Under the pieces are notes generated by a model. It was not told the DNA's origin. It ran no database searches and was given only the letters and a program-made list of their open reading frames with translations. The position numbers were made by a program, and so were the translations under genes. From an uncultured Woeseiaceae bacterium (lineage in GTDB: Bacteria; Pseudomonadota; Gammaproteobacteria; Steroidobacterales; Woeseiaceae): a DNA stretch of 64,000 nucleotides. Positions 1 through 64,000 of this stretch are shown piece by piece; the first letter of the stretch is position 1, and the number at the start of each line of letters is the position of its first letter. The stretch covers positions 62,636 to 126,635 of the forward strand of contig CAMYJB010000011.1 of assembly GCA_947258565.1 (NCBI GenBank), in the 5' to 3' direction.

Positions 1-510
1 ACGACGCTCGAAGGACTGCAGGGACTGCCCCCGGTCCGGGAGGACGGCTTCATCACGGCCGGTAACGCGAGCCAGCTCTCGGACGGTGCATCGGCAGCCG
101 TCGTGATGGAGGCCAGCGTTGCCGAGAAACGCGGTCTCGAACCGCTCGGCTTCTATCGTGCGACGGCCGTCGCGGGCTGCGAGCCCGACGAGATGGGTAT
201 CGGTCCCGTGTTTGCCGTGCCGAAACTCCTCGAGCGCAGCGGCCTGAAGATGGACGACATCGACCTGTGGGAGCTCAATGAAGCATTCGCGGTCCAGGTC
301 GTCTATTGCCGGGACACGTTAGGCATCCCGAACGAAATCCTCAATGTCGACGGCGGCGCGATATCCATCGGGCATCCCTACGGCATGTCCGGCGCCCGTA
401 TGGTCGGGCACGCTTTGATTGAAGGTAAGCGCCGCGGCGCGAAATACGTCGTATGCACCATGTGCATCGGCGGCGGACAGGGCGCAGCATCGCTGTTCGA
501 GGTCGCCTGA
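1..510 (+). CDS. Acetyl-CoA acetyltransferase (thiolase), C-terminal part; 5' end outside window
   Basis: Frame open from base 1; [22 protein letters not shown] and CIGGGQGAA thiolase motifs. Confidence 0.93.
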
Positions 511-1487
511 TGCGAGCACTCGTCTGCAAGGCCTACGGGTCTCCGGATGAACTCGCCGTGGAGGATGTCGACGACCCGGTCCCCGGCGCCGGCGAGATCC
601 TGGTCGACATCAAAGCCGCCGGGCTGAACTTCCCGGACATCCTCGTGATCGGTGGGCAGTACCAGGTAAAGACACCGCCACCGTTCATTCCGGGCCACGA
701 GGCTGCGGGGGTCGTTGCCGCCGTCGGCGAGGGCACCCGTCGCTTCAAGGTTGGCGACAGGGCCATCATTACGCCGTCCACCGGCGCATTCGCCGAGCGT
801 TGTGCCGTCCCGGAAAGCCTCGCGATGTCGGTGCCCGACGGCCTCGACTTCGGCCAGGCCGCGGGATTCACGATCACCTACAGCACGAGTTATCACGCCC
901 TGGTCCAGCACGCCGGGCTGCGGGAGGGCGAGACGGTTCTCGTCCTCGGCGCGGCCGGCGGCGTCGGCATCACCGCCGTCGAGATAGCAAAGGCGCTCGG
1001 TGCGCGCGTCATCGCCGCCGCCAGCACGGACGAGAAGCTCGAGTTCGCAAAGTCGGCCGGCGCGGACGAGACGATCAACTATGGGGAGGCGTCACTCAGG
1101 GACGCCGTCCGCGAGATCACGAACGGCAATGGTGCCGACGTCATCTACGATCCGGTCGGAGGTGACATCGGCGAACAGGCGCTGCGCTCGATCGCGCGCG
1201 GCGGCCGCTACCTCGTCATCGGATTCGCCAGCGGCGCGATCCCGAGCTTCCCGGCCAATCTCGTGTTGCTGAAGGAAGCGAACGTCATGGGCGTGTGGTG
1301 GGGCCCCTGGGCCACCAGGAACCCGCTGCTCCAGGCGCAAAACCTGCAGGCGATGGGTGAGATGATCGGCAAAGGGCTGTTACACCCGCGAGTTACCGGG
1401 AGCTATTCGCTGGACGAGTTCAAAGAGGCGTTCCGCGCCATCACGACTCGCCGCGTTCGCGGCAAGGTCGTGTTCCAAATGGATTAG
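510..1487 (+). CDS. NADPH:quinone oxidoreductase, zinc-independent MDR family
   Basis: [15 protein letters not shown] start overlapping the thiolase stop (TGATG); VLGAAGGVGITAVEIAKALGARVIAAAS Rossmann motif. Confidence 0.92.
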   Translation: MRALVCKAYGSPDELAVEDVDDPVPGAGEILVDIKAAGLNFPDILVIGGQYQVKTPPPFIPGHEAAGVVAAVGEGTRRFKVGDRAIITPSTGAFAERCAVPESLAMSVPDGLDFGQAAGFTITYSTSYHALVQHAGLREGETVLVLGAAGGVGITAVEIAKALGARVIAAASTDEKLEFAKSAGADETINYGEASLRDAVREITNGNGADVIYDPVGGDIGEQALRSIARGGRYLVIGFASGAIPSFPANLVLLKEANVMGVWWGPWATRNPLLQAQNLQAMGEMIGKGLLHPRVTGSYSLDEFKEAFRAITTRRVRGKVVFQMD

Positions 1488-1493
1488 GGCCTG

Positions 1494-2249
1494 CTAACCG
1501 AGCGTGGCGCCGCCGTCCATGACCAGCGTCGTGCCCGTCGTATAGGCCGCCTCATCGGACACCAGGTACAGCACGCCGGCCACCATGTCCTCCGGCTGCC
1601 CCGCCCTCGCCACCGGGAGCCGCTTGAGCCACTTCTGCACGCCTGGATCGGAGGTGAGCGCTGCCGCGAACTTCGTTTCCACGACACCCGGCAGGATCGC
1701 ATTCACACGCACGCCGCCCTGGCCGTATTCACGTGCGAATGCCCGGGTAATGCTGATCAGCCCCGCCTTGGTCATCGAGTAGACGGCCTGCCCCGGCATC
1801 GACAGCAGCGCCGCGATCGACGCGACATTGACAATAGCGCCGCCGCCGGACTCGATCATCAGCGGCACCGCGTGGCTCATGAAGTAGTAAGGCCCCTTGA
1901 GATTCACCGCCACGGTCTTGTCGAAGGCCTCGGGCGGAAGTTCCGTCGCCGGACCGTAATAGGGATTGGCCGCTGCATTGTTGATCAGGATATCGAGGCG
2001 GCCGCATTCGTCCTTTACAACGTGCATCTGCGATTCGATCTGGCCGAGGTCACCGGCATTGCAGGCGTGTGCGAGCGCTTCTCCGCCCGCGGCAATGATC
2101 GCGTCCGCGACCGCCTGCACTCCGTCGATATCGCGGCTGGTGCAAACCACCTTCGCGCCGCAATCCGCGAGTCCGTGCGCGATGGCCTCGCCGATACCGC
2201 GTGACGCGCCGTTGACCAGCGCCACTTTTCCAGACAGGTCCGTTTTCAT
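1494..2249 (-). CDS. SDR family oxidoreductase
   Basis: NGASRGIGEAIA, NNAAANPYYG, YSMTKAGLISITRAFA motifs. Confidence 0.93.
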   Translation of the reverse strand: MKTDLSGKVALVNGASRGIGEAIAHGLADCGAKVVCTSRDIDGVQAVADAIIAAGGEALAHACNAGDLGQIESQMHVVKDECGRLDILINNAAANPYYGPATELPPEAFDKTVAVNLKGPYYFMSHAVPLMIESGGGAIVNVASIAALLSMPGQAVYSMTKAGLISITRAFAREYGQGGVRVNAILPGVVETKFAAALTSDPGVQKWLKRLPVARAGQPEDMVAGVLYLVSDEAAYTTGTTLVMDGGATLG

Positions 2250-3070
2250 TGTTCTTCTCCCATGAGTTTTTGCCGGAAACGCTGCATGCCGGCGATCCAG
2301 CGATCGTGGTCGGCCGCCTTGCGCTGAAAATAGGTGCGCACCTGCGGGTGCGGCAGCACGAGGAAACGCCCTTCCTGGATTCCGGCCACGATATCGTCGG
2401 CAACCTGGCCCGGCGACAGGATGCCATCGACGTCGTTGCCGCCGAAGCCGCCGTCGACCGATTCCGCGCCGTCCTCGATCCCGATCATGCGGGTCGCAAC
2501 CGCCTGCGGGCAGACGACCGATACCCGGATACCCTGCTCGCCATGTGTAATCGCGAGCGACTCCGCAAACGCCACCGCCGCATGCTTGGTCGCCGAGTAT
2601 GCGGCGTCGCCGATCTGGCTCAGCAGCCCTGCAGCAGACGCGACGTTGACAAGGTGTCCTCCGCCACGCCCGATCATGCGCGGCAGCAGGGCCCGCGCGG
2701 CATAGACGTGCGCCATGACGTTGACGTTCCAGCAGGCCTGCCAGCGGTCGTTGCAGGCAATCATGCCGCCTTCTTTAGATGCCGCGCTGCCGTCCGCGTC
2801 ACCGTAGCCGACGCCCGCGTTGGATACGAACAGGTCGATCGGACCGACGTCGCGTTCAACATCTTCGACCAGCGCCAGCACGGCCGCTTCGTCACCGACG
2901 TCGACGACCTGCGCGATGCCACCGATATCAGCCGCGACGCTTGCGGCCGCACCTGCCTCACGATCGGCAACGACAACCGTGGCGCCTTCGCGGGCCAGGC
3001 GCTTGCACAGTGCGCGGCCAATGCCGTGGCCGCCCCCGGTTACGACGGCAGTGTTGATCTCGACAGTCAT
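2246..3070 (-). CDS. SDR family oxidoreductase
   Basis: TGGGHGIGRALCKRLA, SNAGVGYG, YSATKHAAVAFAESLA; overlaps next SDR start. Confidence 0.92.
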   Translation of the reverse strand: MTVEINTAVVTGGGHGIGRALCKRLAREGATVVVADREAGAAASVAADIGGIAQVVDVGDEAAVLALVEDVERDVGPIDLFVSNAGVGYGDADGSAASKEGGMIACNDRWQACWNVNVMAHVYAARALLPRMIGRGGGHLVNVASAAGLLSQIGDAAYSATKHAAVAFAESLAITHGEQGIRVSVVCPQAVATRMIGIEDGAESVDGGFGGNDVDGILSPGQVADDIVAGIQEGRFLVLPHPQVRTYFQRKAADHDRWIAGMQRFRQKLMGEEQ

Positions 3071-3156
3071 TCGTTTCTCGCTGCGGCGTCAGGCAGGTTC
3101 CGCAGTTGCGCCAGCCCGCTGAGCGGTAACATACTGTAGGTACAGGAGGTGGTCCA

Positions 3157-3528
3157 ATGCTGCGCATGCTGATGTTGTTGTTCCTCGCCGCTACCGGCGC
3201 TGCGTGCCAGCAGGCGGATCGCGGCGGTGACACGATGGAAACCAGCGCCGAACAAGCGAGGCCTGCTTACGTAACGCCGAAGGTGGCCTACGAGCAGGCA
3301 TGCGCGGACTGCCACGAGGAAGGCAAGGACGGTGCACCGCGCACGGGCGACCCGGATGCATGGGCAGGGCGCTCCGCGCTGTGGGAGGCAGTGCTGTTCG
3401 AACATGCACAAAAGGGCTATTTCGACATGCCGGCGCACGGGCTGGACGGCCGCTTTACCGACGATGAAGTTGCGCTCGCGGCACAGTACATGCTCGAGAT
3501 CACGCACCCGGACCAGCCGCGCGACTAG
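3157..3528 (+). CDS. Monoheme c-type cytochrome (c5-like), lipoprotein-like signal
   Basis: Signal MLRMLMLLFLAATGAAC; single CADCH motif. Confidence 0.85.
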   Translation: MLRMLMLLFLAATGAACQQADRGGDTMETSAEQARPAYVTPKVAYEQACADCHEEGKDGAPRTGDPDAWAGRSALWEAVLFEHAQKGYFDMPAHGLDGRFTDDEVALAAQYMLEITHPDQPRD

Positions 3529-3564
3529 CCAATTCGCGCTTCAGGAAGCCGCTCCTGCCCGGAT

Positions 3565-4881
3565 CTAAAGCCGGTCTTTCATCGAGTAGTACAGCATCCC
3601 GAGCACCATCCCCGGATACCGCAACAGGGTTCCGCCCGGGAACGTGTGAATCGGCAGGCTGGCCATCACATCGAAGCGTTCCGCCGTCCCGGCGATCGCT
3701 TCGGCTATCACCTTGCCGGCAAAGTTCGCGGTCGAGATGCCGTGCCCCGAGTAACCGTGTGCAAAATACAGGTTCGGCCTGAGGCGGCCGAAGTGCGGCA
3801 TCCGGTTCACCGTGACCGACAGCGTGCCACCCCAGTCGTAGTCGATCCTCGTATCTCCGAGTTGCGGGAACACTTTCAGCATGTACGGCCGTACGAAGTT
3901 TTCGATGTCGCCCGGAAAACCGCGGCGATAGTTTTCGCCGCCGCCGAACAGCAACCGGTGATCGGCCGAGAGGCGAAAGTAATTCACCACAAAACGGGTG
4001 TCGTGCACGCCGAAGCGCCCGCTGATCAGCTCCCGGGATCGTCTCTTACCCAGCGGTTCCGTCGCGATCATGAAGTTATTGATCGGCATGATCTTGCGGG
4101 CCACGCGTCCTTCCAGCCTGCCGAGATAACCATTACAGGCCAGTACGACGAACGACGCCCGCACGCTGCCGTGTCGGGTCTTTACCTCCGATGGATCTTT
4201 GCGCGTATACCACCTGACCCGGGAATTCTCGTATATCCGGACGCCGGCCTCGCTCGCGGCACGCGCAAGCCCGAGCACGTAGTTCAGCGGATGCAGGGTC
4301 ATTGCCTCGGCATCCCAGAGTCCGCCGAGAAAGGTCGGCGTTGCAACCATTTCCCGAACCTCGGATGCATTCAGCGCCCGACAGTGCGGGTAGTCGTAAC
4401 GCTCCGCCAGGGCATCGGCGAGTTCCTGCGGCCAGTCGCAGTAACTCTTCTTGTGTACACCGACAACCTGTCCTTTCTGCAGGTCGCACTGGATGTGATG
4501 CTTCCCGACGCGGCCGCGTATCTCTTCTTTCGCGGCCTCCGCGAAGTCCCACAGCACCCGCGAGCGCTCCGCACCGTAGAGATGCTCCATCTCCAGCACG
4601 TCCTTGCGCTGGCCGCTGCCGATCAGCCCGCCGCAACGGCCCGACGCGCCATAGCCGACCCGCTCGGCCTCCAGCAACACGACGTCGAAACCTCTTTCGG
4701 CGAGATTCAGCGCTGCCGAAACACCCGTGAAGCCCCCGCCGATCACGCAGACGTCCGCGCGCTCTGCGCCTGACAACGCCGGATGCTCGGCCATCTCTTT
4801 CACGGTGGCCACGTAGTAGCTCGACGGGTGCTTGTCGGCGCGCTGCCCGGCTTTTTTCTTTTCCTCGCGCATGAGGCGCAA
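3565..4881 (-). CDS. FAD-dependent oxidoreductase (DAO family, glycine/D-amino acid oxidase-like)
   Basis: ADVCVIGGGFTGVSAALNLAERGFDVVLLEAERVGYGASGRCGG dinucleotide-binding fold. Confidence 0.9.
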   Translation of the reverse strand: MRLMREEKKKAGQRADKHPSSYYVATVKEMAEHPALSGAERADVCVIGGGFTGVSAALNLAERGFDVVLLEAERVGYGASGRCGGLIGSGQRKDVLEMEHLYGAERSRVLWDFAEAAKEEIRGRVGKHHIQCDLQKGQVVGVHKKSYCDWPQELADALAERYDYPHCRALNASEVREMVATPTFLGGLWDAEAMTLHPLNYVLGLARAASEAGVRIYENSRVRWYTRKDPSEVKTRHGSVRASFVVLACNGYLGRLEGRVARKIMPINNFMIATEPLGKRRSRELISGRFGVHDTRFVVNYFRLSADHRLLFGGGENYRRGFPGDIENFVRPYMLKVFPQLGDTRIDYDWGGTLSVTVNRMPHFGRLRPNLYFAHGYSGHGISTANFAGKVIAEAIAGTAERFDVMASLPIHTFPGGTLLRYPGMVLGMLYYSMKDRL

Positions 4882-4984
4882 GCTTCGATCAGCCGCGCGG
4901 CAAGGTCAATGGCGATGTTCCGAAGCTGCGTACTGCTATAGTAGTCGGGCACGCCGTCGGAATTCTTAAAGGGGGGTTGCTCCG

Positions 4985-5656
4985 GTGACAGCCAGGAAGA
5001 CAGGCAGGAAATACTCGCGCCGCGCGATAACCAGACAGCTGGGCTCGATCGCCGGCGGCGCCGCGTTGTTCGGACCCGCAATCGCGAGCGCGCTGGCGAG
5101 GACGCCGGCGCAGACCGAGGGCCCGTTCTACCCGCCCGCGCCGCACACAGAGACCGACGTCGACCTGACATTGCTGGACGGTCACACGGAGAGGGCTGCG
5201 GGCGACACGATACTCGTGCGTGGGCGCGTAACCGACCTCTCGGGCAAGCCGCTGGCCAATGCCCGGGTCGACATATGGCAGACCAATCACTGGGGCCGCT
5301 ATGCGCATCCGGATGACAGGAATCCTGCCCCACTCGACCCGAACTTCCAGGGCATCGGCATCACCCATACCGACACCGGCGGCTATTACGGCTTTCGCAC
5401 CATAAGGCCCGCGCCGTACCCCCTGTCCGCAATGGGCGATTCGGGCATGCGGCCCCGTCACATTCACTTCAAGGTCGCACACGAGGATGCAGGGAAGGTC
5501 ACGACGCAAATGTATTTCGAAGGTGACCCGCTTATTGGGGACGACATTGTCATGCGCAACACGCCTGAGGAACTGCGCCACCTGCTGATCACGTCGGCCG
5601 CCGAAGACCCGGAGACCGGGCTGCCGCTGCACCGCTTCGATATCGCCCTGGGCTGA
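4985..5656 (+). CDS. Intradiol ring-cleavage dioxygenase (protocatechuate 3,4-dioxygenase-like), putative Tat signal, GTG start
   Basis: TEGPFYPPAPHTETDVDLT, RPRHIHFKV, TQMYFEGDP motifs; SRRAITRQL N-terminus. Confidence 0.88.
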   Translation: MTARKTGRKYSRRAITRQLGSIAGGAALFGPAIASALARTPAQTEGPFYPPAPHTETDVDLTLLDGHTERAAGDTILVRGRVTDLSGKPLANARVDIWQTNHWGRYAHPDDRNPAPLDPNFQGIGITHTDTGGYYGFRTIRPAPYPLSAMGDSGMRPRHIHFKVAHEDAGKVTTQMYFEGDPLIGDDIVMRNTPEELRHLLITSAAEDPETGLPLHRFDIALG

Positions 5657-5678
5657 TCGACGCTATCATGGCCGGTCT

Positions 5679-7286
5679 ATGGTCATGAAACCGAACGCGG
5701 CGAAGGCCCCGCAGCTGCAGAAACTTTTGCGCCAGGGCTTCCAGGCGCTGAGCCGGGGACAGGTCCAGCAGGCGAGCGACTGCTGCCGGCAGATCCTCGG
5801 AATCCAGCCCGACCTCGTCGAAGGGCATTTCCTCGTTGGCCTTGTCGCGCTCGAGATGCGCGACCGTCGCACAGCGCTAAGCGCGTTCGGGTCGGTCACA
5901 AAGTTGCAGCCCGATCATCCGGCCGCCTGGGCGCAGCTTGCCAAGCTGTTCATTGGTGATGGCCAGCTGAATCGCGCCGATGCGGCGCTCGAGAACGTGG
6001 CACGTGCCGATCCCGACGATCCGCTGGTCTGCGATCTCGTCGGCACGATTTATACGCGGATGGGCGAGCACGGCAGGGCAAGAGACTGGTACAGGAAAGC
6101 CATAGAGAACAAGCCGAATCACCCGCCCTACCTGCTCAATTACGCCAACAATCTCGTCTACCACGGCGAGACCGGCGATGCAGAGGCTGTATTGCGCGAT
6201 ATCATCGCCATCGACCAGAATAACCCCCAGGCTCACTGGGTCCTCGCAAGTGCACGCAAGGCTGCGGATCGCAGTCATGTCGAGCAGATGCAGGGATTGC
6301 TCTCGTCTCACGAGCAACATCCCCGGCTCGAGGCGTTTTACCACTACGCGATCGGCAAAGAGCTCGAAGACCTGCAGGCGTGGGACGAGGCGTTCGAGGC
6401 ATTCCAGCGGGGCGCAACCGTTCGCCGCAAGACCGTCGAATACGACGAGGCAGCCGAGATCGAGATGTTCGAGTTTCTCGAACGGCAATTCACTGCCGAC
6501 TGGGTCGACGACGGCTCGACAGGCCACGAGGCCAGCGCGCCCATCTTCGTGCTCGGGCAGCCGCGAACCGGCACCACGCTCATCGAACGCATCATCACCA
6601 GCCACTCGCAGGTCCACTCCGCGGGCGAGCTGCAGCAATTCGGCATGGCCGTTCGCCGCCTGAGCGAGCACACGGATCCGAGGCGTTTTTCGAAACAGCT
6701 GTTCGCGGCCGCGCTCGGGCTGGACTGCGCAAAGGTCGGCGCCGTGTACATGGAATCGACCAGGCGCGTCCAGGGCGATACGCCCAGGTTCGTCGACAAG
6801 CTGCCGCAGAATTACTTTTACATTCCGATGATCCTCAAGGCATTACCCGGTGCGAAGATCGTGCACCTGACACGTGACCCCATGGATGCCTGCTTCGCCA
6901 GCTACAAACAGCTGTTCGCCGACGCCTACCTGCATTCCTACGATCTCGGGGAGATGGCGCGGCACCACTGCCGCTATCGCCGCTTGATGGATGTCTGGCG
7001 CAAGCGTTTCGGGGACCGCTTCCTCGATATCTCCTACGAGGAAACGGTGTCGGACATCGAGCCCAATGCGCGACGCCTTATCGAGTTCCTCGATCTGCCC
7101 TGGGAAGAAGCCTGTTTGCGTTTCCATGAACAAAAGCATGCCGTGTCGACAGCCAGCGCGGTCCAGGTCCGCGAGCCGGCGCACACGAGATCGATCGGTC
7201 GCTGGCGCAAGTACGAAAAACAATTACAGCCGATGCGAACGATTCTCGAACAGCACGGCCTCGAAATTCGCGGCCAGGCAGCATGA
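5679..7286 (+). CDS. TPR repeat protein with C-terminal sulfotransferase domain
   Basis: N-terminal TPR-like helices; PIFVLGQPRTGTTLIERIITSHSQVHSAGEL PAPS-binding motif. Confidence 0.9.
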   Translation: MVMKPNAAKAPQLQKLLRQGFQALSRGQVQQASDCCRQILGIQPDLVEGHFLVGLVALEMRDRRTALSAFGSVTKLQPDHPAAWAQLAKLFIGDGQLNRADAALENVARADPDDPLVCDLVGTIYTRMGEHGRARDWYRKAIENKPNHPPYLLNYANNLVYHGETGDAEAVLRDIIAIDQNNPQAHWVLASARKAADRSHVEQMQGLLSSHEQHPRLEAFYHYAIGKELEDLQAWDEAFEAFQRGATVRRKTVEYDEAAEIEMFEFLERQFTADWVDDGSTGHEASAPIFVLGQPRTGTTLIERIITSHSQVHSAGELQQFGMAVRRLSEHTDPRRFSKQLFAAALGLDCAKVGAVYMESTRRVQGDTPRFVDKLPQNYFYIPMILKALPGAKIVHLTRDPMDACFASYKQLFADAYLHSYDLGEMARHHCRYRRLMDVWRKRFGDRFLDISYEETVSDIEPNARRLIEFLDLPWEEACLRFHEQKHAVSTASAVQVREPAHTRSIGRWRKYEKQLQPMRTILEQHGLEIRGQAA

Positions 7287-7362
7287 TTTTTCGTTAGGGT
7301 AAACCGCCAATGTTTGCTAGATTTGTTGCTGTAACGAAAAGGCATTTGGCGTAAGTGTCCGA

Positions 7363-9747
7363 ATGCATCGAGGGGGAGTCATGAAGCGCAACACGAACAA
7401 GCACACAAGTGTTTTTCCGCAGCGTTCTGCGGTCGCCGCGGCGGTGTCGGCCGCACTGCTTGCGACCAGCCTGCCCGCGCAGTCGCAGCAGGTCGAGGAA
7501 ATCATCGTCACCGCGACGAAGCGCGAGGAAACACTGCAGGAGGTTCCGCTCGCGATCACCGCGCTGACGGGCGAATTCACCGAATCGGTGAACCTGGACG
7601 ACGTCAAGGACCTGATTTCCTTCACCCCGGGCATCACCGGCAACAGCCAGGACAGCTTCATCGACGCCGTGAGCATCCGTGGTGTAAGAACGCAGGACTT
7701 CGGCGTGGGCGGCGACCCGTCGGCGGCCATTTTCAAGAACGAGCTCTACGAAGGGCGCAACGGCTCGGCCGTTACGAGTATGTACGACATCGATCGCTCC
7801 GAAGTGCTGCGCGGGCCGCAGGGCTTCCTGTTCGGGCGTAATTCGATCGGCGGCGCGATCAGCGTGCACACGCGCAAGCCGGACATCGATGGCGGCTATT
7901 CGGGGTACGTCGATGTCGATGCCGGCGAACGCGGCCGCTTCACGCTCGAGGGAGCAATCAATATCCCGGTGTCGGATTCCTTCGCCATGCGCCTGGCCGG
8001 TTATCACTCACAGGAAGACGGCTTTGTCTACAACTTCGCCACCGACACGGACCTCATCGAACACGACAAGCAGGGTATCCGCTGGTCCACGGCCTTCGAG
8101 AAGAACCAGCTCGCGATCAACACCTGGGTCGAGTACGAGACCCGCGAACAGTCCGGCTCGGTTTACCGGGCGGTAACGCAGGGCGACACCTGGGACAATC
8201 TGCTCGATATTTTCGGCAACGGCATTACCCCCGCCGGCGGTGAGCGAGATGCCGACTCCGACCAGTCGCTGGGCGACAACGACGACGCAGATATCCTGAC
8301 CCTCGGCGCCCGGATCGACTACGAGATGGATGCATTCACGTTGACGTCCATCACCGGGTACAAGGACCACGACTTCTTCTACACGGAAGACTACGACGGC
8401 ACGCCGCTCAACATTAACAACTACCGGCAGGACCAGACCGGTGATTACTTCCAGCAGGAATTCCGCCTTGTTTCCAACAATGATGGCCCGTTGTCCTGGT
8501 ACGCGGGTGCTTCCTTCTACAGGGAAGAGATCGACACGCTGTTCACGAACTCCGGTGCCGAAGATAATTTCTGCAACTATTACGGCAATTACTACTATCC
8601 CGGCAATGACATCACCGACTGTGCGAGTTATTACGAATACCTTTACCCCGGGTACCCGTGGGAGCCCAGCCCCGACGGCCTGCTGACCGAGCCGGGCCGG
8701 ATTATCGGCGAATACCAAGGCTGGGCCGCCTACCTCGACCTTACCTACGCGTTCACCGACAGCTTCGACGTCAGCTTCGGCGTACGCTACACCGATGACG
8801 AGAAAGACTTCAGCACCAACGTACCCAACCCGGAGAGCAATCTCGGACCTTACTGGGCCTACCTCTTCAGCACGGATGGGCCGATCAACTCGTCGAACAG
8901 CTGGTCGGATACGCAGATGCGCTTGGTGGCACGCTACAGCCTGAACGACGACCACCTCGTCTACGCGAGCTACACGGAGGGCTTCAAGTCGGGAGGCTTC
9001 GGCAGCTTTGCGCTCGTCGATGCGAACGGAGACCGCGTCGGCTGTTGCGAGACCGACCTGAGCGAAGCCGACGGCTACCGGGCCAGGCAGTTCGAACCCG
9101 AGAGCGTCGATTCCTACGAACTGGGCTACAACGGCTCGTTCGCGGACGGCAGGGCCGATCTCCGGCTGACCGGGTTCATCTACGACTACCAGGACCTGCA
9201 GATCAGCTTCTTCGATACCGATTCCGGCGCGAACACGGTCGAGAACGTCGGCCAGGTGGACGGTGCCGGCCTCGAGGGGTCGTTGACGGTTGCCTTTAAC
9301 GAGAGCTGGGACCTTTACCTCGCGGCGAGCTGGCTCGATACCGAGGCGACCGGCGTGCAGCGGGTCTGCGATAGTGAAACGGTCGACGCCTGCGAAGGCA
9401 GCCCGCTGTTCTGGGCGCCCGAATGGGCCGGCGCAACCGTGCTGACCGGCAATTTCCCGTTGGGCAACGGTGCAATAAGTGCGAGCCTCGAGGGGTTTTG
9501 GGAAGGTGAACGCGGCGGCGGCTGGGGCGCTTTCCCCGAGACGACGATCGACTCCAACCTGATCGCATCGTTCAGACTCGACTACGTGTCGGACGGCAAC
9601 TGGAGCGCAGGTGTCTACATCGAGAACCTGACCGACGAGTTCACCTACGACGGGCAGAACAACAACGGCGGCATCCTGCCCTCACACTTCTTCGGTCACA
9701 GGATGCCGCGGACGGCGGGGGTGCGCTTCCGTTACGGCTGGGACTGA
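7363..9747 (+). CDS. TonB-dependent outer membrane receptor
   Basis: EEIIVTATKREETLQEVPLAITAL plug start; C-terminal barrel ending RFRYGWD. Confidence 0.93.
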   Translation: MHRGGVMKRNTNKHTSVFPQRSAVAAAVSAALLATSLPAQSQQVEEIIVTATKREETLQEVPLAITALTGEFTESVNLDDVKDLISFTPGITGNSQDSFIDAVSIRGVRTQDFGVGGDPSAAIFKNELYEGRNGSAVTSMYDIDRSEVLRGPQGFLFGRNSIGGAISVHTRKPDIDGGYSGYVDVDAGERGRFTLEGAINIPVSDSFAMRLAGYHSQEDGFVYNFATDTDLIEHDKQGIRWSTAFEKNQLAINTWVEYETREQSGSVYRAVTQGDTWDNLLDIFGNGITPAGGERDADSDQSLGDNDDADILTLGARIDYEMDAFTLTSITGYKDHDFFYTEDYDGTPLNINNYRQDQTGDYFQQEFRLVSNNDGPLSWYAGASFYREEIDTLFTNSGAEDNFCNYYGNYYYPGNDITDCASYYEYLYPGYPWEPSPDGLLTEPGRIIGEYQGWAAYLDLTYAFTDSFDVSFGVRYTDDEKDFSTNVPNPESNLGPYWAYLFSTDGPINSSNSWSDTQMRLVARYSLNDDHLVYASYTEGFKSGGFGSFALVDANGDRVGCCETDLSEADGYRARQFEPESVDSYELGYNGSFADGRADLRLTGFIYDYQDLQISFFDTDSGANTVENVGQVDGAGLEGSLTVAFNESWDLYLAASWLDTEATGVQRVCDSETVDACEGSPLFWAPEWAGATVLTGNFPLGNGAISASLEGFWEGERGGGWGAFPETTIDSNLIASFRLDYVSDGNWSAGVYIENLTDEFTYDGQNNNGGILPSHFFGHRMPRTAGVRFRYGWD

Positions 9748-9810
9748 ACGAGGTAGCAACGCAAACAAGAAGTCCTGGTTCGGCTGATACCCGGAGACGG
9801 CTTCCAGCGC

Positions 9811-11004
9811 CTAGACGAGGTCGGGTGGCGTGAGTCCGCGCCGCTTCGGGAACCAGAACGGTTTGTCGACGACCTCTGCCCTGGCCATCTTGCGCGACCA
9901 GTGCATCTCGCGCTGGTAGAAGATCTCTACCCACAGGGTCGATCCGGGATTGCCGTGCGGCGTCCTGACCGTGCCCAGGGCGATGTTCTGCTTGCACACC
10001 GGCGACCAGGCGGCCGAGGTAACGAAGCCGATGTTCCTGCGCGCCTTTGCATCGGCGAAGATGTAGGCATGGTGCGCGGGCTTGTTGCCCTCGATATCGA
10101 GTTTCACGAGCCGCCAGGTCGAGCCGCTGCGTTTTTCCTCGGCCAACGCGCGGCGGCCATTGAAATTGGGTTTCTTGAAATCCACGAGCCAGTCGAGCCC
10201 GAGTTCGAGCGGCGAGCGGGTCCGTCCTGTGCGCACGGTCGCGTGAGCCGGCAGGAAATCGATGTACGCCGCGATATAACCCGCCTCGATTCGGGCGTGC
10301 TCCAGCGCATCGGTGCCGATCGCACGAATGCCCGAAATTTCGCCGGCGGCGAATAACGTATCCCAGAGGAATTCCGCCCTGTCCGGATCCAGCCAGAGCT
10401 CGTAGCCCAGGTCGCCGGTGAAACCGGTGCGCGACACCATGAGTTCGGTCCCCTGGAAATCGACGTGCATGAGTCCGAACGGCTTCAGCTCGTCGAGTCC
10501 TTCGATGCCCATGCGGTTCAGGATCGCAAATGACGTCGGCCCCTGCACCGCCAGCGCCGCCACCTCCGCGGTCTCATCCGTGATGCTCACGTCCAGCCCG
10601 ATCGCCGAGTCCATCAGCCACGCGCAGTGACGTTCCTGCGAACACAACCGGTACTCGCCTTCCTTCAGATGGAAAATGGTGCCGTCGTCGATCACCTGTC
10701 CCTGGTCGTTGCACCAGACTGCGTAGGCCACGCGGCCCGGCCTGATCTTGCTCATGTCGCGCGTGACGAGACGATCGATATAGACGAGTGCATCCGGTCC
10801 CTTGATGCGGTACTTGGTCATCGGCGTCAGGTCGAATACACCGGTGGAGTTGCGGATCGCGAAGTACTCGGTGTCGGCACAGTAAAGTGCATCAGGCACC
10901 GTGTAGCCTTTCCACGTATGCCAGGAATTGAGCGTGTCGAGTGCGGCGAGACGCGCACAAAAAGGTGTCCGCAACCGCCCCTGCGGTACTTCCTGGACGC
11001 TCAT
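9811..11004 (-). CDS. Aminomethyltransferase/GcvT-like (DmdA-type) protein
   Basis: MSVQEVPQGRLRTPFCARLAALDTLNSWHTWKGYTVPDAL...; start overlaps upstream stop; the longer ORF to 11334 overlaps the upstream gene out of frame. Confidence 0.85.
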   Translation of the reverse strand: MSVQEVPQGRLRTPFCARLAALDTLNSWHTWKGYTVPDALYCADTEYFAIRNSTGVFDLTPMTKYRIKGPDALVYIDRLVTRDMSKIRPGRVAYAVWCNDQGQVIDDGTIFHLKEGEYRLCSQERHCAWLMDSAIGLDVSITDETAEVAALAVQGPTSFAILNRMGIEGLDELKPFGLMHVDFQGTELMVSRTGFTGDLGYELWLDPDRAEFLWDTLFAAGEISGIRAIGTDALEHARIEAGYIAAYIDFLPAHATVRTGRTRSPLELGLDWLVDFKKPNFNGRRALAEEKRSGSTWRLVKLDIEGNKPAHHAYIFADAKARRNIGFVTSAAWSPVCKQNIALGTVRTPHGNPGSTLWVEIFYQREMHWSRKMARAEVVDKPFWFPKRRGLTPPDLV

Positions 11005-12542
11005 GCCGCCCGCTCCCTGAGAATGTACTTCGCCGCGTTTCGTCCCGCGGCACCGCTGACACCGCCGCCCGGGTGTGCGCCCGCGCCGCAGAGGTACAGC
11101 CCGTCGAGCGGCATCCTGTACTGTGCCGCGCCGCAAACCGGGCGAACGAACAGGAACTGGTCCAGGGCCAGTTCGCCATGATGCCAATGGCCGCCGGTGA
11201 TATGGAATTCGCGCTCGATGTCCGCCGGCGTCAGCAGTTCGCTCGCGGTGATACGCGACTCGAGGTCCGGCGCATATTCGCTGATGGTCCCGATGCAGGT
11301 TTTCGCAAACGCGTCTTTGGTCGCTTCCGTCCATCCGCCCTCGAGCGCGTAAGGCGCGTATTGCACGACACAGGACATGACGTGCTTGCCGGTCGGCGCG
11401 AGCGACGGGTCGCGGAAACTCGGAATCGTCATCTCGATAACCGGCTCCGGCGATGACTCCCCGTACTTCGCCGGGTTGAACGCCCGCTCGACGTAATGCT
11501 CGTCCGGCGCGATGACGAGGCGGTCACCGAACTCGGTCTTCGCAAGTCCGCTGATCGTCGGCAGGCCATCCAGCGCCAGGTGCAGTTTGGCGGCGTTGCC
11601 GCGCATGCGGATGTTGTTGATCCGGCGCGTGAAACCGGTCTCCACGTGCCGGGTGCCGACGAGCTCCATGATCGTGCGCTTCGGGTCGGCATTCGAAACG
11701 GCGATCAGGCTGTCGAAACGCTCACCACCGGCTGTCTCGACTCCCGCAACCCGCCCGTTCTCCACGACGATACGCTTTACCGGCATGTTGGTGCGAACGG
11801 TCACGCCCGCCGTACGCGCCACCTGCGCCAGTTGCTCGGCCAGCGCGCCCATGCCGCCCCGCGGAACCGACAACTGCCCATGACCGGCCGCGAGACGATA
11901 CAGGTAGGTCATGATCGTATTGGGCGAACGCGGTCCGAGATGGGTCCCGAGCACCGCATCGAAACTAACCGCGCCGCGGAGCAATGGGGTTTCGAATCGC
12001 TCGGTGACCTCGTCGTGGATGTTGATGCCGATCAGCCGCAGGAAAGTGCGCATGTCGTCCCTGCCCAGCCGGCGCAGGTCGACTCCCAGGCGCGCCAGCG
12101 TCGCAAGGTCGCGGAATTCGCTGGTGCCGAGTCGCGGCGGCGTCAGGTTGAGGTAGGTATTCAGCAGGTCCGCAAAGCGCGTCATCTGCCGGTGGAACTG
12201 CCGGTACGACCTTGCGTCGCCGTCGCTCACGCCCGTGACGGCACCGTCCGAGTAGCGGACGTGTTTGCCGTTTCGCGACAGCGCGACGTTTCGCATCCTG
12301 TCGCTCGCGGGTTTCGCTGACAGCCCGAGTTCCTTGCGCACCTTCGGCTGCAACTGGTACAGCAGGTGGGCACAGGCAGATACGGAATAGCCGCTGGCAA
12401 ACTCGCGGGTCACCGCTGCGCCGCCGACCTGATCGTTCGCCTCCAGCACCAGCACTTTCTTGCCCGCTTTCGCGAGCAGTGCCGAGCAGACCAGTCCATT
12501 ATGGCCGGCTCCGATGACAATGGCGTCGTACCGGTCAGTCAT
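11001..12542 (-). CDS. Phytoene desaturase-like FAD/NAD(P)-binding oxidoreductase
   Basis: DAIVIGAGHNGLVCSALLAKAGKKVLVLEAND; C-terminal GLYLCGAGAHPGGGVSGAAGRNAA. Confidence 0.9.
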   Translation of the reverse strand: MTDRYDAIVIGAGHNGLVCSALLAKAGKKVLVLEANDQVGGAAVTREFASGYSVSACAHLLYQLQPKVRKELGLSAKPASDRMRNVALSRNGKHVRYSDGAVTGVSDGDARSYRQFHRQMTRFADLLNTYLNLTPPRLGTSEFRDLATLARLGVDLRRLGRDDMRTFLRLIGINIHDEVTERFETPLLRGAVSFDAVLGTHLGPRSPNTIMTYLYRLAAGHGQLSVPRGGMGALAEQLAQVARTAGVTVRTNMPVKRIVVENGRVAGVETAGGERFDSLIAVSNADPKRTIMELVGTRHVETGFTRRINNIRMRGNAAKLHLALDGLPTISGLAKTEFGDRLVIAPDEHYVERAFNPAKYGESSPEPVIEMTIPSFRDPSLAPTGKHVMSCVVQYAPYALEGGWTEATKDAFAKTCIGTISEYAPDLESRITASELLTPADIEREFHITGGHWHHGELALDQFLFVRPVCGAAQYRMPLDGLYLCGAGAHPGGGVSGAAGRNAAKYILRERAA

Positions 12543-14151
12543 CGCCGAAGTTCTCCGGCACGGTGTTGGGACGTTTGAGGTCCGAGAGAATCTCGCGCGC
12601 AGCGTTCGCGCCCGGCGCGGCCATTACGCCACCACCGGGATGCGTGCTCGAACCGCACATGTACAGGCCGGCAATCGGCGCCCGGTACTGCGCGTAGCCG
12701 GGAACGGGCCGGTTGAACAGCAGCTGGTCCATCGTCAGTTCGCCGTGGAAGATATTGCCCTCGGTGATGCCGATCTGCTCCTCGATGTCGGCGGGTGTGC
12801 GGACTTCGTAGTGGACGATCAGGTCCCTGAAGTCCGGGCTGTAATTCGCGATCTGGTCGATGACCGTTTGCGCGAAAGCCTCGCGCTCGAGATCGGTCCA
12901 GTCGCGCCCTTCGAGCTCGTAGGGGCAGTACTGTATGAAACAGCTCATGAAATGCTTGCCCGGCGGCGCCATGGTCGGGTCCACGGTCGTCGGCATCACC
13001 ATGTCGATGTAGGGGTCCTTCGACCAGGTGCCCGCTTTCCAGTCGTCATAGGCGCGTTCCATGCGCTCCATCGAATCGATGAAATGCATGTCGCTGACGT
13101 GCAGGCTGCTGCCCTCGGGCAACGCCGGGAAGGTCGGCAGGCCATCGAGCGCGATGTTGAGTTTCCCGGATGAGCCGCGGATCTTGAAATTCTCGACCCG
13201 CGTGTAGAAGCCCTCGTCGAGTTCACTCCTGTCGATGCACTTCAGGAACGTGCGCTTGACGTCCATCGCCGACACGACAATGTTCGCCGCAATCTCGTCG
13301 CCATTATCGAGACCCACGCCGCGGGCCTTGCCGTTCCTGACGATGATCTTGTCGACGCCTGCCTCGGTACGGATTTCGCCGCCGTAGGACTGGAAGGCAC
13401 CGGCGATCGCGCCGGAAACCGCACCCATGCCGCCGCGCGCAAAACCCCAGCTGCCAACGTTGCCGTCCACATCGCCCATGTAGTGGTGCAGCAGGACGTA
13501 GGCCGTGCCCGGCGAGTGAACGCCGAGGGCTGTGCCGATAATGCCGCTGCCGGACATGGCCGCCTTGATCACATCGGTCTCGAAATACTCGTCGAGGTAC
13601 TCGGCGACGCTCATCGTCCAGAAGCGGATGGTCTCGTAGATACGGTCCTCCCCGACCTCCAGGAACTTCCTGCCGATCTGCAGGAGCCCGAGCAGGTCCT
13701 TCGGCCTGAACGAGGTGGGGTCCGGCGGCGTGGACAGGAGAAAATCGCGGATGATGCGGCACTGGCGCATCGTGTCGGACCTGTAGCGTTCGTAGGCATC
13801 CGCATCCCGGCGCGAGAACCTTGCGCGCTCGCGGTAGGCGACCTCGGCGTCGTGATAGGAGCCGTAGTAGTCGCCGTTCTCCATGAACGTGAGCGAGCCG
13901 CCGAAGGGCGTGACCTGCAGGCCGTGCCGGTGCAGCTCCAGCGCACGGTATATTTCCGGGCGCAGCAGACTGCAGACGTAGGAGCAATTCGAGTAGATCC
14001 AGTCCTCGTGCAGGTTGCGGCTGACGGCCGCCCCGCCGATGTAGTCGTTCTTCTCCACGCAAACGACATCGAGGCCGGCCTTGGCCAGGAAGGCAGCAGT
14101 CGTCAGCCCGTTGTGCCCGGCACCGACGACGACAGCATCGTAGGTCTTCAT
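12535..14151 (-). CDS. Phytoene desaturase-like FAD/NAD(P)-binding oxidoreductase (paralogue of preceding gene)
   Basis: MKTYDAVVVGAGHNGLTTAAFLAKAGLDVVCVEKND; GLYMCGSSTHPGGGVMAAPGANAA. Confidence 0.9.
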   Translation of the reverse strand: MKTYDAVVVGAGHNGLTTAAFLAKAGLDVVCVEKNDYIGGAAVSRNLHEDWIYSNCSYVCSLLRPEIYRALELHRHGLQVTPFGGSLTFMENGDYYGSYHDAEVAYRERARFSRRDADAYERYRSDTMRQCRIIRDFLLSTPPDPTSFRPKDLLGLLQIGRKFLEVGEDRIYETIRFWTMSVAEYLDEYFETDVIKAAMSGSGIIGTALGVHSPGTAYVLLHHYMGDVDGNVGSWGFARGGMGAVSGAIAGAFQSYGGEIRTEAGVDKIIVRNGKARGVGLDNGDEIAANIVVSAMDVKRTFLKCIDRSELDEGFYTRVENFKIRGSSGKLNIALDGLPTFPALPEGSSLHVSDMHFIDSMERMERAYDDWKAGTWSKDPYIDMVMPTTVDPTMAPPGKHFMSCFIQYCPYELEGRDWTDLEREAFAQTVIDQIANYSPDFRDLIVHYEVRTPADIEEQIGITEGNIFHGELTMDQLLFNRPVPGYAQYRAPIAGLYMCGSSTHPGGGVMAAPGANAAREILSDLKRPNTVPENFGDD

Positions 14152-15395
14152 GTCCCTGTTCCCGTTCCGGGCTGTGGCCGTGCCAACTCGTGCAGGATCC
14201 ACGCCACGTAATTCCGCTCGGCGCGCTCCATCTCGGAAAACGGTCCGGGCGTGTAATAACGCGAGCGTACACCCTTCCAGTTGTTGACGATGATGGTCTT
14301 GTCGGCCGCGGTGGTTACGTCCCAGAGCCAGGTAAGCTCATCCACGTCGTAATCCCTGCCCTCTGCGGCATTACTCCGCACCAGCCAGTAGATTTCGCAA
14401 CGCGAGTTCAGGTGATCGACCGGCGTGAACACGTAGCAGACCACGTGATCGCTGTAGGCCAGCAGGAACGAGAATGCGCCGAAGGAAAAGTCGGACGCGC
14501 CGCCGTCGTAATCCGTAAGTTCGCCGAGCAGCGGCGCCACCGGCTTGCCGTCCCGGCTGCCGGTCAGGTAGCCCTCGAACAGCGCGGTGCGGCTGTAGCC
14601 GTAGCCGATCTCGCCCGGGCGCGCCTTGATGTCCAGGAAATCAATGAAGATCTCCTTCAGGCCGCAGGCTTCCATTTTCCCCAGCATCTCTTCCTGCACG
14701 CGCCCGCGCTTCGACGGATCGAGCATGAGTGTGTGCATGCGAGCGTACTCCGGATGTGCCGTCGCACAGTGGTAGCACTCCTGGTAATTCTCGATGCAGA
14801 GCTTCCAGTTGGCCGGGATGTCGTAGGTCCTGTTCGCGGCGAGCTTCAGGTTCGGGAAATCGAACAGCGCCATGGGTTCTGTCAGGTCGCGGATCGCACC
14901 TTCGAGTGACGGCGGGTCGTCGCAGAAGCAGATGAACATCAGCCCGTGGATCTCGCCGTACGACACGGGCCACAGTGAATACTCCGACTTGTCGAAACCG
15001 TCCGGCATGCTGCGAGCGGCGATGAGCCTGCCGTCCGAGTCGTAGGTCCAGCCGTGATAGGGGCAGGCGAACTTGTGCGTATTGCCACGGGATTCGAGGC
15101 ATACCAGCGACCCGCGGTGCCGGCAAACGTTGGCGAAGGCCCGTATCGATCCGTCGTTGCCACGCACGATAATCGCCGAATCCCGCGCAACATTCAGAAC
15201 CTTGAAGTCGCCCGGCTCGGCCAGCTCGGACACGTGTCCGGCAAGAAACCAGTTACGCGAGATTATCCTCCCGAGTTCGAGCTCGTAGATGGCGGGGTCC
15301 GTGTAAAAGCGCTGGTCAAGGGCATATCCGGGCTTCTGTGCCGCAATCAACGCTGCGATCGACTGCGATTCGTGTTCGTGCATTGCTGCGCTCAC
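14148..15395 (-). CDS. Rieske (2Fe-2S) ring-hydroxylating oxygenase alpha subunit-like
   Basis: CRHRGSLVC...CPYHGWTYDSDG Rieske motif; ENYQECYHCATAHPEY iron site. Confidence 0.94.
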   Translation of the reverse strand: MSAAMHEHESQSIAALIAAQKPGYALDQRFYTDPAIYELELGRIISRNWFLAGHVSELAEPGDFKVLNVARDSAIIVRGNDGSIRAFANVCRHRGSLVCLESRGNTHKFACPYHGWTYDSDGRLIAARSMPDGFDKSEYSLWPVSYGEIHGLMFICFCDDPPSLEGAIRDLTEPMALFDFPNLKLAANRTYDIPANWKLCIENYQECYHCATAHPEYARMHTLMLDPSKRGRVQEEMLGKMEACGLKEIFIDFLDIKARPGEIGYGYSRTALFEGYLTGSRDGKPVAPLLGELTDYDGGASDFSFGAFSFLLAYSDHVVCYVFTPVDHLNSRCEIYWLVRSNAAEGRDYDVDELTWLWDVTTAADKTIIVNNWKGVRSRYYTPGPFSEMERAERNYVAWILHELARPQPGTGTGT

Positions 15396-15409
15396 CGGGC
15401 AAAACCAGC

Positions 15410-16048
15410 CTATCGAACCATGTCGTCCTTGCGGAGTCTTTTGGCGAGCTGGCGGGCTTCGCTGATGATGATCTCGGACGTGGTCTCGGCAAAATCCGTT
15501 CGCGACTCGACCGTGTAGATTCGCTCCTCGGTCTCGACGTCGAACATGTCGGTCTTGAACTGCACGTTGACCCGGTAGTCGGTCTTTGCCGGTGTCTTCG
15601 CTTCCTCGTAGTCGTAGCGAAAGAAATCGACGAGCCCGCCGCCTTTGACCTGGGCCTGGACATCGGTACGTGAAGCCGTCACTTCGCGCTGGGCGCTGAC
15701 GAGACTCCCGGTGACAAAAAGAATGGCGTCGGCCCCCCGCTCCTCTGCGATCTGGCGAACAACGTCCTCTTTGACGTCCGCGCGCGAAGCGGCCCGGTGG
15801 TAACCGATCGCATTTACGCCCATGTCAGTGAGCCTGGCCGCAAGTGCTTCCTCGAACTCGCGCGCCGTGGCCCCACGCTCCGCTATGGCAACGATAAGGA
15901 TGTCCGAGTACGGCGCGTTAGGCAGTTCCTTGGCTCGCGCCACGCGATCAACATAGCTCTGCGAGGTCGAACCAGTGCAGGCCGCGAGCAGCGCAGTCGA
16001 TACCAGAACAATTGCCAGCCCGGCTGGCTCGCGGAGCAAGTTTCTCAT
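15410..16048 (-). CDS. Hypothetical lipoprotein
   Basis: LVSTALLAACTGSTSQ lipobox. Confidence 0.7.
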   Translation of the reverse strand: MRNLLREPAGLAIVLVSTALLAACTGSTSQSYVDRVARAKELPNAPYSDILIVAIAERGATAREFEEALAARLTDMGVNAIGYHRAASRADVKEDVVRQIAEERGADAILFVTGSLVSAQREVTASRTDVQAQVKGGGLVDFFRYDYEEAKTPAKTDYRVNVQFKTDMFDVETEERIYTVESRTDFAETTSEIIISEARQLAKRLRKDDMVR

Positions 16049-16055
16049 TACCGTG

Positions 16056-16667
16056 TCATCCCTTTTCGCCCAGTGAGCTATCCAGCCAGTTTCGGAACAG
16101 GCCAGCCCAGTATTCTGCAGCGCGCCTTACGTCGTCCCAGGTCGCGTCGTCGTTCGCAGCGGAAATATCGCTGGACTTGTCGCCGGCGCGCGCCAGCACC
16201 TGGCCCGATACCGAGTCGCTCATTTCCATCAGGAACGTGAGCTCACCGTGCGCCACCACGTCCCTCAGGCGACCGCCGGGGTCGAACGTGGCCCCGCCGC
16301 TGGTCATCTTCATGTCGATGACCTGGCCGCTGACTTTGAGTACTCCGGGCCCGGGCTCGGAGACGACCTCGTAGTCGTCGCCGATCGCCGCTGCAAAAGC
16401 ATCGCGAAAGTAGCCGCGGACCCGGTCGACGTCCGCCGGATCGGGCGAGTTTTCGCCTTCCGGGTAGTAGATTTCCAGCCCTCCGTTCATCAGCTTCGTG
16501 TACTGGCTGAAATCGGCGTCCTGGTTGATGTAGGCATATTCGACGGCGGTATTCGGCACGCGGTCGAAGGACCCGACGACGACGGTCTTGGTGCAGGCAG
16601 CCGTTGATACCACTACCAGGGCCAGCAGGATCCCGGCGAGCCGGCCGGCGCGAACATTGCCAATCAT
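16056..16667 (-). CDS. DUF3313-like lipoprotein
   Basis: MIGNVRAGRLAGILLALVVVSTAACTKT lipobox; ADFSQYTKLMNGGLEIYYPEG. Confidence 0.72.
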   Translation of the reverse strand: MIGNVRAGRLAGILLALVVVSTAACTKTVVVGSFDRVPNTAVEYAYINQDADFSQYTKLMNGGLEIYYPEGENSPDPADVDRVRGYFRDAFAAAIGDDYEVVSEPGPGVLKVSGQVIDMKMTSGGATFDPGGRLRDVVAHGELTFLMEMSDSVSGQVLARAGDKSSDISAANDDATWDDVRRAAEYWAGLFRNWLDSSLGEKG

Positions 16668-16968
16668 CCTGAAGCCTCCTGCGGAGTCCTGCGCGGCAAG
16701 CCGGCCGCGGTCCGAATGGGGTGAAGTCGAGATGTTACAGCGCCTCGGTCCAACAGGGAAACCGGGCGAAACCGGCAGCGGGCGCCTTACACCGGGCTTG
16801 CAGCTTGCTGTCGCCGGATGCATGATTTCCCGTCGGGGCGCGTGCGGCGACCTGCCCCAACAGGGTCAGAAATTCGGGGGCGATCCGGCCCGGCGCCCCT
16901 GCTGCCGTGATCCCGGCGAGTATGCCGCTCCGGCCGATAATAAAAGTAATAAAGCAGGGACCCGTCTT

Positions 16969-18135
16969 ATGTTCCGACGTATCGAGAATACCGCAACCCG
17001 GCACAACGTCGCGCTCGCGACCCTGGCATTGACGACGATCCTTGGTGCCTGCGGCGGCCCGGAACCCCCGACAATGCCGCCGATGGAGGTCGCGGTCATT
17101 GATGTGCAGCCACGAGACATTCCGATCTACTTCGACATGATCGGACAGACGCGGGGCTCCGTCGATATCCCGATCCGGGCGCGCGTCGACGGGGTCCTCG
17201 AAGAGATCCACTTCCTGGAAGGGCGCCCGGTAGAGAAAGGCCAGCTGCTGTACGTCATCGATCCGGCGCCGTACCAGTCGAAAGTCGTCGAGGCGCAGGG
17301 GCGGCTCGCCGAGGCGCAGACACAGCTCGCCAAGGCCACCAGCGATCTCGAGCGCATACGTCCGCTGGCCGAGATCGATGCAGTCAGCCAGCAGGACCTC
17401 GACGGCGCCGTCGCCCAGTACGAGGCTGCACGGGCGTCGAAGCAGTCGGCGGAGGCGCAGGTCGAGCAGGCGGAGATCCAGCTCGGGTATACCCGGTTAC
17501 GATCTCCGATCGACGGCCTCATCGGCATCACGGAGGCCAAGGTCGGTGAGTACGTCGGCCGTGACCCGAACCCGGTGGTACTCAATTTCGTCTCACAGAT
17601 CGACCCCATCCGCGTGCGCTTCTCGATCAACGAGCGCGAGTACCTGAGGTTCAGGCGGCAATTTGCCGAGAACGTCCACGACAGGGAAGACGTGGCACCC
17701 CGCAACGCGGCCCTGGAGCTCATTCTCGCGGACGGCTCGATCCACGATCACCCCGGCGGCATCGTCACGTCCGATGCCGCTATCGATCCGACGACGGGAA
17801 CACTGACGCTCGAAGCCGATTTTCCCAATCCGGATCGCATAGTCCTCGCGGGCCAGTTTGCGCGGGTGCGGGGCGTTGCCGAGGAAAGGACAGGCGCCCT
17901 CGTCGTCCCGCAGCGCGCCGTCATGGAGATCCAGGGTTTGTACCAGCTCGCCGTCGTCGGTGACGATGGCACGGTCGAGATTCGCCAGGTAGAGATGGGG
18001 CCGCGCGTAGACGATGAGTGGGTCGTCAATTCCGGCCTGCAAACCGGTGAACGGGTGGCGCTTGAAGGCCTGCAGCGCCTGCGTCCGGGCGCGAAGGTGG
18101 TCGCGAAGCCGGCGCCGGCCCCCGAGGGCGGATAG
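16969..18135 (+). CDS. RND efflux periplasmic adaptor (MFP/HlyD family)
   Basis: MFRRIENTATRHN start; IRARVDGVLEEIHFLEGRPVEKGQLLYVIDPAPYQ; adjacent to RND pump. Confidence 0.92.
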   Translation: MFRRIENTATRHNVALATLALTTILGACGGPEPPTMPPMEVAVIDVQPRDIPIYFDMIGQTRGSVDIPIRARVDGVLEEIHFLEGRPVEKGQLLYVIDPAPYQSKVVEAQGRLAEAQTQLAKATSDLERIRPLAEIDAVSQQDLDGAVAQYEAARASKQSAEAQVEQAEIQLGYTRLRSPIDGLIGITEAKVGEYVGRDPNPVVLNFVSQIDPIRVRFSINEREYLRFRRQFAENVHDREDVAPRNAALELILADGSIHDHPGGIVTSDAAIDPTTGTLTLEADFPNPDRIVLAGQFARVRGVAEERTGALVVPQRAVMEIQGLYQLAVVGDDGTVEIRQVEMGPRVDDEWVVNSGLQTGERVALEGLQRLRPGAKVVAKPAPAPEGG

Positions 18136-18138
18136 CCA

Positions 18139-21100
18139 GTGGCCGAGTTCTTCGTCCGCAGGCCCATCGTGGCCATGGTCATCGCGATCATCATCGTGAT
18201 CGTGGGTTTCGTCGCGATGTCGGCGTTGCCCGTCGCACAGTATCCCGAGATCACGCCGCCGCAGGTGTCGGTGACCGCCAATTACACGGGCGCCAATGCC
18301 GTCGCAGTCGAAGAGTCCGTCGCGACGCCGATCGAACAGAAGGTCAACGGCGTCGAGAACATGATCTACATGAAGTCCACGAATGCCAGTAGTGGCTCCA
18401 TGCAGCTCCAGGTTTCGTTCGAGGTAGGCACCGACCTCGACATGGCGAACGTACTTACGCAGAACCGTGTCTCGGAAGCGCAGGCCCTGCTGCCCGAGGA
18501 AGTCAAACGACTCGGTGTCACGGTCAAGAAGCAGCTATCGTTCCCGCTACTGCTCATTTCGCTGATTTCGCCGAACGGTACCTACGACGAACAATTTCTG
18601 ACCAACTACACGACGATCAACATACTCGACGAGATCGCGCGTATCCGCGGTGTCGGCCAGGCCGAGGTCGCGGGCGGAACTGCGTTCGAGTACGCGATGC
18701 GCATCTGGATCAAGCCCGATCAGCTGGCCAAGCTGGGCCTGACGGTGCCGGACATCACGGCGGCAATCCGCGAGCAGAACGTATTGATCCCGGCAGGACA
18801 GATAGGCGGACCGCCTGCCCCACCGGGCACCGAGTTCACGTACACGGTGAAGACGCCGGGACGACTCATCACCTCGGAGGAATTCGGCAGCGTGGTCGTG
18901 CGCTCGAATCCCGACGGCTCGCAGGTCTTTCTCCGGGATGTCGCGAGAATCGAACTGGGCACGCAGAATTACGTCGTCACCGCGCGGCTGAATTCGGCGC
19001 CGTCCGCCGTCATGATGGTCTACCAGCTGCCAGACGCCAATGGCCTCGAGGTCGCGGGCGAGATCTTCGCCGCGCTCGAACGCCTGAAGCAGCGGTTCCC
19101 CGCCGACGTCGACTACGTGATCTCGCTGGACACGACGCGCCCCATCGAGGCCGGCATCCGCGAGATCGTGGTCACGCTGTTCCAGGCCGTGGCGCTCGTC
19201 ATTTTCGTCGTCTTCATCTTCCTGCAGAACGTCCGGTCGACGCTGATTCCGACGCTCGCCGTGCCGGTCTCGCTGATCGGCACCTTCGCCGTCTTCCCTT
19301 TGCTCGGTTTTTCCATCAATACCTTGTCCCTGCTCGGACTCGTACTCGCGATCGGCATCGTGGTCGATGACGCGATCGTCGTGGTGGAGGCCGTCGCCCA
19401 GAAGATGGAAAAGGGGATGGGTGCAAAAGAGGCCACGATCGAGGCGATGCGCGAAGTATCGGCGCCGATTATTGCGACGTCGTTATCGCTTATCGCCGTG
19501 TTCGTCCCGGTGGCGACGATGGGCGGCATCACGGGCAGCCTCTACCAGCAGTTCGCGATCACGATCGCGATATCGGTCGCGATTTCCTCGATCAACGCGC
19601 TCACGCTCAGTCCCGCATTATCCGCATTGCTGCTGAGACCGCCCGGCGAGTCGAAGAGCACGTTCCACAAGTTCTTCGATGCCTTCAACCGGAACTTCGA
19701 GGTAGCGACCGGGAAGTTCATGGTCTTTACCGCCTTCTTCACCCACAAACTCGTGCGCGCCGGCATCCTGCTCGCTGTCCTGGTCGTCGCACTGTTGCTG
19801 CTGTTCAGGGCGGTTCCCGGCGGCTTCGTGCCCGAGGAAGACCAGGGCTACCTGATGGCTGCGCTGCAGCTGCCGGACGCTGCTTCGCTACAGCGAACCG
19901 ACGTCGTGATGTCGAAGGTCGAGTCCGTGCTTGCGGAGTTCGACGCGATCGACAGTTACACGACGATCGCGGGCTTCAGCCTGCTGACCGGCACGACGCA
20001 ATCGAACGCCGGCTTCATCTTCCTGCAACTGAAGGACTGGGACGAACGGCCCGACAGGAAGGACCACGCGAGCATCCTCGTGCGTCGCCTGAACTTCGCT
20101 TTCGCGAAACGCGTGTCCGAAGCCGTGGTATTCGCGTTCGGCCCGCCCGCGATCCCCGGGCTCGGCACCGGCTCGGGTTTCACGATGATGCTGCAGGACC
20201 GTAGCGGCAGCAATCCGGCGTACCTGGCCGGGCAGACACAGAATTTCGTCGCGGCGGCACAGCAGCGGCCGGAGATTGCCAGCATCGGGTCGCTGTACCG
20301 CGCCAGCGTGCCGCAGGTGGCCGTCGACATTGACTCCGCCCAGGCGCTCAAGATGGGCGTGTCGCTGTCCGACATCAACACGTCGATCGGTGCATTCCTG
20401 GGCGGCGCCTATGTCAACGACTTCAATCGCTTCGGCCGCCTGTACAAGGTGTACGTCCAGGCAGAACCCGAGTACCGCGCGCGCGAGGACGGCATCCGCA
20501 TGTTCCACGTGCGTAATCGCGATGGGGACATGGTGCCATTGGCGACGCTCGTGACGACGGAGCGTACCCAGGGTCCCGAATTCACGAATCGCTTCAACCT
20601 GTTCCGCTCAGCGGAACTGACCGGCCAGCCTGCCGCGGGATACAGCTCCGCGCAGGCGCTGTCCGCACTGGAGGAAGTTGCCGATCAGACATTGCCGGCC
20701 GACATGAGCTACGCGTGGGCCAACATGTCCTTCCAGGAAAAGGCGGCCGAGGGCACGGGCGCCATCGTGTTCGTCATGGCGCTCGTCTTCGTGTTCCTGA
20801 TCCTCGCCGCCCAGTACGAGAGCTGGTCACTGCCGCTCAGCGTCATGCTGGGAACGCCGATCGCCGTCTTTGGTGCCATCCTGGGCCTGTGGCTTGCACG
20901 CCTGGTCAGCGAGAGCTACGTCAATAACGTCTTCGCACAGATCGGGCTCGTCATGCTGATCGGCATGGCGGCCAAGAACGCGATCCTGATCGTCGAGTTC
21001 GCGAGCCAGGAAATGCAGGCGGGCAAGGATGCCGTGCAGGCCGCGATGGACGCCGCCAAGTCCCGCTTCCGGCCGATACTCATGACCGCGTTCTCGTTCA

Positions 21101-21291
21101 TCCTCGGCGTCGTGCCTCTCCTGATCGCATCCGGCGCAGGCGCCGAGGCGCGCAAGGTCATGGGCATGACCGTATTCAGCGGCATGCTGGCTGCGACAAT
21201 CATCGGCGTACTCGTCGTCCCCGCGATGTTCGTGTTTGTGGAGAAGTACGTCAGCAAGCGCAAGCCGGCCACCGGGGGGATCGTCGACTGA
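18139..21291 (+). CDS. RND efflux inner-membrane transporter (AcrB/MexB/MexF type, HAE1), GTG start
   Basis: 1050 aa; FFVRRPIVAMVIAIIIVIVG, GIVVDDAIVVVEAV, VPEEDQGYLMAALQLPDAAS. Confidence 0.96.
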   Translation: MAEFFVRRPIVAMVIAIIIVIVGFVAMSALPVAQYPEITPPQVSVTANYTGANAVAVEESVATPIEQKVNGVENMIYMKSTNASSGSMQLQVSFEVGTDLDMANVLTQNRVSEAQALLPEEVKRLGVTVKKQLSFPLLLISLISPNGTYDEQFLTNYTTINILDEIARIRGVGQAEVAGGTAFEYAMRIWIKPDQLAKLGLTVPDITAAIREQNVLIPAGQIGGPPAPPGTEFTYTVKTPGRLITSEEFGSVVVRSNPDGSQVFLRDVARIELGTQNYVVTARLNSAPSAVMMVYQLPDANGLEVAGEIFAALERLKQRFPADVDYVISLDTTRPIEAGIREIVVTLFQAVALVIFVVFIFLQNVRSTLIPTLAVPVSLIGTFAVFPLLGFSINTLSLLGLVLAIGIVVDDAIVVVEAVAQKMEKGMGAKEATIEAMREVSAPIIATSLSLIAVFVPVATMGGITGSLYQQFAITIAISVAISSINALTLSPALSALLLRPPGESKSTFHKFFDAFNRNFEVATGKFMVFTAFFTHKLVRAGILLAVLVVALLLLFRAVPGGFVPEEDQGYLMAALQLPDAASLQRTDVVMSKVESVLAEFDAIDSYTTIAGFSLLTGTTQSNAGFIFLQLKDWDERPDRKDHASILVRRLNFAFAKRVSEAVVFAFGPPAIPGLGTGSGFTMMLQDRSGSNPAYLAGQTQNFVAAAQQRPEIASIGSLYRASVPQVAVDIDSAQALKMGVSLSDINTSIGAFLGGAYVNDFNRFGRLYKVYVQAEPEYRAREDGIRMFHVRNRDGDMVPLATLVTTERTQGPEFTNRFNLFRSAELTGQPAAGYSSAQALSALEEVADQTLPADMSYAWANMSFQEKAAEGTGAIVFVMALVFVFLILAAQYESWSLPLSVMLGTPIAVFGAILGLWLARLVSESYVNNVFAQIGLVMLIGMAAKNAILIVEFASQEMQAGKDAVQAAMDAAKSRFRPILMTAFSFILGVVPLLIASGAGAEARKVMGMTVFSGMLAATIIGVLVVPAMFVFVEKYVSKRKPATGGIVD

Positions 21292-22685
21292 TGCGGGCCC
21301 GAGCGTATCTTCCCTTCGTCGTTGCCGCTCTCGGCGGCTGCACGCTCGGGCCGGACTACGAGCGGCCGGAACTCGAGACGCCCCCTGTTTACATCCAGCC
21401 GGTCGAGCAAGGTGAGAGTTTCGCGAACACGCTCTGGTGGGACTTGTTCCAGGACGAGCAGCTGCAGGATCTGATTCGCGTCGCCCTGGAGGAAAACCAG
21501 GATCTCGGCATCGCCATCGCCCGGATCGAGGAATTCAGGGCCATCCTGGGCGTGACTCGCGCCGACCAGTTCCCGACCGTCGATATCAACGCATCGGGCG
21601 GCCGCACCGACCCCAGCCAGAACACTATCCAGGGCAGCATCTCGGACGGCTTCAACGACAGTTACCGCCTGAGCGGCGATGTTTTCTTCGAGCTGGACCT
21701 TTTCGGGCGTTTGCGGCGCTCGACGGAAGCGGCACGAGGGGAACTGCTCGCCGCCGAAGAGTCCCGTCGCAGCATCACGATCAGCCTGATTGCGAACGTT
21801 GCGAGCACCTACATGTTGTTGCGCGACCTCGATGCACAGCTGGAGATCGCGCGGCGCACCGAGATAACGCGAACCGACAGCCTGGGCATCATCGAGGCGA
21901 GGTTCGAGAAAGGCACGGTACCCCGCGTCGACGTTAACCAGGCAGAGATCGAACTTGCGGTTGCCAGCGCCGCCATCGCCGCGGCGGAGAGACAGGTTGC
22001 CCAGACGGAGCATGCGCTGAGCCTGCTCCTCGGGCGCAATCCGGGGCCCATCGTCCGCGGCCTGCCGCTCGAGCAACAGGCCGTGCCGCCGGATATTCCC
22101 GCGGGCCTGCCATCGGAATTGCTGCAGCGGCGGCCTGACGTGCTCGCGTCCGAAGCGACGCTCGCAGCACAGACAGCCCGGATCGGGGTCGCAGAAGCCT
22201 TGCGGTGGCCGTCGATTTCGCTAACCGGCTCACTCGGTTTCGAGAGCCAGGAGCTGTCGACGTTGACGGACAGTGGTTCGGACTTCTGGAGCTTCGGCGG
22301 CAACATATTCGCGCCGCTGATCAACAGCGGCGCCGGCCGCGCACGCGTCGATGCCGAGATAGCACGCACCGAGCAGGCCCTGCTCACTTACGAGCAGACC
22401 GTGCAGCGCGCGTTTGCCGAGGTCGAAGATGCGCTGGTCGCGGTCCGTACCTACCGCAAGGAACACGAAGCACGCGTGCGGCAGGTCACGGCCGCTCGGA
22501 GCGCGGCTTTCCTGTCGCGAGCCCGGTACGACGGTGGCGTCACGAGTTACCTCGAGGTCCTCGACTCCGAGCGCTCGCTGTTCAGTGCCGAACTCGCCGA
22601 ATCCCAGACGCTGCGGCTCTACATAAATTCCGTGATCGAACTGTACAAAGCGCTCGGCGGCGGCTGGGTGCCAGAAGAATCCTGA
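21291..22685 (+). CDS. NodT-family outer-membrane efflux lipoprotein
   Basis: GCTLGPDYERPELETP lipobox; overlaps RND gene stop. Confidence 0.93.
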   Translation: MRARAYLPFVVAALGGCTLGPDYERPELETPPVYIQPVEQGESFANTLWWDLFQDEQLQDLIRVALEENQDLGIAIARIEEFRAILGVTRADQFPTVDINASGGRTDPSQNTIQGSISDGFNDSYRLSGDVFFELDLFGRLRRSTEAARGELLAAEESRRSITISLIANVASTYMLLRDLDAQLEIARRTEITRTDSLGIIEARFEKGTVPRVDVNQAEIELAVASAAIAAAERQVAQTEHALSLLLGRNPGPIVRGLPLEQQAVPPDIPAGLPSELLQRRPDVLASEATLAAQTARIGVAEALRWPSISLTGSLGFESQELSTLTDSGSDFWSFGGNIFAPLINSGAGRARVDAEIARTEQALLTYEQTVQRAFAEVEDALVAVRTYRKEHEARVRQVTAARSAAFLSRARYDGGVTSYLEVLDSERSLFSAELAESQTLRLYINSVIELYKALGGGWVPEES

Positions 22686-23383
22686 TCAGGCCGTCTTCAC
22701 CTTGTAGAAGATCGAGTACAGTACCGGAACGACGACCATCGTCAGCACGGTTGCGAAGCCGAGACCGAAGGCGATCGTGACCGCCATCGATACGAAGAAA
22801 GCGTCCGGGAACAACGGCGCCATGCCGAGGATCGTGGTCGCTGCGGCCATCGCCACCGGTCGGAGACGACTCACCGCGAAGTCGAGTACCGCGTCGATCG
22901 GCGACTTGTCCTGCGTACCCTTCAAGTTGATCTCGTCGATCAGCACGATAGCGTTCTTGATGAGCATGCGGGACAGGCTCATGAACCCGGGCAAGGCCAT
23001 GAAACCGAACGGTTGACCGGTTACTCCGAGGCCGACGGTCACGCCGATTACGGCGAGCGGCACCGTCAGCCAGATTATCGCGGTCTGCTTCATCGAGTTG
23101 AACAGGGCGACGGTGATCACGACCATCATCAGGAAGAACAGCGGCATGGGGCCGGCTAACGCGGCCTTCGCCTTGGCGCTGTTGCGGAATTCACCCCACC
23201 ACTCCAGGCGGTAACCCGGCGGTAATTCGATGGCTTCGATCTGGGGACGCAGGTCGTTCAGTAGCGGCGGCGCCTGCGCAGATCGAGTTCCTGCCGGGAA
23301 ACCGCTCCGCGGTCGACAATTTCCTTGTAGCGCTCGAAGAAGGAGTGATTCAGCGCGGCACTGCGCAATTGGGAAACCTTCAT
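22686..23383 (-). pseudogene. Remnant of a second RND efflux operon: MFP fragment joined to the C-terminal part of an RND pump
   Basis: MKVSQLRSAALNHSFFERYKEIVDRGAVSRQELD (MFP-like), then, after a frame change near 23280, QAPPLLNDLRPQIEAIELPPGYRLEWWGE...MPLFFLMMVVITVALFNSMKQTAII...MLIKNAIVLIDEI. Confidence 0.8.
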
Positions 23384-23519
23384 CGACTGACCTGGACTTT
23401 TTTGGTCGTTATTTTGCGGCCTGAGAAGCCTTGTGTTTGCCACAACGTACTGGCTTACTACGATGATGACAGGGCCGGCTTTTGACTTTGCCAAGTCCCT
23501 GAACGACAACGAATAAGTA

Positions 23520-24221
23520 ATGAAACCTATCGGCGAGAAACTGGCGGATCTGCAGCAGAAACCCGCTCCCTGGTACCTGGGACCGTATTTCATTCTCACA
23601 CTGGCGCTGCTCCTCAGCACGATCGTGTACCCGGTCGGGGCGGAAATCTTCGGATCCGGCCTGTTACCGATCGTCAAAACCGCGTTGCTATTGGCCTCGG
23701 TGTATGCCGTCGTAAATCACGCGTGGCTGTTTCGCCTGCTGTTGATTCTCATCGTACCAATCCTGAGCGGCAATTGGCTTGTCGACCCGTATGACGACAA
23801 TGAGATCCTTGACTTGATTACGTCGCTCTCAACCAATGCGTTCCTGTTTTCCGTCCTGATCGCCGTATTTGCCGACGTGATCCGAAGCAACCGTGTTACG
23901 GCGGATACGATTTTCGGTGCAGTAGCCGTCTACCTGTTGTTCGGGGTCGTCATGGCGATGTTGTTCCATTTCCTGAACAACCTTGATCCGGGTTCCGTCA
24001 TTGCCAGCGTCGGAGAAGCGACTACTGTCATCGAGCGTTACGATCAGTTCGGCGACATCCTTTATTTCAGCTTTGTTACGCTGACGTCGGTGGGCTATGG
24101 TGACCTGACACCGATCGCCGCACCCGCGCGTAGCCTGGCCATGTTCGAAGGCGTCGTCGGCCAGCTGTACCTGGCGATACTGATCGCCCGGCTCGTCGGC
24201 ATACATGTCGCACAGGAGTAA
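23520..24221 (+). CDS. Two-TM potassium channel family protein
   Basis: TLTSVGYGDLTPI selectivity filter, multiple TM segments. Confidence 0.9.
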   Translation: MKPIGEKLADLQQKPAPWYLGPYFILTLALLLSTIVYPVGAEIFGSGLLPIVKTALLLASVYAVVNHAWLFRLLLILIVPILSGNWLVDPYDDNEILDLITSLSTNAFLFSVLIAVFADVIRSNRVTADTIFGAVAVYLLFGVVMAMLFHFLNNLDPGSVIASVGEATTVIERYDQFGDILYFSFVTLTSVGYGDLTPIAAPARSLAMFEGVVGQLYLAILIARLVGIHVAQE

Positions 24222-24224
24222 CAA

Positions 24225-25136
24225 GTGACCAAGGCAATACGGCTGATCCTCGGCAGCGGCGGCGCCCGCGGGCTGGCCCATATCGGCGCGATCCGCGAGA
24301 TCGAAAAGCGAGGCTACGAAATCAAGTCCGTTATCGGCTGCTCCGTGGGTGCAATCGTCGGCGGCTATTATTGCGCCGGGAAGCTCGACAGGTTCGAAGA
24401 ATGGGTGTGCAGCCTGAGCGAATGGGACGTCGTGCGATTCATGGATTTTTCGCTTTTTTCCAAGAACGGCATCATGAAGGGCGATCTCCTCACGGATACG
24501 ATGCGCGAACTCGTCGGCGAGCAGCGTATCGAAGACCTGCCGATTTCGTTTGCCGCGGTTGCGACGAACCTGAACGATCACAAGGAAGTCTGGCTGACCA
24601 GGGGAGACCTGTTCGACGCCATCCGTGCATCAATGGCGATACCAGGCCTCATGACGCCGAAAGAAATCGATGGCAAGACGCTCGTGGACGGCGGCCTGCT
24701 GAATCCCCTGCCCGGTGCACCGACGTATCTCGATGGCACGCAGTTCACCATTGCCGTCAGCCTCGCGGGAAGAGACGTCGATCAGCCTTTCGGCCCCAAC
24801 CCGCCGGAGCCGAATGAAAGCCCCATCGACCGGTACCGGAAATCGATCGATGAATTTCTCGGCTCCATCCAGGACAAGCTGGGTCTGGAACCGAAGAAGC
24901 AGAAAGAGGTGAAGGAAGAACTCGGCGTCTCGGGCGTCATGCTCGAAGCATTCGACGCGATGCAGCAAACCATTGCCCGCTATCGGCTTGCCGCCTATCC
25001 GCCCGACGTCCTGATCGAGATTCCGAACAATGTTTGCCGGACGCTCGAAGTCTACAAGGCCCGGCAGCTGATCCACGCCGGTGAGCACTGGGCCCGCGAG
25101 GCGTTCGAGCACCACGCACACCTGGCGGAAAATTGA
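24225..25136 (+). CDS. Patatin-like phospholipase, GTG start
   Basis: GSGGARGLAHIG oxyanion loop, GCSVGAIVGG nucleophile elbow, DGGLLNPLP catalytic Asp. Confidence 0.92.
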   Translation: MTKAIRLILGSGGARGLAHIGAIREIEKRGYEIKSVIGCSVGAIVGGYYCAGKLDRFEEWVCSLSEWDVVRFMDFSLFSKNGIMKGDLLTDTMRELVGEQRIEDLPISFAAVATNLNDHKEVWLTRGDLFDAIRASMAIPGLMTPKEIDGKTLVDGGLLNPLPGAPTYLDGTQFTIAVSLAGRDVDQPFGPNPPEPNESPIDRYRKSIDEFLGSIQDKLGLEPKKQKEVKEELGVSGVMLEAFDAMQQTIARYRLAAYPPDVLIEIPNNVCRTLEVYKARQLIHAGEHWAREAFEHHAHLAEN

Positions 25137-25211
25137 GTTTTACACAAACTTACAGTTTCCCGCGGTAGAATCCGGCGCCGTGACAAATGCTCAACGTTCC
25201 AGGGGATCTTC

Positions 25212-26900
25212 ATGCTTCGTCGATTATTGCGAGCCGTCGCTGTCGGGGCGCTTGTTCTGCCAGCCACGGCGCTTTCTGCCGAGCCACCGAAACTGATCCT
25301 GCAGATCACGGTCGACCAGCTGCGCGGTGACTTGCCCACGCGCTACTACGACAGGCTCGGGGACGGCGGCTTCCGCTATCTCTGGGAGCGGGGCGTCGTC
25401 TATCGCAACGCCCATCATGCCCACGCCAACACGGAGACCATCGTCGGGCACACGACGCTCGCAACCGGCGCGTATCCGTCGGGGCACGGCATGGTGGGTA
25501 ACCTGTGGTTCGACCGCGAGAGCGGGTTCACGACCTACAACGTCGAGGATGCCGCTTATCCCCTGCTGACGAAGGGCGCCGACGTCGACGAGGACACCGA
25601 GATCGACCCGACGCAACGAGCGGCGCGCAGCGAAGGCCGTTCGCCCGCCGCAATTCTCGTGTCGACGTTCTCCGACGAACTCAGGAGCAGCACGAACGGC
25701 GAGGCAAAGGTGGTTGGCGTGTCGGTCAAGGATCGCGGCGCGATCTCGATGGCCGGTCATTCGGGCACGGCCTACTGGTTCTCGAAAGCCAGCGGCGAGT
25801 TCGTTACCAGCAAGTACTACCTCGACGAGTATCCCGGCTGGGTGACCAAATTCAACGAGGCACGGCCGGCGCAGGCATTCGCGAATACCCGCTGGACACT
25901 GTTGCACGACCGGGACAGCTACCTGTTTGGCGACTCCGATGACCGTGAGTGGGAGACCGACGTCGCGGGATTCGGCCGCACTTTCCCGCATGCCTTCGGC
26001 GACGGCACCAGCCGCTATTTCACGACCTGGCTGACGCTGAGCCCGGCCGGCGATAGGCTCGTGCTGGACTTCGCGAAAGAGGCGCTCGTCAACGAGCAGC
26101 TCGGTTCTGACGAGGTTACGGATTACCTGAGCGTGAGCTTCTCGTCGACCGACTACGTCGGGCACGTATTCGGCCCATCGAGCCTGGAAGGCGAAGACAA
26201 CATCCTGCAGCTCGATCGCACGCTGGCCGACCTGTTTGCCTTCGTGGACGAACACGTGGGGCTCGACAATACCCTGATCGTGCTCTCGGCTGACCACGGC
26301 GGGCCGGACACGCCGGGCTACCTGAACTCGCTCGGCATCCCCGCGGGCTACGTCGAGCCCGAAAGCTGGGACAAGGAAGCCGCGATCACCCGCATCAAGG
26401 AGCGCTTCGGCATCAAGGACGAACTGATCGCGACCTACTCACACCCGTACCTGTATTTCAGCACAGACGTGAAGAACAACCGCAAGATCGACCAGCAGGC
26501 GCTCGAAGCGGCCGTGGTTGAAGAGCTGATGAAGTTCCCGGGCGTATCTCTGGCCGTTTCCAGCACGGCGCTGCGCAAGGGGAATGCCGCCGACACGCCG
26601 CTGATGCGCGCCGTGAAACACAACTTCCATGCCAAGCGCTCGGGCGATGTGTTCATCGTGTTCGAACCGAACTGGTTCATCAACGATTTCGAGGGACTCA
26701 TCGTCGCCTCGACGCACGGCTCGCCGTGGAATTACGACACCTTTGTGCCGATCGTGTTCGCGGGTGCGGGACTCGAGCCGTCGGTTATCGACCGGCGCGT
26801 GCTGACCGTGGATATCGCGGCGACGCTCGCCGCTTACCTCGGCATCAAGGCGCCGTCAGGGGCTGTGGGCAATCCACTCAGAGAAGTCGTCGGGAACTGA
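25212..26900 (+). CDS. Alkaline phosphatase family protein (PafA-like)
   Basis: ILQITVDQLRGDLPTRY, HTTLATGAYPSGHGMVGN, LSADHGGPDTP. Confidence 0.88.
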   Translation: MLRRLLRAVAVGALVLPATALSAEPPKLILQITVDQLRGDLPTRYYDRLGDGGFRYLWERGVVYRNAHHAHANTETIVGHTTLATGAYPSGHGMVGNLWFDRESGFTTYNVEDAAYPLLTKGADVDEDTEIDPTQRAARSEGRSPAAILVSTFSDELRSSTNGEAKVVGVSVKDRGAISMAGHSGTAYWFSKASGEFVTSKYYLDEYPGWVTKFNEARPAQAFANTRWTLLHDRDSYLFGDSDDREWETDVAGFGRTFPHAFGDGTSRYFTTWLTLSPAGDRLVLDFAKEALVNEQLGSDEVTDYLSVSFSSTDYVGHVFGPSSLEGEDNILQLDRTLADLFAFVDEHVGLDNTLIVLSADHGGPDTPGYLNSLGIPAGYVEPESWDKEAAITRIKERFGIKDELIATYSHPYLYFSTDVKNNRKIDQQALEAAVVEELMKFPGVSLAVSSTALRKGNAADTPLMRAVKHNFHAKRSGDVFIVFEPNWFINDFEGLIVASTHGSPWNYDTFVPIVFAGAGLEPSVIDRRVLTVDIAATLAAYLGIKAPSGAVGNPLREVVGN

Positions 26901-26936
26901 CCTCCGCTCGCCGAAACCTCTTGCGTGGCTTTTGTA

Positions 26937-27932
26937 TCAGCGGCGGCTCGCTTCCGAATGGAAAAACTTGTACTTGAACAGCGCCTCGGGGCCGTGACAG
27001 TCGGCGCAGAGCGGCTCCACGAACTCGGGCATCCTCAGGTGCAGGCCCTTCAGATCACCCGGACGGCCCTCGGCAACCTCCCGGTGCACGTCGTGGCAGG
27101 TTCCGCAGCCGATGTTGCCCACACGCGCCTGCCGCCCATGCTTGTCGAAGACTGGCATCTCGCCCGGAGTGTTCGAGAATATCGTGCCTCGAATGTCCTG
27201 CGACCAGGCAACGATCTGCGGCGGATGCTCGCCCGGGTTCGGCGCATCGTCGTGGCAGCTCCGGCAAAGACGGTCCATCGGCAGCTCCGCCTCGCCGAGA
27301 TCGCGCGCCCACATCAATGGCCAGTCCGAGCCGTGTGACGCGTGGCAATAGCCGCAGGTGCCGCGCTTCTCGAAGTCCTTGTTGCGGCGGCCGCCCTTAT
27401 CATGCGCGCTGCCTTCGATGGCCAGTTGCTCGGTATGGCAGGCCGTGCAGATGTTGCCGCCGCCGGCGGACTGGCGCATGAACGGCTCGACCTTGGTCGG
27501 CGCGCCTTCGGCTTCGCTGAGGTGCGCGGAATGGCAGGTCCCACAGTACACGTTGCCGTCCTCGTTGAGTGGGAATTCCGGCGAGCCGTCCAGCTCCGAT
27601 ATCGTCATGTCGGCCGGTGGCGGCATCCCCAGGCGGTGTCCGCGGTAGCCGCCTTCCCACATCGCCCGTGAATCCATGACGTAACCGTCATGACAGGAGA
27701 AACACATGGCCGGGGAGCTGGCGACATCCTGCTTGCCCGTCGGTAACTCGGGGAATTCCTCGACCGGCGTCACCGGGTTGGCGCGGCGGCCCTTGAAGTC
27801 ACGGATCTTCATGGGGTGGCAGGCAGCGCAGTCGAACTGGTCTGCGGCCTCTTCGGCAAGCGTGACCTCCTGGGATGGCAGCAACACGAGGATCAGGCCC
27901 GCGGCAGCGAAGAATGCGCGAAGTGCGTTCAT
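26937..27932 (-). CDS. Octaheme c-type cytochrome
   Basis: Signal peptide plus 8 CXXCH (CAACH, CFSCH, CGTCH, CTACH, CGYCH, CRSCH, CGTCH, CADCH). Confidence 0.93.
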   Translation of the reverse strand: MNALRAFFAAAGLILVLLPSQEVTLAEEAADQFDCAACHPMKIRDFKGRRANPVTPVEEFPELPTGKQDVASSPAMCFSCHDGYVMDSRAMWEGGYRGHRLGMPPPADMTISELDGSPEFPLNEDGNVYCGTCHSAHLSEAEGAPTKVEPFMRQSAGGGNICTACHTEQLAIEGSAHDKGGRRNKDFEKRGTCGYCHASHGSDWPLMWARDLGEAELPMDRLCRSCHDDAPNPGEHPPQIVAWSQDIRGTIFSNTPGEMPVFDKHGRQARVGNIGCGTCHDVHREVAEGRPGDLKGLHLRMPEFVEPLCADCHGPEALFKYKFFHSEASRR

Positions 27933-28876
27933 TCCGCGGCCTCATCTTCCGGTGCGGGCGGTGGAGGCGCCTGCGGCTCGAGGATCGCGACCTTGCCCGC
28001 CAGCATCTGGGTAACGTAGAGGCGTTCGCCTGCGGCCGCGAGACCGACCGGGGTATCGTATACGGTCGCCGTGCCGTCATCGCCAATAACGTACGCGAAC
28101 TCACCATCCGGGTTGAAGACCTGCACGACACCGAGGAAGCTGTCCGAGACGTAGATGTTGCCCACATCGTCGACGGCGACACCCTTGGGACGGTAGAAAT
28201 TGCCGGCCTTGCCGCCGAGCTTGCCGATCGTGAGCAGGTGGTTGCCTGCCGCATCAAACTTCTGAACGCGGGCATTGATCACGTCAACGACGTAGACGTT
28301 GCCTGCTGCGTCGATGTCGATGGTCGCGGGATAAATGAACTGGCCATCTTCCTCGCCTTCCCCACCCCAGGCGCGCAGGAACTCGCCCTTGTTCGAGAAG
28401 ACGACGACCTGGTGCGTGTTGTTGGAGGTAATGAAGAGTTCCCGGCCCCTGGGCCCGACCGCGACGTCGACAGGAACGACGCTCTCGCTTTCTGCCTCGA
28501 GCTCGAACGCCCTTCGCGGGCTTCCCTTGGCATCGAACATGACGATGCGTTCGTTGCCTTTGTCCGCAATCCAGACTTCGCCCTTGGCACTTACGCCGAT
28601 GCCCAGCGGATTCATGAGCTGGCCCTCTTCATCGCCCATCATGCCGAGCGAGGTAATGCGAGTGCCGGACGCGTCGAAGACCGCGACCTGGTGGTTGCCG
28701 CTGTCGACGACGTAGGTCTGGCCGTCGCTCGCGATCGCGACGTCGGAGGGCATCAGCAACAGTTCGAGTTGGGCCGCCTGGTTCGGCGCGCCCGTCGGCA
28801 TGTCGGCGGCCAAAACGATGGACGATAGCAGCAGGCCAGTTAACGCCAGGCCATTGATGAGTTGTTTACTTTTCAT
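27929..28876 (-). CDS. NHL-repeat (six-bladed beta-propeller) protein
   Basis: Repeated RPKGVAVDDVGNIYVSDSFLGVVQVF-type blades; signal peptide; overlaps neighbouring starts/stops. Confidence 0.9.
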   Translation of the reverse strand: MKSKQLINGLALTGLLLSSIVLAADMPTGAPNQAAQLELLLMPSDVAIASDGQTYVVDSGNHQVAVFDASGTRITSLGMMGDEEGQLMNPLGIGVSAKGEVWIADKGNERIVMFDAKGSPRRAFELEAESESVVPVDVAVGPRGRELFITSNNTHQVVVFSNKGEFLRAWGGEGEEDGQFIYPATIDIDAAGNVYVVDVINARVQKFDAAGNHLLTIGKLGGKAGNFYRPKGVAVDDVGNIYVSDSFLGVVQVFNPDGEFAYVIGDDGTATVYDTPVGLAAAGERLYVTQMLAGKVAILEPQAPPPPAPEDEAAE

Positions 28877-29750
28877 GGCACGCCTGGCAGATATCGTCTG
28901 CCCTCAGCCTGTGCTCGGGTTGCTGAGCAACCGGGCCGCCTTCGAATTCGTGGGGGTCATGGCAGGTGCCGCAATAGATCTCTCCGTTATAAGGGCTTAG
29001 CGGCAGACTCGCGCCCGTTGCCGCCTGCCATCTTTCGATCTTCCCAAATACGTCAACCGATGGTCTTACAAGGTGTACCCAGCCCTCTGCTTGCGCACCA
29101 AAGGACACCCCTGTCGGGTGCGGCTTCACGTCGTGACAGCCGCGGCACATGTCATTGAGGTCGAGCTGCATATTGAACGATACGCGGATTGCTTTGGTGT
29201 CGTCAGGTTCCGGAACACCGATATGACACAACGGGCAAGTGGCTTTCGGCGGATCACCGGCCGCACCATTGTGAGGATTCAGGGCAACGTATTCCGATTC
29301 TCCGTGGCACTTGAAGCAATAATCCTCGGTGTAGTGTGAGGTCCGGTCGCGCAAGAATCCACGATTTTGCAGCCTGAAATGCGGTTTCGGTCGCTCGCAC
29401 TGGTGGACAAGGTCGTGACAGGTCGAGCAGACGACCTCTCCATCCTTAAGCGACGACTGAAGGCTCTCCGCGATCGTCAAACTGCCCGCCGAAATGCCCG
29501 ATGAGTGCCTGCAAGACAGGGCGTCGCCACGACTGCCGTGACAGCTTTCGCACAACGCTTCCGCGTCGGCGGCCTTGAGATTGACAACGCCTTTGGCTGG
29601 AGCCGCCCCCACATGGCAAGCCTCGCATCCGCTGGCAGTCCAGTGCGGACTTGCATTGGCATCGTCCTGTGCCGACACAGGGAAAGACAAGAAAATCGCA
29701 GCGACCAGCGCAGTCCCCGCTAGTCCGAGATGTCTAGTTCTGATAATCAA
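28866..29750 (-). CDS. Octaheme c-type cytochrome
   Basis: 8 CXXCH (CEACH, CESCH, CSTCH, CFKCH, CPLCH, CRGCH, CGTCH, CQACH), signal peptide. Confidence 0.92.
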   Translation of the reverse strand: MIIRTRHLGLAGTALVAAIFLSFPVSAQDDANASPHWTASGCEACHVGAAPAKGVVNLKAADAEALCESCHGSRGDALSCRHSSGISAGSLTIAESLQSSLKDGEVVCSTCHDLVHQCERPKPHFRLQNRGFLRDRTSHYTEDYCFKCHGESEYVALNPHNGAAGDPPKATCPLCHIGVPEPDDTKAIRVSFNMQLDLNDMCRGCHDVKPHPTGVSFGAQAEGWVHLVRPSVDVFGKIERWQAATGASLPLSPYNGEIYCGTCHDPHEFEGGPVAQQPEHRLRADDICQACHEK

Positions 29751-31401
29751 AATTGTTATGGTCCTCGCCGTGGCATTCGAGATAGCAGGTTCCCGCGAAC
29801 TGGCCCTGGTCCTCGAAGCGCAGATCGCCGTTGCCGCGCGGGAATACGATCGTTGTGTCGAAGTTGATCAGGTTCGAATTATTTGTCGAGTTACCCTGCG
29901 TCGAACTGATGCCGTGCGGGTCGTGACAAATGTGTTTGTCGTGCTCCTTGAAGCTGTCATCGCCCAGGATGCTGGATTCACTGTGGCAGTTGTAGCACAG
30001 CTGGTACGCCGCGGTGCTCTCCTGCGTGTTGTCAGCAGTCTCGTACCGGTCTACCAGTATCGGCTCGAAGGTCGAGCCATGCGGCCCTTCAGGCCCGTTG
30101 CCTCCGGCACTGCTCGCATTATTCGAATTGTGGCAATCGCCGCACGTGATGACCGACTGCTCTGTCAACGGGGGGATCAGGCTCGGCACGTTGTTATTGC
30201 TCCCGGGAGAACCAATCGGATGGAACGACGGGTTCGTCGCCTGAATCTCGAGGCGGACATTCGTCTGTTCGTGCTGCCGAGGCGTACGGGATGCGGGCCT
30301 GCCGGGACTGTCGCCGTGGCAGCGCAGGCAAATTTCGTAGGTGTTGTTGGCTGCGCTGACCTCGGTACCGGCCAGGTTAACACCGCGTACGTTGGCCGGC
30401 GTGTCGCCAGGCAGACGCGCCGAGTTTGTCGCATGCGCATTGTGGCAATCCGAGCACTCCACGTGGCGAGTGTCGACGACGGCCGGCTCAGCCGGGTCAT
30501 GCACCCCCGTGTTATCCGCAATACCGTGCCGGAAAGCCTTGTTGAATTCTGCTTCGATATCGTCCGCCGCAACATTGCCGTTGTGGCACGCGAGGCAGTT
30601 ATCTTCTTCAATCGCATGGTTCAGAAGACGCGGACCACCTGTCGCAAGGTGTGGCTGATGGCAACTGCCGCACGCATTCTCACTCACCGTCACCAGGTTG
30701 CTGTTCGGCCAGGGATCGGGTGGCTGGTTGTTCCAGGTCGCACCCGACTGGCTATGCGAGGTCTGCGACCAGCCGGTCTTCAGGTGGCATGTCGTGCACA
30801 GCTGCGAGCCCACGTTCGGCATGATGAGAAAGCCGCCGAAGTCATTGCTATGGGCGTCGTGGCAGGCGGTGCACTGCAACTGGTTACCGCCTTCGAGTAT
30901 GACGCTTGACGGCAGCGCGGAAGGTGCCTGCAGCTCGCCGTTCTGGGATGCGAGCGAGCCCGTGTAGGCAAACGAGACAGGATGGTCGTGCGTGAGATCG
31001 GTGCCGATCAGGCCTTCCCCAGGGGGCATCGTCGTTACGCCACCCGACATCGCAATATCGTTCGGCTGGCTGACGATCTCGCCCAGTGCGATCGTGCCAT
31101 CGTGACAGCTCAGGCACATCAGCGAATGCCCGGTCGGCTGCCCGGGTTGCGCCACCGCGGTAGAACTCGTATACGGCACGTAGGCTGCGGAAGGCGTATT
31201 TCGATTCCACTGGGGCGTTGTCGAACTCGAGGAATGCGAGGTGTGGCAGAAGATGCAGACCCGGTCCTCTGCGGCCGCCGTCACGTTCCCCGGGCCCGCC
31301 ACCGACAGATTGTGCGACGTATTGACGATGCTGCCGGCCTGCGCAGAGACGATGGCCATGATTCCCATGAGCAATGACAATAACCGCAGGACCTGCATCA
31401 T
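29734..31401 (-). CDS. Multiheme c-type cytochrome (10 CXXCH + one CX3CH + one KHICH)
   Basis: CIFCH, CLSCH, CTACH, CTTCH, CGSCH, CLACH, CSDCH, CLRCH, CGDCH, CYNCH, then KHICH and CYLECH; signal peptide. Confidence 0.93.
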   Translation of the reverse strand: MMQVLRLLSLLMGIMAIVSAQAGSIVNTSHNLSVAGPGNVTAAAEDRVCIFCHTSHSSSSTTPQWNRNTPSAAYVPYTSSTAVAQPGQPTGHSLMCLSCHDGTIALGEIVSQPNDIAMSGGVTTMPPGEGLIGTDLTHDHPVSFAYTGSLASQNGELQAPSALPSSVILEGGNQLQCTACHDAHSNDFGGFLIMPNVGSQLCTTCHLKTGWSQTSHSQSGATWNNQPPDPWPNSNLVTVSENACGSCHQPHLATGGPRLLNHAIEEDNCLACHNGNVAADDIEAEFNKAFRHGIADNTGVHDPAEPAVVDTRHVECSDCHNAHATNSARLPGDTPANVRGVNLAGTEVSAANNTYEICLRCHGDSPGRPASRTPRQHEQTNVRLEIQATNPSFHPIGSPGSNNNVPSLIPPLTEQSVITCGDCHNSNNASSAGGNGPEGPHGSTFEPILVDRYETADNTQESTAAYQLCYNCHSESSILGDDSFKEHDKHICHDPHGISSTQGNSTNNSNLINFDTTIVFPRGNGDLRFEDQGQFAGTCYLECHGEDHNNFDYQN

Positions 31402-32405
31402 GTCTCCGTCCCGATATAGCGCAATACCTGGATGCGACGATTGTACGAGTCCGCAACAAAAATCATGTTGTCTCGTGTCACATGGATGCCATTCGGCAGC
31501 CAGAATTCTCCAGGCCCCTGGCCCTGCTCGCCGAAAGCCAGCAGCAGCATACCTTGACGGTCGAATATCTGTACACCGTTGAACAATGCGTCGACGACGT
31601 AGATGTGGCCCAGTGCATCGACCGCCACGCCCTTGGGACGCGCGAAGTCGCCAACCTGGTCGCCGTTCTTGCCGAAGGCATGCAGGAATTCCCCATCCGT
31701 CGCAAATTGCTGGATGCGGAAGTTAAGAGAGTCGGTGACGATGAGTTCGCCGTCCCCGGGAAGCCACAGGTAGGTCGGGAAATTGAACTGGCCCGGTTCC
31801 GTTCCGCGCTCCCCGAAGCCGAGAACTTGTTCGCCTTCGGGGGTGAAGGCCTTGATGGATTGCGCGCCAGTGTCCGTTACGAACAGCACGCCCGCGTCTT
31901 CGTCCCAGGCGACGCCGGTCGGCTGCTGCAGGGCCTCGCCCGTATCCAGGCGCTGCAAATACTTGTCACCTGCGCCGATTGTGAAAATGCCGCGTAATAG
32001 CGAGTCGGCGACGTACACTCGGCCGGCCGGCGTGATCGCAAGACCGATCGGCGAACCCAGGGATTCATCGCGCGACACCCGGAGACAATCGTAACGGCTG
32101 CGTTCGAGATCGAAGCGGTGGACGCAACGCGCGTCGGGGTCGGCGACATAGATCATATCGCCGCCTGTTGTCGCCACGACGTCCATCGGTCGCACCATGG
32201 CGTTTTTCGGCGCGCCAGCGACGACGCTGACCAGGCGACCCCAGAAGCCGGGCCGGATGCCCAGGTCATCCGGCCGGGCAATTGCCTGCACGAATGCGAT
32301 TCGCGGCGGGTCCGGCGGTTCCGGCCAGATGCGTCCTTCGCTGGCGAACGGAACCACGTCGGGACCGCTCGCACACGCGTACATCGTGCCGAGGAGCACG
32401 ATCAT
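31398..32405 (-). CDS. NHL-repeat beta-propeller lipoprotein-like protein (start uncertain, 32405-32435)
   Basis: IVLLGTMYACASGP signal; FARPKGVAVDALGHIYVVDALFNGVQIF. Confidence 0.87.
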   Translation of the reverse strand: MIVLLGTMYACASGPDVVPFASEGRIWPEPPDPPRIAFVQAIARPDDLGIRPGFWGRLVSVVAGAPKNAMVRPMDVVATTGGDMIYVADPDARCVHRFDLERSRYDCLRVSRDESLGSPIGLAITPAGRVYVADSLLRGIFTIGAGDKYLQRLDTGEALQQPTGVAWDEDAGVLFVTDTGAQSIKAFTPEGEQVLGFGERGTEPGQFNFPTYLWLPGDGELIVTDSLNFRIQQFATDGEFLHAFGKNGDQVGDFARPKGVAVDALGHIYVVDALFNGVQIFDRQGMLLLAFGEQGQGPGEFWLPNGIHVTRDNMIFVADSYNRRIQVLRYIGTET

Positions 32406-32437
32406 GCAGAGGAATGTCGCACGCCTCCGGTCCACGA

Positions 32438-34453
32438 CTAGAACACCCTCGTCAGCTGAGCCGTCACGGTAACATTGTTCCACTCGGATACGCCCAGCTC
32501 GTCCTCTGAAATCGTCGCACGCATTTCGAACCGCATCTGGCGATAACTCCATTGCCAGTTCAACCGGTGCCGGAATTGCTTGCGGGGCAGGCTGCCACCC
32601 GTATCGTCGAGCAGGAACGCATCGTAGGAAAGGTAGCTTCTCCGCAGTACGCGCCCGCGCAACCCGATTCGATACGTAACCTGGCTGATGTCCTCGTTGG
32701 AGTTCTCGTAGTCGGTCTCGTTCAGGCCAGCCGCCAGCGTCAGTGCCAGCGTACCGCCCAGGCTCGTCGTAAAGCTGACGTCCAGCTGATCGCTGACAAA
32801 AGGCGAAGTCTCCAGGTCCTGTCGCAAATGGCGGTACTGTGCGTCTAGCGTCCAGCCGTCCAGGAACTGGTTGGTCGTACCGATTCCGAACTCCACTATC
32901 TCGCCGTCATTCAGCGGATTCGTCAGCTCGCCTTGCCTAATCTTTGTGTCCTGTATGTCGTAGCGAACGTGCGCCCTGAATGTCCGCAGGAAATCGGCGC
33001 TCAGCGCAATACCCGAACCGTAGGTATCGAATTCCGCTGTGCCGGACGTGCTGTAGCTGTAGTCGACGAGCACGGTCTCGCCGTCCGTGATGCTGCTGTT
33101 TACCAGCCTCTGTACCGAGGTCACGCTACCGGTCTCGATCAGGCGGTAGTCGAGTCCTTCCACGTAGGTCTGCGTCTTGTCAGCGTTGCGGACCACGACC
33201 GAACCCGGCACGACAAACTCGTTGCGAAGATCGACCGGGTTGGTACCGATGAGAATCAGCGGCTCGTCGAATACGTCGATCTCATCGGCCGTTGATTCCT
33301 GGTCGTTTCGCTCCGCTCTTGCGGATCCCGATATGCCGAACCCTCCGAATCCCGTTTCGCGAGAATATGTGGCAGCGCCCCTCAGCGAATTCCGATCGCG
33401 CGTGAATCCCGTTTGATCAACCGTCGAGTGGCCGAGCGACGCACGCGCGAAGGTGCTCTCGGTCAATTGTTCAGCCGCCCCGATTTCCAGGTCGGTGAAA
33501 TCCTGGCGGGTCGAATCCCGTTTCGATGTCACGTCGCGAAGATTTAAGAATGCGTGCCCGTCGCCGTCATACTGCCAGTGGACGTTGCCGTTATACGTAC
33601 GGTCGTCCAGGGTCGAGACGATCGTCGTCACGTTTTCCTGGTCCATTTGCCGCAGGCGTTGCGAGATTCTGACCTGCTCGTCGGCACCAAAAACATTGTT
33701 GGCGCGTACTTCGGCGATCTCCTGGTCGAGTTCGGAACGTACGATCGGCAAACCCGCGCTGCCGCTGGCCGACTCCTGTTCGAGTTTGTCGAACTGGAAT
33801 GTGATGTTGTCCGAATTTCTGTATGTCGAATCCAGCGCGAAACTCTTCGTTTCGGCAGACGTGTCGACGACGGAACCAAGCCCCGACCCGTCGGCCTCCT
33901 GGCGAGTTATTGCGTACCGCAATGTCGTCCTGTCCCTCAACAACTGGGTAACGTGGCCCCTCACTCCGTAGGCGTCGTTCTGCACCAGGAAGCGGCCGGA
34001 CCGGCTGGTCGTCACCGACGGGTGAGTCCGCTCGTAGTAGACCGAAACCGGATAATTCTTCAGGTCCAGGATGTTCAGGCGGCCGAGAAAATTGAACAGC
34101 ACGTCATTGTTGCTGGCCTCGTCGACATTCGTATCGAATTGTTGCTGCACGAAGACGGGGCCGCCGCCGAGATCCATGTTCAGGAAACCGGGGTGGTAGA
34201 CGAAGCTCTTGGTCAGTACGAAGAGCTCCTGCTCCCAGCTCGACTGCTGTTCGAACGATTTTTCCAGGGAGGCCCCACGTTCACGGTCGTCGAACAGGTA
34301 GCCGACGCGCACATGCCCGGTTACGTCGAGGAGACCGAACGGCTTGATATCGTCGACTTCGTGGTATTCGGCGGCGCACACAGCCGGCATCAGCAGGATC
34401 AGTGCGAACTTCCTGGCTGCTTCGGCCCACCCTTCTGGATTCCTTTCTCTCAA
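32438..34453 (-). CDS. Outer-membrane beta-barrel, porin of an electron-conduit-like cluster (TTG start proposed)
   Basis: Signal KFALILLMPAVCAAEYHEV; long alternating hydrophobic/polar strands; ends LGVSEWNNVTVTAQLTRVF; the longer ORF to 34612 overlaps the upstream gene. Confidence 0.78.
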   Translation of the reverse strand: MRERNPEGWAEAARKFALILLMPAVCAAEYHEVDDIKPFGLLDVTGHVRVGYLFDDRERGASLEKSFEQQSSWEQELFVLTKSFVYHPGFLNMDLGGGPVFVQQQFDTNVDEASNNDVLFNFLGRLNILDLKNYPVSVYYERTHPSVTTSRSGRFLVQNDAYGVRGHVTQLLRDRTTLRYAITRQEADGSGLGSVVDTSAETKSFALDSTYRNSDNITFQFDKLEQESASGSAGLPIVRSELDQEIAEVRANNVFGADEQVRISQRLRQMDQENVTTIVSTLDDRTYNGNVHWQYDGDGHAFLNLRDVTSKRDSTRQDFTDLEIGAAEQLTESTFARASLGHSTVDQTGFTRDRNSLRGAATYSRETGFGGFGISGSARAERNDQESTADEIDVFDEPLILIGTNPVDLRNEFVVPGSVVVRNADKTQTYVEGLDYRLIETGSVTSVQRLVNSSITDGETVLVDYSYSTSGTAEFDTYGSGIALSADFLRTFRAHVRYDIQDTKIRQGELTNPLNDGEIVEFGIGTTNQFLDGWTLDAQYRHLRQDLETSPFVSDQLDVSFTTSLGGTLALTLAAGLNETDYENSNEDISQVTYRIGLRGRVLRRSYLSYDAFLLDDTGGSLPRKQFRHRLNWQWSYRQMRFEMRATISEDELGVSEWNNVTVTAQLTRVF

Positions 34454-34493
34454 AGCGCCGCCCCTACAAGTCCTCAACGCCGGGGTTCGGATG

Positions 34494-35582
34494 TCACTCG
34501 CGCCGCGAGCCGTAACCGAATACCGTGACGTTGTTGTTGCCGAACTGGCTCGCGACGAGGACCAGGTACTCGACGTCGAAATCCGGTGCGATGTACTGCT
34601 CGAAATAGGCAACGTTGTCGTAGTCGATCTTGATGGCCGTTGGGAGGTTGATACTGTCCCTGCCGCCGCCCTGGGCGCCGAAGAACATCAGCGCACCGCC
34701 GTCCTGTGCAAATACCTGGATGTTCTCGAACGCGGCGTCAGTCACAAAGACATGCCCCTCGCGGTCTACCGATATTCCCTTCGGGCGTGAAAACGTGCCC
34801 GGCACCATACCTGCCTCCCCGAATTCACGGATGAACTCGCCCTCCAGCGTGAACTGCTGCACCCGGAAATTGATGGTATCGACGACGTAAAGCGTATCGT
34901 CCGCCGCAACCGACAGGTTCGTCGGGTTATTGAACTCGCCCGGCGCCGATCCGAGACCGCCGAAGCTCAGCAAGGTCGCCCCAGTGGACTTGTCGAGCGC
35001 GTGCACCTTGTGTTGCATCAGGTCCGTGACGTACAGCCTGTCCCCGACGATCGCGACGTCGACCGGCTTGAACTGGCCCGGTTCGCCATAAGCCCTGAGA
35101 AAACGGTTTTGGCCGTCGTAGACCAGCACCTGTTCACGACCGGTATCGGTGACATAGCGGGTACCGTCGTCGTCGATCGTTATGTTGATGGGCTTCTTGA
35201 GCGTTCCCCCACCCTTCGGGCGCACGACCGCAGATTTGCGATTCGCGAGATCGAAGACCGCCCACCCGGGACCACGCGCGTCAACAACGTAAATGGCGCC
35301 CTCGTGAATTGCGACACCATAGGGTTTCTCGACCAGGTGATTCTCCTTGTCCTCGCCGCCGAACACGAAATCCCTGAAACTGCTCTTGCCGGACGACACG
35401 TCCAGTGCCGAGGAGAAACTTGCCAGAAACTGAAAGCGGGGAAGATCGGGCGGCAGCGGATAGAACAGGTACTCCTCCGCTTCATCGCCCGAGTCCGCGC
35501 GCAGCACGCCGATCGGAACTGCGAAAAGAACTACGGCCGCCAGCACAGCGGGCGAGAAAATTGCCAGGCTATGTCGATTCAT
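34494..35582 (-). CDS. NHL-repeat beta-propeller protein
   Basis: FSRPKGISVDREGHVFVTDAAFENIQVF blades; signal peptide. Confidence 0.9.
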   Translation of the reverse strand: MNRHSLAIFSPAVLAAVVLFAVPIGVLRADSGDEAEEYLFYPLPPDLPRFQFLASFSSALDVSSGKSSFRDFVFGGEDKENHLVEKPYGVAIHEGAIYVVDARGPGWAVFDLANRKSAVVRPKGGGTLKKPINITIDDDGTRYVTDTGREQVLVYDGQNRFLRAYGEPGQFKPVDVAIVGDRLYVTDLMQHKVHALDKSTGATLLSFGGLGSAPGEFNNPTNLSVAADDTLYVVDTINFRVQQFTLEGEFIREFGEAGMVPGTFSRPKGISVDREGHVFVTDAAFENIQVFAQDGGALMFFGAQGGGRDSINLPTAIKIDYDNVAYFEQYIAPDFDVEYLVLVASQFGNNNVTVFGYGSRRE

Positions 35583-35623
35583 CCTCTGCCTCCCGGGCTA
35601 TTAAGTCCAAGGCACCGAAAATC

Positions 35624-35662
35624 AAAAACGCCGCCACCGGCCGCCGCGCCGATGGCAGCGTT
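35624..35662 (-). terminator. Strong intrinsic terminator downstream of the tetraheme cytochrome
   Basis: Minus strand AACGCTGCCATCGGC-GCGGCG-GCCGGTGGCGGCGTT, 15 consecutive pairs (two G-U), followed by TTTGATTTT. Confidence 0.88.
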
Positions 35663-35677
35663 GATGTTACTCGAGCG

Positions 35678-36298
35678 TTACTTGTTATGGCACGTCAGGC
35701 ACATTGCGCTCGCGCTATTGGCCAGGCGCAGGAACGGCGCAATTTGGTCATCATGTACGTCATGACATGACGCGCATTCCAGGCTGCCTGCAAACAGCAT
35801 GTCTGCATCGATCGTGCTGCCGAGCCCCGAATTTGCGGTCGCCGGGTCGGCCAGACCGCCGTCCGTTGTCGCGAGCGCCGTATCGTAGACGAACGAGATC
35901 GGGTGATCGTCACTCAGGTCGGTGCCGATAAGTGCGTTGCCGGTAATAGTGTTGCCTCCGGTGCCTGCATTACCGCCGAAAGCATCTAAAGCGACCGTGC
36001 CATCGTGGCATGACAGGCAGAGCCTCGATGCACCGGCAGGCTGGCCGGACGGTCCGCCGTCGAACGTCGGCGAAGCGTACACGGTAAACGTCGCCCCGGT
36101 AACTTCGTGGTTCCAGAGCGGTGCTCCCGATACTGTCGTGTCTGCGTTGTGAGGCGTGTGGCAGACGATACAGATTTGGCCGCCCGTGTTCGGCTCAAGG
36201 CTTAAATCATGATCCGTACCCACAATCGTCTGCGCCGATGCCATTCCGCTCAAGAACAGGCCAGCTACCGCTGTCAAACCTGCTAATTTCTTAAACAT
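35678..36298 (-). CDS. Tetraheme c-type cytochrome (OmcE-like arrangement)
   Basis: Signal peptide; CIVCHTPHN, CLSCHDGT, CASCHDVHD, CLTCHNK; ends directly after fourth haem motif. Confidence 0.92.
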   Translation of the reverse strand: MFKKLAGLTAVAGLFLSGMASAQTIVGTDHDLSLEPNTGGQICIVCHTPHNADTTVSGAPLWNHEVTGATFTVYASPTFDGGPSGQPAGASRLCLSCHDGTVALDAFGGNAGTGGNTITGNALIGTDLSDDHPISFVYDTALATTDGGLADPATANSGLGSTIDADMLFAGSLECASCHDVHDDQIAPFLRLANSASAMCLTCHNK

Positions 36299-36649
36299 TT
36301 CCTACTCCTCGAATTTTCCCTTGCGCAAAGTACATATCCGGAGATTCGGCCTTTAGATCAGGACTGCTTCGCGAGTCCCCGGAATAAATGTGTCCCCAAA
36401 AATCTTGGCCTGACCTTTTGGAACAATTCGATTATCGAAGAGTCAACAAACCCTATTAATCGTGCGAGTCGCGTACTCTATTGGGGGAACTACCTATAAG
36501 ACGAGGGTGGTCACGAAACACGGGATTGTGGTAAGGTGTTGGAGAATTCTGTGACATTTTGCAAAGACCGCATTTCCTACGCCTGACCCTTGCGTTCTTA
36601 TGTAAACCCCCGTCGCAGAAAACCGCGATTTAAGCGCTAATTCGCTGAG

Positions 36650-36674
36650 AAAACCCCGCCCCCTGCGGGGTTTT
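36650..36674 (+). terminator. GC-rich hairpin with flanking A/T tracts (possibly bidirectional)
   Basis: AAAACCCCGC-CCCCT-GCGGGGTTTT then CTTTTTT on plus strand. Confidence 0.75.
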
Positions 36675-36733
36675 CTTTTTTGGACTGGGTGACGAGCTGC
36701 ACCAGCATTTCCTGCTACCACAAAAAACCCCGC

Positions 36734-38953
36734 CTAGTTGACAATATCCACATCCAGGGTGCGGGTGTTGTCGGCCGTATCCGTCTCGCCTGTCACCGTG
36801 TCTGCGGTCGCTGTAAACGTCCGCAGGCCGCAACCGTCATTCCTGTCGTAAGTCCAGTTGTAGACCAGGTCGGCCGTCGCCCCGGATGCCAGGCTGGCGA
36901 CCGTTTGCGGGTCGAAGTTCTGGTCGTCCGGGTGGTCGGACGCCAGCGCCACGGAGAAGTTGGACTCTGTCGCGGTGCCCTGGTTTTCGACCGTCACCGT
37001 TATCAGGATATCTCGCAGCCGCGAGCCGCAGGTGGCGATCGGCGACGGCGGATTGACGGACATGGCGATAACCGCCAGGTTGTTCACCGGACCCGCTGCA
37101 ACCACGTCGGCCGTCGTGCTCGCCGAGTTGTCGGCCGTGTTTGTCTCGCCCGGTACCGTGTCCGCCGTTGCCGTCAGCGTGTGCGTCCCCACGGTGGTGG
37201 ACGCGTTGGTGTTCCACGTAAAGTTCAGCGTGGTGACGTTACCCGCTGCGAGGGCCCCGCTGCTCAGTGTCTGGATCGTGCCATCCTGGTCGGATACCAG
37301 GGTCACATTGAACATTTCCGTAGCACCACCGTTGTTGGTCACCTGGACGTCCACGCCGGCAGATGTACCCTGCGTGACCGTTGGCGGCGCCGTGACGGAG
37401 TCCACGGTTACGTCGTGCGTGGTCGCCGGGATTACCTCGGATGTCGTGCTTGCCGAATTGTCCGCGGTATCGGTCTCACCCGGCACCGTGTCGGCCGTCG
37501 CCGTCAGCGTATGCACGACCTCGGTCGCACCCGTCGTATCCCAGGTGAAATTCAGTGTGGTCGACGCGCCGATTCCAAGAGGTCCGCTGCTCAGTGTCTG
37601 GATCGTGCCGTCGAGGTCCGATACCAGGGTAACGTTGAACGTTTCCGTATAGCCGCCCTGGTTGGCAATGTCGACGGACACTGTCGCGCTGGTGTTCACC
37701 TCGACCTGGGGTGGCGCCGTTACGGCCGTCACTGCGACGTCGTGGATATCCAGCACCGCGACCGTAACCGTGTTGCCGGTGAGCGTGTTGTTGGCGACGT
37801 TGACCTCGGCGATCACCGGCTGTGCCTCGGCAGACACTGTGTGGAGGCCATCGGTCGTCGTTGTCCAGACGAAGACGGCCTGCCCTGTGCCGCCGGCCGG
37901 CGGCACGTCGCCAACGGCGACAGTGCCGAGCAGGCGGTCGATGCTCGAATAGAACTTGACCCTCACCACCTCGGTCGCATCGCCGAGGTTGGTGAAGTCG
38001 GCCGTTATCGTCACGGTCTGTCCCGAGTTGACCGATATAGGCGCCGCCACCACGCTGTCCATCCGGACATCGCGGTTGGGCATGGTCCAGGGCGTGCAGT
38101 CAGCGCCCTTGTCGAAACAGCCGTCGTGCAGGTGGCAATCCGTGCACGTGCGGTCCTGGTTGTGTAGCGAGCAGTCGGCTGCGTCGTCGTAGCCGCAGGC
38201 ATTCTTGGACACGACCGTATGACACATGTGGCAGATCGCGTCGTGCCCACCACCCGCGGTATCACTCCACTCCGTAATCGTCTCCCAGGTCGCGTCCGCA
38301 GGGCTCATTCCGTCTTCGTCGTGATCCGCCCAGCCATGGATGGTCACGTTCGAATCGCTCGCATCACGGTTCTCGAAGATGACGTGCCGCTTGCGCGTCA
38401 CGTAACAGTCGTTCTCCACCGTGTCGTCACAGGATTGCGTGACTGTCGTATTGCGGTCGGGAATGCCGTCCTTGTTCATGTCCCGTTCCTTCGTGATGAT
38501 GATCGCGTAAGGCGTTTCACCATCCGGGTCCTCACGCCCGACCATCTTGGTGTTGACACCCACCGGCCAGCCACCGGGCCGGGTGTCGGTACCGTCGCGA
38601 CCGGCCGCGTTGTCGTCCGCCAAGTGGTTCGGGTCGTTCAGGCGCCAGTTCGGCATGTTGTCATGCACTTCGTGACAGTCGGTGCAGGTGCTGTAGTGCT
38701 CCGGATAACTGCCTTCGCCCCGATGCGGTTGCACCGCGGCAGTGGTTCCGTTTGCCGTGAGGTGGCATCCCATGCACAGCACCTCGATATTGACGGGGTC
38801 GCTGCGGGGCACAAAGCCGGTGTCAGACCCGTGCAATGAATGGCAGTAGCCGCACTCATGGGTGGGCAACAGGGCGTGCGCGTTGTCGGACGCCAGCAAC
38901 AAGACGATGGCCAGGAGCAAGGTCGAGGTCAACGATTTCATGAAAGCGCTCAT
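36734..38953 (-). CDS. Pentaheme cytochrome with four C-terminal CARDB/Ig-like repeats
   Basis: CGYCH, CMGCH, CTDCH, CHMCH, CTDCH in N-terminal third; four about 105-aa repeats containing LTATADTVPGETDTADNSAS-like ends. Confidence 0.9.
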   Translation of the reverse strand: MSAFMKSLTSTLLLAIVLLLASDNAHALLPTHECGYCHSLHGSDTGFVPRSDPVNIEVLCMGCHLTANGTTAAVQPHRGEGSYPEHYSTCTDCHEVHDNMPNWRLNDPNHLADDNAAGRDGTDTRPGGWPVGVNTKMVGREDPDGETPYAIIITKERDMNKDGIPDRNTTVTQSCDDTVENDCYVTRKRHVIFENRDASDSNVTIHGWADHDEDGMSPADATWETITEWSDTAGGGHDAICHMCHTVVSKNACGYDDAADCSLHNQDRTCTDCHLHDGCFDKGADCTPWTMPNRDVRMDSVVAAPISVNSGQTVTITADFTNLGDATEVVRVKFYSSIDRLLGTVAVGDVPPAGGTGQAVFVWTTTTDGLHTVSAEAQPVIAEVNVANNTLTGNTVTVAVLDIHDVAVTAVTAPPQVEVNTSATVSVDIANQGGYTETFNVTLVSDLDGTIQTLSSGPLGIGASTTLNFTWDTTGATEVVHTLTATADTVPGETDTADNSASTTSEVIPATTHDVTVDSVTAPPTVTQGTSAGVDVQVTNNGGATEMFNVTLVSDQDGTIQTLSSGALAAGNVTTLNFTWNTNASTTVGTHTLTATADTVPGETNTADNSASTTADVVAAGPVNNLAVIAMSVNPPSPIATCGSRLRDILITVTVENQGTATESNFSVALASDHPDDQNFDPQTVASLASGATADLVYNWTYDRNDGCGLRTFTATADTVTGETDTADNTRTLDVDIVN
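37080..37690. repeat. Internal tandem duplication of a CARDB-domain coding unit (about 327 bp offset)
   Basis: TGCTCAGTGTCTGGATCGTGCC at 37261 recurs at 37588 with extended flanking similarity. Confidence 0.85.
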
Positions 38954-39981
38954 TGCACGAGATCCTCCATGTTGAATGCCTCGATCCGGGTCAGCATCGT
39001 GTTGGCGACCAGCGTTCGTCCTGTTGCAGCATCAAACAGCACCCCGGTTGGCAACAGGAGTTGCCCCGGTGCCGTCCCCTTGCCGCCAAAGACGCCGAGC
39101 GAGCCGAACGTGTTGGGAGAAACCTCTTCGAACACGAGGACTTCATGGCGGAAACTGTCGGCCAGGTAAACGCGCCCTGCGTCATCCACGGCCACGCCCT
39201 GCGCACGGGAGAAATTCTGGCCGGCGTTCCCGGTGTTGCCGTCGATCGCAGCCAGAAACGCGCCGTCGTAATCGTAAACCTGGATGGCGGAGCCGAGCGA
39301 ACAACCCATCCAGGTGCATGTCTCGATGCCGTCGTCGCTGACGAAGATGCGCTGGCCGACCCGGTCCAGGGCGATGCCCTGCGGCTTGCCCAGCGGCGCC
39401 GCACTGCCCGGCCCGCCGATGGTACGCACGAGATTGCCGTCAGCGTCGAGCACGAGGATCGCTTTCTCAACCTTGCTGGCGACGAACAACAGACCCTGCC
39501 CTTCGTCCGCAACCATGGCCGAGGGCTGCCCGACCGGCGCCGCCGTCAGGCTGGGCGAGGTCTGCACCCATTGTGATTTGCTGTTTATGCTGGACGAATC
39601 CTTGATGCCTTTCTTCTTGGGCTTGCCGTAGCCGAAGACCTGGATGCGGCCGGTGTATTCCTCGCCGACGTACAGGCGGTTGTTCATCCAGGCAACGCTC
39701 AGAGGTTTGCCAGCGGTCGCCTGCGTTTCATCGGTATAGATCGGCAATGCGTCCAGCGCCTGCATGGAAAGCGGATCCACGATGACCACTTTCCTGCCGA
39801 CATAGTCGCCTACGACGAGCCCCAGCGGGCTCTCGGCCATGCGAAGCGGCCCCACGAACTCGAGGGTCTGAGCAAAAGAAACTGGCGACGCCAGGCCCGT
39901 TACCACGGCAAGCGCACACAGCATCGCTGCCATCCGTGCGCCTGAGAATCCAGAAAGTCGGAAGATTGAAATTCGAAACAT
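38950..39981 (-). CDS. NHL-repeat beta-propeller protein (start probably 39981)
   Basis: MFRISIFRLSGFSGARMAAMLCALAVVTGLASPVSFAQ signal; RAQGVAVDDAGRVYLADSFRHEVLVF. Confidence 0.88.
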   Translation of the reverse strand: MFRISIFRLSGFSGARMAAMLCALAVVTGLASPVSFAQTLEFVGPLRMAESPLGLVVGDYVGRKVVIVDPLSMQALDALPIYTDETQATAGKPLSVAWMNNRLYVGEEYTGRIQVFGYGKPKKKGIKDSSSINSKSQWVQTSPSLTAAPVGQPSAMVADEGQGLLFVASKVEKAILVLDADGNLVRTIGGPGSAAPLGKPQGIALDRVGQRIFVSDDGIETCTWMGCSLGSAIQVYDYDGAFLAAIDGNTGNAGQNFSRAQGVAVDDAGRVYLADSFRHEVLVFEEVSPNTFGSLGVFGGKGTAPGQLLLPTGVLFDAATGRTLVANTMLTRIEAFNMEDLVQ

Positions 39982-40314
39982 CTCGGCTTGATCCCCATTG
40001 TTGGCAATCCCGACGGGGTCCGTCCAACGGGCCCCGGGGAGCCTGAAGCGACAGCCGCTGACAGCCGCTGTCTCCTGACCATTCTTTTGTGAATCATGGA
40101 GTCGCACAAGGGTGGTTTATACGGATAACCACGCGCATCGCAGCAGGTGTGTCCCGGTATAAGCTATTGATTTATTATCGATTCCAGGCTCGATCGTGCA
40201 ATCGATGAAGAGAGCGTTAACCCCCGTGCAATCAATGCTCTTGTGACAAGGGTCTCAGTCCCTCCGGGCGAGCAGGTCGCCGCTAGCGGGAACTGTTAAC
40301 TGCGCGAGCGCGGC

Positions 40315-40983
40315 TCAGTAGTCGCCGCCCAGGAGCCGGTCGAGACCCTCGCTCGCTCCGGACGCCCAGCGGCCGACCAGCCGCTCGACGCCTTGCCAGG
40401 TCGAGACCACGCCGCTGCCGCTCACCATCGCGGCGCCTTCGACGGCCTGGCGGTCGAACGCGCGCACCAGCACTTCGTCCGATTGCGAGTCGCGCAGCTC
40501 CAATACCAGCGTCATCTCGCCGACGGTTTCGAGGGCGAAACCGGCTCGCCCTGCACCACCGACCCGCCGGCCCGGTGCCCGCGCAACGATATCCTGGACA
40601 CGCACGTGCAGCGCCAGAACATCCGGCCCGGGTTCGGTAACGAGCTCAACATTCTCGAGCTTCCCGAGTTCCTCACCGAACGCGGTCGCCATGTCCGCCC
40701 TGAACCGGGTCTTCTGGTCTTCGCCCAGCGGAAACTGGTTCTGCTCCCGATCCGGGGTGCGGAAAGCCAACTCGAGTTCCTCGACCATGAGCTTGCTGTA
40801 ATCGGCAAACGTGACGCCCGGCCGAAGGAACGCGGCTTCGAAATTCCTTGCGGTAACCTGCTGCAGACCCTCGATGTTGACCTCGCCGGTGGGCTTCGGC
40901 TGGGTGGGCTGCGGCGCGCAGGCGCTCAGAACGAAAGCAGCCAGCAACACGATGCCGTGACTGATTGAAGGAGTGCGGGTCAT
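40315..40983 (-). CDS. DUF3313-like lipoprotein
   Basis: [19 protein letters not shown] lipobox; [16 protein letters not shown] similar to 16056..16667 product. Confidence 0.75.
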
Positions 40984-41089
40984 TACTGTCACCGGAGCGA
41001 ATTGTCGGAATGCCACATCCTACCGTTCGCTGCGGCAGAGCAGAAGCGCGTCGTCCACTTTAGGCAACACCCACAATTGCGTAATCGGG

Positions 41090-41209
41090 ATTCCGACGCC
41101 GCGCTGGTCCCTGTATGATGCCTTCCGTTTCCGTGTCGAACATCCGGCTGACGCGCCTGCGACGACGCAGGAACGCGCGTACACGTCGCCGATCTGGTAC
41201 ACCCCTTAA
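41090..41209 (+). pseudogene. C-terminal remnant of a DUF3604 gene (tandem duplicate of the next gene)
   Basis: [39 protein letters not shown] versus IPTPRHTLFDAIALGIPVEETGNPATIQERAYSSPIWYTP* at the end of 41230..43197. Confidence 0.88.
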
Positions 41210-41229
41210 TTAATGTATAGAGAGACATC

Positions 41230-43197
41230 ATGAGAAAACTGCTTTGCCTGTCCGCATCCGCACTCCTGGTCGGCGCCTGCGGGCAACCCGCCGAGGAGGC
41301 AGCCGAGGAAAGCGCGGCGCCGGCGCCGGTCGCGGAGGAAACTGCGCCGCCCGTCGCCGAGGTGACCAAGAGTCCCGGAGTCGTCAACAAGCTGTACTGG
41401 GGCGACACGCACCTGCACACGTCGTATTCACCCGACGCCTACCTGATGCAGAACCGCTCGGCGGATCCGGATACGGCCTATCGCTACGCGAAAGGCTACC
41501 CGGTCGTGCACCCGTACCACAAGGCACGTATCGAGATCGGTACGCCACTCGACTTCCTCGTAGTCTCGGACCACGGCGAGTTCATGGGTGTCGTGCCGAT
41601 GGTGCTGCAGGGCGATCCGCGCGTTGCCAATACGGAGACCGGAATACGGTATGCGCAGATGGCCGCCGAGGGTCGCGAGATCGAGGTCTTCGGCGAACTG
41701 ATCGCACAGATTAATGGCGTCGTCCCGGTGGACCAGAACCTGAACAACCCCGAGATCAATGCGTCGGTCTGGGGTGAGATCATGGACGCCGCAGACCGCC
41801 ACAACGAGCCGGGCAAGTTCACGGCCTTCATGGGCTGGGAGTGGTCGTCGACGCCACAGGGCCAGAACCTGCATCGCGTGCTGATCATGAAAGGCAGCAA
41901 GGTGAACGGTGAGAAGTTCATCCCGTACACGAGCCTGGACAGCAATAAGCCGGAGGACCTCTGGGCCTGGCTGGAGAAGACCTCCGCCGAGTCCGGCGCG
42001 GACTTCCTCGCGATCCCGCACAACTCGAACATCTCGGGCGGCCTGATGTTCCCGCTCGTGGACAGCAACGGCGCAGGTGTGGACCAGGCTTATTCCAAGC
42101 TGCGCATGCGTTGGGAGCCGGTCGTGGAGATGACGCAGATCAAGGGCGACTCTGAGACCCATCCGCGGCTGTCACCGAACGACGAGTTCGCCGATTACGA
42201 GACCTACGAGCATCTCATCGCGGTCGAGGGCGCCGAGGCCCCAAGCATGTTCAGCGATGGCTTCCTCGGCACGCTGAGCCCCGAGGACAGGGCGGTTATC
42301 GAATCGCAGGAGAAGCGCATCGTCGAAAATGGCGACTATGCGCGCACCGCATTGCTGCGCGGGCTCGTGCTCGACAATCGCGGCCGCGGCAACCCGTACA
42401 AGTTTGGCATGATCGGCTCCACGGACTCGCACACGGCAATGGCCTCGGCCGAGGAAGACAATTTCCACGGCAAGATGGCGATCGACTCGACGCCGGGCAC
42501 CAAGAAAGAAGACATCATTCCCGGCACGCCGGGCTGGGACATGGGCGCTGCAGGTCTCGCCGCCGTGTGGGCACCCGAGAACACGCGTGATGCCATCTTC
42601 GACGCGATGAAACGCAAGGAGGTCTATGCGACGACGGGCCCGCGCATCAAGCTGCGCTTCTTCGGCGGCTTCGATTACAACGCCAATGATGCGTCGCTCA
42701 ACAACCTGGCGGCAGCCGGCTACGACAAGGGCGTGCCAATGGGCGGCGACCTCTCAGCCGCGCCCGACGGCAAAGCGCCGTCGTTCCTGATCCGTGCCGT
42801 GAAGGACCCGGTCGGCGCCAACCTCGACCGCATCCAGGTCGTCAAGGGCTGGCTGGACGACGAGGGCATGCCGCAGGAAAAGGTCTTCAATGTAGCCATG
42901 GCGGACGGCCGCGTCGCAGGCAGTGACGGCAAGGCGCCGCCGGTCGGCAATACCGTGGATATCAGCACGGGCAACTACACCAACAGCATCGGAGATCCGG
43001 AACTGACCGTGGTCTGGAGCGACCCGGAATTCGACCCTGCGAAGGCATCGTTCTACTACGTGCGCGTACTGCAGATCCCGACACCGCGCCATACCCTGTT
43101 CGACGCGATCGCGCTCGGCATCCCGGTCGAGGAGACCGGCAATCCGGCGACGATCCAGGAGCGCGCGTACTCATCGCCGATCTGGTACACGCCTTGA
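41230..43197 (+). CDS. DUF3604 domain protein (PHP-like), lipoprotein
   Basis: SASALLVGACGQPAEE lipobox; LYWGDTHLHTSYSPDAYLM; GSTDSHTAMASAEE. Confidence 0.9.
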   Translation: MRKLLCLSASALLVGACGQPAEEAAEESAAPAPVAEETAPPVAEVTKSPGVVNKLYWGDTHLHTSYSPDAYLMQNRSADPDTAYRYAKGYPVVHPYHKARIEIGTPLDFLVVSDHGEFMGVVPMVLQGDPRVANTETGIRYAQMAAEGREIEVFGELIAQINGVVPVDQNLNNPEINASVWGEIMDAADRHNEPGKFTAFMGWEWSSTPQGQNLHRVLIMKGSKVNGEKFIPYTSLDSNKPEDLWAWLEKTSAESGADFLAIPHNSNISGGLMFPLVDSNGAGVDQAYSKLRMRWEPVVEMTQIKGDSETHPRLSPNDEFADYETYEHLIAVEGAEAPSMFSDGFLGTLSPEDRAVIESQEKRIVENGDYARTALLRGLVLDNRGRGNPYKFGMIGSTDSHTAMASAEEDNFHGKMAIDSTPGTKKEDIIPGTPGWDMGAAGLAAVWAPENTRDAIFDAMKRKEVYATTGPRIKLRFFGGFDYNANDASLNNLAAAGYDKGVPMGGDLSAAPDGKAPSFLIRAVKDPVGANLDRIQVVKGWLDDEGMPQEKVFNVAMADGRVAGSDGKAPPVGNTVDISTGNYTNSIGDPELTVVWSDPEFDPAKASFYYVRVLQIPTPRHTLFDAIALGIPVEETGNPATIQERAYSSPIWYTP

Positions 43198-43243
43198 GTC
43201 AAGCTCTGTTGGCGACTCGGCCGCTGTGGACTGGTAAGGCGTC

Positions 43244-44134
43244 TTGAAGAAATTCCTGCGGGAACCCCTGGTGCACTTCCTGGCGATAGGCATTGGCCTG
43301 TTCGTTCTTTTCGACCTGGTCGCGCCGGAGGAGAGCAATCTCGACAGCAAGACGATCGTCGTCGATCGCGATGCGCTGCTCACGTTCGTCCAGTTCCGCT
43401 CGAAGGCCTTCAACCCGGAAGTCGCAGCGGCGAGGCTCGACGCCCTGGGCGATGCCGAGTTGTCGATGTTGATCGACGACTACGTGCGCGAAGAGGCCTT
43501 GCACCGGGAAGCCCTGGCGCTGGGCATGGACCAGAACGACTACGTCATCAAGCAGCGGCTGATCCAGTCGCTGCAGTTCATTACCAACGGCTTCGTGTCG
43601 GCGGCGGTCGATGTATCCGACGAAGAGATCGCGGAGTATTACGAAGCGAACCGGGACGACTATTACGTCGATCCCTATGTGACGTTTACGCACGTATATT
43701 TCAGCAACGACCGCCACGGCCGGGAGCAGGCACGGCAGCTTGCAAAGGCGAAGCTCGCCGAACTCAACGACGCGAGCGTGCCGTTTTCGGAAAGCACGCG
43801 TCACGGCGAGCGCTTCCTGTACAACGTCAACTACGTCGAACGAACCGAGGATTTTGTCGCCAGCCACTTCGGCAGGGCGATGGCGGCAGCGGTGTTCGAG
43901 CTCGAGCCGGATAGCAGGCAATGGTACGGCCCGTTCGAATCGGCCTACGGGCATCACCTGGTGATGCTGACAAAGCGGACGGACGGCCTTTACCCTCCGC
44001 TCGGGGAAATCGCGGACAGCGTCCGCGAAGACGCATTGCGCATCAAGCTCGATGAGCAGAACGATCGCGCCGTGCAGGCGATCGTGGATACCTACGAGAT
44101 TCGCATGGGCGACGTACGCGGTACGGGCGGATGA
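43244..44134 (+). CDS. Peptidyl-prolyl cis-trans isomerase (parvulin/PpiC-type), membrane anchored, TTG start
   Basis: KKFLREPLVHFLAIGIGLFVLFDL; VTFTHVYFS...WYGPFESAYGHHLVMLTKRTDG. Confidence 0.82.
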   Translation: MKKFLREPLVHFLAIGIGLFVLFDLVAPEESNLDSKTIVVDRDALLTFVQFRSKAFNPEVAAARLDALGDAELSMLIDDYVREEALHREALALGMDQNDYVIKQRLIQSLQFITNGFVSAAVDVSDEEIAEYYEANRDDYYVDPYVTFTHVYFSNDRHGREQARQLAKAKLAELNDASVPFSESTRHGERFLYNVNYVERTEDFVASHFGRAMAAAVFELEPDSRQWYGPFESAYGHHLVMLTKRTDGLYPPLGEIADSVREDALRIKLDEQNDRAVQAIVDTYEIRMGDVRGTGG

Positions 44135-45144
44135 AATTGCGTGGTCTCGCAACGGCCTGCCTGTTGTTGTGTGCTGCCCTTGCGCAGGCGCATGACTCGC
44201 GGCCCAACTTCGTCGAAATCATCGAGACGGAACCGAACGTCTTCAGTGTGCAATGGAAAATCCCTGCGACCGTGCCCGATGCGGCGCTGCCGACGATACG
44301 CATGCCCGAGAGCTGCACGACGGACGCGCGCCTCGCGATGCAACAATCGAGCGGTGCTTACCAGGGGCGGCTGGTCTACAACTGCCCGGAGGGGCTGTCC
44401 GGCAAGGAGGTCAGGATCGAGTTCCCGGTCATCAACCCGTCGCTGTCTTCGCTGTTCCAGGTGCGGCTCGCGAACGGGGAGCAGTACGTCAAGATTCTCA
44501 AGCCCGAAGAGAGCAGCTGGACGGTGCCGGAGGCAGAGAACAAGCTCGCCGTCGCGGGCCAGTACACCCTGCTCGGTATCGAGCACATCTGGATCGGCAT
44601 CGATCACCTGCTGTTCGTCACCTGCCTGCTGCTGATTGCGCGCACGCCGCGGAAGGTCCTCATAACGATTACCGGGTTCACGGTCGCACATTCGATAACG
44701 CTTGCACTCGCGGCACTCGATGTCATCCGTATTCCTACGCCGCCGGTAGAAGCGGCGATCGCCCTGAGCGTGGTATTTCTCGCCTGGGAGATCGTGAAGA
44801 ACGACGAGTCGCAGCTCACCTATCGCTACCCGGTTGCGGTCTCGATGTCTTTCGGCCTGCTGCACGGCCTCGGGTTCGCCGCTGTCCTGCGCGACATCGG
44901 GCTGCCGCAGACCGAGCTGCCGACGGCGCTGCTGTTCTTTAACATCGGCGTCGAGATCGGGCAGATCCTGTTCGTGCTGGCGCTGGTCGCGGTATTCCTG
45001 CTGGTGCGCCCCGTGCTCAGGAAGGTGCTCGAGAGCGACGACCATGATGTGCACTGGAACTGGATCACGACGCCTGCCAGCTACGTGATCGGCGGGATCG
45101 CGAGTTACTGGCTGATCGATCGCATCTCGGGATTCTGGGTATGA
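44131..45144 (+). CDS. HupE/UreJ-like membrane protein
   Basis: GIEHIWIGIDHLLFVTCLLLIA...GFTVAHSITLALA...GLLHGLGFAAVLRDIGLP. Confidence 0.88.
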   Translation: MKLRGLATACLLLCAALAQAHDSRPNFVEIIETEPNVFSVQWKIPATVPDAALPTIRMPESCTTDARLAMQQSSGAYQGRLVYNCPEGLSGKEVRIEFPVINPSLSSLFQVRLANGEQYVKILKPEESSWTVPEAENKLAVAGQYTLLGIEHIWIGIDHLLFVTCLLLIARTPRKVLITITGFTVAHSITLALAALDVIRIPTPPVEAAIALSVVFLAWEIVKNDESQLTYRYPVAVSMSFGLLHGLGFAAVLRDIGLPQTELPTALLFFNIGVEIGQILFVLALVAVFLLVRPVLRKVLESDDHDVHWNWITTPASYVIGGIASYWLIDRISGFWV

Positions 45145-45293
45145 GACTTTTCTTTAAGACAGTACTGATTTTGAGTTTTGCCGTAACGAAAGCCGCGAGT
45201 ACCCAATAGTTGTCGCATGGGAATAATCGACCGGATTCCGCGATATACTGCGCAATCCGCACAGCCCGATCAGAACAACAACATGGGGAGGAC

Positions 45294-45953
45294 ATGGCGG
45301 ACGACCTGCATTTGAATCCACTCACCGGTCACGGCGAGTTCGACCGCCTGATCGCCGAGTTCTCGGAATTGCGCGACGCCGATGCAATGGAGTCCGCGCG
45401 GCAAGGCATCTGGGAGCAGTTCGGCGTGGAAGGCGCGGTCTTCATCTCCGACATGGCGAGCTTTTCGAGCACGTCGAGGAAGATCGGTGTCTGCCACTTC
45501 CTGAAGCTGATCCATCGAGCGCGCCAGTTCATCGCACCTCTGATTGCGCAGAACAACGGCCTGCTCCTGAAGTGCGATGCCGACAACTGCTACGCATTCT
45601 TCGAGAGCACGGACGACGCCATCCGCGCAAGCTTCGACATCAACGCCGAACTTTTCCGGCACAACGACGAGTTCAGCCTGAACGAGCAAATCTACCTGTC
45701 GGTCGGCATCGACTACGGCCGGGTCCTGCTCATCGGCGACAATGAATTCTTTGGCGATCCGGTGAACACGGCGTCCAAGCTCGGCGAGGATCTCGCGATC
45801 AAGGCCGAAACGCTGGTCACGAAACGCGCGCTGGAACATGCGACGCTCAGGATCCCCGAAACGGCAGAGCGCATGGTCGCGCGGATCTCGGAAATCGAGA
45901 TCAAGTACGTGCGCCTGCCGATGACGGAAATCGAGCGGGACGAGCTGGAATGA
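45294..45953 (+). CDS. Class III adenylate/guanylate cyclase-like protein
   Basis: VFISDMASFSSTSRKIG, KCDADNCYAFF, FGDPVNTASKLGEDLA. Confidence 0.85.
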   Translation: MADDLHLNPLTGHGEFDRLIAEFSELRDADAMESARQGIWEQFGVEGAVFISDMASFSSTSRKIGVCHFLKLIHRARQFIAPLIAQNNGLLLKCDADNCYAFFESTDDAIRASFDINAELFRHNDEFSLNEQIYLSVGIDYGRVLLIGDNEFFGDPVNTASKLGEDLAIKAETLVTKRALEHATLRIPETAERMVARISEIEIKYVRLPMTEIERDELE

Positions 45954-47203
45954 GCCGTCAACTGAGCGAGGCGCAGGCACTGCGCAGCGTGCTCGAGGTC
46001 ACGCGAAAACTCAGTGCGCCATTCGACCTCGATACGATGCTGACCGAGGTCGTCGATGCGGCTCGCGAAGTGCTCGACGCCGACCGGGGCACGGTATTCC
46101 TGTATGACGAGAGTTCGCACGAACTGGTGGTGCGCGTGGCAACCAGGCTAGGTGGCATCCGCATCCCCGCCGACAAGGGCATCGTGGGCGAGTCTGCGAT
46201 GTCGAGGAAGCTCATCAACGTACCGGATTGCTACGCCGACGAGCGCTTCAATCGCGCCATCGACAGGGAGACCGGGTACCACTCCCGCTGCATGCTCACC
46301 ATCCCGCTGATCGGCTTCGAGGAAACGCTGGTCGGCGTCCTGCAGATCCTGAACAAGAACAATGGCGTTTTCGACGACCAGGACGAGTTCGTCGCGACCG
46401 CCCTCGCCGCTCAGGCCGCCGTCGTGCTGCACCGGGCCAAACTGATCGAATCGATGATCGCGAGCGAGAGGCTGGATCGCGAAATCACGGTTGCACGGGA
46501 CGTGCAGATGGGCACGCTGCCCAAGGAGATGCCGGTCATCGAAGGCTATGGTTTCGCCGGCGCATTCTCGCCAACCGACCAGACAGGCGGCGACCTGTAT
46601 GATTTCGTGCCGCTTTCGGACAAACGCCTGTTCCTGCTCATGGGCGACGCGACCGGTCACGGCATCGGGCCCGCGCTCAGCGCGACGCAGGTTCGCGCGA
46701 TGCTCCGCGTTGCTTTGCGCCTCGGCGCGGACCTCGACGATGTATTCGTCAACATCAACGACCAGCTCGTCGAGGACCTTCCCGAGGACCGTTTCGTAAC
46801 GGCGTTCTTCGGACTGCTGGACGCGGATACGCACACGGTCCGGTTTCACTCGGCCGGCCAGGGGCCCATCATGCACTTCCATGCTGCCGCCAAGAGCTAC
46901 GACTGGCACGAGCCGTCGACATTCCCGCTCGGTTACATGGGCCAGCAAGACCTCGGACCCGGCGTATCCATCCGGCTCGAACCGGGCGACATCGTCGGCC
47001 TGATCTCCGATGGCATCTACGAGTACGAGAATGAGGTTGGCCTGCAGTTCGGGCAGAAGGGCGTCAGGTCGGTCATCGACGCGATGCCGGGCGGCAAAGC
47101 GGAGGAATTTGTGCCGGCTATCATGCATGCCGCGCGGATGCATGGCGGCAGCGCGCCCCAGGCGGACGACATCACCATCGTGCTCGTCCGGCGCAACTTC
47201 TAG
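45950..47203 (+). CDS. GAF domain + PP2C/SpoIIE-type serine phosphatase (RsbU-like)
   Basis: GTVFLYDESSHELVVRVA GAF; GGDLYDFVPLSDKRLFLLMGDATGHGIGPALSA; DDITIVLVRR. Confidence 0.93.
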   Translation: MSRQLSEAQALRSVLEVTRKLSAPFDLDTMLTEVVDAAREVLDADRGTVFLYDESSHELVVRVATRLGGIRIPADKGIVGESAMSRKLINVPDCYADERFNRAIDRETGYHSRCMLTIPLIGFEETLVGVLQILNKNNGVFDDQDEFVATALAAQAAVVLHRAKLIESMIASERLDREITVARDVQMGTLPKEMPVIEGYGFAGAFSPTDQTGGDLYDFVPLSDKRLFLLMGDATGHGIGPALSATQVRAMLRVALRLGADLDDVFVNINDQLVEDLPEDRFVTAFFGLLDADTHTVRFHSAGQGPIMHFHAAAKSYDWHEPSTFPLGYMGQQDLGPGVSIRLEPGDIVGLISDGIYEYENEVGLQFGQKGVRSVIDAMPGGKAEEFVPAIMHAARMHGGSAPQADDITIVLVRRNF

Positions 47204-47207
47204 CGCG

Positions 47208-47624
47208 ATGGCCGGCCAGTCGTTCAAGCGCAGCATCGAATCGGTAGCCGGGATCTACCGCTTCAGCGAAGACATCATGGCCGCGGACGATATCGACGAA
47301 TCGATCCGCTTCCCGGTCCATCTCGCCATGGAGGAACTGTTCGTCAACCTCGTGACCTACAACCCCGGGGCCGAGCACGACATACTGATCGACGTTCAGA
47401 TCGTCAACGATGGCGTGGTTGTTACCATTGTCGACCATGACGCCGCCGAATTCGACGTCACCAGAGAGCGGTCCGTCGATACGGCAGCGTCGCTTCGGGA
47501 GCGCAAACCGGGCGGGCTGGGCCTGCACCTGATACAACATATGGTCGATACGCTCGAATACGACTATCGGAACGGCCGGAGTAAAATTCGCTTCAGCAAG
47601 GGGCCGGACACACGCGATGTTTGA
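47208..47624 (+). CDS. Anti-sigma regulatory factor, HATPase_c (RsbW-like)
   Basis: VHLAMEELFVNLVTYNPG, IVDHDAAEFDV, GGLGLHLIQHMVDTLEY. Confidence 0.92.
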   Translation: MAGQSFKRSIESVAGIYRFSEDIMAADDIDESIRFPVHLAMEELFVNLVTYNPGAEHDILIDVQIVNDGVVVTIVDHDAAEFDVTRERSVDTAASLRERKPGGLGLHLIQHMVDTLEYDYRNGRSKIRFSKGPDTRDV

Positions 47625-47907
47625 GATCGATTACGCCGAAAGTGGCGAGATTGTTTGCAGCGGGCGCCTGGATGCGGCGCAGAGTGCGAAGGCAGAGGCG
47701 TTCCTCGGGCGCCTGGATGCCAGCCATACCCTCGACTTTGAGCGCCTGGAATACATTTCGAGCGCCGGGTTAGCTATACTGTTGAAGACACAAAAAAGGC
47801 TGTCCGAGAGCGGCGCAGCGATAAGAATAATAAACGTCAACAGGCACATACACGACATCTTCCGCTATTCGGGCTTTAACACGATCTTCGAGATCGAGAC
47901 CCTGTAG
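47617..47907 (+). CDS. STAS-domain anti-sigma-factor antagonist
   Basis: LDFERLEYISSAGLAILLKTQKRL. Confidence 0.93.
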   Translation: MFEIDYAESGEIVCSGRLDAAQSAKAEAFLGRLDASHTLDFERLEYISSAGLAILLKTQKRLSESGAAIRIINVNRHIHDIFRYSGFNTIFEIETL

Positions 47908-47941
47908 GGGTTTTTGCAACGTAAAGAGGGGGGTTCATCGG

Positions 47942-47967
47942 CCAACTTTTCTTGCGGCCGCCTGTAG
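47942..47967 (+). promoter_or_regulatory. Candidate ECF-type promoter motif before the sigma gene (CCAACTTTTCTTGC...GTA)
   Basis: 13/14 match to the motif at 49291 and identical AAC-to-GTA spacing. Confidence 0.5.
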
Positions 47968-47969
47968 GT

Positions 47970-48509
47970 ATGAGTGAGCCAGACGACATCAAGCTGATGG
48001 AGCGGTGCATTAACGGCGACAGGCACGCGTTCGAGCTGCTGTTGGCCAGGTACGAGAAACCGGTCTTCAACGCAGCGTACAGGATGCTCAACAGCCCTGA
48101 CGACGCGCGCGACGTAACGCAGACCGTATTTCTGAAAGTGTACGAGCACCTCGACCAGTACGACCCGAAGTATCGTTTCTTCAGCTGGATTTACCGCATA
48201 ACGCTGAATGAATCCATCAACTGGCTCAAGAAGACGAATCGCCTGGACGCGCTCGAGGGAGACACGGCTGATACCGCGGGCGGTCCGGAACAAGAGGCAA
48301 GTAACGAACAGTTGAGCGAGGGTATGCAGGCAGCGCTAATGACAATCAATCCGGATTATCGGGCCGTGATTGTCCTGAAACATCTGCTCGGATGCAGTTA
48401 CCAGGAAATCAGTGAGGTTCTCGAGATTCCGGAGAAGAAGGTCAAGTCGAGGCTCTACACGGCGCGCCAGCTCCTGCAGGAAACCCTCATCGCAAGCGGA
48501 TTACACTGA
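47970..48509 (+). CDS. ECF-type RNA polymerase sigma factor
   Basis: MSEPDDIKLMERCINGDRHAFELLLARYEKPVFNAAYRML...DVTQTVFLKVYEHL; C-terminal HTH. ORF opens at 47952. Confidence 0.92.
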   Translation: MSEPDDIKLMERCINGDRHAFELLLARYEKPVFNAAYRMLNSPDDARDVTQTVFLKVYEHLDQYDPKYRFFSWIYRITLNESINWLKKTNRLDALEGDTADTAGGPEQEASNEQLSEGMQAALMTINPDYRAVIVLKHLLGCSYQEISEVLEIPEKKVKSRLYTARQLLQETLIASGLH

Positions 48510-49273
48510 TGACTATCGACCCGAAATATTTCGAGCTGATCCAGGCAGACATCGACGGTGAGATCGACGATGCCGGCAAGGCCGAGCTCGAGAACTTCCT
48601 TGCCGACAGCGAGGAAGGCCGTGCTGTCTACGAGGAACTCGAGACGCTCTGCCGGTCTCTGGACGGCCTGCCGGCAATAGAGCCCCCAGCGCATCTCAGG
48701 CACGTGCTGCTGAACCAGGCGCCGCTCAAGGCCGCGCCGCAGCCGGCGCCCGGCCTCCTGCAGCGGCTATTCTCCGGACCGGCGCTCGGTTACGTAGGCG
48801 TGTTTGCTGCCGGCATTGCCCTGACGCTGGCACTGGTCGATTCCGACCAGATTTCGCGAGGCGCCTTTGACGACGTCACCGGGCTCGTCGGCACCATGGC
48901 CGACTCCAAGTTCTCCGCGCCGGAGCACGGCATGATCTCCGTCGATGAGAGCGAGGTAGCGGGCACCGTAACGCTACGCAGTACGGGACCGTTGCTCATC
49001 GTCGATTTCGACCTGAGCGCACGGCAGCCCGTCGAGATTGTCGCAGGCTACTCGGACAAGACCATCTGGTTCAACGGCTTCGCCCAGCTCGAGAGTACGG
49101 GCACAAGTATCGCGGCGGAGACCGGCGCCGTTACGCTGAAGATGGACGGCAAGCGGCGCTACGCCGTCTATCTGAACAACCCGGGCATGCGCCCGGCAAC
49201 GATCGACCTGCGTTTCATGGCGAACGAGCAGGTGATCCACGAGGCACAGCTCAGTTTTTCGGAACGCGATTAG
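48509..49273 (+). CDS. Putative membrane anti-sigma factor
   Basis: Directly follows ECF gene with start/stop overlap; acidic N-terminal domain, single TM (YVGVFAAGIALTLALV), periplasmic domain. Confidence 0.8.
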   Translation: MTIDPKYFELIQADIDGEIDDAGKAELENFLADSEEGRAVYEELETLCRSLDGLPAIEPPAHLRHVLLNQAPLKAAPQPAPGLLQRLFSGPALGYVGVFAAGIALTLALVDSDQISRGAFDDVTGLVGTMADSKFSAPEHGMISVDESEVAGTVTLRSTGPLLIVDFDLSARQPVEIVAGYSDKTIWFNGFAQLESTGTSIAAETGAVTLKMDGKRRYAVYLNNPGMRPATIDLRFMANEQVIHEAQLSFSERD

Positions 49274-49290
49274 CTACGCCGCGAATCTGA

Positions 49291-49316
49291 CCAACTTTTC
49301 CTGCCCGGTCGGGTAC
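49291..49316 (+). promoter_or_regulatory. Candidate ECF-type promoter motif before the nonapeptide-repeat gene (CCAACTTTTCCTGC...GTA)
   Basis: Matches the motif at 47942 in sequence and spacing. Confidence 0.6.
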
Positions 49317-49374
49317 TGGGTTATAGGAGAAACAATAGAAGTGTCCTGCAATAGTGGACACAAGGGGACCGAAA

Positions 49375-50529
49375 ATGGCTACGAGCAACAAAGCAATTCC
49401 TATCGCAATTGGCGCAATCGTCCTGATTGCGGTTCTCTACGTCGGCAGCAATATGTCGACCGATGACGAGGTAACCGGTACCGTCGCACCGGCGGAACGC
49501 TATCGTGCAGAGCAGCCGAGCGGCGATGAGATTCAGCTTGGAGACCAGGAGATTCAGGAGGTCCTGCAGAGCGACGTCTTCGATCGGCTTATTCACGACG
49601 AGGCTTTTGTTGACGCAATGAATAACGCCGCATTCGTAGATGCGATGAACAACGCGGCCTTGCTGGACGCAATGAGCAATGCGGCGTTCCTGGACTTGAT
49701 GAACAATGCGGCGTTCCAGGATCTCATGAATAACGCGGCGTTCCAGGATCTCATGAACAACGCGGCGTTTCAGGATCTCATGAACAATGCGGCATATCAG
49801 GATGTGATGAATAACGCAGCATTCAACGACCTGATGAACAACGCGGCATTCCAGGACATGATGAACAATGCGGCATTCCAGGACATGATGAACAATGCGG
49901 CCTTCCAGGACATGATGAACAATGCGGCCTTCCAGGACCTCATGAACAATGCGGCATTCCAGGACCTCATGAACAATGCGGCATTCCAGGATCTGATGAA
50001 CAATGATGCAGCCTTCCAGGACCTGATGAACAACGCCGCGTTTCAGGATCTCATGAACAGCGACGCCGCGTTTCAGGATCTCATGAATAGTGCCGCTTTC
50101 CAGGACGTCATGAACAATGCCGCGTTCCTGGGTGCGATGAACAACGCGGCTTTCCTGGACGTCATGAATAACGCCGCGTTCCTGAATGCGATGAACAATG
50201 CGGCATTCCTGAATGCGATGAATAATGCAGCGTTCCTGAACGTCATGAACAACGCCGCGTTCCTGAATGCGATGAACAATGCGGCATTCCTGAATGCGAT
50301 GAATAATGCGGCGTTCCTGAACGTCATGAACAACGCAGCATTTCTGGACGTCATGAACAACGCCGCGTTCCTCAATGCGATGAATAATGCGGCGTTCCTC
50401 GATGCGCTGAACAGTGCAGCATTCCAGAACGCCATGAACAATGCAGCATTCCAGAACGCGATGAACAATGCGGCATTCCGCAACACACTGCAGCGGGAGG
50501 CACTGAACGCGGCCTTCAACGCGCGGTAA
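49375..50529 (+). CDS. Membrane-anchored protein consisting largely of about 33 tandem nonapeptides NNAAFxxxM; function unknown
   Basis: N-terminal TM AIPIAIGAIVLIAVLYVGSNM, short linker, then NNAAFQDLM / NNAAFLNAM repeats. Confidence 0.9.
   Translation: MATSNKAIPIAIGAIVLIAVLYVGSNMSTDDEVTGTVAPAERYRAEQPSGDEIQLGDQEIQEVLQSDVFDRLIHDEAFVDAMNNAAFVDAMNNAALLDAMSNAAFLDLMNNAAFQDLMNNAAFQDLMNNAAFQDLMNNAAYQDVMNNAAFNDLMNNAAFQDMMNNAAFQDMMNNAAFQDMMNNAAFQDLMNNAAFQDLMNNAAFQDLMNNDAAFQDLMNNAAFQDLMNSDAAFQDLMNSAAFQDVMNNAAFLGAMNNAAFLDVMNNAAFLNAMNNAAFLNAMNNAAFLNVMNNAAFLNAMNNAAFLNAMNNAAFLNVMNNAAFLDVMNNAAFLNAMNNAAFLDALNSAAFQNAMNNAAFQNAMNNAAFRNTLQREALNAAFNAR
49605..50490 (+). repeat. 27-bp tandem repeat array encoding the nonapeptides
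   Basis: Recurrent gatgaacaatgcggcattccagga-type units throughout. Confidence 0.95.
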
Positions 50530-50588
50530 GGACGAGCCGAAACGCCCGATAAATAACTAACATAAGAAGGCGCAAGGCAGACAACAAA

Positions 50589-50627
50589 GAGGACGCGGCA
50601 GGTAATGCCGCGTCCTCGAGTCTTTTT
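50589..50627 (+). terminator. Intrinsic terminator downstream of the repeat protein gene
   Basis: GAGGACGCGGC-AGGTAAT-GCCGCGTCCTC followed by GAGTCTTTTT; perfect 11-bp stem. Confidence 0.92.
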
Positions 50628-50644
50628 GGGGAGACAGGGGATAC

Positions 50645-53611
50645 ATGGGTGGGTCCGGACGCTTTATCCTGATACCGGCGTTGCTTTTTTGCGTCGCGGG
50701 CCTCGGCCATGGGCAAGGCCTCAAAAGCGTCGAGACCGATTATCTGCGCTTGCTCTATTTCGATCCGACGGAAACCTACCTCGTTCCCCGCACGATTCAG
50801 ACCTACCACGACTCGCTGGACCGTCAGCGCAGTATTCTCGGCTATCAACCCCGGGAAAAGACCACCGTTCTGCTGACGGATTTCGCAGATTACGGAAACG
50901 CCGGAGCCAGCGCCGTGCCCCGGAATTCCGTGATCGTCGATATTGCGCCGCTGCCGCTGACTTTCGAGACTTCGGCACCTGCAGAGCGTATGTATACCTT
51001 TATGAACCACGAGATGGTCCATGTCGCGACCATGGACCAGCCCGCAGCAAAGGACAATCGCTATCGAAAGTTGTTCGGTGGCAAGGTGATTGCCACGGCG
51101 GAGCACCCGGAAACGCTCCTGTATCAGTACCTCACGGCGCCGCGGAAATCTACGCCACGCTGGTACCTGGAAGGTATCGCCGTTTTCATCGAAACCTGGA
51201 TGGCCGGCGGCCTCGGGCGCGCACAAGGCCCTTACGACGAGATGATGTTCCGCTCCATGGTTCGGGACGGGGCACACTTCTATGACCCGCTGGGACTTGT
51301 CGCCGAAGGCGTCAAAGTCGATTTCCAGGTGGGTGCTAATGCCTACCTGTATGGCGGGCGTTTCATGACCTACCTCGCCTACACCTATGGGCCCGACATG
51401 CTCATCGAATGGGTCAAGCGCACTGACGAAGGCGAGCGCTGGTACGAGAACGAATTCGAGCGCGTCTTCGGCATCACTTTAAACGAGGCGTGGCAGGACT
51501 GGATCGACTGGGAGCACGAGTTCCAGCGCCGCAACCTCGCGGAAATCAGGCAGTTCCCGATCACGGAGCATGAGGACCTCGCCGACGGGGGGCTGGGCTC
51601 CATCTCCCGGGCTTATTACGACCCGGACAGGAACAGTCTGCTCGCCGGGCTCCGGTATCCCGGAGTCGTCGCTCACATCGGTGAGTATTCGCTCGAGACG
51701 AGACGCGTCGATCGGCTGGAAGACGTCAAGGTACCGATGCTCTATCGCGTGAGCTCCGTCGCCTACGATCCGGACTCGGAGACTGTTTTCTACACGACCG
51801 ATAACTACGCCTATCGCGACCTGATGGCGATCGATCTGACGACCCGCAAGGAAAAGATGCTGCTGCACGATGCGCGCATCGGCGAGATCGTCTACAACCG
51901 CAGCGATCGATCCCTGTGGGGAGTCCGCCACCTCAATGGCTATGCATCGCTGGTGCGCATTCCTTATCCCTACGCTCAATGGGACCTGATACATACTTTT
52001 CCGTACGGGACCATCATCTACGACCTGGATGTATCACCTGGCGGGGGGCTTCTCTCCGGGTCGTTCGGGGACGTTCAGGGCAATCAATCCCTGAACATCC
52101 ACAGGATCGACGACCTGCTCGCCGGCACTGTCGCGCCCGTTGATACGTTCGGCTTCGGGCAGGCTGTCCCGGAGGGTTTCGTGTTTTCGCCGGACGGCCG
52201 CTTCCTCTTCGGTAGCTCCTACTTCACCGGTGTGTCCAATATTTTCCGCTTCGAGCTTGCAACCGGCGAACTCGAAGCCGTAAGCAACACTGAAACGGGG
52301 TACTTTCGGCCGATCCCGCTGGATAACGAGAATCTGATTGTTTTCCACTACACGGGCGAGGGCCTCGTTCCCGCCAGGATAAAGGCGAAACCCCTGCAGG
52401 ACCTTGCGGCGGTTACGTTCCTGGGAACGGAGACAATCAAGAAATACCCTGAACTAAAAGCCTGGCGCGCCGGGGCGGGAGAGCAGATAGCCGCAGAATC
52501 GAGAATCACGGCCAGCGGCGACTATATCCCGATTCGCAATATGGGTTTTGAGTCGATCTATCCGGTAATACTCGGTTACAAGGATTCCGTCTCCCTGGGT
52601 CTGCGCGCAAATTTCTCCGATCCGATTCGATTGGACACGCTAAGCATGTCGGCGAGTTACAGTATCGATAACGACCTGCCTTCCGACGAGCGGCCCAACG
52701 TCGCTATCGACTATCGGCATACAGTCGTGAGCAATACGCCGCTGGCTGGCACCTGGCGATTCGGAGCACGGCACAACTTCGCCGATTTCTACGATTTGTT
52801 CGGACCGACCAAACAGAGTCGCAAGGGCAATCGATTTTACGTTGGCTACGACAAGACGCTCCTGTACGACGCGCCGCGCCGGCTCGAGGTATCCACGGAG
52901 ATCAATCATCACACGGATATCGACGCACTACCTCGCTACCAGGACGTCCCCGCATCTATCGACAAACTGTCCAGTTTTGAGGCACGGCTCGGGTATTCGA
53001 ACGTTCGCCGGTCACTGGGCGCCGTCGATGACGAGAAAGGCCTCAAGTGGAATATCGCAACCTTGGTCAACCATGTGGATGGCGACACCATTCCGAAAAT
53101 CGGCGGCAACTTTGACTTCGGAATTGCCCTGCCTCTGAAGAACTCTTCAATCTGGTTCCGCAATGCGGCGGGAGTCGCTTTCGGCGATGCGGATGACGAA
53201 TTCGCCAATTTCTTTTTCGGTGGTTTCGGCAACAACTACGTAGACCGCGGGAACATACAGCGATACCGTGAGTTCTACGCAATGCCCGGCTTCGACCTCA
53301 ATGCGATACCCGGACGCAATTTTCACCGGGCCATGCTGGAATGGAATTTGCCGCCATGGCGTTTCTCGCGTGTAGGCAACTCGAGCTTCTACCTCTCCTG
53401 GGCTCGCCCGGTGTTGTTCGTCACCTCGCTGATTACCAACCTCGACGATAGCGCAATTCGCCAGGAAGCCACCAACGCCGGGGCGCAGATGGACTTCCGC
53501 TTTACCGTGCAATCGCGACTCGATATGACCTTGTCCTTCGGCTATGCCGTCGGCTTCCTCGACGGCTCGCGTAACGACGACGAATTCATGGTGTCGCTGA
53601 AGATACTTTGA
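50645..53611 (+). CDS. Gluzincin-type metallopeptidase domain + beta-propeller + C-terminal outer-membrane barrel
   Basis: NHEMVH zinc motif, WYLEGIAVFIE downstream Glu, propeller-like SPDGRFLFGSSYFTGVSNIFRFEL, barrel ending DDEFMVSLKIL. Confidence 0.8.
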   Translation: MGGSGRFILIPALLFCVAGLGHGQGLKSVETDYLRLLYFDPTETYLVPRTIQTYHDSLDRQRSILGYQPREKTTVLLTDFADYGNAGASAVPRNSVIVDIAPLPLTFETSAPAERMYTFMNHEMVHVATMDQPAAKDNRYRKLFGGKVIATAEHPETLLYQYLTAPRKSTPRWYLEGIAVFIETWMAGGLGRAQGPYDEMMFRSMVRDGAHFYDPLGLVAEGVKVDFQVGANAYLYGGRFMTYLAYTYGPDMLIEWVKRTDEGERWYENEFERVFGITLNEAWQDWIDWEHEFQRRNLAEIRQFPITEHEDLADGGLGSISRAYYDPDRNSLLAGLRYPGVVAHIGEYSLETRRVDRLEDVKVPMLYRVSSVAYDPDSETVFYTTDNYAYRDLMAIDLTTRKEKMLLHDARIGEIVYNRSDRSLWGVRHLNGYASLVRIPYPYAQWDLIHTFPYGTIIYDLDVSPGGGLLSGSFGDVQGNQSLNIHRIDDLLAGTVAPVDTFGFGQAVPEGFVFSPDGRFLFGSSYFTGVSNIFRFELATGELEAVSNTETGYFRPIPLDNENLIVFHYTGEGLVPARIKAKPLQDLAAVTFLGTETIKKYPELKAWRAGAGEQIAAESRITASGDYIPIRNMGFESIYPVILGYKDSVSLGLRANFSDPIRLDTLSMSASYSIDNDLPSDERPNVAIDYRHTVVSNTPLAGTWRFGARHNFADFYDLFGPTKQSRKGNRFYVGYDKTLLYDAPRRLEVSTEINHHTDIDALPRYQDVPASIDKLSSFEARLGYSNVRRSLGAVDDEKGLKWNIATLVNHVDGDTIPKIGGNFDFGIALPLKNSSIWFRNAAGVAFGDADDEFANFFFGGFGNNYVDRGNIQRYREFYAMPGFDLNAIPGRNFHRAMLEWNLPPWRFSRVGNSSFYLSWARPVLFVTSLITNLDDSAIRQEATNAGAQMDFRFTVQSRLDMTLSFGYAVGFLDGSRNDDEFMVSLKIL

Positions 53612-53624
53612 CAAACTCCGGCCG

Positions 53625-54638
53625 ATGACCGCGGACTTTGTGTTACATGCCCTGCTCGGCCTGCTGCCCGTCTGTTGCTTCCTGGCGGCTCTGGTCTACC
53701 TGGACAGTTACAAGCTCGTGCCACTGAAATGGGTGGTCGGCACGATCGCCCTCGGCTGCGCGACCGGTGTCGCGAGCTACCCGTTGAACATGATCGGGCT
53801 GCAGTGGCTCGATGTCGATTTCACGGTCTATACACGCTACGTCGCACCGCTAATTGAGGAGGCGCTCAAGGCAGTGGTCATCTGGGCCCTTATGCGCGAG
53901 AACCGTATCGGTTTTCTTGTCGATGCCGCGATTCTCGGCTTCGCCGTGGGCGCCGGATTCGCTATTTTCGAAAACATGTACTACCTGACGATCCTGCCCG
54001 ACATGAAACTGGGCACGTGGATCGTCAGGGGCTTCGGCACGGCGATCATGCACGGCGGCGCAACGGCGATGTTTGCCGTTATCGCGCACACGATGCTCGA
54101 GCAGTACCCGACAAGAGGATGGGCCGCCATGCTGCCCGGGCTCCTGATCGCAGCAATAACGCATTCCGTGTTCAATCATTTCTTTTTCACGCCCATTGTC
54201 AATACAGCACTGGTCCTCGGTATCCTGCCGCTGCTTTTTACGATCATCTTCGACCGCAGCGACAAGGCCCTGTCGGACTGGCTCGGTGCCGGCTTCGACG
54301 CCGACACGGAGCTGCTGGAGCTCATCAACTCGGGCGAGCTCTCGACGTCAAAGATCGGACTCTACCTGCAATCGCTACGAGAGAAATTCGAGGGGCCGAT
54401 CGTGGCGGACCTGCTGTGCTACCTGCGACTGCACACGGAGTTGTCGATTCGCGCCAAGGGCCTGCTCATGATGCGCGAATCCGGTTTCGTGAACAAAGCG
54501 GGCGAAGCAACCCGTGCAAAGCTCGAAGAAATGAAGTACCTCGAAAAGAGCATCGGCGCAACGGGCAAGCTGGCGATCAAGCCCTTCCTGAGGATGAGCC
54601 AGAAGGACCTCTGGCAGTTCTACATGCTTTCGGGCTGA
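53625..54638 (+). CDS. PrsW-like intramembrane metalloprotease
   Basis: APLIEEALKAVVIW (EExxK), GFAVGAGFAIFENMYYL, HGGATAMFAVI, AAITHSVFNHFF. Confidence 0.85.
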   Translation: MTADFVLHALLGLLPVCCFLAALVYLDSYKLVPLKWVVGTIALGCATGVASYPLNMIGLQWLDVDFTVYTRYVAPLIEEALKAVVIWALMRENRIGFLVDAAILGFAVGAGFAIFENMYYLTILPDMKLGTWIVRGFGTAIMHGGATAMFAVIAHTMLEQYPTRGWAAMLPGLLIAAITHSVFNHFFFTPIVNTALVLGILPLLFTIIFDRSDKALSDWLGAGFDADTELLELINSGELSTSKIGLYLQSLREKFEGPIVADLLCYLRLHTELSIRAKGLLMMRESGFVNKAGEATRAKLEEMKYLEKSIGATGKLAIKPFLRMSQKDLWQFYMLSG

Positions 54639-54791
54639 CGCCAGCTTGGGGAGGACGCTCTCCCGCATTGGACCGTTATCAATCAGTGACTTACGAGTCA
54701 GTGGCGGCCGATCGCGGCAACTACCTATTCTCAACTGGCGCGCGCGGTTCTATTTTGAAAGCTGTGGGGGAAACGCCTGCCCGGAGCGGAT

Positions 54792-55400
54792 GTGACCGAG
54801 TCAAGCGTAAAGCGCCGCCTGGTTGATATCGACACCAGCGAGCCCGTCTGGGAACGGTTCTTTACGGTCGCGCCGCTCGTGCTCATCGGCACCGTCGACG
54901 CCGACGGCACACTCGACATGGCGCCCAAGCACATGGTGACGCCCATGGGCTGGCAGAACTACTTCGGCTTCGTCTGCTCGCCCAGTCACGCGACCTGCAC
55001 CAATATCGAGCGCAGTGGTGAATTCACCGTCAGCTACCCGAAACCGTCGCAGGTTCTTTACACGAGCCTGGCCGCGTCGCCACGCATCAACGGTGGCAAA
55101 CCGATCCTCGAATACTTCGATACCTTCCCGGCCGAAAAAATTGAAGGTGCGTTCATCGAGGATGCATACCTGTATTTCGAATGCAGGCACTTCAAGACGG
55201 TGGACGGCTTCGGGGAAAACTGCCTGATTACGGGCGAGATCGTCGCCGCCCACGCAGAGTCATCGTTCCTGCGAGCGTCGGAGCACGACAGCCAGGACCT
55301 CATCCACGACTCGCCCCTCTTTGCCTACCTGTCGCCAGGCCGCTTTGCCGCTATCGACAAGTCCAACGCGTTTCCGTTTCCGGCGGAAATGAAAAAGTGA
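54792..55400 (+). CDS. Flavin reductase-like FMN-binding protein, GTG start
   Basis: GTVDADGTLDMAPKHMVTPMGWQNYFGFVCSPSHATCTNIERSGEFTVSYP. Confidence 0.82.
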   Translation: MTESSVKRRLVDIDTSEPVWERFFTVAPLVLIGTVDADGTLDMAPKHMVTPMGWQNYFGFVCSPSHATCTNIERSGEFTVSYPKPSQVLYTSLAASPRINGGKPILEYFDTFPAEKIEGAFIEDAYLYFECRHFKTVDGFGENCLITGEIVAAHAESSFLRASEHDSQDLIHDSPLFAYLSPGRFAAIDKSNAFPFPAEMKK

Positions 55401-55407
55401 TGCCGGC

Positions 55408-56586
55408 ATGGCGGCTGCGATTGTCGATCAGGTTAAGGATTTCATCGGTAGTCAGCGGGACTCGTTAATCAGTCTTCTGCAGGATCTCGTCGAGGCAGAG
55501 TCGCCGTCTGCGCACCCGGAGTGCCACGACAGTGTCCGGCGCATACTGGCCGGCGCGTTTATGGATGTCGGCTACGTGGTAAGGGAACCGGGGATGCCCG
55601 GCGGTGCCCGGCATATTTTCGCGCGACCCGCGCAACGATTCCGCGATCGCGGCAACCAGCTGCTGGTCGGGCACTTCGATACGGTATGGCCGATCGGCAC
55701 GATCGACAAGCGGCCATTCACCGTGAACGGAAATACGATTCGCGGCCCCGGCGTGTTCGACATGAAAGGCGGGCTCGCCCAGATCGTTCTCGCATTGCGT
55801 GCCATCCGTGAGCTCCACCTCGAGCCGCCGTTGACGCCGGTAGTGCTCGTCAACGCGGACGAAGAAATCGGCAGTCGCACGTCGTCGTCCTATATCCGCA
55901 TGCTGGCACGCTGTTCCGAGCGGGCGTTCGTCCTCGAGCCCGCGATGGGTGAAGAAGGCGACATCAAGACCGAGCGCAAGGGCATCGGGCGCTTTACCGT
56001 TACGGTGTATGGAAAAGCCGCGCACGCCGGCCTCGACCCCGAGGGCGGTGCGAGCGCGATCCTGGAACTCTCGCACGTCATCCAGACCCTGTTTGCGCTC
56101 AACGACCCCGACAAAGGCGTAACCGTCAACGTCGGTACCGTCGACGGTGGCATTCAGCCCAACGTCATCGCACCGCACAGCACCGCTGTCGTCGATGTGC
56201 GCGTGCCGACGGTCGAGTCCGGTAAGTCGATCGAGAAAGCCATTCACGGCATCGAGCCAACTACGCCCGGCGTGCGGCTCCATATCGAGGGCCGCATTGG
56301 CAGGCCGTCGATGGAAGCAACGCCGCGCAACTCAGCTCTGTGGCGGCAGGCGAAATCGCTCGGCGGCGATCTCGGCCTCGACCTGCGCTCCGCGCGCGCC
56401 GGCGGCGGTTCCGACGGCAACACGACGAGCCAGTACACGGCTACGATCGACGGCCTCGGGCCCGTGGGTGACGGCGCCCATGCCGAGCACGAGTACCTGT
56501 ATATCGACAAGACCCTCGAACGGGCAGCATTGATCACCTTGCTGGTGCTGTCGCGACCGGTCACTGAAGCGGAGATCCTGCAATGA
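55408..56586 (+). CDS. M20 family metallopeptidase (carboxypeptidase G2-like)
   Basis: LLVGHFDTVWPIGTI, RGPGVFDMKGGLAQIVLAL, VNADEEIGSRTS, GKAAHAGLDPEGGASAI. Confidence 0.93.
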   Translation: MAAAIVDQVKDFIGSQRDSLISLLQDLVEAESPSAHPECHDSVRRILAGAFMDVGYVVREPGMPGGARHIFARPAQRFRDRGNQLLVGHFDTVWPIGTIDKRPFTVNGNTIRGPGVFDMKGGLAQIVLALRAIRELHLEPPLTPVVLVNADEEIGSRTSSSYIRMLARCSERAFVLEPAMGEEGDIKTERKGIGRFTVTVYGKAAHAGLDPEGGASAILELSHVIQTLFALNDPDKGVTVNVGTVDGGIQPNVIAPHSTAVVDVRVPTVESGKSIEKAIHGIEPTTPGVRLHIEGRIGRPSMEATPRNSALWRQAKSLGGDLGLDLRSARAGGGSDGNTTSQYTATIDGLGPVGDGAHAEHEYLYIDKTLERAALITLLVLSRPVTEAEILQ

Positions 56587-57626
56587 GCAAACGGGTGCTC
56601 GGATCGCTTGCCAGGATCGCGGACTTCGATACGAACCCGTTCGAGACCGCTGTCATTCCGCGCGGCGACTGGGAAACCGGCGACCTCGTGCAGGGACAGG
56701 TCGTGGGAGAACCCACCCGGCTCTACCAGGTCGAGAGCACGACCGGTGAGATGATAGCCGTCGAACCGGGTGACGAGGTCATCGGCGCGTTCGGGCATCG
56801 CGCCGCGACCCTCGAGGGCGTTGGCAGCTGGATGGAAATCGACGACGGCGAGATGCATGCCCTGACGAGCGCCGGGCTCTTCGGTCGCTTCACGTCGCTC
56901 TCGAAGTTGTTGCCGGGGCCGCTGCAACTGAAATACACGGGTCACCTTATGCGGTCCGGCCGGCGAATACGCATGCGCGACTTCGCGATTGCGGCGCCGC
57001 AACGTGAACTGGATCTGCCGGCCATCCTGATGGTCGGCACCTCGATGTCCGCGGGCAAGACGATGACCGGCAAGTTTGCCTGCCAAATATTGTCCGACCT
57101 CGGTTACCGGGTTATCGGTACCAAGCTGACCGGAGCCGGACGCTATCGCGACATCCTGAAGTTCAGGGACCATGGCGCGGCCGAGGTCTACGATTTCGTG
57201 GACGCGGGCCTGCCCTCCACGGTCGTCCCCGAAGGCGAGTTTCGGGCCGCGATTCGGCCGTTGCTGAGCCACATCGCGAGCCGTGATGCGGATTTCATGG
57301 TCGTGGAGGCCGGCGCCTCGCCGCTGGAACCCTATAACGGAGCCGCGGCAATCGATTAACTGGGCGCCAATGTCCGTTGCCGCATCCTCTGCGCCACCGA
57401 CCCGTATGCCGTTGTCGGCGTTCAGAAAGCGTACGGGCTGAGGCCTGACCTGGTGGCGGGACCGGCAACCAACACCACGGCCGCGCTCGACCTCGTCGAG
57501 AAGCTGACGGGGCTTCCCGGCATCAACATCATCGATCCCGAGCAGTTGCCTGTGTTCCGCGACTTCCTCGTCCACATCCTGGAAATCGGGGAGAACCCGG
57601 CAACGCAGGCGCCGCATTCCGCCTGA
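56583..57626 (+). pseudogene. DUF1611-like P-loop protein interrupted by one in-frame TAA (57357-57359)
   Basis: MVGTSMSAGKTMTGKFACQILSDLGYRVIGTKLTGAG; the same frame continues after the TAA as LGANVRCRILCATDPYAVVGVQKAYGLRPDLVAGPATNTTAALDLVEKLTGLPGINIIDPEQLPVF to a TGA at 57624. Confidence 0.85.
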
Positions 57627-57629
57627 CGG

Positions 57630-58042
57630 TGGACGAGACGGACCTCGGGATTATCGGGTTTTGGCAGCGATTCCATCGTGTATTTGCGCTCCATGACGAA
57701 CGCGTAGGTGAATGGCCCGCCGCCATCGGCCGGCTGCGAGGTCACCGGCGCCGTCATGTTCATGCGAACGCCTTCTGTGGACTCTACCGGCGCCGTCATC
57801 TGCATCTTCTGCTGCGGTTCGTTGTCGCCAAAGATGTAGCCGGCGAGGACTCGGAACGCGCTATTGCCGGCGCGCTTGAAGTCGGCATCCACATCCACTT
57901 CGGCGACGATAAAGGGCTGGTACCGGCGAATCTCGTAGTGCTTTGTCTCGAGCAGCACTTCGTAGGCCGGTTCTTCGATGGCCATTGCAGAGTGTCCTGA
58001 AAAGCTGAGTACCAGGAATAATAGCCAGGCTCTGTTGATCAT
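57630..58042 (-). pseudogene. SOUL haem-binding protein, truncated 3' end
   Basis: YEVLLETKHYEIRRYQPFIVAEVDV...MTAPVESTEGVRMNMTAPVTSQ...KYTMESLPKPDNPEVRLV, then reads antisense through the end of the DUF1611-like gene. Confidence 0.8.
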
Positions 58043-58065
58043 TAGCTTACCTCTGCTCACGGGTG

Positions 58066-58812
58066 TCAATACTCGATGGGTGAGCCGTCCCAGGCAAATA
58101 CCTTGCCGGAGTCCGCCGGTGCCAGGCGATCGATCACCGAAAGCATGTGTTGCACCGACTTCGATGCAGTGAACAGCTTGCCTTCAGGGACCCGGCGCTG
58201 GAACGGCGCCGACAGTTGCGTATCGACGGTCCCCGGATGCAGCCCGGCGATTACGGATTCGGGAAAACGCCGCGCATGTTCGATCGATAGCGTTTTGAGG
58301 ATCATGTTCAGCGCCGTTTTCGACGAGCGGTACGATACCCAGCCGCCCAGCCGATTGTCGCCGATGCTGCCGACGCGGGCCGACAACGCTGCAAACACCG
58401 ACTTGCTCCCCGGACGCATATGCGGCAGGAACGCTTTCGCAATGAGTGCGGGTCCGATCGCGTTGACCCTGATCACATCCATCATCGCCCCGGCATCAAT
58501 GTCGCGCAGGGATTTCTCGGGACGAATGGCCTCACCGCGATGCAGTATGCCGGTGGCCACGATGACGAGATCCAGTTTTCCCGCCGCCGTGACCTCTGCA
58601 GCCGCGGCGTCAACGGAGTCTTCATCGCAGATGTCGATGTGCTCGTTAAAGACCTTCGCCGCCGGGTCGTTAACCGGATTTCGAGCCAGCGCGTGGATCC
58701 GGGCCACGCGGTCGTCCTGGCTCAGCTGGCGCACGAACTCCGAGCCGATACCGCCCGAAGCGCCAACGACGACGACGTTAAGGGTGTGGGGAAATGAATT
58801 CAGAGCAGACAT
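58066..58812 (-). CDS. SDR family oxidoreductase
   Basis: VVVGASGGIGSEFVRQL; SYRSSKTALNMILKTLSIE. Confidence 0.92.
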   Translation of the reverse strand: MSALNSFPHTLNVVVVGASGGIGSEFVRQLSQDDRVARIHALARNPVNDPAAKVFNEHIDICDEDSVDAAAAEVTAAGKLDLVIVATGILHRGEAIRPEKSLRDIDAGAMMDVIRVNAIGPALIAKAFLPHMRPGSKSVFAALSARVGSIGDNRLGGWVSYRSSKTALNMILKTLSIEHARRFPESVIAGLHPGTVDTQLSAPFQRRVPEGKLFTASKSVQHMLSVIDRLAPADSGKVFAWDGSPIEY

Positions 58813-58855
58813 AGAAAAGTGGCGGCACGTCCCTGTGCCACCACGCTACCACAGC

Positions 58856-59371
58856 TTAGGAACCGGGCAGGATAACCGTGTCGATGACGTGGATGACGCC
58901 ATTGCTTGCGCCGATGTCGGTCTTGATGACGTTTGCGTCATTAATCTGAACGCCATTGTCAGCAACCGTGATGGACACTTCCTGGCCGTTTACGGTTTTT
59001 GCTTCGCTCAGCTTGACCACATCCGCGGCTTTTACTGTGCCAGGCACGACATGATAGGTAAGGATCGCGACGAGCTGTTCCCGGTTCTCGGGCTTCAGCA
59101 GCGACTCGACCGTGCCTGCCGGCAGCTTTGCGAAAGCGGCGTCAGTCGGTGCGAACACCGTGAAAGGACCGTCGCCCTTCAGCGTGCCGATGAGGTCAGC
59201 GGCTTCGAGGGCAGCAGCCAGCGTCTTGAACTGGCCTGCGGCAACGGCCGTGTCAACGATATCTTGCGATGCGGGCTTCGTCTCGTGATGCCCGGCCCCT
59301 GCCTGCGCTGCAACCAGTACGAACTGTGCGGCGATAAGCAGTTTGAAAAATCCTGCGATCTTGCGTGTCAT
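58856..59371 (-). CDS. Fasciclin (FAS1) domain protein
   Basis: [51 protein letters not shown]. Confidence 0.95.
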
Positions 59372-59477
59372 TGAGAATCTCCATTTATCGAGGGGGTTGA
59401 TAAGACGCAGGAGACAGTATCAATCCGCCGCGGGAAATGGGTTTCAAGAGTGTGATGATTTGTTTCAGGTCGTATCT

Positions 59478-60971
59478 TTATCGTGTGCAGCGCTGCAGAA
59501 ACGCCTCTGCCGCGGTAAAGATCTTCTCCCTGCGATCGCTATCGAGCCGGTCCAGCGCCTTCGGCATCAGCGCAAGACGGGGATTCGATGCGAAGAAATC
59601 CCGGTGCGTGTCGATGAAACGCCAGTAAAGTCCATCAACGGTTGCGCACCAGTCACCCTTCCCGTAATCGCTCATCTTGCGGATGTAGTTCGAGCCGCAG
59701 ATGTACGGCTTGGTGGCGAACATGCCGCCGTCGCTGAAGATCCCCATGCCGTAAACGTTCGGCCCCATCACCCATTCCGAGGAGTCGACGTACATCTCCA
59801 TGAACCAGCGCCAGGCGCTCGGGGGACGTATCTCACACAGCGTCATAAGGTTGCCGACGACCATCAGGCGCTGTATGTGGTGCGCCCAGCCCAGCCGCAA
59901 CGAGGTGTTGATCGCATCGTCGAGCGGCTCGATCCCCGTCGTCCCGCAATACCAGTCGTCCGTAAGTTCCCGCTCATGGCCCCAGAAATTGCGTGACTCC
60001 TGCTCGTCACCGTAGACGTGGTAAACGCCGCGGATAAATTCTCGCCAGCCGATGACCTGCCGGACGAAACCTTCGATGCTCTCGATGGGCAGTGCGTTCG
60101 CCTCGTAACGCGCCAGTACGGCGTCGATCACCTCGTGCGGCGTCAGCAACCCGATATTCAGGCTCGGGCTCAGCGCGCTGTGAAAGACGGTTGCCGATCG
60201 CGTGCTGATGGCGTCTTCGTACGGGCCGAACTGCGCCAGCCGTTCATCAAGGAAATCCCGCAGCCATTCCCGCGCCTGCTTACGGGTTGTCGGCCACCAA
60301 AAATCGGCCGCGCTTCCGGGGTGATCGGCAAAGTGCCGTTCGACGATGCCGATGACCTCTTCGACATGACGGGTAAGCGGCGCCGTTGCGATGTCGGGAG
60401 GCTGCACGTCCTTCGGCAGTTTCTTGCGATTGGCTTCGTCGAAGCTCCACTTCCCCCCTTCAGCCCCGCCGTCCGCGTCGAGGAGAATCCCCGACTCTTG
60501 TCTCCGCAGCCTGTAATAGTCCGCCATGAGGAGCCGCGATCGGTCGTTCGCGAAACGTCGGAAATCATCGCGCGATCCATAGAACATCGGTGATTTCAGC
60601 TCGACGCGCCCAAGCGATCGCTGCTCGCAAAAATCGACGAGGCGGCTTGCCATGGGCTTGTCCTCGATCTCGAAGTGCCGCAGCTCGTCGCACTCGATAT
60701 CGGCGATAACCTGATCGAGCTTGTCTTCATAGCTCGAGCCGTCGTCCGGGTCCAGCGAGACATAGCGGACGTCGAAGCCCGCAGCGCGCAACTCGTCAGC
60801 GTAGCTGCGCATCGCGGCCAGGAACAAGACGATCTTCTGCTGATGATGTTTCACATAGGTGCAGAGACCGACGTCCTCGGCCATGAAAACCACTGCATCG
60901 CGGCAGTCTTCGAGGCATTCCGGCGGGAACAGCTGGTTGCCCAGCACCACGAGGAGTCGGCGTTCACTCAC
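59478..60971 (-). CDS. Cryptochrome/photolyase-related protein (PhrB/FeS-BCP group)
   Basis: RRLLVVLGNQLFPPECL, HHQQKIVLFLAAMRSYADEL, GWREFIRGVYHVYG, LMVVGNLMTLCEIRP. Confidence 0.92.
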   Translation of the reverse strand: MSERRLLVVLGNQLFPPECLEDCRDAVVFMAEDVGLCTYVKHHQQKIVLFLAAMRSYADELRAAGFDVRYVSLDPDDGSSYEDKLDQVIADIECDELRHFEIEDKPMASRLVDFCEQRSLGRVELKSPMFYGSRDDFRRFANDRSRLLMADYYRLRRQESGILLDADGGAEGGKWSFDEANRKKLPKDVQPPDIATAPLTRHVEEVIGIVERHFADHPGSAADFWWPTTRKQAREWLRDFLDERLAQFGPYEDAISTRSATVFHSALSPSLNIGLLTPHEVIDAVLARYEANALPIESIEGFVRQVIGWREFIRGVYHVYGDEQESRNFWGHERELTDDWYCGTTGIEPLDDAINTSLRLGWAHHIQRLMVVGNLMTLCEIRPPSAWRWFMEMYVDSSEWVMGPNVYGMGIFSDGGMFATKPYICGSNYIRKMSDYGKGDWCATVDGLYWRFIDTHRDFFASNPRLALMPKALDRLDSDRREKIFTAAEAFLQRCTR

Positions 60972-60978
60972 GGACGAG

Positions 60979-61899
60979 TCAACCGGCGAGATAGCTCAGG
61001 TTCTCGGGGGAAAATTCCGCGGGTTCACGCTTGATCAGCGCGGCCAGCGCGTCCGGCTCTGCCGTATTCCCGTCCGCCAGCATCGTGAGCTGGTCGCGCG
61101 TGACCGGGAAGAAGGAAAGCCAGTCGAACAGTGCGGCACCGAGCTTCATGAAACCGATCGGCATCGGCAGGATGAGCTTCTTCTTGCCGACGGCCGCGGC
61201 AATGCGACGCAGCATTTCCGGCCAGGAGACGACTTCCGGGCCGCCGAGCACATAGCTCTGGCCGATTGTGGATTCGTCTGCCAGCGCGTTCACGAACGCA
61301 TCGGCCACGTCGCGTACGTGCACCGGCGACATGAGGACCTCGCCGTGCGCAGGGCTCAGACCCGTATGGAAGCCTACGGCCGGCATCGGCATGCGGACCA
61401 TGTCCTGGTAGAGCTGCGTGGCAAACTCCATGGTGCCGCGCGGGTCGCCAAAGATCACCGAGGGCCTGAATATCGTGTAGTCGAGGCCGCTCTCGCGGAT
61501 CATCGCCTCGGCCTGGAGCTTGGTCGTCTGGTACGGCGTTTCGGCGCTGTCGATGCCGTTTGCACTCATCAGCAGGAAGCGCGGTATACCGGCACGCTGC
61601 GCCGCCTCCGCCGCGGTCTCGGCGCCACGGTATTGCAGCGCTTCGAAGGTGATGCCGTCGCGCGGGAACTCACGCAGGATGCCGACGTTGTAGATAACCG
61701 CATCGCAGCCCGCCACGACCGCATCGACGGCGTCAGGCGACCCGAGGTCGCCTTTCGTGACCTTGCACTCGCTCGCGCGACGCAGCTTGCCCTCGCTGCC
61801 GGAACGCACCAGCACGTGGGGCTCGTGGCCGGCGTCGAGCAACGCGTCGACGATATAGCTGCCGACGAAACCGGTTCCGCCGATGATTGCTACTTTCAC
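60979..61899 (-). CDS. NAD(P)H-binding protein, complex I NDUFA9-like SDR (GTG start)
   Basis: VKVAIIGGTGFVGSYIVDALLDAGHEPHVLVR. Confidence 0.88.
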   Translation of the reverse strand: MKVAIIGGTGFVGSYIVDALLDAGHEPHVLVRSGSEGKLRRASECKVTKGDLGSPDAVDAVVAGCDAVIYNVGILREFPRDGITFEALQYRGAETAAEAAQRAGIPRFLLMSANGIDSAETPYQTTKLQAEAMIRESGLDYTIFRPSVIFGDPRGTMEFATQLYQDMVRMPMPAVGFHTGLSPAHGEVLMSPVHVRDVADAFVNALADESTIGQSYVLGGPEVVSWPEMLRRIAAAVGKKKLILPMPIGFMKLGAALFDWLSFFPVTRDQLTMLADGNTAEPDALAALIKREPAEFSPENLSYLAG

Positions 61900-61995
61900 T
61901 CTGTTATCCTGACAGGACGACCATTTTCTGATTTTCGCATGACACACGCCTCGCGTTTGTCACAAAATGTAAGTCTGCGGCAAAGAATCATAATT

Positions 61996-63222
61996 ATGGC
62001 AGACCCGTCCGACCGAATCAGTCAGCTGAAGATCGACCGGACCGCAAATGAAAAGGCGGGCACTGGCTGGGTCTGGTGGGCGGCCGGCGCTGCAATCGTC
62101 TTGGCTGCCGTGGCCTGGATGATCGTACTGCGACCGGAATCGTCGGCCCTGCTCGTGGAAACCGACGTTGCCCGCAAGCCGCCGAGCGCTGCCGCGGCCA
62201 GCAGCGTGCTCGATGCTTCCGGCTATGTCGTCGCGCGCCGCCAGGCCACGGTTTCGTCGAAAGTTACCGGGAAAGTCGAACAGGTGTTCATTGAAGAGGG
62301 CATGCGCGTCGAGGAGGGAGAGATCGTTGCGACGCTGGACGACTCGACGCAGCAGGCGCAGCTCGAACTGGCAATCGCTCAGGCGGATTCGGCGCGAGCT
62401 GGGCTCGTCGAAATCGAGGCCCAACTGCGGAACGCGCGCCTCGAACGAAACCGTCTGCGGGATCTCGCAGGACGAGATCTCACCAGCAAATCCAGCCTCG
62501 ACACAGCAGAAGCGGTCTATGACGAGCTCGCCGCAAGGCTCGCCACCGGTCGCGAGAATATCGGCGTCGCCGAACGCAACGTGGCGCTGGCCCGCGATTC
62601 GCTGGCGAACATGACCATCAGGGCGCCTTTCGCAGGGATGGTCGTGTCGAAAAACGCGCAGCCAGGAGAAATGATCTCGCCGGTCTCGGCCGGCGGCGGC
62701 TTCACCCGGACCGGCATCTGCACGATCATCGACACGGGTTCACTGGAAATCGAGGTCGACGTCAACGAGTCATACATCCAGAGGGTCCGCGCCGGCCAGC
62801 GAGTCTCTGCGGTACTGGACGCATACCCCGACTGGCGAATCCCGGCGGAAGTCATAGCGATCGTGCCGACTGCAGACCGGCAGAAAGCCACGGTTCGCGT
62901 GCGAATCGGGTTTCTCGAGCGTGACGAACGCGTGCTCCGCGATATGGGCGTAAAGGTCTCGTTCCTCGGTGACGAGTCGCCGCAGGAAAGCGGCGCTGAT
63001 GTTCAGGGCGTTATGATTGCAGCTGACGCGCTGCGCTCGGATGCCGATGGCGATTTTGTCTGGCTGGTGCGTGGCAACAGCGTCGAACGCCGCTCGGTTT
63101 TTGTCGGCGGTCCGCGCGACCGGCAGCGGATACTCGTTGCCAGCGGGCTGGTGGCGGGTGACACTGTTGTTCGTGCGGCCGACGGCCCGCTCAGCGCCGG
63201 TCAGAACGTGAAAACTCGATAA
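61996..63222 (+). CDS. Periplasmic adaptor of an ABC exporter (HlyD/MacA-like)
   Basis: MADPSDRISQLKIDR start; SKVTGKVEQVFIEEGMRVEEGEIVATLDDS; followed by LolD/MacB-like ATPase. Confidence 0.9.
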   Translation: MADPSDRISQLKIDRTANEKAGTGWVWWAAGAAIVLAAVAWMIVLRPESSALLVETDVARKPPSAAAASSVLDASGYVVARRQATVSSKVTGKVEQVFIEEGMRVEEGEIVATLDDSTQQAQLELAIAQADSARAGLVEIEAQLRNARLERNRLRDLAGRDLTSKSSLDTAEAVYDELAARLATGRENIGVAERNVALARDSLANMTIRAPFAGMVVSKNAQPGEMISPVSAGGGFTRTGICTIIDTGSLEIEVDVNESYIQRVRAGQRVSAVLDAYPDWRIPAEVIAIVPTADRQKATVRVRIGFLERDERVLRDMGVKVSFLGDESPQESGADVQGVMIAADALRSDADGDFVWLVRGNSVERRSVFVGGPRDRQRILVASGLVAGDTVVRAADGPLSAGQNVKTR

Positions 63223-63235
63223 CAGGGAAACGACG

Positions 63236-63925
63236 ATGGCAGAAGTGCTCGCCCGGCTCGAAGGCGTTAGCCGGACCTATCAGAAAGGCAAGGAAAAAGT
63301 CGAAGTTCTGCACAATCTCGACCTGCAGATTCCAACCGGGGACTTCGTCGCAATCATGGGGCCCTCCGGATCGGGAAAGACGACCTTGCTCAACCTGCTC
63401 GGTGGTCTCGACCGGCCGACGTCCGGCACGATTCATGTCGGCGGGGCGGAGCTGACCGCCATGTCCAACAGTCAGCTGTCGCACTGGCGCTCCACGAATA
63501 TCGGTTTCATTTTCCAGTTCTACAATCTGCTGCCCGTACTGACAGCGCAGAAGAACGTCGAGCTGCCCCTGTTACTGACCAGCTTCAGTTCGAAAGAGCG
63601 TGCCGAACGTGCCGCCATCGCACTCGATATTGTCGGGCTTGCCGATCGCGCCCGGCATTATCCGCGCGAACTGTCGGGCGGACAGGAACAGCGAGTCGCG
63701 ATCGCGCGTGCCATCGTCTCGGATCCGTCGTTGCTGTTGTGCGACGAGCCCACCGGTGACCTCGACCGCGAGACGGCTGACGAGATTCTCAAGCTGATGC
63801 AGATACTCAATCGCGAGCACGGCAAGACGATCGTTATGGTGACGCACGATGCGCAGGCTGCGCAGTATGCAAACCGGACGCTCCACTGCGACAAGGGGAC
63901 GCTCGAAGCAAGGGAAGCCGCATGA
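63236..63925 (+). CDS. ABC transporter ATP-binding protein (LolD/MacB type)
   Basis: [23 protein letters not shown] Walker [16 protein letters not shown] signature; [12 protein letters not shown] Walker B. Confidence 0.95.
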
Positions 63926-64000
63926 AATACTTCGGCCTGATCTGGCACAACATCTGGCGCAAGAAGATACGGACGTCTCTGACGATACTGTCTATCCTGG
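63922..64000 (+). CDS. ABC transporter permease (FtsX/MacB-like), N-terminal fragment, runs off window
   Basis: ATGA overlap with ATPase gene; [26 protein letters not shown]. Confidence 0.82.

Follow-up and report, generated by a model that had tools for sequence, protein, structure and literature searches.

A Woeseiaceae locus encoding an OmcE-like tetrahaem, an outer-membrane barrel, and a UetJ-type cytochrome is a probable extracellular electron-transfer module

What system is encoded by five multihaem cytochromes interleaved with four NHL propellers and one outer-membrane barrel? This question is raised by a locus in the 64,000-nt stretch of Woeseiaceae DNA analyzed here (the window). We confirmed from the open reading frames that ten genes lie on the minus strand at 26937-40107, in the order given by a preliminary description. 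The total of 35 CXXCH motifs also held, divided over the five cytochromes as 5 + 4 + 10 + 8 + 8. Shuffling of the same proteins left 0.16 motifs on average and never more than 2, and within the entire 64-kb window these five ORFs are the only reading frames of >60 aa with at least two CXXCH. The genes, named A to J in order of transcription, and the features within them are as follows.

38950..40107, minus strand: A, exported NHL propeller, 385 aa from GTG (PF01436, E 1.8e-11; signal peptide by inspection)
36734..38953, minus strand: B, pentahaem cytochrome with C-terminal CARDB (5 CXXCH; PF07705, E 2e-27, four stretches)
36431..36459, minus strand: weak sigma-70-like promoter match 5' of C (motif scan)
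35678..36298, minus strand: C, tetrahaem cytochrome of OmcE/UetA type, candidate filament subunit (7tfs, 9yuq; ligand alignment)
35627..35662, minus strand: terminator-like hairpin directly 3' of C (15 pairs, T tail)
34494..35582, minus strand: D, NHL propeller with cleavable signal (PF01436)
32438..34453, minus strand: E, predicted outer-membrane beta-barrel, 671 aa, ~28 strands (AF2, Foldseek)
33044..33283, minus strand: inserted non-barrel beta domain of E, ~aa 391-470 (secondary structure, family consensus)
31398..32552, minus strand: F, NHL propeller and probable lipoprotein with an uncertain start codon (PF01436, E 1e-24)
29734..31401, minus strand: G, UetJ-type cytochrome (10 CXXCH + 1 CX3CH)
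30778..31332, minus strand: N-terminal OmcE-like tetrahaem domain of G, aa 24-208 (7tfs, E 9e-30)
29737..30777, minus strand: C-terminal haem module of G, aa 209-555 (haem-motif positions)
29926..29931, minus strand: site of a 27-nt in-frame deletion in G (comparison with relatives)
29770..29787, minus strand: conserved C-terminal CX3CH of G (family alignment)
28866..29750, minus strand: H, octahaem cytochrome (8 CXXCH)
27929..28876, minus strand: I, NHL propeller (PF01436, E 2e-26; 71% in Woeseiaceae locus L029)
26937..27932, minus strand: J, octahaem cytochrome (8 CXXCH; 69% in L029)

The genes had been described as mostly joined by overlapping start and stop codons. Not all of them overlap: a gap of 435 nt separates B from C, and one of 95 nt, containing a terminator-like hairpin, separates C from D. 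The long overlap of D and E is a start-codon artefact, because the probable start of E is TTG 34453, which leaves 40 nt between it and D. With the start of F in doubt, the overlap of E and F may have the same origin. For A, the position of the signal peptide makes an internal start likelier than the listed in-frame GTG, and the internal one is probably the true start. Export signals were apparent by inspection in all ten proteins (with the start of F uncertain), which supports export of the multihaem cytochromes. All four NHL proteins matched the NHL repeat well above the Pfam cut-off, as had been claimed, and Pfam also assigned CARDB domains to B; the remaining cytochromes matched doubled-CXXCH/cytochrome c7 domains.

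Among solved structures, C matched 7tfs, a chain of the OmcE filament, with E 2.3e-30 and 9yuq with E 2.8e-22, in agreement with the OmcE-like tetrahaem subunit proposed earlier. Residues 1-208 of G matched the same two chains (7tfs, E 9e-30). By alignment, C keeps all of the OmcE haem ligands, four CXXCH and four distal histidines including the N-terminal one, and the N-terminal domain of G retains eight of eight. Across 65 such domains of both the C and the G kind, these four CXXCH and four histidines are 97-100% conserved. OmcE subunits share one haem through a histidine of the neighbour (PMC9473688, PMC12954529). In a tree of the tetrahaem domains, C, OmcE, and UetA-like proteins separated from G, UetJ-like, and split G proteins with support of 100/94, and most C proteins formed a separate clade next to OmcE. 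L092_C, a Geobacterales tetrahaem on a long branch, grouped on the G side, and its placement is unsure.

Expression of C probably exceeds that of the other genes through a 15-pair terminator-like hairpin with a T tail just 3' of it, as would fit a major subunit. A hairpin with a T-run followed C in 7/20 loci, D in 0/19, and F in 0/16 (controls, 0/35). The chance of this split was ~4e-4 by hand, for loci that are related and in which the D/E and F/G gaps are short. The number of sigma-70-like promoter matches in the region was not above chance.

By homology, G combines an OmcE-like tetrahaem domain with an additional haem module in one protein. The two halves occur as separate 4-haem and 7-haem genes in three loci (L100, L031, and L034), and window G matched the UetJ-like protein of its own genome at 29% (E 3e-50). 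Members of the G family carry 11 CXXCH plus a single CX3CH at the C terminus, against 10 + 1 in the window copy. The label "10(+2)-haem" was therefore right in substance: of the two extra sites, the CX3CH at aa 539 is conserved in the family, whereas a deletion has broken the second. Window G lacks nine residues before CHDPHG, so that the first Cys of the 11th CXXCH is gone. The segment is present in all of the listed relatives that cover the site, those from the same family included, and the 27-nt deletion may be a true loss or an assembly error. The broken site could weaken a continuous haem chain, a point against the main reading given below. AF2 modelled G poorly (pLDDT 55.6), too weakly for the result to be used for fold or contacts.

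E was predicted to be a large outer-membrane barrel, as suggested beforehand, although it has no Pfam match. AlphaFold (AF2), run on an alignment of 26 sequences, gave a pLDDT of 88.1 and a pTM of 0.74, and we counted ~28 transmembrane strands by hand from the listed strands. Foldseek returned outer-membrane barrels, with MtrB (6r2q_B) among the highest TM-scores of the matches listed, though at just 0.43/0.44. The inserted beta domain holds the majority of the positions that are best conserved in the family, and it carries the consensus Y.EG.DY.V...G..T.

How widely is this arrangement shared? In one scan, full-length relatives of G were found at 39-62% in Pseudomonadota, Desulfobacterota, Nitrospirota, Calditrichota, Planctomycetota, Sumerlaeota, and Verrucomicrobiota; overall, the identity across seven phyla was 39-63%. 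The synteny comparison proposed in the preliminary description showed that gene order is conserved: a core of C-D-(pentahaem)-E-F-G recurs across seven phyla, on one strand in loci of several phyla, with C, D, E, and F upstream of G in the same order in most loci with enough sequence. The exceptions are Calditrichota, where the C-D-E part is downstream of G, and Oryzomonas, where C is downstream. When Oryzomonas was searched for an additional NHL cluster resembling osc, the window-type module alone came up. Most non-proteobacterial loci have a pentahaem lipoprotein with an FFxGVP-like motif between D and E; it was missing from the gammaproteobacterial loci compared. We did not accept B as its counterpart, the match being weak and local (5e-4). 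G was found in 7/107 genomes of the window's family (threshold E 1e-40) and is therefore an accessory trait there. In a sample of the phylum, 1/399 genomes had G, that of the window itself, and thus the system is rare in the phylum. Judged from these sequences, the locus has diverged from the known systems to which it is related, and it is widely shared.

The remaining genes differ in their distribution. A and B were found in two Woeseiaceae loci only (L001 and L029), the A orthologues at 53-57%. In B, the CXXCH lie within aa 34-274 and CARDB at ~aa 290-739; the orthologous ORFs are of 419-423 aa. H was found additionally in other Gammaproteobacteria, where the octahaems after G match it at 35-52%. 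J matched repeatedly along the 23-24-haem proteins of L002, L004, and L005, which adjoin an I-type NHL in L002 and L004. D matched the first NHL of the Uet cluster in its own genome at 33% (E 2e-54), and F matched the UetI-like NHL at 33% (E 1e-51). Both look like lipoproteins in most relatives (N-termini inspected; lipoboxes in F relatives).

We also surveyed the rest of the genome (3.48 Mb, 99.7% complete). Contig C14 carries a textbook Uet cluster of an NHL, a tetrahaem, a PPIase, a barrel-like protein, four trihaems, NHLs, and an undecahaem, of which the tetrahaem, two NHLs, and the undecahaem are paralogues of C, D, F, and G. On contig C47, a decahaem gene and an MtrB barrel are preceded by the end of a further multihaem gene; this locus is probably MtrCAB. 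One Woeseiaceae genome thus unites the wire-type system, Uet, and a probable MtrCAB; in PMC12175321, Woeseiaceae are credited with mtrCAB alone. The genome also encodes a RuBisCO large subunit beside LysR-type, small-subunit-like, and AAA ATPase-like ORFs, two haem-copper oxidases, and an NrfH-like cytochrome (assigned by reading the sequence).

We think it likely that the locus encodes a Uet/OmcE-type module for extracellular electron transfer, with C as the wire, E as the barrel, and G as the joint. The "conduit plus nanowire" reading offered earlier is to that extent largely supported by homology (OmcE-like tetrahaem, barrel, and synteny). H and J would carry electrons across the periplasm, and E would enclose part of the haem chain as a large outer-membrane barrel. 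C would be exported and would polymerise outside the cell into an OmcE-type insulated wire. G would cap or anchor this wire at the outer membrane: its N-terminal domain would pack on the terminal C subunit, and the haems of its C-terminal part would lead on into E. We infer this place for G from its domain makeup and its constant company with C and E. The propellers D and F may hold or chaperone the assembly at the barrel, and B (with CARDB), A, and I may be accessory parts at the surface or in the periplasm.

How alike multihaem proteins are in sequence says little about what they do (PMC12977616). This counts against the main reading, as do the lack of a PPIase in the locus, the missing BLAST match between its barrel and that of Uet, and the low share of family genomes with G. 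Other explanations must be weighed. The locus could encode a porin-cytochrome conduit without a wire, in which C is a soluble or surface tetrahaem and G is an exposed terminal cytochrome comparable to MtrC. Filament formation cannot be revealed by sequence alone (PMC12977616), and the solved structures yielded two OmcE-family chains only, 7tfs and 9yuq. However, C retains every OmcE haem ligand, the N-terminal histidine included, and the hairpin after C suggests excess expression; we consider a conduit of this sort unlikely. Much less probable still is a periplasmic complex for respiration of nitrite, tetrathionate, or the like, in which the propellers would be incidental, the possibility that the preliminary description set against its own. 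It would accommodate the octahaems H and J, and NHL proteins are common across many settings, but every cytochrome scored far below the cut-offs of the NrfB, tetrathionate-type octahaem, and DmsE families (TIGR03146, TIGR04315, and TIGR03508), and a ~28-strand barrel stands within the conserved core.

A further alternative overlaps the main reading and concerns direction only: the same apparatus might serve an autotroph mainly for electron uptake, through oxidation of iron, sulfide minerals, or a cathode. RuBisCO with its neighbouring ORFs and the two haem-copper oxidases would fit this, as would the occurrence of Uet in cathode-oxidising Tenderiales and in Gallionella (PMC10734462). Against it, the genome has a probable MtrCAB, mtrCAB of sediment Woeseiaceae has been interpreted as serving iron reduction (PMC12175321), the same G family occurs in Geobacterales, which are known metal reducers, and conduits are able to run in both directions. 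We take uptake to be a serious possibility that falls just short of being favoured.

Within the proposed electron-transfer module, the joint at G is the part of the mechanism most worth testing. A recent review names the secretion, anchoring, and electron feeding of nanowires as unresolved (PMC12307469). Tentatively, and with more doubt than confidence, we suggest that G may be a dedicated base or cap in Uet and in at least seven phyla. It would combine an anciently duplicated wire subunit with a conduit cytochrome in one protein and would plug an OmcE-type nanowire straight into the outer-membrane barrel. If this were true, it would explain how the cell holds cytochrome wires and makes electrical contact with them. 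The conserved pair of a wire subunit and a cytochrome with a wire-like domain, clustered with a barrel, is a concrete candidate for such a joint and is simple to test.

Does the locus match a known system? It would not be right to say that the alternation with NHL propellers matches nothing known. NHL proteins together with an OmcE-type tetrahaem, an outer-membrane barrel, and an undecahaem are published traits of Uet, the undecahaem electron transfer pathway that Ca. Tenderia and Gallionella possess (PMC10734462), and in Geobacterales OmcE-type genes are flanked by NHLs. The UetJ-type undecahaem is present in the window as G, the UetA-type tetrahaem as C, and the UetHI-type NHLs as D and F. 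Uet has a UetB peptidyl-prolyl isomerase and UetDEG trihaem c7 cytochromes. In contrast, Pfam found no such isomerase in 26937-40107 (the nearest is at 43244-44134, on the opposite strand), and the window locus has the octahaems H and J instead of trihaems; the CARDB pentahaem B and two extra NHLs also set it apart. A barrel is present as E, but BLAST detected no similarity between it and the barrel of the genome's own Uet cluster. Because the isomerase and trihaems are absent and the barrel is not BLAST-alignable, we rank the locus as a variant beside Uet.

With the OmcE locus of Geobacterales, the window shares a homologue of C with the same tetrahaem ligand pattern. There, OmcE-type genes lie between two NHLs, and a ~770-aa protein without a Pfam match and 8/9-haem cytochromes are nearby; unlike in the window locus, no G adjoins the OmcE-type gene. 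With MtrCAB, the window locus has in common a large outer-membrane barrel and multihaem partners (TM-score to MtrB, 0.43-0.44). The judgement that it is not a classical Mtr operon was correct, since PF11854 gives no match to E. Membership in MtrCAB/PioAB was rejected: the cut-offs of PF11854 for the MtrB/PioB barrel, of TIGR03508 for the MtrA decahaem, and of TIGR03507 were not reached at the locus.

The OetABI conduit and OmcS nanowire secretion cluster (osc) are known from Desulfobacterota (PMC10553843, PMC12977616). As in the window locus, a filament cytochrome, a barrel, and a cytochrome lipoprotein stand there in one cluster. Osc contains propellers as well, like the window locus. It is set apart by its description, with an OmcS-type hexahaem there and no hexahaem in the window locus; in the solved-structure search, C and G matched OmcE and not OmcS, a hexahaem without sequence similarity to OmcE (PMC9473688). 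Cytochrome filaments have been proposed to act jointly with porin-cytochrome conduits (PMC10553843). As predicted from its genes, the window locus would work like such filament-plus-conduit systems and like Uet (PMC10734462, PMC10553843).

One haem site of G, the UetJ-type cytochrome, is broken by a 27-nt in-frame deletion, which we found in no relative examined. This deletion and the other features noticed are as follows.

Window 29926-29931: 27-nt in-frame deletion in G
Window 41230-45144, plus strand: gene group adjoining the locus
L002 12636-15680, L004 6472-9372, L005 1-2940 (relatives): proteins of J-like repeats, 23-24 CXXCH motifs
L036 6147-6848 and equivalents in other loci: conserved pentahaem lipoprotein between D and E
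L094, L095, L096, L097, L101: conserved Geobacterales locus
Contig C14 26000-45900 (L043 3316-19309), same genome as the window locus: textbook Uet cluster
Contig C47 of that genome, L104 3-3444: MtrA-like decahaem and MtrB, after the end of a multihaem gene

The adjoining group consists of a long ORF that on visual inspection looks DUF3604-like; a PPIC-type isomerase, speculatively a candidate that the locus might have recruited; and a membrane protein that, again on visual inspection, resembles HupE/UreJ.

Among relatives, the J-repeat proteins, next to an I-type NHL propeller in L002 and L004, are possibly a long wire, periplasmic or surface, replacing the octahaem J. The pentahaem lipoprotein, which has an FFTGVP-like motif, is present in most phyla and is absent from gammaproteobacterial members. 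The Geobacterales locus comprises a 9-haem and an 8-haem cytochrome, an NHL, an OmcE-type tetrahaem, another NHL and a ~770-aa protein (no Pfam match in the one copy tested).

The Uet cluster is preceded by a dihaem cytochrome and by two proteins that look like propellers, in which WVGTS/WFGT motifs recur. On C47, MtrB matches PF11854 (E 7e-120). This gene group is probably MtrCAB and would thus give the genome three distinct extracellular electron transfer modules.
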